This document shows positions 1 to 64,000 of a stretch of DNA of 64,000 nucleotides, one piece after another. The stretch is from Haematobia irritans. Lineage: Eukaryota; Arthropoda; Insecta; Diptera; Muscidae. Both the position numbers and the translations under genes were made by a program. How positions within the stretch are numbered: the stretch's first letter is position 1; each line of letters begins with the position of its first letter. The notes under the pieces are model-generated. The model saw only the letters and a list, made by a program, of their open reading frames with translations. It made no database searches and was not told where the DNA came from. The stretch spans positions 102,601,886 through 102,665,885 of the forward strand of contig NC_134398.1 of assembly GCF_050003625.1 (NCBI RefSeq). The letters are read 5' to 3'.

Positions 1-2170
1 CAACTTGTCCGCGAATGTCCACGCAAGACCTGTTCCTTTAATTCGGGTTTTATCGGAAGAGTCACTACGTATCTTCTATCGGAATCCCTATATGTGGTAT
101 TCTTGTAATTTTCTTCACAAAATTTATCTGCGGGAGAACAAATTGCCCGTCTTGGTAAGTCCTCTAACTCCCAAAACCGAAGAAGAGTCTTGTCAAGACC
201 ATCTTCCTCCATGAATTCAACAGTCGTTGAAAAAACCGTCACATTAGAAGTGGGAATTGAACCAGTAATGAGCCAACCGAGGACTGTCTGTTGAGCAATC
301 AACGAACCTAATATACCGAAGCGAATCCCCTGTAATATAATTTTGGGATACACGTCTGCCCCCAACAATAGATCAACCGGACGACTATCGAACAGATTAG
401 GATCAGCTAAACGTAAATTAGGCAAACGCGACATATAATTCCGACTCACTTGGAAAGACGGTAAATTCCCAGAAATCTTGGGCAGGACCAACGCAGTCGC
501 CTCTACCACGAACGACTCATCTTTCGGTGACCCTATACTCAGAGGGCAAATACCGCGAGAAGTGATCGAAACCGATTGATTCACGCCCGATATTGAAGAC
601 ATCGCACTCGCTGTCGAAATTCCAAGCAACTTTTGCATATTTTCGGTAATAAAGGAGGCTTCTGATGCCGGGTCAATAAGCGCCCGAGCTGGGTACGTCA
701 TACCCTGATGAACGATGTTCACCATAGCCGTCCCTAATAGTACCGACCTGTTATGGGAAACATGAAATACTTGCCTGGCCGAAGTACCAGACACAATTCC
801 AGACGAAGTGGAAGGCTGCGGGTCAATCAAACCGCTAGAATCCGTAGGACGAGCGGCCGAAACGGTCGAAGACGTAGTCGTCACATTCGTAGAATGGGAA
901 GAATCGCGATGAAGCAAAGTATGATGCCTTCCTTGACACTTCTCACAACTGCGCGTTGTAGCACAGTTGTTAACGTCATGTCTACGCGATAGACAATTGA
1001 AACAACAGCGGTGCCGTTTCACAGCAGTCAATCGATCATTCACAGAAAGATTCATAAATTTCGGACAAACACGAAGATGATGGCTTTGTCGTGGACAAAG
1101 AACACACGTCTTATCTACGGAATCTCTCGAAGAATGAGAAGTGTATTGCGAATTACGCGACTTAGATGGCGAAGATTTCGGAGCTGTATTCGTAAAATGC
1201 GTACGCAGTTTCCTGCCATCAGTGTTCTTCGAAGCATCGATACCCTTCAAATCGCGGAGACACGTGAGTGTCTGAATCCTTTCCATAAGGAAACGATCCA
1301 TGTCCACCCAAGAAAACAACGCAGACTCATCACTTATACCCTGTTCCCACAAAGTAACACTTATCTTCGGTAGACGTTGTACACACAAAAATATCAAAAT
1401 CGGATCCCAATCGTTCGTAGAAACGTTATTCACTGCCATCGCCGAAATACACGCGTCAGTGTCTAAGACCGGAAGGTCGAAAAGTAGCTTCAACTGATTA
1501 CTGATTAAAATCCTCAAATTATCATAAGTTTCCTTTAACGTCCTCCAAGCTAACTCGAAACTCCTATCAGTGAGAGGAAATCTTCTTACAATTTCACGGG
1601 CGTCGCCACTAGTCTTTTTGAGCAAATGACACAAGCGCTCAATATCACTCAGACGGGAATTTTTGACATAAACAGCAGTAAACAAATCCCTAAATGTTGG
1701 CCAAGACTGAAAGTCCACATCGAAAACCTCAATATCGTATGGTGGTAACGCCAAACTATGGACCGCACCATGGTCAACACCTAACAAAAGAGAATTTCTC
1801 GAAATATCAACATTATCAGAACGAGCAGAAATATCCGCCACATCGGCCTGCTGTATAGGAGTTGACGCCCTAGGAACGGCTTTCAGACCGTTTATCTTCC
1901 TTTCGATAGAGGAAACAATACGGCATCATAAGTTGCCTCATACTTGCCGTCAGCAGATTCTACCGTTCCCTTATCTGACTCTTCCTGAAGACCGTCTAAA
2001 CACTCCTCATACCTCTATTTCACTTTCGCCCATAGTGATTTCGCCTCTTCGACCTGAGCCCTTAGAGAATAAACATTTAAATCCTCCTCCGTCAAAGAGC
2101 TAACCCGTGTCCCAAACTTCACAACCGCATCAGCGGCTCTAATGAATCGCGCGAATGCATTAACTGGCAT
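1..2170 (-). pseudogene. BEL/Pao retrotransposon Gag-protease, partial and broken
   Basis: The minus-strand reading from the ATG at 2170 starts MPVNAFARF and gives an N-terminal Gag stretch. A stop codon at 2017-2015 and a one-base frame change near 1925 break it. From about 1925 the frame is open to the left edge, so the protein is cut by the window. It shows a DUF1759-type Gag region (about 1850-1250), zinc-knuckle cysteines (CFNCLSRRHDVNNC and CEKCQGRHH, about 900-1000), and a DUF1758-type aspartyl protease with LIDPASEASFI near 640-690. The QQTVLGWLITG motif follows near 270-300. This order is diagnostic of BEL/Pao polyproteins, which package RNA and process Gag-Pol inside virus-like particles. 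RT, RNase H and integrase would lie left of base 1. One stop and one frameshift imply a decaying copy. Confidence 0.85.
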
Positions 2171-2760
2171 ATTGAAAATAATTTAGAGTCACAAAAATTC
2201 ACAAAAACTCGTAAAGTATGTGAACACGCACTTATCGACAGCGAAAACTGGCCGAAAAATCAATAAATTTGCACGAAATGCTCAATGCGAAAACAAAAAA
2301 TTAACAAATTTTTTCTTTCAGTGTATCAAATTATCACACTGCAGCGAAATTACCACAAAATTTCTTGAAGTGCAACCAATTGTTCGTAAAACAACAACTT
2401 CAAAACTCAAAATCACAAATTCCAAACAATTTGCAAAATAATGGACTATTTTTCTCCCAGTGTAGAAACAATTAGCTTTCGCACAGTGTACCGAATCACA
2501 AGATATTTTTTACCGTGTACCAATAAAACAATGGGCAAATTATTGATGCAAGTCGAATTCGAAAAATATCAAAATTCTACAAAAACCTTCGAACTATTTC
2601 TCTCAGTGTATGAATGAATTTACGAAAATTACGCTCAGTGTATCGAAGAATACCGACTGCCGCTAATTTATATCAAGCTTCATACACGAAAACCAAAAGA
2701 TCAAAAAAATTCAAAAAATTATAAAAAAAATGTCCGTAAGACCAAATGTAGGTTGCATGG
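2171..2760 (-). other. Leader/5' untranslated region of the BEL/Pao copy
   Basis: This stretch lies just upstream (minus strand) of the Gag start and has no coding potential. On the plus strand it carries a recurrent YMGTGTA motif, five times as CAGTGTA (2319, 2458, 2484, 2604, 2635) and once as CCGTGTA (2513), separated by AT-rich spacers. The LTR boundary and primer-binding site could not be placed. Confidence 0.4.
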
Positions 2761-4100
2761 ACTAAAATACACCTCTACACTTCCACGCCAAATAATCTCC
2801 CAAAAAAATCAAAAATCGTAAATAATTGAAAAATATATAAATAAAAATATATACGTAATATATATAATAAAAATAAAAATTATACGATCGTACCGGACCG
2901 CCTGTAGGGTGCAGGTGACCAAAACGATAATTTTTAACAATGCGCGTAACGCTAATGGGTCATACAAAACGAAAACCCAAAAAACTCAATTTCAAAAATT
3001 TCTATAATTTCAAAATAATTACGACTCGCGGCCCCGTGAGGGTTAACAAATAAAGCAAAGAAACACACCTCAAAAAAAAAATATGTATGTATATACGTGT
3101 GTGTATCACTGACCATACGTAGGTATGCACAATGCAAATTCAAACGTTGACTGCAGCGACGACTGATGTATGTTTACACTGGTAATACGACCAACAGAGC
3201 CTTTGGAGTCTGTGTGTATTTTGTTATTGTTTTATTTACTTCAAGTTAAAGGCAACGTAATTGCAAATAATGTTTTGAAGTAAATAAGCACTTGTCAACG
3301 TTTAAATTCACCACACAACACAAGTATATACCATTGACTTTTTCACTTTTTATTTTGATTATTCTTTCACTTGAATATCTTTTAGAAAAACGAAATTAAA
3401 CAAACGAAAGAAACGTACGTAAGTATGTAGCAACGAATGTGTGTTTATCGAAATGCAATTTGCCGTCGGCAAAACGAAATAATTGAATCAATGCTGTAAA
3501 ACGACCGCGGTTTAAATTTAAAAACACTCGCGATTTGCACTATTATTTTAATAAAACACTGACATACGCACCTGTGTGTTGATAAATAATTATTTAAATA
3601 ATTTTTTGATTTAAATTCTCCACCAATATGGCTGCAACTGTCTGCTTTTTTGTTGTTGCTTCAAAATGATGAGCACTTTCCTTTAAAAAAAGACAAAACA
3701 AAATCCTTTATTAATTGCTGTAAGCAAGTATCCGGCTCGATTGGACCAATGAATGCGTAGCACCGAAAAATAAAATAAATAAAAACACAAGGATTTAGTT
3801 TTCTTTTCAATAATCTTTCAATAAAACGTAATTTTATTGAATTTCTTGGGAGACAATATTTACCTTTTTTACAAAATCGTTGTTACAAGGACGTAATCCA
3901 ATAACGAATCAAAACAAAAGCTTAGACGCCGAAAGACGGTAATGGCGCGACTCGTTAGAAAAATGTAACGAATTGTGCTGAAAGCACAGAGCTGCATCCA
4001 GAGCTTAGGGTACATTTTCTAACGAGGGGGAAATTGTCATTTTACAATATTTTAAGTCCCCATCTAACGAATAAATTTTGATCATACGAATTTGAACTTA
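2761..4100. other. AT-rich stretch, possible LTR of the BEL copy, no gene
   Basis: No reading frame here resembles a protein. It holds the simple-sequence run TATATATAATAAAAAT around 2860 and scattered GTGTG runs. The LTR of the minus-strand BEL element should lie here, but no second LTR is in the window to define its ends. Around 3945-4030 a short inverted motif (CTCGTTAGAAAAATG versus CATTTTCTAACGAG) suggests a small relic hairpin. Confidence 0.3.
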
Positions 4101-5365
4101 AACACATATGTTCCGATATAAACAATTTTTAAACAAAATATATTTAAGTGCAAACGTGTAATGTTCCTAAACTAACACTAAATGTTTGCGACACATATGT
4201 TAATATGTTAGAATATATTAGAGTAAACATATATATGTTGTGTTATTTCATTCAGGGAGCGACAGAGAGTATAGAGAAAGAAATAGAGATGGAAGCCGGG
4301 AGGGTTGACGAAGGATATCAATATAACACATCGTGGGAATGAAAAGAGAACAATTTCTGTGAAACTGCTTGTATGTTGTTTCGGAAAACTGTTTTATGAT
4401 AAGGCCAAAAATTTGATATGCTCAGACTTAAGCATTATTATTTTTATTATTATTTAATTTGAATATTAGAATGACTATTCGGAGTAAAGGGAATAGACAT
4501 TCGGAACCAAGAGAAAACAGATTTGAAAAAAAAGCATGTGTTTTCGTCTTGAGAGCAGCATTTTATGTATGTGAGGACATGTTTTGTTGATCATTTTGGC
4601 ATTATGGGCACAATTTTTTCTTGGTTCGTTAAAAGAAATCGGAACGTACGAGGAGTATGTCAAAATATTCAGGCAAAGGAAATTAAAAAACGGTGGAAAC
4701 AAAAACAAAACAAAATTTACAAAGGGATCTTCATAGAGATGGGACAGTAAAATGAAAAAAGGGGGAAATAGTGAAAAATTAAACAGTAAAATGCATAAAA
4801 ACGACGTTTAGTTCCTCTTTATTAATAAGTAGTCCAAGAGGAGTGGACGGACACCTTCAAATATAAAAGCGGGCATTAGGTTTTGCAGCTAGAACAATTG
4901 AACAAGTTAATTTGCTTTAAAATGAATTATTAAAGAAAAGTAAAAGGCAAAACATTTTAGAGCGATAATGCCTACTTAATACCGGCCTTAAAGGTAAAAA
5001 TGAAATTAAGTACAAAACACGATAAATGCATTTAAAATGGTGTTAAATGCTAGTAAAACACTGTTCACGCGTAAATAAATTTATGTGTATATTGTAAAAT
5101 TATTTATGTATGTTTATACACGACTCCACGTTCTTCTTTTGTTAGTTTTCGAATTCCTTCCAAAATTTCAAACTTTTATACCAAAAACAGTTTTTTTGTT
5201 ACAAAATTGTTATTTGTGCAATAAAAAAATAATATTTTATCCAAAAGCTTAGTCCATTTCGTTTATATCAAGCACTGTTTCTGACTGTAAATCTTTATTA
5301 ACCCACATTTCGAAGTTTCATTATAAAAATTTAATATAGTAAAAAAAAAAATAAAAAAAAAATTG

Positions 5366-5442
5366 GTGTTCGGTCGGAGCAGGGATTGAACCCACGACCC
5401 TTTGCATGCAAATGCAGACATGCTAACCACTACTCCACGTGG
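5366..5442 (-). other. tRNA-like Pol III module 1 (composite copy A)
   Basis: Read on the minus strand it has an A-box-like segment (GTGGAGTAGTGGTTAGCATG) and a B-box-like GGGTTCAATCC, about 75 bp overall like a tRNA. It is clearly related to the tRNA head of the SINE at 20309-20661. I do not call it a functional tRNA because the stems are imperfect and the same sequence recurs inside repeats. Confidence 0.6.
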
Positions 5443-5558
5443 TCAATAAGTGTATGTTTCTGTTAAATATTGTTATGTTTGCATGGGCTCGTGGGCGCTG
5501 CAAACTATGCTATATAAATGTAACTTATAACGATAATTGTCTACTGGTGACTATAACA

Positions 5559-5630
5559 GCTACGTAGCCTTGTGGATGGCGTGTTGGTTTACAAACTGTA
5601 TGGTCCTCGGTTCGATTCTCCGTCCAGGCG
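5559..5630 (+). other. tRNA-like Pol III module 2 (composite copy A)
   Basis: The plus strand has the A-box-like TAGCCTTGTGGATGG and a consensus B box in GGTTCGATTCTCC, spanning about 72 bp. It points away from module 1, with about 117 bp between their 5' sides. It is a different tRNA family from module 1. Confidence 0.6.
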
Positions 5631-5907
5631 AAAGGTAAAATTTAAAACATTTAATAATTTCAACATTATTTGTATTACAGAAAAAGGTGCCAAGAACTAA
5701 AAATTTTCGTGGAAGTGAAAATTATGTGAGGGAATGAGCACAATCTTCTTTGGGGGGAAATTCTTCCAAGCAAATAATATTTTTGGGCTCAAAATAATAT
5801 GTTCACATAAAACAAACATATTAATGTTTCGCCAGTATCCAATAATATATGTGCTTCCAGCAAAATATGTTTGGAACATATGTTAGAGAAGCGTTTTTTT
5901 GAGAGTG

Positions 5908-6405
5908 TGCACTCAAAAAAGTGAACCCTATATTTCACTAAAGCTGTTTTAATTATACTGAAAAAAATATGCCCGGTTCCAAAGATTTTGTCTTTACTTT
6001 AAACATTTTGGTATTGATTCCGAGCCAAAGAAGCGGAGAATACACAATTCTCGCAGCAAATTTTAATTTTTCGTTTTTTCAGCTTTTTTTCTTCAACTTT
6101 ATTTTCAAAATTCAGACTCGACTTCCAGTAGAAATTATGCTATGTTTCAAGTAAAAAACGTCTTTAAAATAAAGTGTTGAAAAACATGTCCTATATTTGA
6201 ACAAAAAGACAACAAATTTAAAGACAATTTCATTAATTTTAAACAATTTTTCTGAATTATTAAAGTCAATTTGACCTTAGCCCAATAATGTTTTCGTTAA
6301 TGTTATAATACCCATTTTTAAGTCAAATCACTTAATTATAAGGACAATACGACTCCATTGAAAAGTTTGAAATCTTTGACCTCACGACAGTATTTTTTCA
6401 GTGTA
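5908..6405. repeat. Small AT-rich MITE-like relic
   Basis: This block lies between composite copies A and B. It begins GCACTCAAAAAAGTGAACCC and ends TATTTTTTCAGTGTA. The two ends are roughly inverted (about 12 bp with mismatches), as in fly MITEs carrying ACTGAAAAAA termini. No coding sequence and no sure target duplication were seen. Confidence 0.35.
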
Positions 6406-6541
6406 TATTTTAGATCGTGGAATTATTATGTTTTAAGAACGTTTCCATGACTTTAATAATTTTTTGCGTAAGTTCATTAAATTAATTAAAACAGAGGAAA
6501 AATTATGCACAAATGAAGCATAAAGATTAACTACATTCATG

Positions 6542-7307
6542 CACTGTTAGAAAAATATGTTTTTCATATGTTCCGATATAAATAAAATGTGTTTCGGGCA
6601 CAATTTTAAAACACAATTTATTTAAGTGCAAACATGTAATGTTCCTAAATTTACACTAAATGTTTGGGACATCTATGTTAATATGTTAGAATATATAATT
6701 TTTGGGGCATGAATGTTTCATAAAAGTCATATGTGTGAATGCAAAATATATAAATTTACAAATTTCGACTAAACATATTTTATTCAAAGCGACAGAGAGG
6801 GTATAGAGAAAGAAATAGAGATGGAAACCGGGAGAGTTGACGAAAGATATCAACATAACACAGCGAAAGAATCAAAAGAGAACAATTTCTGTGAAACCGC
6901 TTGTATGTTGTTTCGAAAAACTGTTTTATGATAAGGACAAAATTTTGATATGCTTAAGTCTAAATTTTAATTAAATTGAATAAAGAGAATAGACATTCGG
7001 AACCACGAGAATAGACATTTGAAAAACAAACAGCATATGTTTTCGCCTTGAGAGCAGCATTTTATGTATGTGTGGACATGTGTTTTGTTTATCATTGTGG
7101 CATTATTGGCACAATATTTTTCTTGGTTCGTTAAAAGAAATCAGGGTCCTTCATAAAAATAACGAAAGGGCGTATAGTGCCCTTTTATTTTTAGAGTTGG
7201 GACAGTAAAATGAAATAAGGAGGAAATAGTGAAAAATTACACAGTAAAATGTATAAAAACAAAGTTTAGTTCCTCTTTATTAATAAGTAGTCCTCGAGGA
7301 GTTGACG
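6542..7307 (+). mobile_element. Composite tRNA-pair element, copy B (left part only)
   Basis: It begins CACTGTTAGAAAAATATG and follows copy C closely through the AGCGACAGAGAG block to GTTGACG. There it stops abruptly before the tRNA-like modules. Confidence 0.6.
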
Positions 7308-7617
7308 CACCCTCATAAAAAATCGCTTCTGTAACATATACTCCCAAACATATTTTGCTTCAAGCATATACATTTTTGGGTATTGCCCAAACATTTATAT
7401 GTTTGATCTCTTCCAATATATAATATGTTTGAAAGCATATTGGTCTAAGCAATATATGTTTGGGTAGTCTAAGTTCCAAACATTTTGTATTTTTGCATCC
7501 AAATTCAATAATGTTGTCTTCCAAAAAACAATATGTTATTTTGTGAACATATAATATGTTTGGAAGCATTTTGCACCCAAAAATATTATATGCTTAAAAA
7601 AATTCTCCCAAACAATA
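7308..7617 (-). mobile_element. Composite element right-end fragment, inverted
   Basis: It starts CACCCTCATAAAAAATCGC, which is the reverse complement of the right terminus of copy C. It continues through the AAACATAT-rich subterminal region to GTGCTCAAAAT. It abuts copy B at 7307, so two partial copies were joined head to end. Confidence 0.55.
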
Positions 7618-8903
7618 TTGTGCTCAAAATTTTATTTATTTATTTATATATTTACAATCATAATGAATTATGAAAATAAACACACTCTTAGAAAAATATG
7701 TTTTTCATATGTTCCGATATAAACAAAGTGTGTTTCGGGCACAATTTTAAGACACAATATATTTAAGTGCAAACATGTAATGTTCCTAAACTAACACTAA
7801 ATGTTTGGGACACCTATGTTAATATGTTAAAATATATTATGTTTGGGGCATAAATGTTTCATAAAAATCATATGTGTGAATGCAAACATATATAAATTTA
7901 CAAATTTCGACTAAACATACATATGTTGTGATATTTTATCCAAAGCGACAGAGAGAGTATAGAGAAAGAAATAGAGATGGAAACCGGGAGAGTTGACGAA
8001 AGATATCAACATAACACAGCGAAAGAATCCAAAGAGAGAAATTTTTGTGAAACTGCTTGTATGTTGTTTCGGAAAACTGTTTTATGATAAGGCCAAAAAT
8101 TTGATATGCTTAAGTCTAAATATTATTTAATTTGAATAAAGAGAATGGACATTCGGAACCAAGAGGATAGACATTTGAAAAAAAGCATGTGTTTTCGCCT
8201 TGAGAGCAGCATTTTATGTATGTGTGGACATGTGTTTTGTTTATCATTTTGGCATTATGGGAACAATTTTTTTCTTGGTTCATTAAAAGAAATCAGGGGT
8301 CTTCATAAAAATAACGGCACTATACTCTTTTTAGAGTTGCGACAGTAAAATGAAATAAGGAGGAAATAGTAAAAAATTACACAGTAAAATGTATAAAAAC
8401 AAAGTTTAGTTCCTCTTTATTAATAAGTAGTCCCAGAGGAGTTGACGGACACCTTCAAATATAAAAGCGGGCATTAAGTTCGAGTTTTGCAGCTAAAACA
8501 ATTTAAAAAGTTTATTTTCTTTAAAATGAATTATTAAAGAAAAATAAAAGGCATTTTAGACCGATGGTGTTAAATGCTAGCAAAAAACTGTTCACGTCTA
8601 AATAAATTTATGTTTATGTTATAAAACTATTTATGTATGTTACTACTCGACTCCACGTTCTTCTTTTGTTAGAGTTTTTGAATTCCTTCCAAATTTTAAA
8701 GTTTTGTACCAAAAACAGTTTTTTGTTACAAAATTGTTATTTTTGCAATAAAATATAATATTTTATCCAAAAATCAGTCAATTTTGTTTATATCAAGCAC
8801 TGTTAATGACTATAAAGCTTTAATAACCCACATTTCGAAGTTTCATTATAAAAATTTTATATAGTATAAATATAAATGTGTAAATTAAAACAAAAAAAAA
8901 AAG

Positions 8904-8978
8904 TGTTCGGTCGGAGCAGGGATTGAACCCACGACCCGTTGCATTCAAGGCAGACATGCTAACCACTGCTCCACGTGG
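8904..8978 (-). other. tRNA-like Pol III module 1 (composite copy C)
   Basis: It is the same module as 5366-5442. On the minus strand it has GGAGCAGTGGTTAGCATG and the B-box-like GGGTTCAATCC, followed by CTGCTCCGACCGAACAC. Confidence 0.6.
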
Positions 8979-9093
8979 CAAACAAATGTCTGTTTCTGTT
9001 AAATAATGTTATGTTTGCATGGGCTCGTGGGCGCTGCAAACTATGCTATATAAATGTAACTTATAACGATAATTATCTGCTGGTGACCATAAC

Positions 9094-9166
9094 AGCTACA
9101 TAGCCCAGTGGATAGTGTGTTGGCGTACAAACTGTATGGTCCTCGGTTCGATTCTCCGTGCAGGCG
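9094..9166 (+). other. tRNA-like Pol III module 2 (composite copy C)
   Basis: It is the same module as 5559-5630, with TAGCCCAGTGGATAG as the A-box-like part and GGTTCGATTCTCC as the B-box part. Confidence 0.6.
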
Positions 9167-9717
9167 AAAGGTAAAATTTAAAAAATTTATAAAAGTGAAT
9201 AATTTCTTCAACATTATTTGTATTACAGAAAAAGGTGCCAAGAATTAAAATATTTCGTGGAAGTGAAAATAACGAGTATGTTAGGGAATGAGCACAATCG
9301 TCTTTGGGAAAAATTCTTCCAAGCATATAATATTTTTGGGCTCAAAATGCTTCCAAACATATAATATGTTCACATAAAACAAACATATTAATGTTTCGAC
9401 AGTATCCAATAATATATGTGCTTCCTGCAAAATATGTTTGGAACATATGTTAAAGAAGCGATTTTTTTTGAGGGTGTGTCTACCACAAAATAGTTCAGAA
9501 CTTCTTAAAATTCGTAAATTTTACCAATAATGCGCCCATCTTGAACTTCGTATGGCACTAAAGACATTTTTGCAATTTTGAACTCCACCTTTTTCTTTCA
9601 AACTTCGAAATTTTCGTTAACAAGTAAAAACAATTAATTACGTCAAATAAATGTTCTTGAATTTGTCGGAAAAAAATTACTTAATTTTGTGAAATTCACA
9701 TGACATTTGCGTTTCTA

Positions 9718-10649
9718 AAGGGTGATTCTTTTGAGGTTAGGATTTTCATGCATTAGTATTTGACAGATCACGTGGGATTTCAGACATGGTGTCAAAGAGA
9801 AAGATGCTCAGTATGCTTTGACATTTCATCATGAATAGACTTACGATCTGCCACAACGTCGAATTTTCAGTGAATGGGCCCTAGAAAAGTTGGCAGAAAA
9901 TCCGCTTTTTTATCGACAAATTTTGTTCAGCGATGAGGCTCATTTCTGGTTGAATGGCTACGTAAATAAGCAAAATTGCCGCATTTGGAGTGAAGAGCAA
10001 CCAGAAGCCGTTCAAGAACTGCCCATGCATCCCGAAAAATGCACTGTTTGGTGTGGTTTGTACGCTGGTGGAATCATTGGACCGTATTTTTTCAAAGATG
10101 CTGTTGGACGCAACGTTACGGTGAATGGCGATCGCTATCGTTCGATGCTAACAAACTTTTTGTTGCCAAAAATGGAAGAACTGAACTTGGTTGACATGTG
10201 GTTTCAACAAGATGGCGCTACATGCCACACAGCTCGCGATTCTATGGCCATTTTGAGGGAAAACTTCGGAGAACAATTCATCTCAAGAAATGGACCGGTA
10301 AGTTGGCCACCAAGATCATGCGATTTGACGCCTTTAGACTATTTTTTGTGGGGCTACGTCAAGTCTAAAGTCTACAGAAATAAGCCAGCAACTATTCCAG
10401 CTTTGGAAGACAACATTTCCGAAGAAATTCGGGCTATTCCGGCCGAAATGCTCGAAAAAGTTGCCCAAAATTGGACTTTCCGAATGGACCACCTAAGACG
10501 CAGCCGCGGTCAACATTTAAATGAAATTATCTTCCAAAAGTAAATGTCATGGACCAATCTAACGTTTCAAATAAAGAACCGATGAGATTTTGCAAATTTT
10601 ATGCGTTTTTTAAAAAAAAAAGTTATCAAGCTCTTAACAAATCACCCTT
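9718..10649 (+). mobile_element. mariner-type element, DD41D, internally deleted (932 bp)
   Basis: The ends are AAGGGTGATTCTTTTG on the left and, inverted, AAGGGTGATTTGTTAAG on the right. The element is flanked by TA on both sides (9716-9717 and 10650-10651). The opposite foldback arm has the uninterrupted site (TTTCTAATACAG near 14100), which independently confirms both boundaries and the TA duplication. It carries the C-terminal part of a transposase gene. Confidence 0.9.
9839..10543 (+). pseudogene. DD41D mariner transposase, N-terminal deletion
   Basis: The frame is open from 9839 (after a TAG at 9836) to the stop at 10541-10543 and has no frameshift. It contains the catalytic DDE/D-type motifs FSDEAHFWLNG, FQQDGATCHTA and CDLTPLDYFLWGY. 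There are 41 residues between the second and third catalytic Asp, which places it in the DD41D group of the Tc1/mariner superfamily. A full transposase is about 340-350 residues; the DNA-binding helix-turn-helix part is missing, so this copy cannot bind its ends. There is no ATG at the 5' side: the first conserved residues follow directly on a deletion joint near 9839. The clean frame suggests a fairly recent copy. Confidence 0.85.
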
Positions 10650-11636
10650 TAATACCGTTTAGATAAAATTTCCTAAAATTATTTTATTTTTTCTAAAATT
10701 AACTAAAGTTTTCTTTCCAGGTGGGTTCACTGGTTTTCAGTGTGTGTAGATAATCTGCAAGTTAGCTTTTTTGAGTTTAGCCGCTAAAATTTTCATTTTT
10801 ACGATTACCTTTTTCTAAAATCCGTTATAAAGAATATAAACTTTGTGAAAAGTTTCTTTGTGGTATTCCTCATAAAGATATCAATATTTAATTTGAAAGT
10901 GTAAATATTATTTAATATGAATATTAATTTGCGTGTTCGGAATAAAGAGAATAGACATTTGGACACTTTCAAAAATAAAAGCGGGCATTAAGTTCGAGTT
11001 TTCCGCTAAAATTATGTTTCATATTAGCGGCAAAACTTGAATCTCTAAAAGCAGAATAACATATCTTTTTTGGCAAATTGTATTATAACTTGGTGGGGAA
11101 TGATCCAAAGCAACAATTGAAAATGGTTATTTTCTTTAAAATGACTTATTAAAGAAAAGAAACCGTGAAAACATGGATATTTTAGAGCGATAATGCCAAC
11201 TTAATACCGGCCTTAAAGTTAAAAATTAATTTAAGTACAAAATTATTCGTTAATAAATATTCATATTTATTTGTATTTCTAAATACGATAAATTTTAAAT
11301 GCAAGTAAAATGGTGTTAAATGCTAATAAAAAATAGTTCACGCTTAAATAAAATTTATGTTTATATTGTAATTTACAATATTGCCAGTATTTTTCGGGCT
11401 CTTGTCCCCAAAATAAGAGGCTTTCATCCCCAATTTAATTCAAAATTCCCCATAGAAATCCCCAATAGAGTTTTTGGCAAGTTTTTTGGAAAAAGGAATA
11501 GGCTCTGCTGTAAAAAATTAGTCATAATCTATAAATTGTAAGAATATGCAAGTTTTGTTATACCAGTTTGCAAGTTACAATAAGATTAAGATTTCAAAAT
11601 CCAAAAAAATGAGACGGGTGCTCAAAATATTATCTT

Positions 11637-11800
11637 CTTTAAGCCCCTTTTGAAGCATCCCAGCAAAAAAATTTAGAAGTTCTTCCAAAGGCACAACTTT
11701 AAAAGCACTTCCAGAAGATGCACTCCCAATGATGTTCTTTATTTTAACTACCCAGGAAGTTCTTTTAATTCAATTTGTTATAACTTGTTTTTTCATACTT
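11637..11800 (+). repeat. Inner inverted repeat, left member
   Basis: The sequence around GCATCCCAGCAAAAAAATT and the GATGCACTCCCAATGATG block reappears inverted at 12598-12790, inside the foldback centre. The two members are clearly related but not identical. Confidence 0.6.
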
Positions 11801-11995
11801 TTTTCATACGTTTATGTTATTAAAGATTTACAGTCAGAAAAGAACAGTGCTTGATATAAACGAAATAAACTGAGCTTTTGGATAAAATAGTATTTTTTTA
11901 TTGCAAAAATAACAATTTTCTAACAAAAAAAAATTTTTTTCAAAAACTCTAACAAAAGAAGAAAGTCAAGTATAAACATAAATAATTTTACAATC
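11800..11995 (-). repeat. Fragment of the composite tRNA-pair family (inverted)
   Basis: On the minus strand it matches the TTCTTCTTTTGTTAGAG to TTTATATCAAGCACTGTT block of copies A and C. It lacks the tRNA-like modules. Confidence 0.5.
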
Positions 11996-12009
11996 AGTGT
12001 TGCCAGTAT

Positions 12010-12135
12010 TGGGGATTTTTCCCCAAATCGGGGATATTTTTTCGTGGATGGGGACAAAATATTTGAGTTGGGGACTTGGGGATTTGGTGGGGAATTTCCA
12101 AAAATTTGGGGTTTTTTGTGGGGAATTCTGGTCAG
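12010..12135 (+). other. G-tract cluster in the foldback centre
   Basis: There are about eight GGGG runs (GGGGAT or GGGGA contexts) within roughly 120 bases, in otherwise AT-rich DNA. Similar but sparser GGGGAT runs occur in the right arm near 13290-13350, with the complement in the left arm near 11405-11470. Confidence 0.5.
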
Positions 12136-12597
12136 TATAACAAATCAGGTTTTGAGTTATGGTTTATATGAAATTCTTTACTTCTACATCCCAGCAAAAA
12201 AAGCGTCGCCAAAAAAGTAATGGAAATGTTCTTTTTGGATCCGGAAGTGGTGCAAAATTGACGCAGAAGCGATGAATTTGACATGGGCTTGTCATAGGAC
12301 GGAAGTCCTCCATTTCAACAGCCGGTGCACTGAATTTCCATCTCTTCTTTAGGTGTGATCCGAATTTGGATGTAAATTAAAAAAATCTGTGATATTTTGT
12401 CAAATAAATAATTTTTATAATATTTTCTAACTTTTAATGGATTCTAACGTTTGTCTGAAACGTTTGGCCTCAAATATTTTCAAAAATGCACAATTTTTTC
12501 AGATTGGATTTAGCATTGTTTTCGGCAAAATTTAAATAAATTGTACCATTTTATGAATGTTTAAAATGTTTTTAACCAAATTGAAACAAAAAAGTTA

Positions 12598-12790
12598 AAA
12601 TTACCCATTAAAAGTATGAAAAAACCAAGTTATAAAAAATTGAATTAAAAGAACTTCCTGGGTTGTTAAAATAAAGAACATCATTGGGAGTGCATCTTCT
12701 GGAAGTTCTTTTAAAGTTGTGCCGTTGGAAGAACTTCTAATTTTTTTGCTGGGATGCTTAAAAAGGGGCTTAAAGAAGTACAGAAAATCT
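12598..12790 (-). repeat. Inner inverted repeat, right member
   Basis: It is the inverted partner of 11637-11800, seen in ACTTCCTGGGTTGTTAAAAT and TTTTTTTGCTGGGATGC. Confidence 0.6.
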
Positions 12791-13111
12791 TCAAAATTCT
12801 AAGAAATTGTTTACCATTGTGAAACTATTTCGTAAGGACTTGGATAGAAGTGTTTGGCCTCTCATCTGCATACATCACTGATTTGGAAAATATATATCAA
12901 ACATAATAATAGAGTTCATATCGGGGCAACAACGCCTTTTGATCGATCACCCAATTTTATTTCTTAGCTATTCAGAACTATGTTTTGATTCATAACGACA
13001 CAAGTTGACCCAACTCCTATTTTTATTTCTCCAGCATTTAGAAGATAATTTGCATAAGACACAAATTCGATGACTCTTTATACCAATAAATAATTCTGAT
13101 GAGGGATTGTA

Positions 13112-14573
13112 TCAGATAATATTTTGAGCACCCGTCTCATTTTTTTGGATTTTGAAATCTTAATCTTATTGTAACTTGCAAACTGGTATAACAAAACTTG
13201 CATATTCTTACACTTTTTAGATTATGATGAATTTTTTACAACAGAGCCTATTCCTTTTTCCAAAAAACTTGCCAAAAACTCTATTGGGGATTTCTATGGG
13301 GAATTTTGAATTAAATTGGGGATTTTTGGGGATGAAAGCCTCTTATATTGGGGACAAGAGCCCGAAAAATACTGGCAATATTGTAAATTACAATATAAAC
13401 ATAAAGTTTATTTAAGCGTGAACTATTATTTATTAGCATTTAACACCATTTTACATGCATTTAAAATTTATCGTATTTAGAAATACAAAAAAAATATGAA
13501 TATTTATTAACGAATAATTTTGTACTTAATTTAATTTTTAACTTTAAGGCCGGTATTAAGTTGGCATTATCGCTCTAAAATATCCACGTTTTCACGGTTT
13601 CTTTTCTTTAATAAGTAATTTTAAAGAAAATAACCATTTTCAATTGTTGCTTTGGATCATTTCCCACCAAGTTATAATACAATTTGCCAAAAAAGATATG
13701 TTATTCTGCTTTTAGATATTCGAGTTTTGCCGCTAATATGAAACATAATTTTAGCGGAAAACTCGAACTTAATGCCCGCTTTTATTTTTGAAAGTGTCCA
13801 AATTTCTATTCCCTTTATTCCGAACACGCAAATTAATATTCATATTAAATAATATTTACACTTTCAAATTAAATATTGATATCTTTATGAGGAATACCAC
13901 AAAGAAACTTTTCACAAAGTTTATATTCTTTATAACGGATTTTAGAAAAAGGTAATCGTAAAAATGAAAATTTTAGCGGCTAAACTCAAAAAAGCTAACT
14001 TGCAGATTATCTACACACACTGAAAACCAGTGAACCCACCTGGAAAGAAAACTTTAGTTAATTTTAGAAAAAATTTTAGGAAATTTTATCTAAACTGTAT
14101 TAGAAACGCAAATATCATGTGGATTTCACAAAATTAAGTAATTTTTTTCCGACAAATTCAAGAACATTTATTTGACGTAATTAATTGTTTTTACTTGTTA
14201 AGGTGGGTATTAAGTTCGAATTTAGCCGCTAAAAACGTAATTTTTTCACGATTACTTTTCTGTAATAATACATTTTAGGGAATACAAACTTTGTGAAAAT
14301 TTGCTTTGGGCTTTTCCCCATCAAGTTATAATAAAATTTGCAACAAATATGTATAATTTCATGCATTTTTCTTACTTATTTAGTTTTCACTTTCGCGATT
14401 TTAGCGGCTAAACTCGAATTTAATACTCACCTTTAACGAAAATTTCGAAGTTTGAAGGAAAAAGGTGGAGTTCAAAATTGCAAAAATGTCTTTAGTGCCA
14501 TACGAAGTTCAAGATGGGCGCATTATTGGTAAAATTTACGAATTTTAAGAAGTTCTGAACTATTTTCTGGTAT
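13112..14573 (-). repeat. Foldback right arm (interrupted by a MITE)
   Basis: This is the reverse complement of 9483-11634 without the mariner. It contains a 231-bp MITE at 14201-14432 that is absent from the left arm. Confidence 0.7.
14201..14432. mobile_element. Harbinger-like MITE, TTA target duplication
   Basis: The ends AGGTGGGTATTAAGTTCG and, inverted, AGGTGAGTATTAAATTCG form terminal inverted repeats of about 35 bp, continuing into TTTAGCCGCTAAAA. TTA flanks both sides (14198-14200 and 14433-14435). The left foldback arm shows the empty site CTTGTTAACG near 9615, inverted. A 3-bp TWA duplication is typical of PIF/Harbinger. There is no coding capacity. Confidence 0.75.
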
Positions 14574-14685
14574 GGTATTTATGTTTATAATTGACTTTCT
14601 TCTTTTGTTAGAGTTTTTGAAAAAAAAAACTTTTTTTTTGAAAATTGTTATTTTTGCAATAAAAAAATAATATTTTATCCAAACC

Positions 14686-14755
14686 ATCGTCTGGATGACA
14701 TAAATAAAGAAAAATAAAAAACCAAATGAATCGAATATTTGTTACTGACGCCCAA
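14686..14755 (+). repeat. 5' LTR remnant and possible primer-binding region
   Basis: This is the only part shared with the 3' end of the provirus. It is followed by TGACGCCCAACGT (about 14747), which resembles the TGGCGCCCAACGT primer site complementary to tRNA-Lys used by many retroelements. The second base after TG differs, so this is tentative. Confidence 0.35.
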
Positions 14756-15110
14756 CGTTTCGAACCTATCAACCAGCCATCAACAAATCAACCAAGCGTT
14801 TTGAACTTATAAACCAACACCCAACGTTTTGAACCATCGATCAATCGTCGATCAGCCATCAAACAACCAACCAAGCGTTTTGAACTTATCAACCAACACC
14901 CAACGTTTCGAACCATCTATCAACCAATCAATCAACCAAGCGTTTTGAACTTATCAACCAACACCCAACGTTTTGAACCATCGATCAATCGTCGATCAGC
15001 CATCAAACAACCAACCAAGCGTTTTGAACTTATCAACCAACACCCAACGTTTTGAGCCATCGATCAACCTTCGACCAAACAACCACCAACCAACCAACTT
15101 TATTAATTTA
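14755..15110 (+). repeat. Tandem repeats in the provirus leader
   Basis: Units built from CAACGTTTTGAAC, AAGCGTTTTGAACTTATC and ATCAATCGTCGATCAGCC alternate. One long unit repeats with a period of about 144 bases (compare 14831 and 14975). Two further short tandem duplications lie in 15150-15320: GGGATAATAATTT and CGGAAATACGTGA. Confidence 0.65.
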
Positions 15111-15349
15111 ATTTAAGAATGTAAGTAGAGTGCTCATTGAAAAATTGTTTTGTTTTGAAAAAGAAAAAAGAGAGAGGGATAATAATTTCCGTCGGTAATT
15201 TTTTTTTTTTGAAAAAAGAAAGAAGAGAAAGGGATAATAATTTACATCTGTAATTTTTTTATTTATTCTTTTCTTCGGAAATACGTGATTTTTAATTTTT
15301 TCTCGGAAATACGTGACTTTTAATTAGACTTTGTGATTAGCAAGTGACA

Positions 15350-16324
15350 ATGGCATTTACAGCGGAGCAATTAGAAGCGATTGTAAAGGGAGCTGTGGCC
15401 AGCGCGCTCGCCGTACAGGAACGGGAATTCAACCGGAAATTAGAGGAAATTAAAGGGGAATTTCGCAGTATGACTATAGCCACACCTGAGGTAGAAACGT
15501 ATAAAGATGCTGAGATTAGATTAACCGTATCTTGCACTGAAACTTTGGATATAATGAAATCCTTGCCAGAATTTGAGGGCAAGAATGAGACTTACGTCTC
15601 ATGGAGGAAAGCGGCACACGCCGCATACAAAGTTTATGAGAAATACGAAGGGAGTTCCAAGCATTATCAGGCGTTAGGCATATTGAGGAACAAAATTGTA
15701 GGGTCAGCTGACATGATTCTTTCCCCCTTTGATACCCCTCTCAACTTTAGAGCGATAATAAATAGGCTGGACTTTACATACGCTGACAAGAGACCTGTTT
15801 TTCTTATAGAGCAAGAAATGTCGACGTTACGCCAGGGTAATGTGACTCTTATGCAATACTACGATGAGGTAGAAAAAAAATTGACTTTGTTGATAAATAA
15901 AACTGTCATGACTTACGACAGCAAGGTGGCTGCGGCCTTGAGTGAAAAATACAGAGCGGATGCTCTGCGGGTATTTATTTCGAGAACTAAGAAGGGGTTA
16001 AGCGACGTTTTATTTTCTGCACGACCATCTGACTTTCCGTCAGCTTTAGCACTAGCTCAAGAAGTTGAAGCTAATCATGAGCATTATGTGTTCGCAAGTA
16101 ACTTTGCTCGAAGCATGGGAGAGAGATTTCAGAAATCCGAACAGAGACTGCAGAACGGAGAACAAACGATAGACAATAAGTTTAAACAAGGAGCTAAAAA
16201 CCCACATTTCATGAGAAGACAGGGACAACCTGCTCAACGGGAACGGCCCCAACCAATGGAAATTGACAGCTCGTCAAGATTTAGACAGCCGACTCAACAC
16301 CGACAGTACGGCTCACATAGTTGA
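15350..16324 (+). CDS. gag: Errantivirus-like Gag, with a premature end
   Basis: The ATG at 15350 gives MAFTAEQLEAIVKG. I prefer it to the GTG two codons upstream because this is a eukaryotic element. The protein of about 324 residues lacks zinc knuckles, as expected for errantivirus Gag, and has an N-terminal coiled-coil-like charged region. The central part matches the capsid-like architecture of this group (LPEFEGKNETYVSWRKAA). The frame stops at TGA 16322 but stays open in phase beyond it to 16598, with Gag-like acidic C-terminal sequence. The stop is therefore probably a nonsense mutation in a longer Gag. The role would be particle assembly; this copy is part of a dead provirus. Confidence 0.75.
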   Translation: MAFTAEQLEAIVKGAVASALAVQEREFNRKLEEIKGEFRSMTIATPEVETYKDAEIRLTVSCTETLDIMKSLPEFEGKNETYVSWRKAAHAAYKVYEKYEGSSKHYQALGILRNKIVGSADMILSPFDTPLNFRAIINRLDFTYADKRPVFLIEQEMSTLRQGNVTLMQYYDEVEKKLTLLINKTVMTYDSKVAAALSEKYRADALRVFISRTKKGLSDVLFSARPSDFPSALALAQEVEANHEHYVFASNFARSMGERFQKSEQRLQNGEQTIDNKFKQGAKNPHFMRRQGQPAQRERPQPMEIDSSSRFRQPTQHRQYGSHS

Positions 16325-16760
16325 CAAATTCCAAATTATCAGTGGCAAATTTCACAGCAGAACGACCAATCCAATGTTTATAACGGTCAGGGACAGGCGA
16401 GTAAGAGACCGAACAATGGTAGTGCAAGGCACACAGGACCGAAACAGCAGAGGATTAACCAGTTGGTATCGGACGATATCCCACCTGATCAAGAGGATGA
16501 CGGATACCCGGAACTGGCTGAAGATCAGGTCGAGGACGTAGATGATGGAATGCGATCTTCTTTCTACTGCCAGACCTATCAACTTGCGGAGGTATAATTG
16601 GACTGGACTTACTTAAGCAAACGGACGCCGTACTTGACCTGAAGAGCAAGAGGTTAATGACTGTCAATGGCTCTGAGACAATCAACTTTCTTAGATGTGC
16701 GGATGAAACTTTTACATTCGTCAATGACACTGAACTACCCCAAGACATTAGGGACAAATT
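16325..16760 (+). pseudogene. Gag tail and C-terminal protease remnant
   Basis: The Gag phase continues after the nonsense codon to TAA 16598. In another phase, IIGLDLLKQTDAVLDL (about 16585-16640) is the end of a gypsy-type aspartyl protease. The N-terminal half with the catalytic Asp is absent, so a deletion joined Gag to the protease tail. This provirus could not process its own polyprotein. Confidence 0.6.
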
Positions 16761-17140
16761 CAAGTTGGTTTTAGGAAAGCGAATCGGGGTTTTTGCGGAA
16801 CCGAATGAGGCTCTACCATACAATATCAATGTCGTAGCGACCATTCGTACCGTGAATGAAGAACCCATATATTCGAGGCTATACCCTTACCCGATGGGGG
16901 TAGCGGATTTCGTCAATTCGGAAACCCAAGCCATGCTAAGGGATGGTATAATACGTCCATCTCGGTCGCCTTATAACAAACCAGTATGGGTTGTGGATAA
17001 GAAAGGGCTGACGAACAGGGAAACACCAAGAAACGCTTAGTGATTGACTTTAGGAAGCTCAATGATAATACGATAGATGACAAATACCCTATTCCTAACG
17101 TTGTCTTCATCCTGGCGAATTTAGGCAAGGCACAGTACTT
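16761..17140 (+). repeat. RT tandem duplication, unit 1 (380 bp)
   Basis: Identical to 17141-17520 apart from about three substitutions (near 16793, 17020 and 17046). It encodes the N-terminal part of the reverse transcriptase. Confidence 0.95.
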
Positions 17141-17520
17141 CAAGTTGGTTTTAGGAAAGCGAATCGGGGTTTTCGCGGAACCGAATGAGGCTCTACCATA
17201 CAATATCAATGTCGTAGCGACCATTCGTACCGTGAATGAAGAACCCATATATTCGAGGCTATACCCTTACCCGATGGGGGTAGCGGATTTCGTCAATTCG
17301 GAAACCCAAGCCATGCTAAGGGATGGTATAATACGTCCATCTCGGTCGCCTTATAACAAACCAGTATGGGTTGTGGATAAGAAAGGGCTGACGAACAGGC
17401 AAACACCAAGAAACGCTTAGTGATTGACTGTAGGAAGCTCAATGATAATACGATAGATGACAAATACCCTATTCCTAACGTTGTCTTCATCCTGGCGAAT
17501 TTAGGCAAGGCACAGTACTT
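17141..17520 (+). repeat. RT tandem duplication, unit 2 (380 bp)
   Basis: Second copy of 16761-17140. The period is 380, which is not a multiple of three, so the duplication shifts the reading phase. Confidence 0.95.
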
Positions 17521-18074
17521 TACCACGTTGGATTTAAAATCTGGATTCCACCAGATATTACTTGCCGAGAAAGATAGGGAAATGCTAAGTACGAATTTTG
17601 CAGACTCCCCTTTGGGTTGAAGAATGCACCCAGTATTTTTCAAAGAGCCATCGACGATGTGCTTAGGGAACAGATAGGGAAGTCGTGCTATGTTTATGCC
17701 GATGACGTAATCGTATTTTCTAAGAGTAGGGACGATCATATAGAACACGTAGCTTGGGTATTGGATAGACTGTACGGAGCCAACATGAGAGTGTCGCGCG
17801 AAAAATCGAACTTTTTCAAGAAAAGCGTTGAGATTTAGGTTTCTTGGTTTCACGGGGAGGTATAGGAACGTATCCTGATAAGGTAGACGCAATTCGTAAC
17901 TACGATATGCCAACTACACTATTCGCTGTCAGATCGTTTCTTGGGCTGGCAAACTACTATAGGTGTTTCATTAAGGATTTTGCCTCGATAGCAAAACCCA
18001 TAAATGATATTCTGAAAGGCGATAATGTGCAAAGTGGGCACGGGACAGTCGAAGAAGATACCGATAGAATTTGA

Positions 18075-18500
18075 CGAGAGTCAGCGTTGAGCATTTGAGA
18101 AGCTTAAAGAAATACTTGCATCGGATAATGTGATGCTACGATATCCTGATTATAAAAACCGTTTGACTTGACAACGGATGCTTCATCCGCCGGTTTGGGA
18201 GCTGTTTTGTCACAGGGTGGAAAGCCGATAACCATGATATCGAGGACTTTAAAAGATAGGGAAGAAAATTTTGCGACGAACGAGAGAGAACTCCTGGCTA
18301 TAGTTTGGGCTCTGAAGACTCTTAGGAATTAACTATACGGTGTAAAGAATTTGAATATTTATACGGACCATCAGCCTTTGACTTTTACCGTCTCGGATCA
18401 GAATCCGAATGCCAAGATAAAACGTTGAAAGGCATTCATCGACGACCATAACGCTAGGATTCTTTACAAGCCAGGAAAAGAGAATTATGTCGCTGATGCG
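18075..18500 (+). pseudogene. pol: RNase H region of the provirus, broken
   Basis: Segments read [51 protein letters not shown] and YTDHQPLTF, the usual Ty3/gypsy RNase H landmarks. At least one frameshift near 18165 and in-frame stops near 18330 and 18428 interrupt it. The domain removes RNA from the RNA-DNA hybrid during reverse transcription. Confidence 0.75.
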
Positions 18501-19421
18501 TTGTCCAGACAGCACATTCATGCATTAGAAGGAATAATACAGTCGGACGCGGCTACAGTGCATAGCGAAGCATCACTTACTTACACTATCGAAAAAACGG
18601 ACAAACCGGTTAACTGCTTTCGGAATCAGATAATAATAGAAGAAAGTGGAAGTGATTCGTCTAGAACAATCATTATGTTTGGCAAGAAGATCCGACACTT
18701 TTTGTATTTTGCAGACAAAGACAAACTTTTCGAAAGGGTATGTGAGGTGGTCAAGGGCGATGTAGTCAACGCAATTTTGTGCGAATTGCCGATACTAGCA
18801 TTCATTCAACACAGATTGGTAGAAACGTTCCCCGCGACTACTTTCCGTTACACTGATCGGATTGTAACGGACATTTGTGACAGAAACGAACAGAGGGAAA
18901 TTGCTGTTTTGGAGCACAATAGGACTCATAGAGCTGCCCAAGAGAATGTGAAACAGATTTGGCAAGATTATTTTTTTCTCAGAATGACTAGTATCGCGAA
19001 CGAGATCGTTTCGAATTGTAAAGTCTGTCAAAAGGCGAAATATGATAGACACCCTCAGAAACAGATTCTTGGAGAAACGCACATTCCTTCGTACGTAGGC
19101 GAAATGTTACATATCGATATTTTTGCGACAGACAAGAAGTATTTTCTCACATGTGTGGACAAATTCTCAAAATTTGCCATAGTTCAGGCAATTGCGACCA
19201 GGGCGATAACTGACGTAAAATCCGCAATCTTACAACTTATGAATTTTTACCGGAAGACGAAGACAATATATTGTGATAATGAGCCATCTATCAATTCTGA
19301 GACAATCAAATCACTTTTAGAGAATCGATTTGATGTACAAGTTCCTAATGCCCCTCCCCTTCATAGTTGCTCAAATGGGCAGGTAGAGAGGTTCCATAGC
19401 ACCTTAGTAGAGATTGTTTGA
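18501..19421 (+). pseudogene. pol: Errantivirus-like integrase, largest open part
   Basis: The frame is open for about 306 codons. It starts with the tether after RNase H (ADALSRQ just before it). It then has a zinc-binding part (HNRTHRAAQ with CKVCQKAKYDRH) and the catalytic core, with Asp in LHIDIFATDKK, Asp in IYCDNEPS and Glu in GQVERFHST. The D-D-E triad is preserved. The frame breaks at 19419-19421, after which the C-terminal domain continues in other phases. Integrase joins the DNA copy to the host chromosome. The ATG at 18501 is internal and is not the natural start of Pol. Confidence 0.8.
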
Positions 19422-19780
19422 AAATCGAAAGGAATGTCGAAGACACAGTAGAGTTGATATTTCTTGCGACTATAGAATACAACAGGACAGTTCACTCCGT
19501 CATAAACAAGCGACCTATTGATATAATTCACCCACTGATGACCGAATTCACCACGGAAGTTAGGGAAAGAATTCGGAATGCTCAGAATGTTCAGTTAGAA
19601 AGGTTAACAGGACAAGACGAAACAGAATTTTTCAGGTGGGAGACAAAGTCCTTGTGAAATCGAATAGGAGGTTAGGAAATAAACTTACGGGTTTGTACAC
19701 GAAAGAATTGGTAGAAGCAGACCTGGGCACCACAGCCCTAATAAAAGGGAGGGTGGTTCATAAGGACAATTTAAGGTAAT
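19418..19780 (+). pseudogene. pol: Integrase C-terminal domain, broken
   Basis: It continues the integrase with EYNRTVHSVINKRPIDII, then (in another phase) KVLVKSNRRLGNKLTGLY and a GRVVHKDNLR end. This resembles the gypsy integrase C-terminal DNA-binding module. It ends at about 19780, immediately before env. Confidence 0.65.
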
Positions 19781-19784
19781 TAAA

Positions 19785-21080
19785 ATGAAATCTGTTTTAT
19801 TCTCTTACGTTAGGTTTTGGATCATGCTACTCCTTGCCGTGCCGCTATCAGCGAAAATTACCGACTATACCAATTCGAACTACATACCGATTGTGGATGG
19901 AAATGCTATTATTTGGGAAGACTTTGGGTATTTACAGCATTCATCAAATCTGACTATGTATTCAGCTATCATAGAGGAGACAGAGGAAATGAGAAGTCAT
20001 TTTCCTAGGTCACACATGAGGCAAATATTGGAATCAGACATACGACATATGAGAACACTTATAGCGACAACTGACATTCACCATAGACACGCATTAATAT
20101 GTTAGGCACTATGTTAAAAGTAGTAGCTGGAACTCCAGATTATGACGACTTCCAGAATATAAGATTTACACAGAAAGAGCTCATTGAGTCGGAGCATAAG
20201 TGTCTTGGTATTAATAGCTATCTGCTATTAATACCAAGGCACAGAAAAGAATAAATGAATTAACAGATCAGATAAACAAACTGGTAAAATATGCGAAGAT
20301 AGAACAAAGGTTAGGTTAGGTTAGGTTATGTGGCAGCCCGATGTATCAGGCTAACTTAGACTATTCAATCCATTGTGATACCACAGTGGTGAACTTCTCT
20401 CTTATCACTGAGTGCTGCCCGATTCCATGTTAAACTCAATGACAAGGGACCTCCTTTTTATAGCCGAGTCCGAACGGCGTTCCACATTCTAGTTAAACCA
20501 CTTAGAGAAGCTTTGAAACCCTCAGAAATGTCACCAGCATTACTGAGGTGGGATAATCCACCGCTGAAAAACTTTTTGGTGTTCGGTCGTAGCAGGAATC
20601 GAACCCACGACCTTGTGTATGCAAGGCGGGCATGCTAACCATTGCACCACGGTGGCTCCCCAAGATAGAACAAATAAATACCGAGTATCTATACGAATCC
20701 CTGCTCTCAAGAGATAGAATTATTATCTCCGAACTTTAAACATTAATGTTATCGATAACACTCACAAAAATCGGAATTATTAACCCCGCAATCCTAGATT
20801 CGAATGATTTGGAAAACATTATCAATGAGCATTCTATAAACATTACAGTTGCTGACCTTATGGAGGTAGCTCAGATTAAAGTTTTATAAAGTAATCATTT
20901 TTTATATTTCATAATAAAATGTCCAACAGTTAAGTTAGCCTGTAAGAAGATAGTTTTATACCCTGTTCAACATAATGACAATATTATCGACTTTGCCGGA
21001 GGTAACGACGTGGCCGATTGCGGTGGTCATCACAGGTTGCAGTGCCGCCTTTACAGCAACATTCTGCAGAAAATTACAAA
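19785..21080 (+). pseudogene. env: Errantivirus-like envelope gene, broken and interrupted by a SINE
   Basis: The ATG at 19785 opens a frame with a hydrophobic signal-like N-terminus and the errantivirus Env landmarks NYIPIVDGNAIIWEDFGYL and RSHMRQILESDIRHMR. The first frame ends at 20103. Homology resumes in another phase (LKVVAGTPDYDDF, about 20115) up to a SINE at 20309-20661, then continues to about 20885. A membrane-anchor-like segment (WPIAVVITGCSAAF) is visible near 21010. Several stops and frame changes are present. Such proteins serve cell entry and spread in gypsy-type insect retroviruses; this copy is not expressible as one protein. Confidence 0.75.
20309..20661 (-). mobile_element. 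tRNA-derived SINE, full length, 13-bp target duplication
   Basis: On the minus strand it begins GGGGAGCCACCGTGGTGC, then an A-box-like GTGCAATGGTTAGCATG and a B box GGTTCGATTCC (20595-20605 on plus). It continues through a SINE body to GGCTGCCACATAACC and an (AACCT)n tail. The direct repeat AAGATAGAACAAA flanks it at 20296-20308 and 20662-20674. Its last 60 bases match the 3' end of the LINE at 38445-38526, so the LINE machinery probably mobilises it. Confidence 0.9.
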
Positions 21081-21218
21081 ACAGGCGTTCTTAGTAATTT
21101 GTTACACTGTCTTCAAACTCTACCAAACACGCCAGAAGGTTAGACGACAGCATGATCTGCAAGCCGTTATAGATGGTCTTAGGAAGCCCGAGGACGCTCT
21201 TCATTTAAGCGAGGGAGG

Positions 21219-21463
21219 AGTTAACGCGGGCAGCCAAAATAGCAATGCAGCTGTATGAAATAACAACAACAACAGCAACACAGCTGCATAAGGCGACGAG
21301 TGTGTCGCAAGTTGCCTAACCTTGAGACACACTGCAAAGCTGAGTAAGCGGATTGTCAAATAAGGGAACAACTTCAATTGTATAGTTTTAAGTTTATTAA
21401 AGTTAGTTGCATTTTGGAATTTCAACTCGCATCCACGACCATCGTCTGGATGACATAAATAAA
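21219..21463 (+). repeat. 3' LTR of the provirus, 3'-truncated
   Basis: A purine run (GAGGGAGG) precedes AGTTAACGCG, the kind of AGTTA start seen in errantivirus LTRs. It ends where similarity with the 5' remnant stops, shortly after CCATCGTCTGGATGACAT. The flank CCTGGCGAAAGGTAAAATT belongs to the composite tRNA-pair family. Confidence 0.55.
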
Positions 21464-21479
21464 TAAAAATCCTGGCGAA

Positions 21480-23170
21480 AGGTAAAATTAAACTAATTTA
21501 TAAACAAGTGAGTAAAGTAGAAAGTCGGGCGGGCCCACTATATCATACCCTAAACCTCTTACTGAATTAGTAAACATTGTTTGTGGGGTATCAAGGTATA
21601 GGTATTTTATCACAATCTGAACAGATACTCGTATGTCTGATATTAGGAGCTATAATTGATTCTGAACCTGCAGAGTTACTATGCCACTAATATTGAGTCC
21701 ATTATTAAAAAAAAGAGGAAATCTCTCAATTAGTGTGGGCAATAAATCAAAATTTCTGAAAATAGGACAATAGATTTATGTAAGGGCTTCATATAAGTCT
21801 TAATAATACATATACATTTGCAATTTGACCAACATTGGTTAATAAATAAGTGTATTATTATGGCCAAATTTAGGAAAATCGATCGATGTATATATATGGG
21901 AGCTATATCTAAATCTGAACCGATTTCGATGATATTTTCCAGATTCCAGACGGTTACCTTGTGCTAAATTAGAGTAAGATCGGGTACTAAATAAGACTAT
22001 TGTGGTCAAAATAAAAGTTATAAGGGTAATTTTTTCAAAAATGGGTGATACATAACTATGAGAGCTATATCTAAATCTGAACCGATTTGGATTATATATT
22101 GCAGATTTTGTTGATATTACGGAATATAAATGAGGCCACTATGGTCAAAAATAAGGTTATAAGGGGCAAATTTTGAAATTTCGGGCGCTACATGTATATA
22201 CATGAGCCATATCTAAATCTGAATCGATTTGGATGATAGTTTGCACATATAGTCAGTACTGTAGAAGATTATAGTAAGCCAAATTTGAGTAAGATCAGTT
22301 GATAAATAAGAGTTTTATGGCCAAATTTGTGTAAATCGGGCGATACACATATATGGAAGCTATAGCTAAACCTGAACCGATTTCAATGATTTTTTGCACA
22401 TATAGTCAGTACTATAGAACATTAGAGTAAGCCAAATTTGAGTAAGATCGGTTGATAAATAAGGATGTACGGCCAAATTTGTGAAAATCGGGTGATACAT
22501 ATATTGGCTGCTAATGACGTATTAAAATAGAATAAATGATGGTACCGTAAGGTATAATTATTTACTAAAAAATCAAAAAGAATATGTAATGTAACGGTAA
22601 TTCTGAAGATTTTTCCCTTAAGGAATATTCTTCACGAATATTTCATAATAATTGTGTTTTAAGTTAGTGACAATAAGGAAGGCCTCTGGGCCTTCCTTAT
22701 GGTCATTAACAAATTTTAGCTCCCCCAGAATTTGAAAACCCATTTGTGGTAGCAGTTGCCGATGGCAATATATAATTTTATTTCTTAACATTATCTTCTA
22801 AATATATAATTTTATTTCTTAACATTATCTTCTAAATTGTAAGATAGTTTCTTTATTATAAGATGAATTTTGTGATATTTTCCCGAATAATTTTTTTTCA
22901 GTCTGAAACATTTGACATCGAATATTTTCAAAAATTATTAAAATATTAAAATTTTCTAGAATGGACCTTGTGAGGACATTTTTGGAAGTGCTTTTAAAGT
23001 TATACCTTTAGAACAACACCCAAATTTTTTTTGCTGGGAAAAAGTTATTTACCGATTGTATTCAAACTTGGTTTAATCTAATCTTATATAGTACTAACAA
23101 TATGTGCAAAAAATCATCGAAATTGGTTCAGATGTATATATAGCTCCCATATATATGTATAGACCTGTTT
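21480..23170. repeat. Degenerate calyptrate dispersed repeats
   Basis: After AAAGTCGGGCGGGCC (about 21520) there are imperfect tandem units of roughly 150 bases built on GAGCTATATCTAAATCTGAACC, CACATATAGTCAGTACT and CCAAATTTGAGTAAGATCGG. Near 23100-23160 an inverted version appears (TATATAGCTCCCATATATATG). There is no gene. A 37-bp tandem duplication (ATATATAATTTTATTTC) lies at 22766-22837. Confidence 0.65.
22673..22700. other. Perfect 12-bp hairpin with a 4-base loop
   Basis: ATAAGGAAGGCC (22673-22684) and GGCCTTCCTTAT (22689-22700) are exact complements around TCTG. The element it belongs to is not identified. Confidence 0.6.
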
Positions 23171-23916
23171 AAGTGGGGGCAAAAACTTTTCCACTTTTAT
23201 TTTATTTTAATTTGTTTAAATATCTTTTTTAAGTTTGTTGATTTCAATGTGTCACTTTTTTTGTTGATTTAATTTACCCGTTCGTTTTTTACCGTTTGAT
23301 TTTACCTTTTTAGTTTTAATAAAATTCACTGTTCAATTTATATTTAATTTTCTTCACAATGTATTGTTTTATTGATTTGAAATTAATGTCACAAAAAATT
23401 CACTTTTAGTTATGATTTAAACGTTTGATTTTCACTTGATGTTTGTTTGGTTTTTTTTTCAAGCGCACCGAATATAAAGCAAGTCGTTCACCAACTGACT
23501 TTTTTGTTTTCCTTTATATCGGTCAAGGGCAAAAGTAAAAAAAAAGATCACAGGCAACAACAATAACAATACCAACACTCACTCTCTACACTGGATGTAG
23601 ATGATGTTGAGTGTTGTTATTGTTGTTGGTGTTCGTAACAGTCCTTCCAATGAGAAAAAATGAAAACAAAACAAACATCAAATAAATGTTGGAAATGAAG
23701 TATGAAAATCTAATACGAAAATAATGTTAAAAAGTAATTCAATGTAAACAAAATATGAAAGAATAAGAATACCAATGAATAAGGAAATTAAGGAAATTGA
23801 TCAAATGAAAAAGAATAATGTCAATGAAGTTCATGAAATGAAAATAATAAAAGAAAAACAAATGATGTTAGTTTAATATCGTTTGACATTAAACATGTCG
23901 GCCTCCCAGTGATGCT
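23171..23916. other. Non-coding flank of BEL fragment Y
   Basis: AT-rich with no convincing frame. A hairpin-forming simple repeat lies at 23565-23640, where CAACAACAATAACAA pairs with TTGTTATTGTTGTTG. It could include a decayed LTR or leader, but no second copy is in the window. Confidence 0.3.
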
Positions 23917-24950
23917 TCACCAAAGTCGCCCAATGGATCCGCTAAAGGTGTAGCCAAGTGCAGTTTTTATGGCGACGACGTCGGGTACGTTGGTTTCAAG
24001 TGAGCCGTTGCGCCATAGGTCGGCGAAGTAGTCTGAACCCAGTTCGACGTCTATTGCATTTGAAGTCGGGATCAGCCAATGTGTCGAGCGAGAAGTCCTT
24101 GTCCGGATTAGATAATATAGGGCTTTCGAGGGAGGTCGTTGGTCATCAGTGCCCGTATTTCTTTTGTCCATTTGAAACGTGCAAGCCGACCTGACATACG
24201 AACTTTGGCGAAACGTGTGTCACGATAAGCAAATGTCGGAAGATACAGTGACGACTGAAGGTTACAAGAAATCCGAGACACAGTAGCACTGAAGTTCAAG
24301 AACGCCCGGCAGGTATGCCATATATACGGTTCTTCAGGAAAAGCCACATGAACTTGAACCGTGGGGACAAGAACTTTGAACCACTTGAACGGCACATGAG
24401 GTTGCGGTACCAATCTGAACTCTGATTGGCTGCGTTGAGGTCGCTTGGCTGAATTTGAAGGTCGACTAGGTGTTCGGGATTTCCGTTCCTGTGAAGTTCA
24501 ATCTCTATCGGTTGACAGGCTTCGTCGGCGTATAGATTCCCGAGGGCTAGGTCTTTCTTCACGTGGTAGAGGTCGGTCATCACGTGATTGAGGTCGGTTG
24601 TCACGTGATTGAGGTCGTTCAATACATGACTTAGGTCTTGGCTCCGCACGTTCCTCAAACTTGGCGTGCATTTCTTTGATTTGGGGCGCGTAGTGTAGCA
24701 GCGTGTTGTGTCTGGCATTGCATATCTGGCGACTTAGTTTAGTTGGACAATCACGGCGTAGGTGGGAGCATGCGAGGCAATTTATGCAGTAAAAATGCTG
24801 GCAGACGATTTCAAAGCGTTCGGATGGGCCTTGGCTTAAAAATTTGTGACAAGTCTTTATAGAATGATCTTGTTTACAAAGACCACATGAATAAATCCAT
24901 CCCTTGGGTCTGCTGCTTTGCCGATTAGTGGTTGTTTGTTTGGCTGCCAT
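23917..24950 (-). pseudogene. BEL/Pao fragment Y: Gag zinc knuckles and protease
   Basis: From the ATG at 24950 the minus strand reads MAAKQTTTN. Knuckle-type cysteines follow (CGLCKQDHSIKTCHKF and CINCLACSHLRRDC), then an Arg-Ser rich segment with RPQSRDDRP repeats. In another phase there is a Pao-type protease with ATVSRIS, AYRDTRFAKVRMSGR, LGSDYFADLW and IKTALGYTFSGS. The expected Leu-Asp-Ser-Gly active site reads LNFSATVS, so the catalytic Asp is lost. Frames change at least twice. It lies immediately downstream of fragment X, but its order (gag after integrase) shows it is a separate element. Confidence 0.75.
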
Positions 24951-25003
24951 TTCTGAAAAGAGGAACGTATATAGTGCGGATCGTAGCTAATTTATGGATG
25001 TAT

Positions 25004-25543
25004 TTAATTGGAGAGGAGAGAAATCAGTTCATTCGGAGGAAGTCTGTCATCCTTGATTATTACGAGGTCATGAATTTTCACATTTTCCTGCTGTCTCTTC
25101 CACTTATACCTACGGTGTAATTCTTTCAGATACTCAGTCTTCCATCGTTGGCAAAACTGCTGAGAAAATATCTTCAAACGCTTCCAACGGTTGGCAAGCG
25201 TGATATTGTCTGAAGATAGGTCTGGTTCGGCTGGTGATAAAATTGGGGCACCAATTAGAAAATGTCCCGGTGTAAGTGGAGAGAGGTCATTTGGGTCATC
25301 ACTAGCGGGACTTAGAGGTCTCGAATTGAGGCAGCTTTCGATACGAGTCAAAATCGTTGAAAGTTCCTCAAAGGTGAAGGTCATGTCAGGAATCGCCTTT
25401 TTTAGCTGAGACTTAAAAGATTTCAACCCGGCCTCCCATAGGCCGCCCATATGTGGGACACAGGGAGGATCCGATCTTTTTTCAACATTTCTGCTGCTCC
25501 CGTGAAGTTGGTTCCGTTGTCCGAAAACATTTTTGCAGGACAA
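25004..25543 (-). pseudogene. Fragment X integrase end and DUF5641-type tail
   Basis: It has HMGGLWEAGLKSFKSQL with the third catalytic Glu, then CLNSRPLSPASDDPNDLSPL, TPGHFLIGAPIL and WKRQQENVKIHDLVIIKDD. It stops just before the usual end of the protein, so the 3' end of the element, including the LTR, is missing. Confidence 0.8.
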
Positions 25544-25965
25544 CCCCGTCTACCAATAAATCGGGCAAATGCAGCGAGAAAAGCTTGGGTCGAGAGGTCG
25601 CTAGTGGCCTCCAAATGTACGGCTTTGGTCGAAAAGCATACAAAGATGCCCACGTAACCTTTTGTAATGAGGCATACTCTATCTGTATAATTTCGAATAT
25701 TAAAAGGTCCGGCAAAGTCAACTCCTGTGTTTTGAAAAGGTCTTGTGAAGGTACTCCGTTCAGGAGGAAGAGAAGCCATGATCTGGTTTCTCGTATGTTT
25801 TTTGTACAAAATACAAGTCTTACAGTGATTTATGACGAGTTTCACAAGAGGTTTAAGTCGAAAGATCCAAAATTCTGTTCTTAAAATACGAATCATCAGT
25901 TGACTGCCGCCATGTAAAGTCGATTTATGAGTGTTCAACGAGTAATCGTGCAAGTCGACAATCAT
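25423..25965 (-). pseudogene. Fragment X integrase zinc finger and core
   Basis: HGGSQLMIRILRTEFWI with HCKTCILYKKHTRNQ is the zinc-binding part. GVDFAGPFNI and FSDNGTNFTGA give the first two catalytic Asp residues. The phase is lost near 25480 and the frame ends at 25423. Confidence 0.8.
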
Positions 25966-26355
25966 GAGGAATCAAGATGGGATGTCGTTCATTAAAAGTC
26001 AAAGATGTCGATTTCGTAAGACGTCCATTTGATCTCATAATGCCAGAGGTGTCCAAGAATGGGTTCAATGTCAAAAGTGAGCTGGTTGAAGCTATCTGAA
26101 GCTTTTTTGAGAGTTGAGTATATTCCTCTCCGTAATGATGTCGTTGAGTTATTAGGACAATTCGAGTTTTAACAAATTTAATTTCATAGGAAGAAATTTC
26201 AGTAGACGTTGACCGAAGTTGAATTCTTTTGGATCCTGTATTTCTTTAAAACCGAGATACATAAGCGAGAACACGGTACGCTCGAGAAAGACTAGAAAAT
26301 CGCTCCAATGGATCTTCGTAGGTCGTTGTTAAAAATGTCTTAACCGGTTTTATTT

Positions 26356-26411
26356 ATCACAATGGACTGAATAGTCTAAGTGAGCCTGATACATCGGGCT
26401 GCCACATAACC
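26356..26411 (+). mobile_element. Very short 5'-truncated SINE/LINE tail, 15-bp target duplication
   Basis: ATCACAATGGACTGAATAG to GGCTGCCACATAACC matches the last bases of the SINE at 20309 and the LINE at 38445. TAACCGGTTTTATTT flanks it at 26341-26355 and 26412-26426. It interrupts the BEL pol reading frame. Confidence 0.85.
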
Positions 26412-27270
26412 TAACCGGTTTTATTTCTAAAGTCGTTTCGACCGCTTGCTTCGGAATTGGCCAGCGGCTTTTTGGTTCTTTCAACCAGGAAGGTCCGTAC
26501 CGCCACAGGTCGTAAGACTGTAGATCAGTCGACGAACACCCCCTTGTAGCGATGTCTGCTGGGTTGTATCGAGATTCTACATGTCGCCAGTTTGACGTCC
26601 CTACTTTTTCCGTAATTTCCGCAACTCTATTTCCAGCGAAAGTGTTCCAGGCACAAGAAGGTCGATTTAGCCATGATAGAACAATCGTTGAGTCGGTCCA
26701 GAAATGTAGGTCATATGAGGTCAACTGTAAACGTGGCATTGTAGAAGATACCAAAGTCGAGAGTAAAACTGCGCCACAAAGTTCAAGTCTCGGCAACGAC
26801 TGCTTTTTGATCGGGGCTACACGAGTTTTAGCAACTATTAAATGGCACTTTATGTCATTCCCCGTTCGGAATCGGCTGTATAAAGTCGCAGCATAAGCTC
26901 TCTCCGAAGAGTCGCAAAAACCATGTAGTTCCACCTTGGATTCTGGAGTGAATTGTACCCAGCGAGGTATTTTGACACTTTGAATGTCAGGACAGGTCTT
27001 TAGGAAATTTTGCCATGTTGTAGAAGTCAATGGTGTTAGCCCATCGTCCCATCCGACTTTGTCCAGCCAGATTTGCTGCATGATGAGCTTGGCGACGACT
27101 ATAATTGGCGCTAACCAGCCACATGGGTCAAAAAATCGAGCAATGGTTGAAAGAACCTCTCGCTTAGTATACGAGGATTTAGTTCCAATGACAGGATGCG
27201 GAAATGAAAATGAATCTGCTTTAATGTCCCATTTTATCCCTAAGGTCTTTGTTCCAATATTTTCGGACAA
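26412..27270 (-). pseudogene. Fragment X RT thumb and RNase H
   Basis: It contains TKTLGIKWDIKADSF, the BEL-type FFDPCGWLAPIIVVAK block, FCDSSERAYAATLYSR (RNase H first Asp), RVAPIKKQSLPRLELCGA, FWTDSTIVLSWL, and NPADIATRGCSSTDL. The frame runs into the inserted SINE/LINE tail at 26411, so the last codons before its stop are foreign. Confidence 0.85.
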
Positions 27271-27339
27271 AGTCAGGCATTCTAATGAAAGAAGTTTTTC
27301 TTCAGGAAGGTCTTTGATGACTTAAGGATCATTGGAAGT

Positions 27340-28383
27340 CTATTTCATGAGGTCAAACCCGGCGGATAGTAACGCACTTTCTAGTTGCTTTCTAGAAATG
27401 ATTGCCTCATTGACTGTATGTCCTCCTGCTAGAACGCCGTCAACATACATTTTTTCCTCTAACACTTTAGCAGCCAATGGATGAGAATGTCGAACGTCTT
27501 CAGCTAGCTGTAGTAAGGTCCTTATTGCCAGAAAAGGGGCACAATTGACTGCAAAGTTTACTGTTTGAAGTTCAAAGTCCTCAATTGGGTCCTTAGGGGA
27601 TTTTCGAAACAGTATTCGCTGATACTGAGTCTGTGAAGGGTCGACTAGTATCTGATAATACATTTTGGTAATGTCCGCGTTATAGACATATTTGAAAAGT
27701 CTCCACTTCAAAGTCTGTAGAACGAGGTCCTGCTGAAGAATAGGTCCAGGATACAAAATGTCGTTAAGACTTTTCTTGTTAGAAGTCGGAGATGACGCGT
27801 TGAAGACAACACGGTCTGGTTTTATCACCGCGTGGTGGGGCAAATAGTAGTTAGGTCTTTTCTGAATCTCAGAATGATGTATCTTTCTCATATGTCCTAG
27901 GTCCAGGTATTCAAGTATTACTTGGTCATACTGATGTTTGATGTCAGGCTTCGTACTGAGCATCTTTTCCATCCGTAGAAACTGAGCCATTGCTATACTG
28001 CGCGAATGTCCAATTTCTTCACCATTTTTGAATGGAAGGGTAACAACGAATCTTCCTGAACTGTTTCGGTAGGTCGTAGTTTGGAAGATTGTTTCGCAGG
28101 TCTTGTCCTCTTCTGACCTCAAAATGGGTTTTGGGGTCTCCTCCACCTCCCAAAATTGTGTGAGGATTTTATCGAGGGCAATTGCATTGAAAAGCGATAT
28201 CTCATTTTTTGAGTCAGTCGATTTCTCCACTGGTCCCCCCACAATCCAGCCAAACACTGTCTTTTGTGCCAAAAGGGAGCCGAGTGGAAGAATCGGAGCT
28301 GCTAAGTCAAAAATTGAGGGGCCTAGGTCAATTCCTATGAGAATGTCAATTGGTTGGCTTACGTAGAAGTACGGGTCTGCCAA
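27340..28383 (-). pseudogene. Fragment X protease end and reverse transcriptase
   Basis: The minus frame is open for 347 codons; its first codon is TTG and is not a natural start. It holds the protease end (IDILIGIDLG, QKTVFGWIVGG), a linker, and RT motifs NYYLPHHAVIKPD, VVFNASSPTSNKKSLND, YNADITKMYYQI (first catalytic Asp) and PFLAIRTLLQLAED. It then reads MYVDGVLAGG (27430-27447). The canonical motif is YVDD; the second Asp is Gly here (GGC), which should abolish polymerase activity. The long clean frame with one active-site change suggests mutation after, not before, insertion. Confidence 0.85.
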
Positions 28384-28399
28384 AGGTTGTTTAAATGTA

Positions 28400-29395
28400 C
28401 TGATGTCGATGTCTAGGTCTTTAGGCGGTCTTTAGAACTGGAGCCAAAATATCTAATTTGAAATTGAGTTCCACCTTTGAGCACAGTGTGAAAATACAGG
28501 TTGATGTTTCAGTCACTGTTGGACTCAACCCTGAGACATGCACTAAGTTCCGCTTGGTCGGAAGTCTAAGTCGAGTTTCAATTTGTCAGAGATAAAAGTC
28601 GATTGAGATCCTGGATCTATGATCGCTCTAGCTTCATATCTCTGGCCATTCGATTCTATTTCAACAAGGGCTGTGAAGAGTAATGTTTCTCTCGACTGAG
28701 GTCTAAACGAAGGTCGGTTGGCCTCTCGGAGTGCTAAAGTCGTAATGTGAGGTTGTTCAGTATCTGTTGTGGACGGTATAGTTGTTGTAAAACCTTGGCC
28801 ACTGGTACTAGGTCGTACGCTGGCGTCTTGTTCAAGTGACTAGGTCGATGCGCCACTACCTTTGTGTAAAAGTGTGTGATGTCGTTGATTGCAAGTTCGG
28901 CAGTTATAGTTACTTTTGCAATCTTTGATGTGGTGGTCTGCTGTGAAACAATTAAAACATGATCGACTATTTTTTACAAAATGAATGCGATCGTTTATGT
29001 TCTTTTCTAAAAACTTAGGGCATTTTCCTAAAGTGTGATTTTCCTTGCAAAGTTGGCAAGTTACTGTGGTGAGAGGTTGAGGTCCTTTGTTTTGAATTAG
29101 GTCTCATTTTAGTTTTTTCTTCAATTTTCGTCTGGAAAGTATGAATGCGCCGATCTTTTGGATTGCATATCTTTTCCTGAGTTTTACTGTTTGATTTTGA
29201 GGTCGACGGCTGAACATTCTAAAGTCTTGAATTTTGGGTCAAAAAATCATCAAAATTACGCCATGAAGGCATTTGAGAACTATCGTTTAGATTTTTTTCG
29301 AAGTCCTCTAAATAACTTCTCGGTAATTTCTGTAAGCATAAATATATTAAAATCGGATCACATGACGTGGTAATGATGTCCAAGGTCTTTGCCAG
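28400..29395 (-). pseudogene. Fragment X Gag C-terminus, zinc knuckles and protease start
   Basis: LIYLCLQKLPRSYLEDFEK (about 29290-29350) belongs to the Gag DUF1759 domain. CQLCKENHTLGKCPKF, CFNCFTADHHIKDC and CRTCNQRHHTLLH (about 28870-29070) are zinc-knuckle motifs. RAIIDPGSQSTFIS (about 28590-28630) is the DUF1758 protease active-site region. Stops and frame changes separate these parts. Confidence 0.75.
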
Positions 29396-30558
29396 TCTAG
29401 AGATATCCAAATGCAAATATTGGGTATCTTCGGTCTACATGGGACATGATAGGGAGATACCGCCCTGTGCCGCTAAGACCTTAGTTGAGGAGTCACTAAA
29501 AACAAAGACAAAACTCATTATGGGATGCGATGCAAATGCACATCATAGTATTTGGGGAAGTAGTGATACTAATGCAAGGGGAGAGTCGCTAATAGAGTTT
29601 ATTTTGCGTACTAACCTGGTAGTTTGCAATAAGGGAGATGCACCAACCTTCGTCACCAGGAACAGACAAGAGGTTTTGGACGTAACGTTGACCTCTCCGG
29701 AACTGAATGATAAGATATCTGAGTGGCAAGTTTTGAGGGAACATAGCTTCTCAGATCATCGCTACATCAGTTTCAGATTGGCTGTTCGTACTTCAAAGAC
29801 CATATTTCCGCCAAATGTTAGGAAAGCTGATTGGAATAGGTATAGGGAATCGTTCAATTTGATGATACCGGAAGTGCCGGAGACAAATATGGGCACTGTG
29901 CAAGATATCGAACACGCAGTGGAGCGGATTACTAAGGCCTTCAACATGTCACTGAAAGCTGCTTGCCCTAGAGGAAAGCCAAGGGGAAAGGCCACCATGG
30001 TGGACTACAGAATTAAGTAATATGAGGAAATCCTGCAGGAAGCTCTTTAACAAAGCAAAGTCCACAAGATGAATCTGAGAGCATATACACGAGAACTGAG
30101 AAGGTCTCAACAAAACTTTTGGGATGATTACTGTAGCAGTATTGAGAATACGTCAGAGGCTTCCAGACTACGGAAGGTTCTAGCATCCACCAACTCCGCT
30201 CCAGGTTTCATTAAAACATCAGAGGGCAATTGGACAACGTCCAGTGAGGAGACGCTAGAGGTACTATTGGACACACATTTTCCTGGGAATCAAACGGTTC
30301 AACCAGGTTCTGGCGGTACCACAGTGGCTCAGCGGTCGTTTCCTATCGAGGAAATTGTATCGGAATCTAAAATAAAATGGGCTTTAACTAGCTTTGGACC
30401 ATTCAAATCCCCCGGACCTGATGGAATTACTCCGGCGGAATTACAAGCAGTGGCTGAAAGAATTATCCCCTGGTTGACTGTGATATATAAACGATGTGTA
30501 AACTTAGCATATATTCCAGAAAAGTGGAGAGAAACAAAAGTCGCCTTCATACCTAAAG
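29395..30558 (+). pseudogene. LINE copy 1: endonuclease and start of reverse transcriptase
   Basis: The 5'-truncated LINE starts inside the apurinic-type endonuclease: KYWVSSVYMGHD, GCDANAHHSIWGSSDTN, SDHRYISF. A stop at 30018-30020 ends that frame. The RT N-terminus follows in another phase (30069 on: SPGPDGITPAELQAV, IPEKWRETKVAFIPK). It is cut at 30558 by a 3.2-kb DNA element; the LINE resumes at 33767. An endonuclease, RT and (in copy 2) RNase H place it in the I/LOA group of LINEs. It inserted into BEL fragment X Gag. Confidence 0.8.
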
Positions 30559-30879
30559 GTGGGTACTATGTTTGTTGGCACGAAAAAAACTTCACTTAAC
30601 CATTCTTTCGCGTTGAAAAATGAGAGTGTTGACAATAGGTTTCGAACGAAGAAAACAGCTATTTTGGAACTATTCTGCGTTTATTTCTCAGCAATTTAAT
30701 TGACAACATCGCCAAACGTCATAATATTTTTACGTATACATACGCAGCAGCTGATTGTTTACATACACACATTCATAATAATTTTTTTGAAGTGTTTTTC
30801 TACCAGTTTTTGAATTGTTTTGAACCAAATCTCACAAAGCACTGGACAATAATAATCCAAATGGATTCCGTCAATTTGT

Positions 30880-31660
30880 TATGCAAACTTTTACATCCGA
30901 AGCAATTGACAATCCGTTCAGCAACAAAACAATTGGTGAAAAACGCTACTCGTCATTGGAATATGCCGAAAAAAAGACACATAAGGAACGAAATCATCAT
31001 AGTTTGAATAAAGTCGAATATCTTAAAATCGTCGTTGTCACACCACCATGGAAAGACAAATGCGTGTGAGAATTTTCAAGCAAAATTTAAAAATCATACA
31101 GGATTTGGATGCATATGAGCGTGGTAGTGCCAAATATGGTATCACTGAATTTGCTGATTTGACCAGTACCGAATATAAACAACGTACCGGCATGTGGCAA
31201 CGAGATGAGGGTAATGCTGCTTTAACCCCTAAAACTGAAATTGCAGACATAGAATTGCCCAAAGAATTCGATTGGAGAGAAAAGGTCAATGTGGCTCTTG
31301 CTGGGCTTTTAGTGTTACCGGCAATGTCGAAGATTTGCATGATGTCAGGACTGATAAACTGGAACAATATTCCGAGCAGGAATTATTAGATTGTGATACA
31401 ACAGATTCAGCTTGTAATGGTGGTTTGCCCGATAATGCTTATGATGCCATTAAGAAAATTGGAGGTTTAGGACTTGAACTTGAAATGAATTTCCCTATCA
31501 TGCACGCAAAGAAAAATGCCGCTTCAATACATCGAAAATCCATGTTAAAGTAAAAGGTCATGTTGATTTACCCAAAAACTCATACATGGCTGTCTGTACA
31601 ACTCTTTGAAAGGTTTTTGTGCAGCCATCATGGAAATACAAACCATACCATTTCTCATAC
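30880..31660 (+). pseudogene. Cathepsin F-like cysteine protease (papain family), decayed fragment
   Basis: Successive phases contain a propeptide-like inhibitor part (ERQMRVRIFKQNLKII, KYGITEFADLTSTEYKQR), the mature start (LPKEFDWREK), the active-site block GQCGSCWAFSVTGNVEDLH with the catalytic Cys, and YSEQELLDCDTTDSACNGGL. This is the standard order in papain-family enzymes and is closest to insect cathepsin-F-like proteins. About 30 bases are deleted between the DWREK and GQCGSCWAF motifs, shifting the frame. The C-terminal part with the catalytic His and Asn is missing; only KVKGHVDLPKN-like traces follow. No introns are apparent in the recognisable part, consistent with a retrocopy, but no poly(A) tail or target duplication of its own is seen. 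Confidence 0.75.
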
Positions 31661-32099
31661 TTAATACCACCACTCCATACCCAATAAATTTTCATCTAGT
31701 TTTTTTTTTCTCACATATATATTTTTTTCTTCGTCTTACGATATTGTTACTTCCTTTTTATTTTGTGTCAAACGAAAGTATAGTGTATAATGTAAAGTTC
31801 ATATTCAAATTCAATAAACTTAAGCCCATAACTCACGTTCAAGGGTAGTTCCTAAGCCAAAGTCACTGTTCCCGACTTATAATTCGTCACAAAGGGATGT
31901 TAGAGTTCTATACCAGAGAATATCTCAGTCACGTAATAAAATTGAATTGATAAAATGCAAGATATATGGACAATGAATGTCGCTGAGTGAAATTTAAAAG
32001 CAACAATTAAATTAAATCGATTCATTCCAGCCTATCGCACTGATCAACATCAGTCCAAAAGGATTGCAAGCATGAGTGCAATACATGAAAATTATTTTG

Positions 32100-33065
32100 C
32101 TATTTAAATAAAAACAAGTTAGAAAAGTCTAAAGTCGGGCGGGCCGACTATATATGCACCACTTTGTGATCTACATTTTCGATACCATCTGAAATCCTCC
32201 AAATTTGTTGGGTGATATATATAAAGGTTTATGTTCCCATATACATACTTTTAAATCTGAACCGACAATATATTTAAGACTTCTTAGAAATTTTTTGACT
32301 TAAAATTTAAGTCGGTTAAATCGGTTAACGCCCCATGGCGATAGATATTTATTAGAAATAAAGTTCAATTTGAGTCATTTTTACAAGTTTTCGACTAACA
32401 GTGACGATTTTACAATGTATTTTGATCATTTTTCTCGAAATCAGAAAAAATATATATGGGAGCTATATCTAAATCTGAACCGATTTCAACCAAATTTGGC
32501 ACGCATAGCAACAAAGCTAATTCTACTCCCTGTACAAAATTTCAACAAAATTCGAGTAAAAACTTGGCCTCTTTGGTCATATGAGTCTAAATCGGGCGAA
32601 AGAAATATATATGGGAGCTATATCTAAATCTGAACTAATTGTTTTCTGTGATCATATAGGTCCAAATCGGGACTTAAATCTGAATCGATTTCAATAAAAT
32701 TTAGCACACTTGACTTTACTTTGTTCTCCTAGTGCAAAATTTCAACCAAATTGGGGTAAAACTTTGGCTTCTGGCCCCATATAAGTACATATTGGGCGAA
32801 CGATATATATGGGAGCTATATCTAACTCTGATTTCTTCCAAAATCAATAGGGTTCTATTCTGATCCAAAACACATAATTGTATCAAATTTGAAGTCGATT
32901 GGGCTTAAATTGCGACCTAGGCTTTGATTACAAAAATGTGTTCACAGACAGACGGACATGGCTATATCGACTCAGGAACCCACCCTGAGCATTTTTGCCA
33001 AAGACACCATGTGTCTATCTCGTCTCCTTCTGGCAAACATATGCACTAAATTATAAAACCCTGTA
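32100..33065 (+). repeat. Calyptrate dispersed repeat (GTCGGGCGGGCC type)
   Basis: It starts AAAGTCGGGCGGGCCGAC and carries several degenerate units around ATATATGGGAGCTATATC and CCGATTTCAACC. It finishes with GACAGACGGACATGGC and ATAAAACCCTG. It is related to 21480-23170. No protein is encoded. Confidence 0.65.
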
Positions 33066-33766
33066 TAGTGTATAACTTTTTATTTATGTGGCATAAACAT
33101 TTACCATTTATTTTTGGTATAACTTTGTTCAGAACAACTAGTTTTTTTTTTGGAACATAACAAATTATTCTTGTGATTCCATTCGTTGCAACCATAGTAC
33201 TTCATCATCAATAGCACTGCCTCCTTTATATTTACCATGAAATGACAGCATAATTTGTGTTTATTATCCCGATGCCCAGTAAAAAGAAACGATTGTAAAA
33301 TGAACTTCGCTAAATAGAGCTTTATTTGTTAACATTTTTCTATAAATTTCATGTTATATACATTATTTCTATTCAATCATGTAGTAGGGGACGGCTAGAT
33401 GATGGTTGCTAGTTTATTACGAAAATACCACTCCATGTTATATTTATTTCGTCAATCGATCGTATAACAATTTTAAATAACAACTCGAACCAATTTTGCA
33501 TTATACATTATACACAAATCATTTGAATAAATAAATTATTTCTTAATTCGCATTACAAATGGCGCCATGTTTTCAAACTAACTAATCTCAACATATGGAA
33601 GGATTTAACACGACCTAATTAGGGACTATGCGCTTTATGTCAGTTTTTCAACTCGAAAAAAAAACAAAGTACCACAAACGAAAAAATATGTCGGTAGTTT
33701 TTCGAATTTTTGGTTTTGTATGGGATTTCGCTGCGGAAACCGAATATAGTACCTACCTTAAAGCGG

Positions 33767-34147
33767 GAAAACCCTCTCACTCGAGTGCGAAGGATTTCCG
33801 TCCAATCAGCTTATCCTCATTCCTACTTAAGACCCTGGAGAGGATGACAGACATGTATCGTAGAACTAGCGTGGATTCAAGTTTGCTCTCGAAACGACAG
33901 CATGGATACTCGAAGGGCAGGTCTACTGAGACCGCATTGCATGAACTAGTCAGCTTTATTGAAAGCTCACTATCTGTCAAAGAATACACAATCGTGGCGT
34001 TTCTAGACATCGAAGGGGCGTTCAATAATATCCATCCGAACTCGATATTAAATGGACTGACAACTCTGAATGTTGATCCAGGTATACTTAGGCTGTTAGA
34101 CGAACTTTTAATAAAGAGACGTATTTCAGCCACACTAGGACAAGCAC
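33767..34147 (+). pseudogene. LINE copy 1: reverse transcriptase continuation
   Basis: It resumes with AGCGGGAAAACCC and encodes AKDFRPISLSSFLLKTLERM, KRQHGYSKGRSTETAL and FLDIEGAFNNIHPNS (first catalytic Asp of the polymerase). It ends abruptly after LGQA, before the YADD motif, at a junction with an inverted LINE piece. Confidence 0.8.
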
Positions 34148-34428
34148 GTATGCATATTACTTAATTCCGTAGACCACCATGGTGGTCGATTTTCCCCCCT
34201 TGGCTTCCCTCTATGGCATGCAGCTTTCAGTGAAATGGTGAAGGCCTTAGTAATCCGCTCCACTGCGTGTTCGATATCTTGCACATTTCTCATATTTGTC
34301 TCTGTTATTACCGGTATCATCATATTGAACGATTCCCTATACCTATTCCAGTCAGCTTTCCTAACATTTGGCGGAAATATGGTCTTGGTGGTATGAGTAT
34401 CAAATTTTAAACTGATATAGCGATGATC
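34148..34428 (-). pseudogene. Inverted piece of the LINE endonuclease/linker region
   Basis: The minus strand matches about 29750-30022 of copy 1 (DIEHAVERITKAF, KAACHRGKPRG). It is joined tail-on to the RT piece ending at 34147 and on its other side to the Helitron fragment. Confidence 0.75.
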
Positions 34429-34892
34429 TGTTCAGGTCGCATTTTTCAAAAGATATTGCGAATGCAGTAATCACCTTAAACGTCGGCATGAAATTGTCTC
34501 TTACAATTTTGGTCGCACCGAATGAAGTCATTTGAAATGCCGCATTATATTGTTGAATGTGAGATAAAAAATGCTTAGAAGCTTGCGACGATCCAAAAAT
34601 TAATCAATGAAGTGGATCGGAAGGAGATTCAAATGCTGGCAGGTTTACTTTACCGTTCGCACAACACATGCCAGCAGTTTCACCCTGAATTTTGGCCGCA
34701 TCGCAATGTGGACATCTCACTGTCATTTCACCAATAATAGCATATTCACTATAATCATTTTCACTATTGTAAACGAAAGCAGCATATTCCATATTTTGCA
34801 CAGCACGACGTGAAGTTCGTGTCGTTCGTCTCGATGTTGGATTTAATGGAGTTGAATATGCAGATGTATGACGACGTGCATTTCGTAATAAG
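34429..34892 (-). pseudogene. Helitron fragment (Helitron-like N-terminal domain)
   Basis: On the minus strand: NMEYAAFVYNSENDYSEY, CPHCDAAKIQGETAGMCC, ANGKVNLPAF, then one in-frame stop (34604-34606) and HFLSHIQQYNAAFQMTSFGA in the same phase. The CxxC...CC zinc-like motif followed by QMTSFGA is typical of the region before the Rep/helicase of insect Helitron proteins. Only this part is present; no Rep HUH motif or helicase is visible and no Helitron ends were found. Confidence 0.7.
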
Positions 34893-34911
34893 GTTAACCT
34901 AACCTATCCTA

Positions 34912-35898
34912 AAGAAATTAGGATCAGTCGACCCAAGCACGTTGTCGGCTAAACAAAGCGATTCCTTAAAGTGGGCTCAAGGAATTCTTGAGGCTGGAAA
35001 AAGAGAACGATCACCGGATGAGCTGCCATCCTCCAAAAGGGATCAACGATCGTTTGCCTCAGTTGCTAAAGAGAGCCTTGTGATGGCTATCATTAATAAA
35101 GGAGCATTGGACGGTATGGTCCCAAAGCAAAAATGGGGGGAAATTGAGAATGCTTTGTCTGGCGTCTACTCACAGGTGCTGGAAAAGTTTCCCGGCCCAG
35201 ATCCTCGACACCAAGAGGCTGGTTGGTATCAAGGACGATTTCAGCTAGTCGCATTTGAGGATCAGAGGTCTATAGAATGTTTTAAAGCTGCTCTGATACT
35301 AATTGGTGAAGTTTGGGAAGGAGCTGCTCTAGAGTTAGTCGAGAAGAAAAACATACCGGCTAGACCTAGAGCACATGCGTGGATACCTGCAAACCCTCCT
35401 GACCCTGAATCTATTTTAAATAGAATGAAACAATGCAATCCAGATCTTCCAACAGCTGATTGGAAGATTGGCCGTTTGGATGAAGTGGATGGACCAAGAC
35501 GTCATGCAGTGTTTATATTGAACACTCAGTCTTTGCCACATCTAGCAAAGTCTCAGGGCCGTGTATGTTATGGCTTTCATTCTATCCAAATGAAGGTATA
35601 TAAAAACGATCAGCTACAGGATTCAGAAATGGACAAGCCTCTGTCTGAATCAGAAGTAAGCGGATCCTATAGCAAAGTCGAAGGAGATACCAAAGTTGAA
35701 GACATGGATAGATACCGTATGCGTGAGGAGGCTTCTACTGCCTCAGAACTCACCAAAATTGAACCTATGGTTATTGCGAGAGTCACCGAGATCTCTGAAG
35801 AGGACATTCTTGATGACTCGATTGAAGCGGCTGATGTGACGGTTGTTGAAAATCTCGATGGTCCTACGGATCCTCCAGATAAATCTTCATCATTGTAA
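34912..35898 (+). CDS. LINE ORF1 protein, N-terminally truncated
   Basis: The phase is open upstream of the first convenient codon (TTG at 34942), giving LRKLGSVDPSTLSAKQ, so the true start lies beyond the truncation. About 320 residues follow without interruption. A Lys/Arg/Ser-rich start is followed by a conserved central block (AGWYQGRFQLVAFEDQRS, ARAHAWIPANPPDPESIL-type sequence; compare DUF4780 of insect LINE ORF1 proteins) and an acidic C-terminus. ORF1 proteins bind the LINE RNA. The intact frame contrasts with the damaged ORF2. Confidence 0.7.
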   Translation, partial: KKLGSVDPSTLSAKQSDSLKWAQGILEAGKRERSPDELPSSKRDQRSFASVAKESLVMAIINKGALDGMVPKQKWGEIENALSGVYSQVLEKFPGPDPRHQEAGWYQGRFQLVAFEDQRSIECFKAALILIGEVWEGAALELVEKKNIPARPRAHAWIPANPPDPESILNRMKQCNPDLPTADWKIGRLDEVDGPRRHAVFILNTQSLPHLAKSQGRVCYGFHSIQMKVYKNDQLQDSEMDKPLSESEVSGSYSKVEGDTKVEDMDRYRMREEASTASELTKIEPMVIARVTEISEEDILDDSIEAADVTVVENLDGPTDPPDKSSSL

Positions 35899-35929
35899 GG
35901 CTGCATGTGCTGCCTTAAAAGTTCTCCTG

Positions 35930-38389
35930 ATGAAAGGGGACATAGCATCCAGGTTTCATTAAAACATCGGAGGGCAATTGGACAACGTCCAGTGAGGAGA
36001 CGCTGGAGGTACTATTGGACACACATTTTCCCGGAAATCAGACGGTTGAACCATGCACTGGCGGTGCCACAGTGGCTCAGCGGTCGTTTCCTATCGAGGA
36101 AATTGTATCAGAATCTAGAATAAAATAGGCGTTAAATAGCTTTGGATCATTCAAATCCCCCGGACCTGATGGAATTACTCCGGCGGAGTTACAAGCGGTG
36201 GCTGACAGAATTATCCCCTGGTTGTCGGCGATATATATAGGATGTATCAACTTAGCATATATTCCACGAAAGTGGAGGGAATCAAAAGTTGTTTTCGTAC
36301 CTAAAGCGGGAAAAGCCTCTCGCTCGAATGCGAAGGATTTCCGACCAATCAGCTTATCATCATTCCTACTTAAGACTCTGGAGAGGATGATATATATTTG
36401 CTCTCGAAACGACAACATGCATACTCGAAGGGCAGGTCTACTGAGACCGCATTACATGAACTAGTCAGCTTTATTGAAAGCTCACTATCTGTCAAAGAAT
36501 GCACAATCGTGGCGTTTCTAGACATCGAAGGGGAGTTCAATAACGTCCATCCGAGCTCGATATTAAATGGACTGACAACTCTGAATGTTGATCCAGGTAT
36601 ACTTAGGCTGTTAGACGAACTTTTAAGGAAGAGACGCATTTCAGCCACACTAGGACAAGCAAATATACAAAGGTATGTGAACAGAGGCACTCCTGAAAGA
36701 GGAGTTCTATCACCTCTTCTTTGGAATGTTGCTATAAACGACCTTCTGGTTTCCCTAGAAAAAGAAAGGATACAGGTGGTGGCATACGCAGATGATGTGG
36801 CGCTAGCAGTCGGGGGAAAATTCCCATCAACAGTTAGAGATATTATACAGAGAGCCCTCCGGATGACTGAGAAATGGGCGAAAGATTATGGTCTTGGGGT
36901 AAATCCTGCAAAGACAGAACTAGTCATGTACTGCAAAGATCGCAAAACTCCCACGGTTAGGCCCATTTCCTTAGGGGGTATTGAAATTCCCTTTAGGGAG
37001 TGTGCAAAATACCTTGGCGTTATTTTGGACAGGAAGCTGAACTTTAAGCTTAATATTGAAGAAAGTGCGAGGAAAGCAGCGGTAGCTTTATACTCGTGCA
37101 AAAAGGCAATAGGGAAAAAGTGGGGACTAAAACCAAAAATTTTACATTGGCTATACACGGCAGTGGTTAGACCCATAATGCTATATGGTGTTGTAGTCTG
37201 GTGGCCGGCACTTCACCAGCCGACAAGTTTAGACAAAGTTCAGCGTATGGCGTGCTTGTGTATCTCAGGTGCATTCAGCAAGACAGGAACAAACTCCCTT
37301 AATGTCATACTGCATCTATTGCCTTTAGACATTTTGGCCAAACAGTCAGCTGCAACAAAGGCTGTGCGGTTGCGCGAACTATCGCTGTGGTTGGAAAAAA
37401 GTTACGGTCACAGTTCGGTCCTCAAAATAATGCCAGATGTGCCTAACGTAGTGGATTACACTTTCGCGAGTCCACTTTTCGACAAAAAGTTTGAGACTCT
37501 AATTCCCAACAGTGAGGCGTGGTGTACACGGACCCCGGGGAATAAAAGATATATAGATTTCTACACTGATGGCTAAGTGGGTTTCGGAGTACATTCTAAA
37601 GATCTGGAACTTCGAATAGCGAAAAGATTACCTGATCACTATAGTGTTTTTCAGGCTGAAATATTAGCAATAAGAGAAGTGGTGAATTGGCTGAGAAGTA
37701 ATGCTCCAAGCAATATTGGCATTAATATATACTCAGACAGTCAACCTGCAATAAAATCCTTGGACTCTGTGTTCCTCAACTCGAAAACGGCCATCGACTG
37801 CCGCAAATCTCTCAATGAGATGGCTGAGCAGCACAATATTCACCTAATATGGGTGCCTGGCCATAGTAACATACCGGCGAACTGCGAAGCAGATGAGCTA
37901 GCAAGGCTAGGAACTACCTTACATATTCCAGGGGAACTAGAATCTGTTGGTATGCCTCTGGCTACCTGCAAGCTCTTACTGCGTGAGAAGGCTGTCATGA
38001 TGGCAATTGTTCGATGGGAGAATTGTAAGGGTTGTAACGACACCAAGCAAATATAGCCCCATTTAAACTTAAACCGCACACTAGATATGCTAGTGTTCTC
38101 GAGACGCCAGATATCACTCCTGATATCTGTTATAACGGGTCGCTGCCTGATAGGCGATTTTGCAAAAACTATTGGTGCGAAGTATAATGACTATTGTATG
38201 AGCTGGCATGATGCTGAGGAAAAGGAATCAATAAAACACCTCTTGTGTGAGTGTCCTGCAGTTTGTGTAAGGCGTAAGCAAATTTTAGGGGCATATAGCT
38301 TCAGATTACTGGCGGACCTGGAAAACGTTAACTTAAGCAGTCTGCTAATGTTTTTGGAACAATCTGGTTGGTTCAACAGAAGAAAATAA
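35930..38389 (+). pseudogene. LINE ORF2: reverse transcriptase and RNase H, no endonuclease
   Basis: The RT begins at a deletion joint (SPGPDGITPAELQAV near 36160), changes phase near 36395, then is open. It shows FLDIEGEFNNVHPSS, RGVLSPLLWN and YADDVALAVGG with the catalytic YADD. RNase H follows: YTDG, IYSDSQPAIKSL, WVPGHSNIPAN, EADELARLG. Stops at 37574 (right after YTDG) and 38054 interrupt the same phase. The end has a Cys-His pattern (CMSWHDAEEKESIKHLLCEC). An RNase H domain excludes the Jockey clade and fits I/LOA. Confidence 0.85.
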
Positions 38390-38444
38390 TAGAGAAGGTT
38401 CAACGGTTAAAACTAGAAGTGCCCATATGTAATAGGTACTTTTA

Positions 38445-38526
38445 GTTAATGTGGTATCACAATGGACTGAAAGTCCAAGTGAGCCTGAATCTTAATCGGG
38501 CTGCCACTTTAACCTAACCTAACCTA
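38445..38526 (+). other. LINE 3' tail shared with the SINE
   Basis: GTGGTATCACAATGGACTG, GTGAGCCTGA, CGGGCTGCCAC and a TAACC repeat. The same blocks end the SINE at 20309-20661 (minus) and form the insert at 26356-26411. Confidence 0.85.
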
Positions 38527-40007
38527 CCACATTCCTCATCAGCATCCTCTACTTGCAGCAAAACTATCAACCAATTATCAGAATAAATTCAGGCAGTTCA
38601 TTAAACCCAACAATGAACAATGGGTATAATGAATTGCCTGAATAGAGCGGCATTCTAAGCAAGTGTTCAAGCTTGAGCTAAGAAATTGTAAAACATTCTG
38701 CATAGAGACAGTAAATAATTTGAAAAGAGTGTGAAGATTGTGGGTCAATCATTGATTTAGTGAAAACTGATATTTACACCAAATTAATTATCGATAGAAG
38801 TGAGATATTTTTGTATAATTGAATTCTGCAATTATCGTATTTACTGTGACGAGTCATAGTGTTCCATGGAAATGTTGAATTTTTTACTGAAGGTGGAAGC
38901 TGACTATCCTTAAAGTATCCCGAGGAGAAAATTATTACACCGTTTGTGCACTGAAAAAACAGTGAACCCTTTTCCATTGCAAAATGAACTAAACTGTAGT
39001 AATATTGAGCATGATTTAGCCCTTAAGATTTTTTTCAACTTGTCTAGTTTATAATTCTCTTACATTTTAGTTCATCTATAACATTGTATTTTAGTTCATT
39101 TTTACAATACCATAAGATTTATATACCCCTACCAAGTAAAAAAGTCAGTATTATTTTGGTTTACTTGCTTTTTTTGGGAAACCCGATAATAAAATTTGCG
39201 TAACAGTCTCTTTAAAATGTCGGCAACTAAACTATTTTTAAATCAATCATTCCACAGTACAGAGAAATTAAATAATTAAAAGAACAACAAACCGTTTTAC
39301 TATTATGAAAATTTTCATACATTAAACTTAAACTTTCTTTAAGCAAAAGTACTTTATTATAAAAACTTATGATGCAAGTTCTTAATACAATATTTTTTGT
39401 GAATAAAAATTATGACCACGTGGAACAGAGGGTAGTTCATTTGAACTCGCTGTTTGGACATTTTGACTTATCCTTTTATTATTCATGGTAGGTAATTTTT
39501 TCACATATCTTGCTGGGAAAAAATGGAAGCAATAATAAAAATTGTTAAAATTAACACCATGTAAAGATATATAATTTTTTAATTCTTCATTTTAGCTTGT
39601 AACATACCATATTTGGGGTCATTTTATCAAATGGTGTAAGGACTTGCACTTTTCTTGGGAAAACGTATCTCATAAAGTTTGTACCTGAAACAATTAGAGA
39701 AATTATGAAGTATTCTATATAAACTCATAAAAGTGTGTTGTTATCGATGTGAAGGATATAATAAAATAAATATTCTAGTTGAAAAAAGCCAAAGTTTTAA
39801 TATAAATCTTACCAATTCTCTATTAAATTGTACGCTGAGGGGAAATATAAAAAGTTGACCAAATTTATTTGGGTTACTCTGAAATTAAATATTTAATTTT
39901 TACATTAAATAAAATTCATTCGTTTTGTTTTGTTATTGTTGGTTTTGTTCTTTAAGCATTGTTGTTGTTTTTTTATTTCAGCTTAAAATCATGCATTGGC
40001 TAAACTA
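38527..40007. other. Relics: BEL LTR fragment and short repeats, no gene
   Basis: 38526-38569 (CATTCCTCATCAGCATCC) recurs at 49837. 38650-38955 is a diverged relative of the LTR at 41080 (ATTGTGGGTCAAT, CATAGTGTTCCATG, GAGGAGAAAATTA). The rest is AT-rich with ACTGAAAAAACAGTGAACCC-type MITE sequence near 38950 and no coding signal. Confidence 0.5.
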
Positions 40008-40519
40008 CACCCAGAAAAAAGTGCCTTCTAAACTAAAGGAAAAAAATGTTTATCAATTTGGTTTAGCCATTTTATTTCCATTAGGTCAAATTTTTGTGTG
40101 AAATAATAAAATTTATTTGTTTCAGTAAAAAAATCCTAAATTGAAAGCAGTTAGGAATAGTTCATTAGCTAGAATAAGGCATGGAATTTTACTAACACTG
40201 TTTTCTTCGCTGGGTATAAGAATTTACTACTGAACAAAAAATTTTATTCACTGATAACAAAGCATTCTTTTATTGTGGAAAAATTGCCTATATAAATAAA
40301 TAAAACTGTATTTAAAAACTAAGGTAAGCAGTTCTAATTTTCAAGTAAAAGGCTTACCACAAATATGTAAGATTTATCCAAATGAATGAAAAAAGTTCAA
40401 TAAAATCATTCCATATATGAATTCAATTCAGTTAAATTTTTTCATTCTGTAGTATAGTGGTACATAAATATATGGAATGCATTCTACCTAAAAAGAAAAA
40501 GCGGTCACTTTTTTGGGTG
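40008..40519. mobile_element. TA-flanked MITE, 512 bp
   Basis: The ends CACCCAGAAAAAAGTG and, inverted, CACCCAAAAAAGTGACC are flanked by TA (40006-40007 and 40520-40521). The related retroposon at 49684-49865 contains the uninterrupted site (AAACTACAAGAG), which supports the boundaries. It has no coding capacity. A TA duplication fits a Tc1/mariner-mobilised element. Confidence 0.6.
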
Positions 40520-41079
40520 TACAAGTGTAGCTTAACCAACAGAGGAAAAAAATTATTAAATAGGGTTCCAAAAAATCTAATGAAAAAAATAATAATATGC
40601 ATAAAAAACTAAATATTCTGGTTAACCCTAGACAGTCATTATTCGTCAAAATGCCGACGCGTAATTTCATTTTCGATTTAAAATGCATTTTAGTCTATTG
40701 GGAAATGGTAAATTTAAGTTATACCAATTCGACCTTTTTATGAATTTTTGTTTTATACTAATTAAAACCAAATTGAATAAGAAAATAAATTCAAGTTTGG
40801 TTCACTTTTTCGCTCACGATGAAAATTATAGCGTCTTGAAATGAGCCGTAGTCAAAATGACGAAGGATGACGTTAATGTACAAAAGATAAGGATGACTGT
40901 CCAGGGTTAAAAGATAGTTAAATAATCCTTACCAATTCACTATTAAATTACAAGCAAAGGAGTAATAAAAATTTTCCAAATTTTTAAGGGGTTATTAAAT
41001 GTTAGTTTTTAACATTAAAAATATTACATTGGTTTCCAGAAAATTTGATTAAAGAAATACCAAAATAAGGTATTAAAAC
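40520..41079. other. AT-rich DNA before the BEL element, no gene
   Basis: It begins with the second half of a retroposon relic (AGTGTAGCTTAACCAACAG) interrupted by the MITE. The remainder shows no coding frame and no repeat I can name. Confidence 0.4.
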
Positions 41080-41929
41080 TGTTAAATCATCATGATTTAT
41101 TGTTATTTTATGTTTCTTTGCTATTAGTATAACATTTGTATTTGAAACTTCAAATATTTATTTTATTTTAATTTAACTTGAAAATTGTTTGAAATTATAT
41201 TGAATCCAAGTCTTAATATGCAATCTCTATTTTTTGTATCTCATACTGACATCCCTACTACTAATATCGTAAATGTCATTCTCAATTCTTTACCCACAAT
41301 ATTTTCGTTATTGATGTTGCAACACTTTGGGGCAATGATCAACATGTAAATAATGTAAACAATAGCTGATATATACATACGTATGTATGTATATAATTGA
41401 AACAAAGTGTATTCAAATAGAGACAGTGAGAATAATTCGAAAATTATTCTGAAATAATTTGTGAAATCTTGAGCCAGGAAATTGTAGTGCACAGAGACAG
41501 TAAAGAATTGGAAACAATGTAAAAATTGTGGGTCAATTATTAACTTAGTGGAGACAAAATAGCAATAGTTGAACTCAAATTATTTGGATTATTGTAATCA
41601 AAAGTGAAATTCTTCTATAATCCAAAATTGAAAATCAGTATAAACATTATCATAGACACATATTAAGTGTAGCAGTTCATAGTGTTCCATGATAATACTG
41701 AATTTCTACTGGAAGTGAAGTTGACTATATCTCTGCAGCATTCAGAGGAGAAAATTAGTACTACATTTGTGTATTGCCTCGTAAGTTGGAAGTTGGCCCA
41801 ACTCAAGGTAAAATTTTATTTTATATTTTTATACAATTCGCATACCCAAGTCGGACCATTGGGTTAGGAATTTGTCTCATTACATATTGGACAAATTCCA
41901 GGGCTGTCAAAACAGGCAGTCCTCAAACA
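41080..41929 (+). repeat. 5' LTR of the BEL element (850 bp)
   Basis: About six substitutions distinguish it from the 3' LTR in the shared part, implying a fairly young insertion. It lacks 154 bases present in the 3' LTR (break near 41390). Confidence 0.9.
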
Positions 41930-41947
41930 TTGGCGACCGTGACAGGA
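41930..41947 (+). promoter_or_regulatory. Primer-binding site
   Basis: TTGGCGACCGTGACAGGA lies directly after the LTR end CAAACA, the position and type of sequence used as the tRNA primer site in BEL/Pao elements. Confidence 0.7.
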
Positions 41948-42422
41948 CAAATATTCAGTGGCATTGTAACATTTTGTAATATTCTGAATTTAATAAAATT
42001 CAGTAGCGAGTGTCTCAGTACCACGAAAACCCATTTGTATAATTCGTGCGGTTACATAATCACTAACAACGTTATTGGAATACATTTGTTTTTGCCCCTG
42101 GAAATTTTACGCCATTTTTAAATTGCATTCTGTAATATTTTGTGCCGCGAATAAAATCATTTATGTTATTGGCCCACATCGAATTTCCACCATTTTCTTA
42201 ATTTTGATTTTCCACATATTGGATTGTTGTTGGAATTTCAAAGGGCAATCACATCGCATACATTGCAATCCTCACATAGGAAATAAATTGCCTCGGTGAA
42301 TTTTTTACAACAACATTCAAATTATCAACCATATTATATTGATTCTGTCTCAAAATTTAAATTTATTGGGAAGTAAATTTGCGGAGTTTTTGTATAAATA
42401 ATTTTGAACCAAAAAATATACA

Positions 42423-44699
42423 ATGCCAAACAGTGAAGAGATTACACAGCCAAGCCCATCGCTTGAAGAATTAAAACAGCGTCGTGCCTCATCGAAAGGT
42501 AGTATGACCCGGATCAAAAATGTTGTTGAAGGGAAAAATACATTGTCTCATACTGAATTAGAATGTCGATTGGGCATTATTGAGTCATACTACAAACAGG
42601 CTTCGTATTATCAGAACCAAATTGAAAGGTTGTCTCCTCTAGACGATGGTAGGGCTGATATAGACGAACTTTACATCACTATTAAGACTAAACTTTTAGA
42701 TCTCATTGGTAGTGGCAGGCGACATAGTATTACTAAACAATCTTTTTCTGTCCCTCAACACTCATCAAGTCGTCTTCCTAGCTTGAAACTTCCTAAGTTT
42801 GATGGAAAGTATTTAGAATACAAAAATTTTATAAATACTTTTAACAATTTGGTGCATAAGGACCCGAATATTCCAGTGACGGAAAAATTCAACCACTTAC
42901 TTTCGTGCCTCAGTGGTGAGGCCTTATCAACAATTAAAGCGTTTCAAGTCACAGATGAAAATTATCAAAGTGCCCTCGATAGACTCAAAGAGAGGTACGA
43001 TAATGACACACTGATCTTTTTGGAAAATGTGACATCAATGTTTGAAATTTCTAAATCAAGTAAACCTGTCCCAAAGCAATTAAGAAATATTGTAGACACT
43101 ATATCAGCCCTTTATAGTTCTTTAAAATCACTTGGCTCATATGAACAAATTTGTGACGCATTCATAATTCATTTGGCGATGAGCAAAGTTGACCCTGAAA
43201 CAAAACAGAAATGGGATGAGTTTATTGATTACTCAAAATTACCTTCGTGGACTGATTGCTGCTCTATGTTGGACAGACGTTGTCAACAACTCGATGCACA
43301 GTGTCGAAGAACATCCAAACAACAAAACCCATCTACCTCATCGAATTATTCGCATAATAATCAACCTTCAAAGCAGCACTCATTGCTAGCGAAAAATATG
43401 ACTCAAGAAATAATTTGCAATCATTGCTCAAAATCTGGTCATTTTATAACAACTTGTCAACGATTCATTGTTTTGAATCCAAATCAACGAATGGAGCAAG
43501 CAAAGCAACAAAAACTTTGTCTCAACTGTCTGTCAAAGGGACACATGTATATGCAGTGTCCATCGCGATATTCATGCAGATTTTGTAAACAAAAACATCA
43601 CTCGCTTTTACATAAGCAAGAGGAGCAAGAAGAAACTCCGACTACGTCATCTGCCTCAACTCACGGTACATTTCGACAAAATTCTGACTCACAAATAAGT
43701 AATGTTATTTTAGCGACTGCTTTGGTTTTAATTCGAGATTCTGAAGGGAATTTTAGAATGGGGAGAGCACTTCTTGATTCTTGCTCTCAAGTAAATTTCA
43801 TAACGGAATCTTTCTCAAATTCACTCAATTTACGGAAATCGAAAAATCCTATAGATATTTTGGGAATTGGTGCTTCTGGTGTAAAAGTTTCATACAAAAC
43901 ACAAAGTACTGTCCGATCTCGATTAAATAATTTCGAATTGTCCCTCGATTTCTTAATTTCCCCAAAGATAACTGGCTATCATCCTGATGAGAATTTATCG
44001 ATAACGGATTTCAATCTACCCAACAACATTGAATTAGCTGACCCTGAATTCCATTGTAGGCGTGGTATCGATATGTTACTTGGTGCCGAGTCATTTTTCT
44101 CACTTCTTTCTGTGGGACAAATTCGTCTTGGGGAAAATCTACCGACTTTACAGAAGACACTTTTAGGGTGGATTGTTTCCGGAAAATATACAAGTAATCA
44201 TTTGAATCGACCCTCAAAAACAAGTTATGTTGTCTCAGAAGATATATTTTCAAAAATCAGTAATAATGTCGAAATGTTATGGAAATTAGAATCTGTTGAA
44301 GGCAAACGCCAACCATTTTCATTGGAACAACAGGAATGCGAAAATCATTTCATTAAAAATGTATCGGTCCAAAATGATAGAAGAATCGTTGTGAGATTGC
44401 CTCTTAAGGAAGACCCAATGGTTCTTGGTGATTCAAGAGACATAGCTCTTCGTCGTTTTCTTTCTATTGAACGAAAATTAAATAAAAATTCTGAATTGAA
44501 GGAACAGTACTCAAAGTTTATGAAAGAATATGAAGAGCTAGGACATATGTCTCCAATAGAAGAAAAATCGATTTCTTCTCCAAACTATTACATTCAACAT
44601 CATTGTGTTTTACGACCTCAAAGTGTCTCGACCAAACTTGTGTGGTTTTTGACGCATCATGCAAATCCTCATCTCAATTGTCTCTTAACGATATCATGA
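42423..44699 (+). CDS. BEL Gag-protease and start of RT (758 codons)
   Basis: The ATG at 42423 starts MPNSEEITQPSPSLEELKQR. A DUF1759 Gag domain lies at about residues 115-290 (LPKFDGKYLEYKNFINTF). Zinc knuckles are CNHCSKSGHFITTC, CLNCLSKGHMYMQC and CRFCKQKHH, about residues 335-400. The DUF1758 protease has ALLDSCSQVNFI at about residues 450-460. The usual D-S-G motif reads D-S-C, one base from Gly, so protease activity is doubtful. The RT start (NYYIQHHCVLRP) is in phase. A one-base shift near 44630 then takes the frame off, and the last 20 or so residues are not authentic. Confidence 0.88.
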   Translation: MPNSEEITQPSPSLEELKQRRASSKGSMTRIKNVVEGKNTLSHTELECRLGIIESYYKQASYYQNQIERLSPLDDGRADIDELYITIKTKLLDLIGSGRRHSITKQSFSVPQHSSSRLPSLKLPKFDGKYLEYKNFINTFNNLVHKDPNIPVTEKFNHLLSCLSGEALSTIKAFQVTDENYQSALDRLKERYDNDTLIFLENVTSMFEISKSSKPVPKQLRNIVDTISALYSSLKSLGSYEQICDAFIIHLAMSKVDPETKQKWDEFIDYSKLPSWTDCCSMLDRRCQQLDAQCRRTSKQQNPSTSSNYSHNNQPSKQHSLLAKNMTQEIICNHCSKSGHFITTCQRFIVLNPNQRMEQAKQQKLCLNCLSKGHMYMQCPSRYSCRFCKQKHHSLLHKQEEQEETPTTSSASTHGTFRQNSDSQISNVILATALVLIRDSEGNFRMGRALLDSCSQVNFITESFSNSLNLRKSKNPIDILGIGASGVKVSYKTQSTVRSRLNNFELSLDFLISPKITGYHPDENLSITDFNLPNNIELADPEFHCRRGIDMLLGAESFFSLLSVGQIRLGENLPTLQKTLLGWIVSGKYTSNHLNRPSKTSYVVSEDIFSKISNNVEMLWKLESVEGKRQPFSLEQQECENHFIKNVSVQNDRRIVVRLPLKEDPMVLGDSRDIALRRFLSIERKLNKNSELKEQYSKFMKEYEELGHMSPIEEKSISSPNYYIQHHCVLRPQSVSTKLVWFLTHHANPHLNCLLTIS

Positions 44700-45128
44700 T
44701 GGTTGGTCCCACAATTCAAAATCAGTTACTCATAACTTTATTGCGCTTCAGATGTCATAGGTATGGCCTTAAAGCCGATATTGAAAAAATGTATCGGCAG
44801 GTATTGGTCCATCCTGATGATCGACATTTGCAACTGATTTTATGGCGTGATAATTCTACCAATCCGATTAAAACATATACCCTGAATACTGTCACATATG
44901 GAACTGCAATTTCCCAATTCTCACGAATGTGGCAAGGCTGTTGTCACAAAAGATTTCTATGTTGATGATATGATTACTGGCGCTGATGATTTGCATACAT
45001 TGCAACTCATCAAGAAGGAGGTAACAGAAATATTGACTCATTCAAATTTCTCTCTCTCAAAATGGCATAGTAACTGTCTCAATCTAAGCTTAACTGATGC
45101 TGGTATAAAAGAGGTTCGAATTGACTAG
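44630..45128 (+). pseudogene. BEL reverse transcriptase, broken
   Basis: VVFDASCKSSSQLSLND and LKADIEKMYRQVLVHPDD (first catalytic Asp) are followed by TVTYGTA. A deletion of roughly 60 bases with a phase change then leads to FYVDDMITGADD (catalytic YVDD, about 44958). A further one-base change occurs near 45118. Confidence 0.85.
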
Positions 45129-46722
45129 CACATTAGGAATATCGTGGTACACCTCTGATGATACTTTCCACTTTGAATTTCGCCCATTAAAATCGTATTC
45201 ACATAATACGAAAAGAACAATTCTGTCTCTTACATCTACGCTTTTTGACCCAATGGGGTTAATCAGCCCTCTAATCATTAAATCAAAAATTTTGCTACAG
45301 AAACTTTGGATTTTAAAATGTGATAGGGATGAATCTGTGCCTCAAGAAATTGATAGTGCTTGGACTAATATTTTGGCTGATTACCATAATCTACCCCAAT
45401 TAAAAATTTCTCGATTCATTCGTTTAACCAATTTGATTGATCTTCAAGTACATGAATTTGGAGATGCCTCTACTAAAGCGTATGGTTGTTGTCTCTATTT
45501 CCGATGCATCGATTCATTCGGCAGTGTTGTTACAAATCTGGTAGCTTCAAAATCTAGAGTTGCCCCACTAAAAACAAGATCTTTGCCCCGGTTAGAATTG
45601 TGCGCATCACATTTACTTGCAATTTTTTGGAATCAACTAAAAGATCATTTCAATTTTTCGATTTCAACAATAAATTTTTGGTCTGACTCGCATATTACAT
45701 TACATTGGATCAGAACTCATTCATCAACTTTATCAACTTTCGTCGGTAATAGAGTTTCTGAAATCCAAAATTTATCAAATGATATATATTGGCGATATAT
45801 ACCTACAGACCAAAATCCTGCAGACTTAGTGTCACGAGGTTGCTCAGTTATCGAACTGGAGAATTCTAATTGGTTTTATGGCCCATCGTTTCTACGATCT
45901 TCCGAATCTGAATGGCCACCGTTTGATGGTCCGAATGTCAGCGAAGAAGAAATGACGATAGAAAAAAGGAAAACAATTTTACTCGCGCAACAAGAAGATG
46001 TGCCATATATAGTTCAAGCGGTTCACAAATTTAGCAACTATTTGAAATGCCTCAGAATTTTCTCATATATTTTCCGATTTCAGTCGAAAAAACTTAGAAA
46101 CTGCCTCACTATATCTCCTGATGAACTGAATCATTCACTTCACCGTATTATTTGGGCGATTCAACGTCACTATTTTTCGAATGAAATTAAGCAAATAACC
46201 AGCTCTGGGACTTTATCTAAACATTTATCGTCTTTGGCTCTCTTCATAGAAGAAGTAGATGGAGTTGAATTAATTCGTGTTGGAGGTCGACTTCTAAATT
46301 CCGACTTACCCCAAGATATGAAGTTTCCATTCCTTCCCCCTAAATCTGACCCATTCGTTAAAGTCATGGTAAATCATTTTCACCAATCAAATTACCATGC
46401 TGGCCCTAGAGCTCTGGTGTCATTAATACAACAACAATTTTGGATCATCAATTGTCGCTCGTTAACAAGACAAGTGGTTTATAACTGCATACATTGCACT
46501 CGATATAAGCCAAAGCTTTTGACTCAGGTGATGGGAAATTTGCCAAAGGATCGTGTATCTGACTCTCGCCCATTTCAGGTTGTTGGTGTTGATTTTGCTG
46601 GCCCGATTGCAACGTATCTCAGAATTAGTGGAAAAACAAGCGGTTTATTGGTCGAAGAGGACTTCCATCCAAAATATACTGCGATAATGCCACAAATTTT
46701 ATTGGCGCTGAGTCAAAATTAA
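45121..46722 (+). pseudogene. BEL RT thumb, RNase H and integrase N-terminus
   Basis: It is open for 533 codons. TLGISWYTSDD and LFDPMGLISPLIIKSK are the BEL connection. FGDASTKAYGCCLYFR and FWSDSHITLHWI are RNase H. HFHQSNYHAGPRALVSLI with CIHCTRYKPK is the integrase zinc finger, and VGVDFAGPI gives the first core Asp. After RISGKTSG the phase switches because about 130 bases of the core are missing, so the last 30 residues are out of phase. Confidence 0.88.
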
Positions 46723-47381
46723 AGGAATTCCATAAACAATTTCACTTAGAGGAAACAAAATCCAAAATCGAATCATTTTCTCCCTCAAAACATATTCAAT
46801 TTGTATTTATCCCACCCAGAGCACCTAATTTTGGCGGTTTATGGGAGGCGGCGATCAAATCGGCGAAAGGTCACTTATTTCGCACTCTTCCAAATGCACG
46901 CCTAACATTTGAAGAATTATCCACAGCTTTAGTGGAAATAGAGGCCGTCATGAATTCTCGCCCAATTTCTCCAGCTTCAACTGACCCCAATGATCTTCAA
47001 GCCCTTACACCGGGACATTTTTTAATTGGTTGCCCTTTACTCAGTTTACCAGAAAGAACACATTTTGACTCAGATATCTCTCATCTGCAATCGTGGCAAA
47101 GAATTTCTGCCGTAAAATCGCACTTCTGGCGCAGATGGCATAAAGAATATTTGGCTCAACTTCAACATCGTCATAAATGGCAAACCCCGCAGCAAGATCT
47201 AAAGGTCAACGATATGGTCATCATCCATGAAGATAATGTCCCACCGATGAAATGGATCACTGGACGTGTAACGAACATTGTCTCAGGTGCTGATGGTTAT
47301 GCTAGAGTTGCAGATGTACGGACTCCTAATAATGTACTCAGACGTCCAGTGACAAAGTTGGCGAAATTACCAATTGATTGA
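46640..47381 (+). pseudogene. BEL integrase core end and DUF5641-type tail
   Basis: It resumes in another phase after the deletion, with the second core Asp in YCDNATNFIGAES, the Glu in FGGLWEAAIKSAK, then NSRPISPASTDPNDLQAL, TPGHFLIGCPLL and a C-terminal KVNDMVIIHED. Its stop is at 47379-47381, 27 bases before the 3' LTR. Confidence 0.85.
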
Positions 47382-47408
47382 AACCAAGGGTTTCAATGGA
47401 GCCCGGCA
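47382..47408 (+). other. Polypurine-tract region
   Basis: The short spacer AAGGGTTTCAATGGAGCCC lies between the pol stop and the 3' LTR, where second-strand priming occurs in LTR elements. The purine tract is weak. Confidence 0.4.
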
Positions 47409-48412
47409 TGTTAAATCATCATGATTTATTGTTATTTTATGTTTCTTTGCTATTAGTATAACATCTGTATTTGAAACTTCAAATATTTATTTTATTTTAA
47501 TTTAACTTGAAAATTGTTTGAAATTATATTGAATCCAAGTCTTAATATGCAATCTCTATTTTTTGTATCTCATACTGACATCCCTACTACTAATATCGTA
47601 AATGTCATTCTCAATTCTTTACCCACAATATTTTCGTTATTGTTGTTGCAACACTTTGGGGCAATGATCAACATGTAAATAATGTAAACAATAGCTGATA
47701 TATACATACGTATGTACATATATTATAACTGTCCCATCTTTTATATCATTAGAAGTTTGAAGTTTGGCAAATAAAATATTAATATTCGAGAAAGTGTTGA
47801 AGTGGAACAATCGTGTTTGATTACAGTCGGGTCAGAAAGTGTGATATATGTAAATTACACAGAGAGACATTCTTAGTAATTGAAACAAAGTGTATTCAAA
47901 TAGAGACAGTGAGAATAATTCGAAAATTATTCTGAAATAATTTGTGAAATCTTGAGCCAGGAAATTGTAGTGCACAGAGACAGTAAAGAATTGGAAACAA
48001 TGTAAAAATTGTGGGTCAATTATTAACTTAGTGGAGACAAAATAGCAATAGTTGAACTCAAATTATTTGGATTATTGTAATCAAAAGTGAAATTCTTCTA
48101 TAATCCAAAATTGAAAATCAGTATAAACATTATCATAGAGACATATTAAGTGTAGCAGTTCATAGTGTTCCATGATAATACTGAATTTCTACTGGAAGTG
48201 AAGTTGACTATTTCTCTGCAGCATTCAGAGGAGAAAATTAGTACTACATTTGTGTATTGCCTCGTAAGTTGGAAGTTGGCCCAACTCAAGGTAAAATTTT
48301 ATTTTATATTTTTATACAATTCGCATACCCAAGTCGGACCATTGGGTTAGGAATTTGTCTCAATACATATTGGACAAATTCCAGGACTGTCAAAACAGGC
48401 AGTCCTCAAACA
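47409..48412 (+). repeat. 3' LTR of the BEL element (1004 bp)
   Basis: It has the same ends as the 5' LTR plus about 154 extra bases (roughly 47715-47875) that include AACTGTCCCATC and CAGTCGGGTCAGAAAG. Confidence 0.9.
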
Positions 48413-48927
48413 AAACCCTGTAATTTTGACGATAAAAAGGTCATAAAGGCGTAAATATTCTAGTTGAAAGAAAACCAATTTTTAAAAGAAAACTTACTAA
48501 TTCTCTATTTTTTAAATTTGTTCGAATCGATCTGGAGTTGCTTTGAAATTAAATATTGCTTTTACAACAAAGAAAAACATTAAACTGGTTTCCACAAAGA
48601 TTAATTAACAAATAATAATATACATATAAAAATATTCTTTTTAAAAGAAAGCCATATTAAAAAAATACTTACCAATTTATGACTACATTATACGCTGAGA
48701 TATAACAAAAATTTTCCAAATTCATCTGGAATTGAATATTATTTTTTTACATTGAATAATACAAATTGCAATACACTTTCAACATATTTTCCTAAATATT
48801 CTTAATAACTTTTTTCTAAACTACCGATAAAATATTAATAACTTTCATTTAAAAGGTTTAATAAACAAACACCAATATATGTCTCAAACATTAAAAATAT
48901 TCCATGTCTTTATATTCCCTTGTTGCA
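48413..48927. other. AT-rich DNA, no gene
   Basis: No coding frame. Short blocks (GAAAACTTACTAATTCTC, CCAAATTCATCTGG) echo sequence at 39800-40990, so this and that region are diverged copies of one AT-rich repeat, with the BEL element inserted in it. Confidence 0.4.
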
Positions 48928-49250
48928 TACACGCAAAAAAATAATTCTTTCCTCCCAAACGAAATTTTAGACAAACAAAGTTCGTTTCTCATTTGCTTTT
49001 CGCTGTAAGGAAGTGTATTTGGGAGAAAAGTATATACTTTTTGTGATAAACGTTTATTCTTTTCTAGGATGTAAAAACAATTTCATAAGGACAAAGTAAA
49101 AAAAAACATTGTTTTCTTGCTAATTACATTTTCCCTCACATCTTTCTCACATCCACGATGTTTTTTTAGTTCTTAACACCTTTTCCTGTAATACCAACAA
49201 TGTAGAAGAAATTATACGATTTTATAAATTTTTAAAATTTTTTTACCTTT

Positions 49251-49322
49251 CGCCTGGACGGAGAATCGAACCGCGGACCATGCACTTTGTAAGCCAACAC
49301 ACTAACCACTGAGCTATGTACC
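49251..49322 (-). other. tRNA-like module 2 (fourth copy)
   Basis: The minus strand has GCTCAGTGGTTAGTGTG as the A-box-like part and GGTTCGATTCTCC as the B-box part. Confidence 0.6.
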
Positions 49323-49436
49323 TGTTGTGGTCATCAATAGATAAATTTCCATATAAGTTATATTTATATAGCATAGCTTGCGGCGCCCACGAACCGTATA
49401 AACGAAGTTTATTTAACAGAAACAAACATTTAGTTT

Positions 49437-49505
49437 GGCACGGTGGAGCAGTGGTTGCTACGTCCGACTTGCATGCCAAGGGTCGTGGGTTCGATCCCTG
49501 TTTTT
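49437..49505 (+). other. tRNA-like module 1 (fourth copy)
   Basis: The plus strand has GGTGGAGCAGTGGTTGC and GTCGTGGGTTCGATCCCTG, the same family as the SINE head at 20309-20661. It points away from the module at 49251-49322. Confidence 0.6.
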
Positions 49506-49683
49506 GTTTTTTACATATATTCCAGATATGTTCGGAAGATGCCGAAAAAATGTTCAACATTTCATTGTAGTATATTAAAATTTGAACTGTAAAATGTGTC
49601 TTATTAAAGACCTAAAGTCAGAAAAGAACAGTGTTTGATATAAACGAAATGGATTGTGTTGTTGTTTCAAAAATAACTTTTTT

Positions 49684-49865
49684 GTTGTTGTTTTTTATTT
49701 CAGCTTAAAACCATACATTGACTAAACTACAAGAGTAGCTTAACCAACAGAGGAAAAGAATGTTTGTCAAATTTATTTGGGCAAAGCCCTATAGACTGCA
49801 AGATGGTTGGATGGACGCACGTTTCGGAATTACCACATTCCTCATCAGCATCCTCTACTTGCAGC
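49684..49865 (-). mobile_element. 5'-truncated retroposon, 14-bp target duplication
   Basis: AAAATAACTTTTTT flanks it at 49670-49683 and 49866-49879. On the minus strand it ends TTTAAGCTGAAATAAAAAAC followed by an AAC repeat, like a LINE 3' tail. Related pieces lie near 38526 and 39955-40540. Confidence 0.75.
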
Positions 49866-50020
49866 AAAATAACTTTTTTTATTGAAAAAATAAAAATTTT
49901 GTAACAAACGAATTTTTTTGGTGATAAAAGTTTAAAATTTTCGAAGCAATTCAAAAAACTCTAACAAAAGAAAAACGTTTTCGGTACACGTTTTCCAAAC
50001 GTTTTTTTTCTTTGCGTGTA

Positions 50021-51403
50021 CCTGCTTAAAAGATGCAACAGCACACGCCAACGCAACTATACAACTGAAGCATGCCAAACAAAACCAAGCAAAGCCAAAC
50101 CATTCCGACAACAACAAAAACACATGTGCCTTTATTTAAAACAACACCTTATCAAGCCAAAGAAACCATCCGCGAATAACAAACACACACACAAACCACT
50201 AAATGAACAAAAATAAAAACAACCCCACGCTCATGTATACACAACATACCCAGCCCTCGCTAACATTTCTCATTAATGCATTACTCTCACTCAAACAAAA
50301 GTCAAGTAACATCATCTTTACATTAATCACATTCCACTATGCCGATAAAGATCTCTGTACTATGCATTAGTTCATCGCATCTGATGACAATTTACTCTAA
50401 GAATAATATTTGTAAAGGCACACCAGTTTATGAACGATGAAACGTTTAACTTAAAATTTGCAAAAACTTCATGACATGCTATCTACCATTTTTGACGAAA
50501 ATGTCTATAAATTTTATTACATGTGAACTAAAAATATTTCATTGGGTAATTTTCTACCAACAATCATTAACTATAGGAATTGTCAGTAAGAAATTGCTAT
50601 CCACTTTCAAGTTCATTTTTCGTAAAAAATATTTTCTCATACAAAAAAATCTTATAGTAAATTGCACTTATTATTTAGAAAGTACTTTACATTTCACAAG
50701 TAGTTTTATAGCATGACAAGCGAATTTTTAAGTACCAGTTAAGAAATTTTTTAAGGAAATTTCCATCGTATTTTGTAGGCCATGAACTAAACGATTACTA
50801 CTTAGAATTTGTAAAATTTCCTTTCGTGTAGTTAATTTTCGTTGAAGATACGAAAAATGAACTAAAATTCTGGCAAATTCTTGTAATAACTTATTGTAAA
50901 AATCTTCTTAAATTTACGAGACACCTTTTTTTCTGTGTGTGTTGCCTCGTAAGTTGGAAGTTGGCCCAAACATAAGGTTGTGGTGTATAACCATGGGTTG
51001 TCCAATTAATGTTGCCAAGATTGTTATGAACTTTTTGTAGTGCACGCATAAAGTTTCTTGCCACTATCTCGTCGACAATCGGGGTGATTCAAAATATCTA
51101 CGAAGTTCAGTATTTACAACGAAACCCACAATATAAAAATTATTAACGAATATATCAAGAAATAGAAAGATAGAGAAAAAAGGATCTAAAACCCCAAAAG
51201 AAACGCAGAAAAATTGTGGAACAGATGTATAGGTGTTGACATCTGACCTGATCCCTCTCAACCTTGACCATGAGTGATAAGCCACCAGATTTATCATGGT
51301 GCCAAATGTTCCCAACCCATCACCCAGTTAGGATATCAATAAACAACAAATTACAATTTCATCCTGATTTATTCAAATCAATAAATTCAATAATAACCCT
51401 ACC
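50021..51403. other. Non-coding DNA with a BEL LTR scrap
   Basis: No convincing gene. 50940-50970 repeats the end of the BEL LTR (GCCTCGTAAGTTGGAAGTTG). The stretch 50020-50300 is relatively AC-rich with short frames of no recognisable family. Confidence 0.4.
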
Positions 51404-52823
51404 CAATAAACACAAACGTTTGAAAAATGCTAAATTTCAACAATTTTTCAAACACTTTTTTCAAAGGATTAGGGTAATATACAAGTTGAGAAATTGTTGA
51501 GAAAATCGCGTTCTCAACAAAAAACAGACATTACCCTCAACAGTAAATTTCAACACATTAGCAATAATGTCTCAAGTGTTATCCTCAAATTGAAATGCAT
51601 CGCTACTCAACAATTTCTCAAACAATTTTTGATGCGAGTCAAATTATAAATTATCATCGTTGCAATTACTTTTCAACCAAAATTTGTATGAATGATATCC
51701 CCACTTCAAATTGAAAGTCAAAGCCAAAATTCTATGAATTTTGTATAATTTTCGTCAAAATAAAATATATAATAATACACTACAGTACATAATACACTAC
51801 AATACCAATTGAAAAATAATAATCTTATTTAACATATCAACAAATAAGAACAAAACAACAAAACATTAAATATCTTAAACATTATTTGTAAACACTTTTG
51901 CATTGATAATTCGATTTCCTTCCAGTTGGTGTCATAAAACAGCATTAAAATTTGAAATTAGAACGTGCTGGACCGCGTGTTAGAATAGATTTCCAGCAGA
52001 AGAAATTCACAAAATATCTAGTTTAAACTGATAATAGGATGTAAATTAAACTGACAATGTGATGCACATTTTTATCCAGAAGTTGTTGATTTTAACAATT
52101 GGTTGTTTTTAACAATTTGCACTTTGAAAGGTTTCTGGAAACTTTTTCTTGTCGATAAGCCACTCATTTTTCATTGGTCAGCTTCTTAATGTTTGCAAAA
52201 ATGTAGCATCCAAAGATTTTGGTTTTCTGCCAAAAAACTTAAATTTAGTGACTTCTCTAAAATGTTGATTTAATTCTCTAAAATGTTGATTTAATTCTTC
52301 ATATTGACTTACCAATTATTATAAACTATTTAAAGCAGTCACAGCCAATTGTCCAAAATTTTTTCATCGGTTAGCTTTTTAATGTTTTCAAGAACTTAGA
52401 ATCCATAATTTTAGTTTTCTGCAAAGTGATATACATTTAGTGACTTCCTTAATGTTTTTTTATTTTCACTTACCTATTAGTATAAATTATTTGGAGTAAA
52501 TTCAGTTATTTGTCTAAAATTTTCCATTTTTTTTTATTTCTTCCAATTGACCACGAACTTCGTTGCACAAATAAGTATTGAAAACCACATGTTTTTTTCG
52601 TTGCATTTTAGCGTAGTGCTTTGTCAAAGTTTTCTCATATTATCTTCAAAACCTTTTCAAAGATTTCATCAACATTTTGGCAAATTGGAAGTAATTCGCA
52701 ATCAATTTGAAGATATATTGAAGATGAGCTGTTTCAAGTCAAGTTGAATTTATGTTGAAAATTATATTTACCCTTAAACTGAAAAGTTGTTGCATTTGAA
52801 AAACGCTCATCCTGTGTTTATTG
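51404..52823. mobile_element. Unclassified TIR element, 1.4 kb, non-coding
   Basis: It starts CAATAAACACAAACGTTTG and ends, inverted, CAATAAACACAGGATGAGCG. GTTTGAAAAATGC and its complement GCATTTGAAAAACGC lie just inside. No coding frame has transposase character. The superfamily is unknown. Confidence 0.5.
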
Positions 52824-53089
52824 ATTATTTCAAAACCATATTCAAATACAGCGACAAGATACAAATTCAGATTCTCTGAAGTAAATTCAACAAAATTAAC
52901 CGAAACGAATTTTACCGAGCAAAAATTACATCAAAATTACTTAAACAAATATTCAAAAATTCATTGAACAAAAATTTACCTAATAAAACCAATAGTCATT
53001 TTAATTTATTTTTGTTAATGCATGCCGTTGCATTTTGCAAAGTGCTTTGTTTTTATTCAAATGAAATAAAATTACAAATTTGATTTGAC
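52824..53089. other. Short AT-rich spacer, no gene
   Basis: Nothing recognisable except mild repeats of ATTCAAAAATTCATTG type. Confidence 0.3.
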
Positions 53090-53870
53090 CATCGTAAGAG
53101 ACAGGGATCGAATCCACGACTTTACAACTGCGAATCTCAGCTTATCCCACTAGGCTAAGCCTGAGTTGTATTTAAACTTAACTAGCAATGTATATAAACA
53201 GACTTTGGATTTTGGTAACTTTTAAATTAATTTTTATCGAAACTAAAGAATAGCGAAAGGAAATAAATCAGTTTTTATATGTTAATTTTTTGTTTACAAC
53301 ATCACCGCGTAATTGTTAACAACCAAAATCAAAAGACTTTTATATTTTAATACATAAAAATTCAATGATTAATAAAAACAACACAAAACAAAAAAAAAAA
53401 AAAACATTTATCAATTCGCCCCAAAGTGGAGCCGAACCGCCGACCTTCGGACTGGGAAGCTGAGCTTCAACCACTAGGCTAAGCCAGGTTGGTTTTTCGA
53501 TTTGCCTAGCACTTCATTTGAACAGTCTTTGGATTTTGGTTTAAGTTTTCGTATATTCAAATTAATTAATCGCGACACTAACGAAATCGAGTTGGCATGT
53601 TCACTTGATACAACTTCAACAAATATTTATTTTATCCTTTTTCTACAACTATAAATCAAAAGACATATTTTAACAATTAATTTGTAATCGCAAATAAAAA
53701 ACAAACAAACAGAAAAAAAATTGAACTGCCCATGAGCGAGGTTGAACAGCCAACCTTACAACTGTGAAGCTGAGCTTCTCCCACTAGGCTAAGCTCTGGC
53801 TTGTGGGTGGATGGCAAAATAATTATAGGAACATCTACAAGTCTTTTGATTTGGGTTGCATAAAAAGGTA
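53090..53870 (-). repeat. Tandem array of three tRNA-like SINE units
   Basis: Three minus-strand tRNA-like modules start near 53170, 53490 and 53805, about 315 bases apart. Each has GGCTTAGCCTAGTGG (A-box-like; the third has only GCTTAGCCTAGTGG) and a B-box-like element, strongest in GTGGATTCGATCCC and CGGTTCGGCTCC. Each is followed by a block with CTTTGGATTTTGG or a variant. The units have diverged strongly in their spacers. Confidence 0.55.
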
Positions 53871-55092
53871 CTCACCTACATTCCAACCATCAACACTGTT
53901 CCTGTATTCACCTTTTTGGGACTTTTGGTGTGGTCAATATTATCTATTTGGGGATTACCTACGGAAACAGTATTTTTGATGGTTCACAATGCAGTGATTT
54001 TAATAAGAAAAAGGAAACTGAGTACTCACACTTTCATAGGTCCACCGATGAAGGATCCTTCACTGGATTTCCGCCGATTTTAATATACATTAACTAGTTG
54101 TAGATTTAATATACACTAACTACTTGTAGATTTCTTCTGAGTGTTGATAATTGTCTTTTATGTGAATATTCTCACTTGTAATATAGGTTATTTTTCCCAA
54201 CAAATAAAGCAACTCAATTCCTCTCCACTTGGATGAGCAAAAATTCACAAAATATCGGCAAATGTTGCAGGTTTCCGATGAGGGTTTCCCGTTCCCAATA
54301 AAAAGTGATTGCAAGTCGGATATGATTCAATACAAGATATTGAATCAAAGAGGTTACCAAAGAGGTTACCAAAAATGAGTATATTGGTATATGTATACCA
54401 ATGAATATTTTAAATTTTACCTTTTTGAAATTAAAAATCAGGCTTGCAGAGTAAAATGGATCCCAATGACAAAGACAAATGGTCAATTCCAAATCAAGGG
54501 AATACAAGCACGTGCAAAACTCGATGGATATAAAACCAAAAATTATTAATGCAAATGACCAGATTTCTCCAAGAAATTTAATAAAATTTTGCAGGAAAAA
54601 TATCTCTTGTAGGCGCCAATTAGTAGGAAAAATTCTGATAAAAAAAATAGTGTCTCTTGAACAAACAGACAAAAAAGCATCATGTTCTTCAAGTTTCTAC
54701 TTACTAAAAATTTATATGGAGTATAATTCGATGAAAAGAAAAATAATTTGTGCCGCAGTACGTCCAACTTCCAGGGGAGAAATGATCGAACTGTCATTTT
54801 AACCCATATTTATAAAAAGAGGCGCTTTGGAAGGGCTGAGTATATTTCCAAAGAGTTTTCCCAATTAATTGGAAAATCTCTGCTATTCGAAAATGTCTCC
54901 CAATACATATGTGAAACAAAACGTTGGCGGAATAGCGTTTAGCCATGAAACAATGCAATAGCATAACAAATTATACTGAGATACACTAGAACAAACCCAT
55001 TATTAATAGTTAAAGCATGCTTCTGGCTTATGATGGGCCAGTGCATAACGATCATTATTATGAAACCCAATGTTCCGATTTCGAATCCCAAC
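53871..55092. other. AT-rich stretch, no gene recognised
   Basis: Frames up to 152 codons exist on the minus strand (54214-54672) but have skewed Ile/Phe/Leu content. The plus-strand alternatives are equally unconvincing. A duplicated AGAGGTTACCAA and a near-palindrome TTGGTATATGTATACCAA lie near 54350-54400. Confidence 0.4.
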
Positions 55093-55236
55093 AAAATAGT
55101 TTTTATACCCTCCACCATAGGATGGGGGTATATTAACTTTGTCATTCCGTTTGTAACACATCGAAATATTGCTCTAAGACCCCATAAAGTATATATATTC
55201 TGGGTGGTGGTGAAATTCTGAGTCGATCTGAGTAAT
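55093..55236 (-). repeat. End of a calyptrate dispersed repeat
   Basis: TTTTTATACCCTCCACCATA through CATTCCGTTTGTAACAC to TGAGTCGATCTGAG is, inverted, the 3' part of the very common fly repeat ending in GGTGGAGGGTATAAA. It abuts a gypsy RT fragment. Confidence 0.65.
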
Positions 55237-55700
55237 GCTACCCCGATCAAACAGCGTCATTTTCCGGTTTCACCAGCAATGGAGAAACTGATTTATGACG
55301 AGGTTGATCAGATGTTGGCAATGGATGTTATGGAAGAAAGTGATAGCACGTGGTCTTCATCTATGGTCTTAGTGCAAAAGCCGGGGAAAGTCCGACTTTG
55401 TTTAGATAGCCTCAACGTTAATGTAGTTACGGTCAAGGATGCCTAACATCGATGGCATTCTCAGTCGACTTCCTCGTGCTGAATTTATAACCAGTTTAGA
55501 TCTCAAGGATGCCTTTTGGAAAATCCCACTTGACAAATCGTCGAAAGAAAAAACAGCATTAACCGTTCCCGGCCGCCCCTTTTACAAATTCAAGGTTATG
55601 CTTTTTGGCTTATTTAATGCGCCCCAGACGATGTCTCGTCGATTTTTGGGTATGTCTGTTTGGTACCGAAAGTTCATTAGGAATTATGCTTTTGTAACAA
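55237..55700 (+). pseudogene. Gypsy reverse transcriptase fragment, unit 1
   Basis: LVQKPGKVRLCLDS, NIDGILSRLPRAEF, TSLDLKDAFWKIPLDKSS and TVPGRPFYKFKVM are Ty3/gypsy RT motifs. An 11-base deletion near 55440 breaks the frame. After NAPQTMSRR the sequence jumps to FLGMSVWYRKFIRNYA, so the catalytic YXDD part is deleted. Confidence 0.8.
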
Positions 55701-56072
55701 TTCTGGGTGGTGGTGAAATTCTGAGTCGATCTGAGTAATGCTACCCCGATCAAACAGCGTCATTTTCCGGTTTCACCAGCAATGGAGAAACTGATTTATG
55801 ACGAGGTTGATCAGATGTTGGCAATGGATATTATGGAAGAAAGTGATAGCACGTGGTCTTCATCTATGGTCTTAGTGCAAAAGCCGGGGAAAGTCCAACT
55901 TTGTTTAGATAGCCGCAAGGTTAATGTAGTTACGGTCAAGGATGCATATCCTTTGCCTAACATCGATGGCATTCTCAGTCGACTTCCTCGTGCTTTTTAT
56001 TTTCCCGCAGCCACGAATAGAACTACTTGGTGAGATCATCCTCTAATAAAGACTTAACTCAAAAAAAAAAAA
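55701..56072 (+). pseudogene. Gypsy RT fragment, unit 2, ending in poly(A)
   Basis: It repeats unit 1 with a period of about 503 bases, starting in the dispersed-repeat scrap (GGTGGTGGTGAAATTCTG), and is intact where unit 1 has its 11-base deletion. It leaves gypsy homology at about 55995. It ends with AATAAA (56045-56050), ten bases, then a run of about twelve A (56061-56072), as in a polyadenylated retroposed transcript. Confidence 0.7.
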
Positions 56073-56549
56073 CTCTCCATTACAGCCACATTTCTCATTT
56101 TATTTTGGGCCCCTTGATACCACACACATCACATCAACTACTTGAGCCGAAAATCAATTCTTTTCTTAATTGAAAATAATTTGCATTTTCCCCTCATCTC
56201 AATCGCTCAAAGTCACCAATAAACTGCCCCGTTCGCCAAAATCAACCACCAAATGAAATCTGGGCACGCTAAATGCAATAAAAAATGAATTTCAATTGTG
56301 ACCCCGTAGCCGTAGCCATACCATACCGCCTGCCGGCCGCTATACCCATATATATAGATATAGCCTGCAACAAACCACCATGGTCGACGAGACTTCGAGA
56401 ACGAACATGATGTGCAGGCCTATGGTCCACGTGGGGAACTCCCACCCCTGAGCGTCTCAAGCCGGGCTACAATCTCGGGCGATCGGTTATCCCCAGATAT
56501 GTACAAAAGACAGTTCTTGTCCGCTTCTAACCTATATTTACTTCCACAG
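56073..56549 (+). other. Probable host intron or flank
   Basis: This is non-repetitive-looking sequence. The 72 bases 56069-56140 recur identically at 63199-63270. GCTTCTAACCTATATTTACTTCCACAG-type sequence before 56550 gives a branch-like CTAAC, a pyrimidine-rich tract and an AG acceptor. An upstream open stretch (about 56360-56525, QAYGPRGELPPLSV) may be a further exon but I cannot place its ends. Confidence 0.4.
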
Positions 56550-56693
56550 TGCCCATTGTCAACGAAATCTGGTGGAATAACAAAAAGGGTCCCGCTGATG
56601 AAATGTCGCATGTCAATTTCTACCATATGACTACAACCGCAGTTGCCTGTCCCCCTATGGAAAATACGTCTGTCCACTGCCTCAAAGAAAAAG
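56550..56693 (+). CDS. Candidate internal exon of an unidentified host gene
   Basis: It is bounded by TTCCACAG on the left and AAAG|GTATGC on the right, both good splice signals. The 144-base exon is open in one phase with both introns in phase 1: NEIWWNNKKGPADEMSHVNF then YHMTTTAVACPPMENTSVHC. Composition (GC and codon use) differs from the surrounding AT-rich repeats. I do not recognise the protein. The two Cys spaced by nine residues are compatible with a secreted or extracellular domain, but that is speculation. Confidence 0.4.
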
Positions 56694-57414
56694 GTATGCA
56701 ATACCCATGTGGCTAGTGCTCTGTCGCCGTCCGTGTGTCTATTTGTGAATCCCTTGCCTGCAGCCCATCACCCTGTGTGTGTCCACCTATCGTTCTCTTG
56801 TGCATGGTGTAATTGTTGTTTCTTTATTTTTGTTTATTTGTGCACTCTTCCTCTTTTTACCAAAAAGACAGATTTCACATATCAACAAAAACAGAAAGAA
56901 CAATTACATCAGCCCTATCATAAATGTAGTAGTGTCAATATAGTCCATTGTAATGATGTGTAATAACAAACCATATATAAAAACAAACTTACAATAGTGT
57001 TCTACTTCAATTATCCATCGTTTATCATTCTTAACAATATATACTAAGTGCATTTTTTGAAAGATTTGTAAACCTAAAAGAAATTAACTCGTATACATAA
57101 AATACCTTTTGTTTCTAAATTTTTTGCCTTCTGTTTCTAAATTCTGTGAGCCGTGTGAAAATATCCAAGAATTACGAAATCATTTCCTGCATTACTAAAG
57201 GCATAAGCCGGAATGCATTGCATATGTTCGTGTTATCAAATGAAATTACCGTGCGATTGGCAATTATTCCAATTTCTCCCTGTGTTATATTTACGGTTGC
57301 ACTAGTTGGTCTAATTCCACCAAAAGGGGAGAATGTGAGAATTTCTGATGTGTTGGTAGTCCCTACACGATTTTCCTTCTCAAGTAAGGGGTACTTCAAT
57401 TCCTTATGACATAA
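56694..57414. other. Intron-like flank, no gene recognised
   Basis: It follows the candidate exon with GTATGC and then pyrimidine-rich sequence. Small frames at 57146-57409 (plus) and 57172-57399 (minus) overlap each other; neither has recognisable motifs. Confidence 0.35.
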
Positions 57415-58475
57415 ATCTTTGAGAAAGCTTCCTACAGCAAACAGCTATCCCGGAACAATCTTCTATAGGAGCAATATTTTCAGAAAGTTTCCTATTGACC
57501 TAACTTTTTTTTTTTATTTTAGAAAAAATTCTATAATTATTAGAAAATGTTGAGAATATTCTCTATAGAAACAAATTCTTCACAGAAACAATTTCACGAA
57601 ACTTTTTCCCAGTTGAAATCCTTATTGAGTTTCATAAAAATATATAACATAAATCCCATTACAAATTTAATTGAATCAACACAATTTCCCATTGAAATAA
57701 AAATTAATCACGCAAATTAATTGTAACATTTATTATTATTTCTTTTTATTATTGGATCAATCAATCTCGTGATTGAATCAGAAAAAACATCTGTGTGTCA
57801 CTAAAAGTTCTCTATAGACATCACATTTTCGAGGAAATCTTTTATAATAAACATAGAATTCCTAGAAAAATGTTCCATAAAAATGGAATTCTGAGACCAT
57901 GTTCTATAGAAATAAAATTTCTAGAAAGTTATCTATACACAACATTCCGATACAATTTTCTATGGAAATAAAATTTCGAGAAAATTTTTCATAGCAATAA
58001 CATCTTGAGGAATACTTTCTATAGAAACAAAATATTGAGAAAGTTTTCTATATAAATACATCTCGAGGACATTTCCTACACAGAACAAAATGTAAACTAC
58101 ATTATGGGAAAATGAACTATTCCAAATTTCGCAAATCTTTACATCGACGAAATTTTCCAACATTTTTGGATTTTTAATTCCCATTTCTGAAATGCATCTT
58201 TTTCGAAAAAATATGAATTAAATATACCGAAAAAATTTTAAGCGCCAGATCATTCTCATTTAACAACGCTGTAGCCTATTCTTACTAATTTTTGTGAAGT
58301 GTACGAAAACTTAGAAATGAACTAATTTAGAAGTCATTGAGATTTTACTGTCATTTAGTTCATAGAATTTTTGAGACATACTTGGAATAAAGAAAAAAAA
58401 ATCGTTGTGATGGGGAAAATTTCTTACAAAATTTTAAAAATAAACTAAAACAAAATAAAATTTTTGCAATAAATA
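57415..58475. repeat. Degenerate tandem AT-rich repeat (TCTATAGAAATAAAATT type)
   Basis: Imperfect units of roughly 45 bases with TTCTATAGAAA, ATAAAATTTCGAGAAA and CATCTCGAGGA recur through 57415-58080 and again at 58495-58590. No coding sequence. Confidence 0.55.
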
Positions 58476-60023
58476 TTAGTTCATTTTAGGATCATTTTTA
58501 CAACAGACTCTTTTTTTTGTATGGAAACAACATCTCGAGAAAAAATTTCTGCAGAAATATATTTGGAGGAAATTTTCTAGAGTCATGAAATTTTCATGGG
58601 CTTGTTCGATTAGAATTTGCGTCAAAGATTCCGGAACCCACAACTTCCACTGAAATTCTTGGGAATCCCGAAAGTCAGAATCCAAACTCCTCTTAAATAC
58701 CATATTTCCTGCAACACGCAAGTCCGGTAGCCGTTCTTTATTCTTTTCTATCTCCTCCCTTAGCTCTTTGTATTCGTCACTCTCGAATTCCGCCGTTTCG
58801 AACTCAAATACTTGGTCCATTTCCAGTTCGTATACTATGGGCAAGCGGGATAGCATATCGGCCACTACGTTGTCCTTGCCTTTCCGATGTTCGATTTTGA
58901 AATTGAATCCTTGGAGTTGCAATGACCACCGAGCCAAACGACCAGTAAGATCTTTTAGACTCATTAGCCATTGCAAACTCGAATGATCTGTAATCACCGT
59001 AAATTCCATCAGTTCAACGTAGGGCCGAAACTTCTTAATTGCCATCACCGCCGCCAGGCACTCTATTTCAGTGACACTGTAGTTTCTTTTACATTTATTG
59101 AGCTTTTGTGAGTAGAAGGCTATAGGGTGTTCTTCCTTCTGGCTATTTAATTGGAACAGAACTGCTCCTATACCATACTCCGATGCGTCACATTGAATGA
59201 AAAAGGGTTTTGAAAAATCGGCGTGTCGCAAAACGGGCGCCGAGGTTAAGGCCTTTTTAAGTTTTTCGAACGCCTCTTTTGCTTTTTCATCCATATTGAA
59301 CTTGGCAGACTTTTTTAGCGTGTCTGTGAGTGGAGCCGAGATTGTGGCGAAATCCTTAATAAATCTTCGGTACCATCCAGCGGTACCAAGGAAACTTCGC
59401 ACTTCGCGGGCGTTTTTTGGTACTTTTATTTTGTTGATCGCCTCAATTTTATCAGGATCAGTGCGCAATACCCCTTCTCCAATTATGAAACCCAAATATT
59501 TCAATTGACGGAAACAAAATTGCGACGTTTTCAGTCCTATGGTGAGACCAGCTTTCTGCAGACATTCAGCCACTTCGCTGAGAAGCCTCAGATGTTCGTC
59601 AAAATTGCCAGAAATAACCAACAAGTCGTCCAAGTACACAAAAACATTCTCCTTTAGTCTTTGGGGAATGACTTTGTCCATCAGACGGCATAATCGTTGT
59701 GCGGCATTGCACAAGCCGAAAGGCATCACACGGAACTGGTACAATGGACGACCTGGAACCGTGAAGGCTGTATACGACTTGCTCTCTTCATCTAGCTCTA
59801 TCTGCCAGAAAGCGTATTTAAGGTCCACGCTGCTTATAAAGTGGGTTTCGTCAATTCGACTCAATATTCCATCTATATTTTGGAGGGGATAGGCGTCTTT
59901 TACGGTCAAATTGTTTAACTTACGGGCATCTAAATAGAAACGATTTTTCCCCGGTTTCCGTACTATGGTTGTTCTGTTGCTCCAGGGACTTTCACTTTCT
60001 TCGATAACCTTTAGAGCTAACAT
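58476..60023 (-). pseudogene. Gypsy reverse transcriptase and RNase H (515 codons)
   Basis: The frame is open from the ATG at 60023, which is internal to Pol. Motifs are TIVRKPGKNRFYLDARKLN, VKDAYPLQNIDGILSRI, SSVDLKYAFWQIELDEES, FRVMPFGLCNAAQRLCRLM and VYLDDLLVISG (catalytic YLDD). Then come the RSFLGTAGWYRRFIKDFA thumb, and RNase H (FIQCDASEYGIGAVLFQ, NYSVTEIECLAAVMAIKKF, TDHSSLQWLM, DNVVADMLSRLP). The catalytic residues are kept. It ends at the beginning of integrase, with an unrelated AT-rich tail of about 35 residues. Confidence 0.88.
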
Positions 60024-60046
60024 GTTGTCAACATGTTAGCTCTAAA
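60010..60046. repeat. Perfect palindrome, 18-bp arms, 1-base spacer
   Basis: TTTAGAGCTAACATGTTG is followed by T and its exact complement CAACATGTTAGCTCTAAA. It sits exactly at the break between the Pol linker and RT. A third partial repeat, AACATGTTAGCCCC, follows. Confidence 0.95.
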
Positions 60047-60280
60047 CATGTTAGCCCCATCGATCAGCTTGATTGAGTGTTTTTCTAACGATGTACATCC
60101 TAAACCATGTTTCTCGAACGTTTTGAATTTTTCTATTGTCTGTTTTAACCGTTCGGATTGTTCATTAGAAAGTTCATGAGGGTTGAGTTTGTATTTTACA
60201 TCTGGATTTGCCATATCATTGGTAACTTTTTCAATGTTTATTTCGGATACGCCTATGAGTTCGGGGGCTAAATGGAACAT
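60017..60280 (-). pseudogene. Gypsy Pol linker before RT, broken at a palindrome
   Basis: It reads KYKLNPHELSNEQSERLKQ and HSIKLIDGAN, the region just before RT in gypsy elements. The next residues do not fit, because the sequence enters the palindrome 60010-60046 where part of the usual PVKQR stretch is missing. Confidence 0.7.
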
Positions 60281-60331
60281 TCGTCAAAAGTCAATCCCAA
60301 GGTATAAATATTGCTCCAAATCTGGGCATAA

Positions 60332-60616
60332 TTACAAAAACATTTCCTTTTCTTGATTTTGGTAGTGAATATTAACTTTTACTTTACCCAGAACCCTATA
60401 ACTTGTCCCTCCAGCAGTAGTAACTTTGCTCGAAAGTGGTATAATAGGAATTTCTAACTCTTCGATTACTTCTCTACAGTTTTTCCCCAAAATATTGACT
60501 GTTGCGCCAGAAACTTTCGTAATCCTTGCCAACGAGTCTATTAAGTATTTCCTTTGCTCACGCCATTCTTTTGCCTTTTTCCTTATTTTGGAGATTTTTC
60601 CGGGTATAACCCTCAC
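60332..60616 (-). pseudogene. Gypsy aspartyl protease, active site disrupted
   Basis: YLIDSLARITKVSGATVNIL followed by GKNCREVIEELEIPIIPL. In gypsy proteases of this type LIDSGATV is contiguous. Here eight residues (LARITKVS) separate DS from GATV, which should destroy the catalytic loop. The first codon is GTG and is not a natural start; this is part of Pol. Confidence 0.7.
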
Positions 60617-60783
60617 ATCCGAGTTAAAAATTCTTTCCCGAACTTTCTCATAGTTTTCTTTACGCTGCTCCAGTGGTATATAGTGTCTCTCAGCCGGTGT
60701 AAAATTCTTATAATCGATCCTAGTTTTATCTTTATTTTCTCTAATCTTATTATTATTAACAAAAATGTGAAGTCCCTTATCTT

Positions 60784-62274
60784 CTAATTGTTTTGTGTCA
60801 CAGGGACTTCGGACGGACGTAGTTCCCCTGTCTTCTCCACGCCCTTCTTCGGGTTACCCTGATACACCGGACATTTAGGGGTTACAGTATCAGGCTTTCC
60901 GCATCGGTAGCAAAATAATCTCCTGAAATCTGCAGGACAATCCATAAACATGTGTCCAGCTTCGCGGCAATTCCAGCAAGTGATCTTCGTCTTCGTTTGA
61001 GTTGGGCCGCGAAGTGCTGACACATTTTCTAACATATCTACTGAAGATTCCTCACTAGGGCAGTCAAATTCATGGTCATAAATTTCATTAACTTGTCTAG
61101 TCGGTCGTGGTGGTATAGGCATGGGTCTATTTTCACGTCGGGGAAAATTACGCTCAGCTTCAATACGCAATTGTTCCACGGACGATATTGTCATTTGATA
61201 AACGTGACGCCTTAGGTCTTCTCTGATGTTTCCTTTTAAAATCTTAATCATTTCATATTCGTATATTGGTTGCATTAACCGCGAGCGCAATATCCCCATT
61301 TCGTGAAAATATCCGTTTACTGTCTCATTATGTCGTTGTTTCCTTTCGAGTAGTTCCCTCAGTATGTCGAACTTCGATTGTGGCGACTGATATTGGTCCC
61401 GCAAAGCATGTTTTAGTCCCTCCCAGTCAGTATCTATACTGTTCCGTCTATGCAGCCAATACCATTCCCTCGCCTGGCCAGAAACTAAGAATGAAAAATC
61501 CCTCAATACCTCAGACCAGGGAATGTTGTATTGTTCTTGCATTATCTCCAGTCTGTAAATGAAATCATTAACACGGAGATCTCTTGGATCTCCACTGAAA
61601 TTCAGTCCTAATTTGTCCACTCTGATTCTAAGAGGTTCATTGTTACCATTAGGAATGTTCACGATAGCATTGTTGTCAGAGGGCATCGGTGATGATCTCG
61701 GCGTTTGAACGTTTGAGTATGTGCCACTACTAGTTGAAGCCGGTAATGTATTCATTTGACCCCCGCAGCTCACCTGGTTGTTAGAGTTAGCAGACGGCGT
61801 ATTTTGTGTTTGAGGAGCAGGTGCCTGTTTACGAACAGCCTCTGAAAGCTCACTCATACCCTTGGCCAATGAATCAATCATCTTCCTAACATCACTCATT
61901 TCATTCCTGACCATATCCCTGACCTTATCCTCCAGAGATCGCTGAACGGATGCGGCCTCATCTTGAACCATATCTCTCACACCTGGTGGAAATGTCTCAC
62001 CAGCCTCCTGGTTCTGATAAGTGCCATTTGGGGCAATATTAGGTTTTTGAGGTTGCCCAATATTCGGGGCGACAGCACCCTGTTGATTACCCCTCATTAT
62101 CGAACCAGCAAGATAAAAAATTTGATACCCATTCATTTGAGCATTCGACTGTTCCATAACGTCCTCAAAACTTACGTGATTCTTCTTCCTTGGGTTATAC
62201 GCGGATCTGTTTAAGTCAAATGATTCGTTACTGTATCTTTTATTTTTCCCCCTTGAGCGAGTAAAATAGCTCAT
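60784..62274 (-). CDS. Gypsy Gag (496 residues)
   Basis: The ATG at 62274 starts MSYFTRSRGKNKRYSNES. There is a long Gln/Asn/Pro-rich N-terminal part, then a retrotransposon capsid-like region (LNFSGDPRDLRVNDFIYRLE, SQAREWYW-like FLVSGQAREWYWLHRRNS, QYQSPQSKFDILRELLERKQ). Near residues 435-475 come zinc-knuckle cysteines CWNCREAGHMFMDC and CYRCGKPDTVTPKC. The frame is complete with no break, unlike Pol. It would package the element RNA into particles. Confidence 0.88.
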   Translation of the reverse strand: MSYFTRSRGKNKRYSNESFDLNRSAYNPRKKNHVSFEDVMEQSNAQMNGYQIFYLAGSIMRGNQQGAVAPNIGQPQKPNIAPNGTYQNQEAGETFPPGVRDMVQDEAASVQRSLEDKVRDMVRNEMSDVRKMIDSLAKGMSELSEAVRKQAPAPQTQNTPSANSNNQVSCGGQMNTLPASTSSGTYSNVQTPRSSPMPSDNNAIVNIPNGNNEPLRIRVDKLGLNFSGDPRDLRVNDFIYRLEIMQEQYNIPWSEVLRDFSFLVSGQAREWYWLHRRNSIDTDWEGLKHALRDQYQSPQSKFDILRELLERKQRHNETVNGYFHEMGILRSRLMQPIYEYEMIKILKGNIREDLRRHVYQMTISSVEQLRIEAERNFPRRENRPMPIPPRPTRQVNEIYDHEFDCPSEESSVDMLENVSALRGPTQTKTKITCWNCREAGHMFMDCPADFRRLFCYRCGKPDTVTPKCPVYQGNPKKGVEKTGELRPSEVPVTQNN

Positions 62275-63198
62275 TTCCCTACTGGGTCCGAAAAATAATT
62301 TCCAGTCGTTTAATCGATTATCAAAACACGGTTGAATGGAATTTTCAAAACAATTTCACTAAACACCAAATTAAAATTCATGTAAATATAGTTCGATGTA
62401 ATAAATATAAAAATACGAATAGTTCAACGTAGTAAATCTAAATATATTAATCTAAAGAACACATACAATCTACTCTACTTCACACCATAAAACAGACTCT
62501 CTTTTAATTTTCTTTTACGTAAACAATATCATTAAAGTCGAGGGGGCTTTGGTCTTTTCAGAAATAATTGTGTGTATGCTTGTGTGGTACTATCTCTCTA
62601 ATTTGATATAAAGCGTTCTCTAAGGAGATGCATCAATGTTTCCCAAGACAATCTTGACAGAACAAACACGGTTGTACAAAAAAAAACTAATTCTACTTCA
62701 TTGTCCATGACATTTTGTTAACACTCAGAACGTAAACAAGTACATGGCACACGAAATTCACAATACGCTGACTTTCGCGTTATTTACACAAAACGGTTAT
62801 TGCACAATTCCCTAAATGAAGCTATAACTGTCTAGTTTCTATGGCTATGTGCTTCGGTATTATTGCACAGTTTTCCTTATCCTAATATCACAGTTTAAGA
62901 GGCAATTTCGTTAACCACTTTATAAATTGCAAAATTAGGCTGTTTTGCTTACTTTTAGATTGGGCGCCATCTCTGTTATGTGCGTCTATAGCGGCGTTTG
63001 ACATGGCCGTCCGGCTTACTACGGCGATCTCAGTGGGTGTGGGACTCAACCCGCCTATATCAAACCCAGGGCACTAACATTGAAGAATTTGAACTTACAC
63101 AAAACAAAACGAACGATACCTGACGAACTTAAAAGGGAAAACAATGATCCAGAGATCTTGGTGTTGTGACTTCACACTTGCCCACCCAACCATGACCC
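62275..63198 (-). other. Gypsy leader, primer-binding site and LTR region
   Basis: It is non-coding. On the minus strand, TGGCGCCCAATC follows ATAACAGAGA. This is the expected tRNA-type primer site next to the LTR end, so 62275-62960 is leader and sequence from about 62977 rightward is LTR. Confidence 0.5.
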
Positions 63199-63270
63199 AA
63201 AACTCTCCATTACAGCCACATTTCTCATTTTATTTTGGGCCCCTTGATACCACACACATCACATCAACTA
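63199..63270 (+). repeat. 72-bp exact copy of 56069-56140
   Basis: Identical from AAAACTCTCCATTACAG to CACATCACATCAACTA. It ends exactly at the TA where the mariner-type element begins. Confidence 0.95.
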
Positions 63271-64000
63271 AAGGGTGATACGGTCAAGGGAAAACGGTCA
63301 AGGGAAAACGCGTGTAAATCGGTGAAATCGAAAAATCAAATTAAATTTCTTTTTCAAGTTCAATTAGTATAACATTCAGGAAAAATATTCTTTTCCAAAT
63401 CCGAATTGCCGGGCCTCACGCTTGACACCTGCCATCAGATTTTGTACAGCCATCTTGTCCACCTTCTTCGCCGCAGAAAGCCAGTTTGCCTTGAACTGCT
63501 ACTCGTCCTTAGCAGTTTTTTTGGTCATCTTTAGGTTCCGCTTGACAATAGCCCAGTATTTCTCAATTGGGCGGAGCTCTGGCGTGTTGGGAGGGTTCTT
63601 GTCGTTGGGAACCACCTGCACGTTGTTGGCGGCGTACCACTCCATGGCCTTTTTACCGTAATGGCAAGTTGCCAAATCCGGCCAAAACAGTACGGAACAA
63701 CCGTGTTTCTTCAGGAAAGGCAGCAGAAGTTTATTCAAACACTCTTTCACGTAAATTTCTTGGTTGACAGTCCCGGAAGCTATGAAAATGCTGCTTTTCA
63801 AGCCACAGGTGCAGATGGCATGCCAAATCAGATATTTCTTTGCGAACTTTGACAGTTTTATGTGCTTGAAAATATCTGCTTCCTTTCCCCTTCCTTTCGC
63901 CGTATAAAACTCCTGTCCCGGAAGCTGCTTGTAGTCGGCTTTGACGTAGGTTTCGTCGTCCATTACCACGCAGTCAAACTTCGTCAGCATCGTCCTGTAC
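63271..64000 (-). mobile_element. DD37E Tc1/mariner-type transposon, cut by the window edge
   Basis: It starts AAGGGTGATACGGTCAAGGG next to TA (63269-63270). The homologous sequence at 56140 shows the empty site CAACTACTTGAGCC. The transposase lies on the minus strand. Confidence 0.8.
63380..64000 (-). pseudogene. DD37E transposase, C-terminal part, one premature stop
   Basis: The phase is open from the window edge (YRTMLTKF before the ATG at 63990). It shows VVMDDETYVKADY (first Asp), VLFWPDLATCHYG (second Asp) and NTPELRPIEKYWAIVKRNL with Glu as third catalytic residue. The spacing is 37 residues, so DD37E, known from other dipterans. A TAG at 63499-63501 interrupts it, but the same phase continues (QFKANWLSAAKKVDKMAVQN) to about 63380. 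The N-terminal part is outside the window. Confidence 0.85.

Follow-up and report, generated by a model that had tools for sequence, protein, structure and literature searches.

The window analyzed here, a 64-kb stretch of Haematobia irritans DNA, contains a repeated element that combines terminal inverted repeats (TIRs) with two divergent tRNA-like modules, termed M and P. This raises the questions of what kind of mobile element it is, how it came to contain the two modules, and whether they are working parts or passengers. The reading that we regard as probable is that of a non-autonomous CACTA-like DNA transposon that carries a fixed M/P pair, most likely as passive cargo.

Element copies in the window

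The following features were identified (position, strand, description):

4103..5907, plus: copy A, a diverged copy or subfamily, left tip lost or diverged
5366..5442, minus: module M of A
5560..5630, plus: module P of A, with a single mismatch per box
6542..~7307, plus: copy B, a coreless left portion of a C-type element, fused to an inverted E fragment
7308..7682, minus: inverted right-hand portion of an E-family element (97.9% identity to the E copy at locus L062); copy C adjoins
7683..9476, plus: copy C, a full non-autonomous TIR element of 1794 nt, tips CACTCTTAG...GAGGGTG
8903..8979, minus: module M of C (A box 8963-8973, B box 8919-8929, then a T-run)
8980..9095, plus: spacer of C with TATATAAATG; TATATAAAT is shared with A and three D copies
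9096..9166, plus: module P of C (A box 9101-9111, B box 9145-9155)
9167..9287, plus: segment I of C, conserved across C, D, and E and resembling an intron (GGTAAAA...TTTGTATTACAG)
20312..20656, minus: resident SINE, its 5' part a relative of M, with a (TAACC)n tail and a 13-nt target duplication, TTTGTTCTATCTT
48930..50018, minus: D-family element, TA-CACGCAAAG...TTTTGCGTG-TA, with an M-spacer-P-I core as in C
49262..49316, minus: module P of D, A box to B box
49444..49498, plus: module M of D, A box to B box

The divergent arrangement of M (minus strand) and P (plus strand) that the initial annotation had described for A and C was confirmed, and D also carries the pair. The right end of C lies within 2 bases of the end given there (9478). 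The element had also been described as having TIRs and no protein. TIRs were indeed observed, short and imperfect, and the longest stop-free stretches were 81 amino acids in the C consensus and 80 in one D copy. Elements of the C family are 1.8 kb long, and those of the D family 0.9 kb. Elsewhere in the window, a tandem tRNA-like array is located at 53.1-53.8 kb.

The modules resemble tRNA genes in their promoter boxes

In both modules the A box and the B box are 44-45 bases apart, M and P are separated by a spacer of 116-117 nt, and behind M there is a T-run in all three elements (C, A, and D). A strict scan, which allowed at most one mismatch in all and required boxes 40-48 nt apart, yielded eight A-/B-box pairs in the 64-kb window, compared with a mean of 0.125 and a maximum of 1 in 40 dinucleotide shuffles. 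Five of the eight belong to C, D, and the M module of A, one is located in a SINE, and two in another repeat; P of A has two mismatches in total. Looser rules gave 20 pairs against 14.35 by chance, which is near chance level, so that the strict scan alone is informative.

True tRNA genes were considered and ruled out. ARAGORN predicted no tRNA in the window, Rfam had no match in the window at the gathering threshold, the Rfam tRNA model had no match at E<=1 in the region 4000-9600, and folding of six modules resulted in z-scores from -1.92 to 0.97. The term "tRNA-like" thus applies to the promoter boxes of the modules only.

Termini and target duplications point to a CACTA-like DNA transposon

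The tips of the C, D, and E families are CAC...GTG, with one tip mutated in some of the 20 D copies. A search for target duplications, suggested in the initial annotation, was successful: 37 of 42 full C copies are flanked by a 2-bp duplication, mostly TA (TA in 29, CA/CA in six, and TG/TG in two). The two flanks of the C copies agreed in being TA or non-TA (Fisher p=4.5e-6), and no two of the 42 copies had the same flanks on both sides. Five copies, including the C copy of the window itself, have unlike flanks. For D, 20 copies were fetched, 13 of which had both tips intact to a pattern, and 12 of these 13 showed a 2-bp duplication. In addition, a C copy nested within a D element could be compared with the empty site in the D sequence, TTTATAAAAT, and reads TTTCTA-(C copy)-TAAAAT.

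The predominance of TA (29 of the 37 matched pairs) would fit a mover of the Tc1/mariner type. However, such a mover would be expected to produce TA strictly, whereas CA/CA or TG/TG occurred in 8 of 37 cases, showing that other targets are used as well, and the CAC...GTG tips also speak against it. We therefore regard a Tc1/mariner-type mover as very unlikely. CACTA members of the CMC group are reported to have CAC/GTG termini and a 2-bp target site duplication (PMC6004678). A transposase acting in trans would recognize the CAC...GTG tips and leave the mostly-TA duplication of 2 bp. The genome contains two weak matches to PF02992 (E 3e-4 and 6e-4), one of them above the cut-off, whereas none were found in 14 control genomes. 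The weaker match, L087 (Transposase_21, 25.7 bits, under the curated cut-off of 28.6), was the one transposase locus examined. The 4 kb read there contained no C, D, or E tips, and an autonomous partner was not found at this locus.

The M/P pair is an inherited part of the element

Copy numbers appear to be high. The first-look searches returned 1755 and 1157 candidates for two parts of C and 2287 for D (40 scored in each case), which suggests that copies of the pair-bearing element number in the thousands. The order M, spacer, P, segment I is identical in C, A, and D, and the ends of C and D differ. Because C and D have little in common outside the core, the M/P pair must be older than their split.

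To avoid selection by the core, 30 C loci were picked via the left body of the element. The main copies included 28 with full-length M and 28 with full-length P, all with constant site and orientation, and 27 of the 30 contained both. The initial claim that several copies keep the divergent pair was thus borne out. Further matches to M or P at the 30 loci that differed in place or orientation resemble adjacent SINEs or D-type elements. The D copies had been chosen with a core-bearing query, and the presence of the modules in them is therefore given by construction.

These results bear on the idea that M and P arrived later, as separate SINE insertions in individual copies of an otherwise plain TIR element. 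M is a relative of a young and common SINE (the 40 copies scored, of 2822 candidates, were 99-100% identical), as this idea would require. Yet both modules occupy the same place at 27 of 30 loci, which argues against insertions into single copies, and site, orientation, and a homologous spacer are shared by C, A, and D. The common position rules out later independent insertions in these three, and M has neither the SINE body beyond the first T-run nor the (TAACC)n tail, nor is it flanked by a long target duplication. We consider this explanation extremely improbable. The M/P pair is old and has been inherited with the element.

M is related to a SINE, and P has a less clear origin

Alignment of M with the resident SINE gave a score of 55 for C (shuffle maximum 13) and of 45 for D (shuffle maximum 14). 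In C the match extends beyond the tRNA part, and GACCGAACAC is common to M and the SINE outside that part. M corresponds to the 5' head of the SINE plus about 10 nt of its body, including the A and B boxes. Judged by its sequence, M is SINE-related. The initial annotation had proposed a DNA element with two captured SINE heads. The DNA element and a SINE-related M were recovered, and the support is limited to M.

P of C has a complete A box, a B box that is one mismatch off, and the spacing of a tRNA. It aligns weakly with M (19) and with the SINE (17; shuffle maximum 15), and for the pair of D the score just equals the shuffle maximum of 14. The surroundings of P allow a different explanation, namely that a gene of the parent transposon left its promoter, first exon, and small intron as fossils in P and segment I, and that only M is SINE-derived. 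The tRNA-likeness of P would then be secondary. This explanation fits the motif TATATAAAT, which C, A, and D have some 50 nt before P, and GGTAAAA...GTATTACAG, which comes after P in these three and in E; it also fits family E, in which segment I is kept and P is reduced to its second half. Against it speak the boxes and tRNA spacing of P in C and the weak alignments with M and the SINE, although the alignment does not exceed the shuffles in D; no long ORF follows downstream, and no autonomous copy is known. We regard a gene fossil as rather unlikely.

Under the preferred reading of a transposon with an inherited pair, the element ancestral to families C and D would have gained the 5' SINE fragment M with its A box, B box, and T-run, and insertion of M in this common ancestor forms part of the reading. 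The relation of M and the SINE is seen in the sequences, and the transfer would have occurred from the SINE to the element. M would thereby have come to face away from P, a second tRNA-like unit with a TATA-like sequence upstream and the intron-like segment behind it. The pair would then have multiplied as a fixed core by DNA transposition, as is seen for the copies read.

Conservation does not single out the modules

The initial annotation had proposed a comparison of the modules with the spacer, and the expected higher conservation did not materialize in young C copies or between C and D. In young C copies the differences were 33/2183 in M, 30/3209 in the spacer, and 16/1988 in P; M thus tends to exceed the spacer (p=0.07), and the same tendency was observed in D copies (33/1470 versus 34/2318, p=0.10). 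When eight compartments were compared in D copies, P had diverged least (11/1420; versus spacer p=0.064). Between C and D, whole modules had 20/143 changes and the spacer 20/114 (p=0.49). A near-invariant spacer in the first profile was discarded, as those copies had been core-chosen and the effect was mostly gone once the left body served to select the copies.

The boxes alone gave a different picture. Between C and D, the A and B boxes had 2/44 changes, compared with the spacer (p=0.040) and with 57/328 in the other core parts (p=0.027), both uncorrected, and both box changes fit the box consensus. With an earlier D consensus from three copies, the box versus spacer comparison gave p=0.10. 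Between C and A, the boxes were no better kept than the spacer (3/44 versus 7/116).

Could the pair function as a bidirectional Pol III unit and aid the transposon, for example by TFIIIC binding and openness to the transposase or by short RNAs? Besides this box-level constraint between C and D (uncorrected p of about 0.03-0.04) and the T-run behind M in C, A, and D, the state of the boxes would be in agreement with it: among the full-length modules of the body-chosen C loci, boxes with at most one mismatch were present in 26 of 28 M and in 28 of 28 P, and boxes of this quality were present in M of 15/20 and in P of 17/20 D copies, which the core-bearing query had chosen. However, the intact share is about that expected from an estimated neutral divergence of 1-2%, M tends to diverge more than the spacer, the boxes are no better kept than the spacer between C and A, and L066, a C-type copy from a random stretch, has lost the A box of M. 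Family E also spreads although it lacks the pair: neither M nor the A box of P is present in the two E copies that were read (L062 and L016, 97.5% alike), and the best 40 of 872 E candidates match one of these copies along its entire length with 98-100% identity; hence the pair is not required for movement. A working unit is thus unlikely, and we consider it slightly less likely still that DNA transposons have domesticated a divergent Pol III pair, one member taken from a SINE, as a working part, resulting in thousands of mobile, bidirectional TFIIIC/Pol III sites that were spread as DNA and selected for their boxes.

Because a close relative spreads without them, the modules are probably passengers, and the M/P pair a fixed, mostly passive cargo. 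The pair is possibly still transcribed. If some copies bind TFIIIC or yield short Pol III RNAs in both directions, as they may, this would account for boxes that are slightly better conserved than their surroundings when C is compared with D.

Relation to known elements

Two tRNA-like units in one element are also present in Twin SINE of Culex, but there both units have the same direction and TIRs are not known. With 0.9 kb and 1.8 kb, respectively, D and C exceed most MITEs in length. The termini of DINE-1/INE-1 of Drosophila differ from those described here. Among tRNA-derived SINEs, the resident one shares its 5' head with A and B boxes with M, whereas the element as a whole has TIRs, a 2-bp target site duplication, and a DNA mode of movement. 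DINE-1/INE-1 is likewise reported to be a very abundant, non-autonomous element of flies (PMC2374699). CMC-NA_1, CMC-NA_2, and ENS1_Cis are alike in their CAC...GTG termini and 2-bp duplication, the non-autonomous ones being MITEs; compared with their description, the present element adds a fixed divergent tRNA-like pair (PMC6004678). A TIR element with such a pair was not found described in the accessible portion of the open-access literature.

Should the modules be functional, a DNA transposon would seed very many divergent Pol III/TFIIIC sites across the genome, which would be relevant to its folding and to small-RNA output. If they are inactive, the core of a DNA transposon still contains a fixed 5' SINE part whose amplification has relied on a different mechanism. 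For repeat annotation, the modules alone would cause such copies to be miscalled as SINEs.

The divergent module pair

The initial annotation had described two tRNA-like modules in copies A and C of an element with terminal inverted repeats, and both were indeed found there: a minus-strand module M and a plus-strand module P, each with an A box and a B box, separated by a spacer of 116–117 nt. The same annotation saw no protein in the element; stop-free stretches of the C consensus reach 81 amino acids at most. The divergent module pair is a real finding, and it is common to more than one element family. The copies and fragments in this part of the window are:

4103–5907: copy A, a more diverged relative of C, left tip not recognisable
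6542 to about 7307: copy B, left part only, directly followed by the next fragment
7308–7682: inverted fragment of family E, a third family
7683–9476: copy C, a complete element

A large palindrome at about 10740–14060 holds pieces of the C left body in its arms (consensus 415–501 and 774–961) and adjoins a mariner-like transposase fragment (9839–10543, named by eye).

A strict scan for A/B box pairs (no more than one mismatch over both boxes, spacing 40–48 nt) yielded 8 pairs in the window, whereas 40 dinucleotide shuffles averaged 0.125 and never exceeded 1; five of the eight belong to A (M only), C and the element of family D. A looser scan gave 20 pairs versus 14.35 by chance, and therefore isolated weak box matches carry no meaning. 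ARAGORN detected no tRNA in the window, Rfam recognised no tRNA at the modules, and the folding of six modules revealed nothing unusual (z from −1.92 to 0.97). M and P resemble tRNA as promoters only. On the minus strand at 53090–53800, a tandem row of three tRNA-like modules about 315 nt apart was also observed, with T-runs after the first two.

Movement and relationship of the element families

Searches of the 1.17-Gb assembly, whose repeats resemble those of a muscoid fly, with two parts of C gave 1755 and 1157 first-look candidates, which are unconfirmed as copies; here and in the other searches scoring covered the best 40. From the 60 loci of the two C searches, 11 repeat views of places already counted and 7 loci without a tip pair in the fetched stretch were removed, leaving 42 copies. 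The proposed search for target duplications was positive: the 2-bp flanks match in 37 of the 42 (TA 29, CA 6, TG 2), left and right flanks agree in being TA or non-TA (Fisher p = 4.5e-6), and no pair among the 42 has identical flanks on both sides. At one locus (L045), where a C copy is nested in a D copy, a single insertion is seen directly: the D site is TTTATAAAAT, compared with TTTCTA[C]TAAAAT at L045. The C element moves as DNA.

The window also contains a member of family D:

48930–50018, minus strand: D element, tips CACGCAAAG...TTTTGCGTG, unlike those of C

For D, 2287 first-look candidates were obtained, and among 20 fetched copies the target duplication matches in 12 of the 13 in which both tips fit a pattern (TA 11, CA 1). 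The core, that is, M, spacer, P and the intron-like segment I directly after P, is expected in these copies by construction, because the D query itself contained it. Independently of that query, a D copy carrying both modules was met in L066, one of six 10-kb stretches taken at random. An alignment of the C and D consensuses runs through the whole core and is poor over most other parts. As the alignment is confined mostly to the core, the pair predates the split of C and D.

Family E was read from two copies that are 97.5% alike:

L062:2185–3160, and L016: E elements, 976 nt

Of the core, both have segment I and the latter half of P, which includes a B-box-like piece; M and the A box of P are absent from both. 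The best 40 of 872 candidates for the L062 copy cover at least 971 of the 976 nt at 98–100% identity. Of the three families, E therefore seems the most uniform, and it moves without the module pair.

According to PMC6004678, the CACTA elements within the CMC group have CAC/GTG tips and a 2-bp duplication, and PMC12730594 gives CA..TG termini and duplications of 2–5 bp for the wider group. Two weak matches to PF02992 were found in the genome, one above the cut-off, compared with 0 of 14 control genomes. One weak CACTA-type transposase locus is:

L087:1102–3343: frames of 222 and 466 amino acids, PF02992 match not above the cut-off

The 466-residue frame matches Transposase_21 (E 7e-6) and DUF4218 (E 0.0035), both below cut-offs, and the tips of C, D and E were not found in the 4 kb read around this locus. 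On the basis of CAC/GTG tips, a 2-bp duplication and weak transposase matches without shared tips, we call the elements "CACTA-like", moved by a putative transposase. Repeats of GCGAAGTTTGGAAGAA lie upstream at the L087 locus.

Origin of M and P

The window includes a SINE with which the modules were compared:

20312–20656: tRNA-headed SINE, 13-nt duplication, (TAACC)n tail

Further copies lie at L062:899–1237 and L064:5885–6166, and the best 40 of 2822 first-look candidates have 99–100% identity. M aligns with the first 78 nt of the SINE with a score of 55 (shuffle maximum 13). The match takes in GACCGAACAC, beyond the tRNA part, and where the SINE reads CAAAAAGTTTTT, M passes into a T-run. 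M therefore looks like the 5′ part of the SINE, closed by a T-run in the manner of a short Pol III unit, and the transfer presumably went from SINE to M. The suggestion of two captured SINE heads has support for M. P aligns weakly, with scores of 19 with M and 17 with the SINE (shuffle maximum 15), and the M/P pair of D itself scores 14, equal to the shuffle maximum. P may mark a fossil gene start, as would fit its surroundings: TATATAAAT precedes it in C, A and D, and the segment behind it (9167–9287), preserved in C, A, D and E, has intron-like ends, GGTAAAA...GTATTACAG, followed by an exon-like stretch.

Conservation of the pair

Most likely, the elements represent a non-autonomous CACTA-like transposon that carries a SINE 5′ part and a second tRNA-like unit as cargo. 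The transposon would have gained the SINE part beside the second unit before the C/D split and would have carried the pair along ever since. When the C and D consensuses are compared, whole modules do not surpass the spacer in conservation (20/143 versus 20/114, p = 0.49). At 30 C loci picked by the left body, differences from the majority were 33/2183 in M, 30/3209 in the spacer, 16/1988 in P, 14/1733 in the segment after P, 67/5814 in the right body, and 105/9851 (positions 41–370) and 294/11579 (810–1205) in the left body; M tends to lower conservation than the spacer (p = 0.07). In 20 D copies the values were M 33/1470, spacer 34/2318, P 11/1420, segment I 49/2415, left 106/5218, right 82/3188, left tip 36/1180 and right tip 9/798, with P the least divergent part, though versus spacer at only p = 0.064.

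A bolder and less likely reading, in which the pair is a bidirectional Pol III unit under selection, is weakly favoured by the boxes, which between C and D have 2 changes in 44 positions, each permitted by the box consensus. This gives p = 0.040 versus spacer, 0.036 versus other module positions and 0.027 versus the whole remaining core, values that are uncorrected, come from one pair of families and take sites as independent; previous tests with three D copies, subject to the same limits, had given 0.10 (spacer) and 0.022, and 0.036 for four random 11-nt blocks. However, the comparison of C with copy A showed no extra box conservation (boxes 3/44, spacer 7/116), and family E argues against any need for the pair. 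Boxes with at most one mismatch are present in 26 of 28 full-length M and 28 of 28 P at the C loci (full-length M is absent from L037 and L056, and P from the fetched stretch of L037 and L054), and in 15 (M) and 17 (P) of the 20 D copies. In a C-type copy in the random stretch L066, the A box of M is lost.
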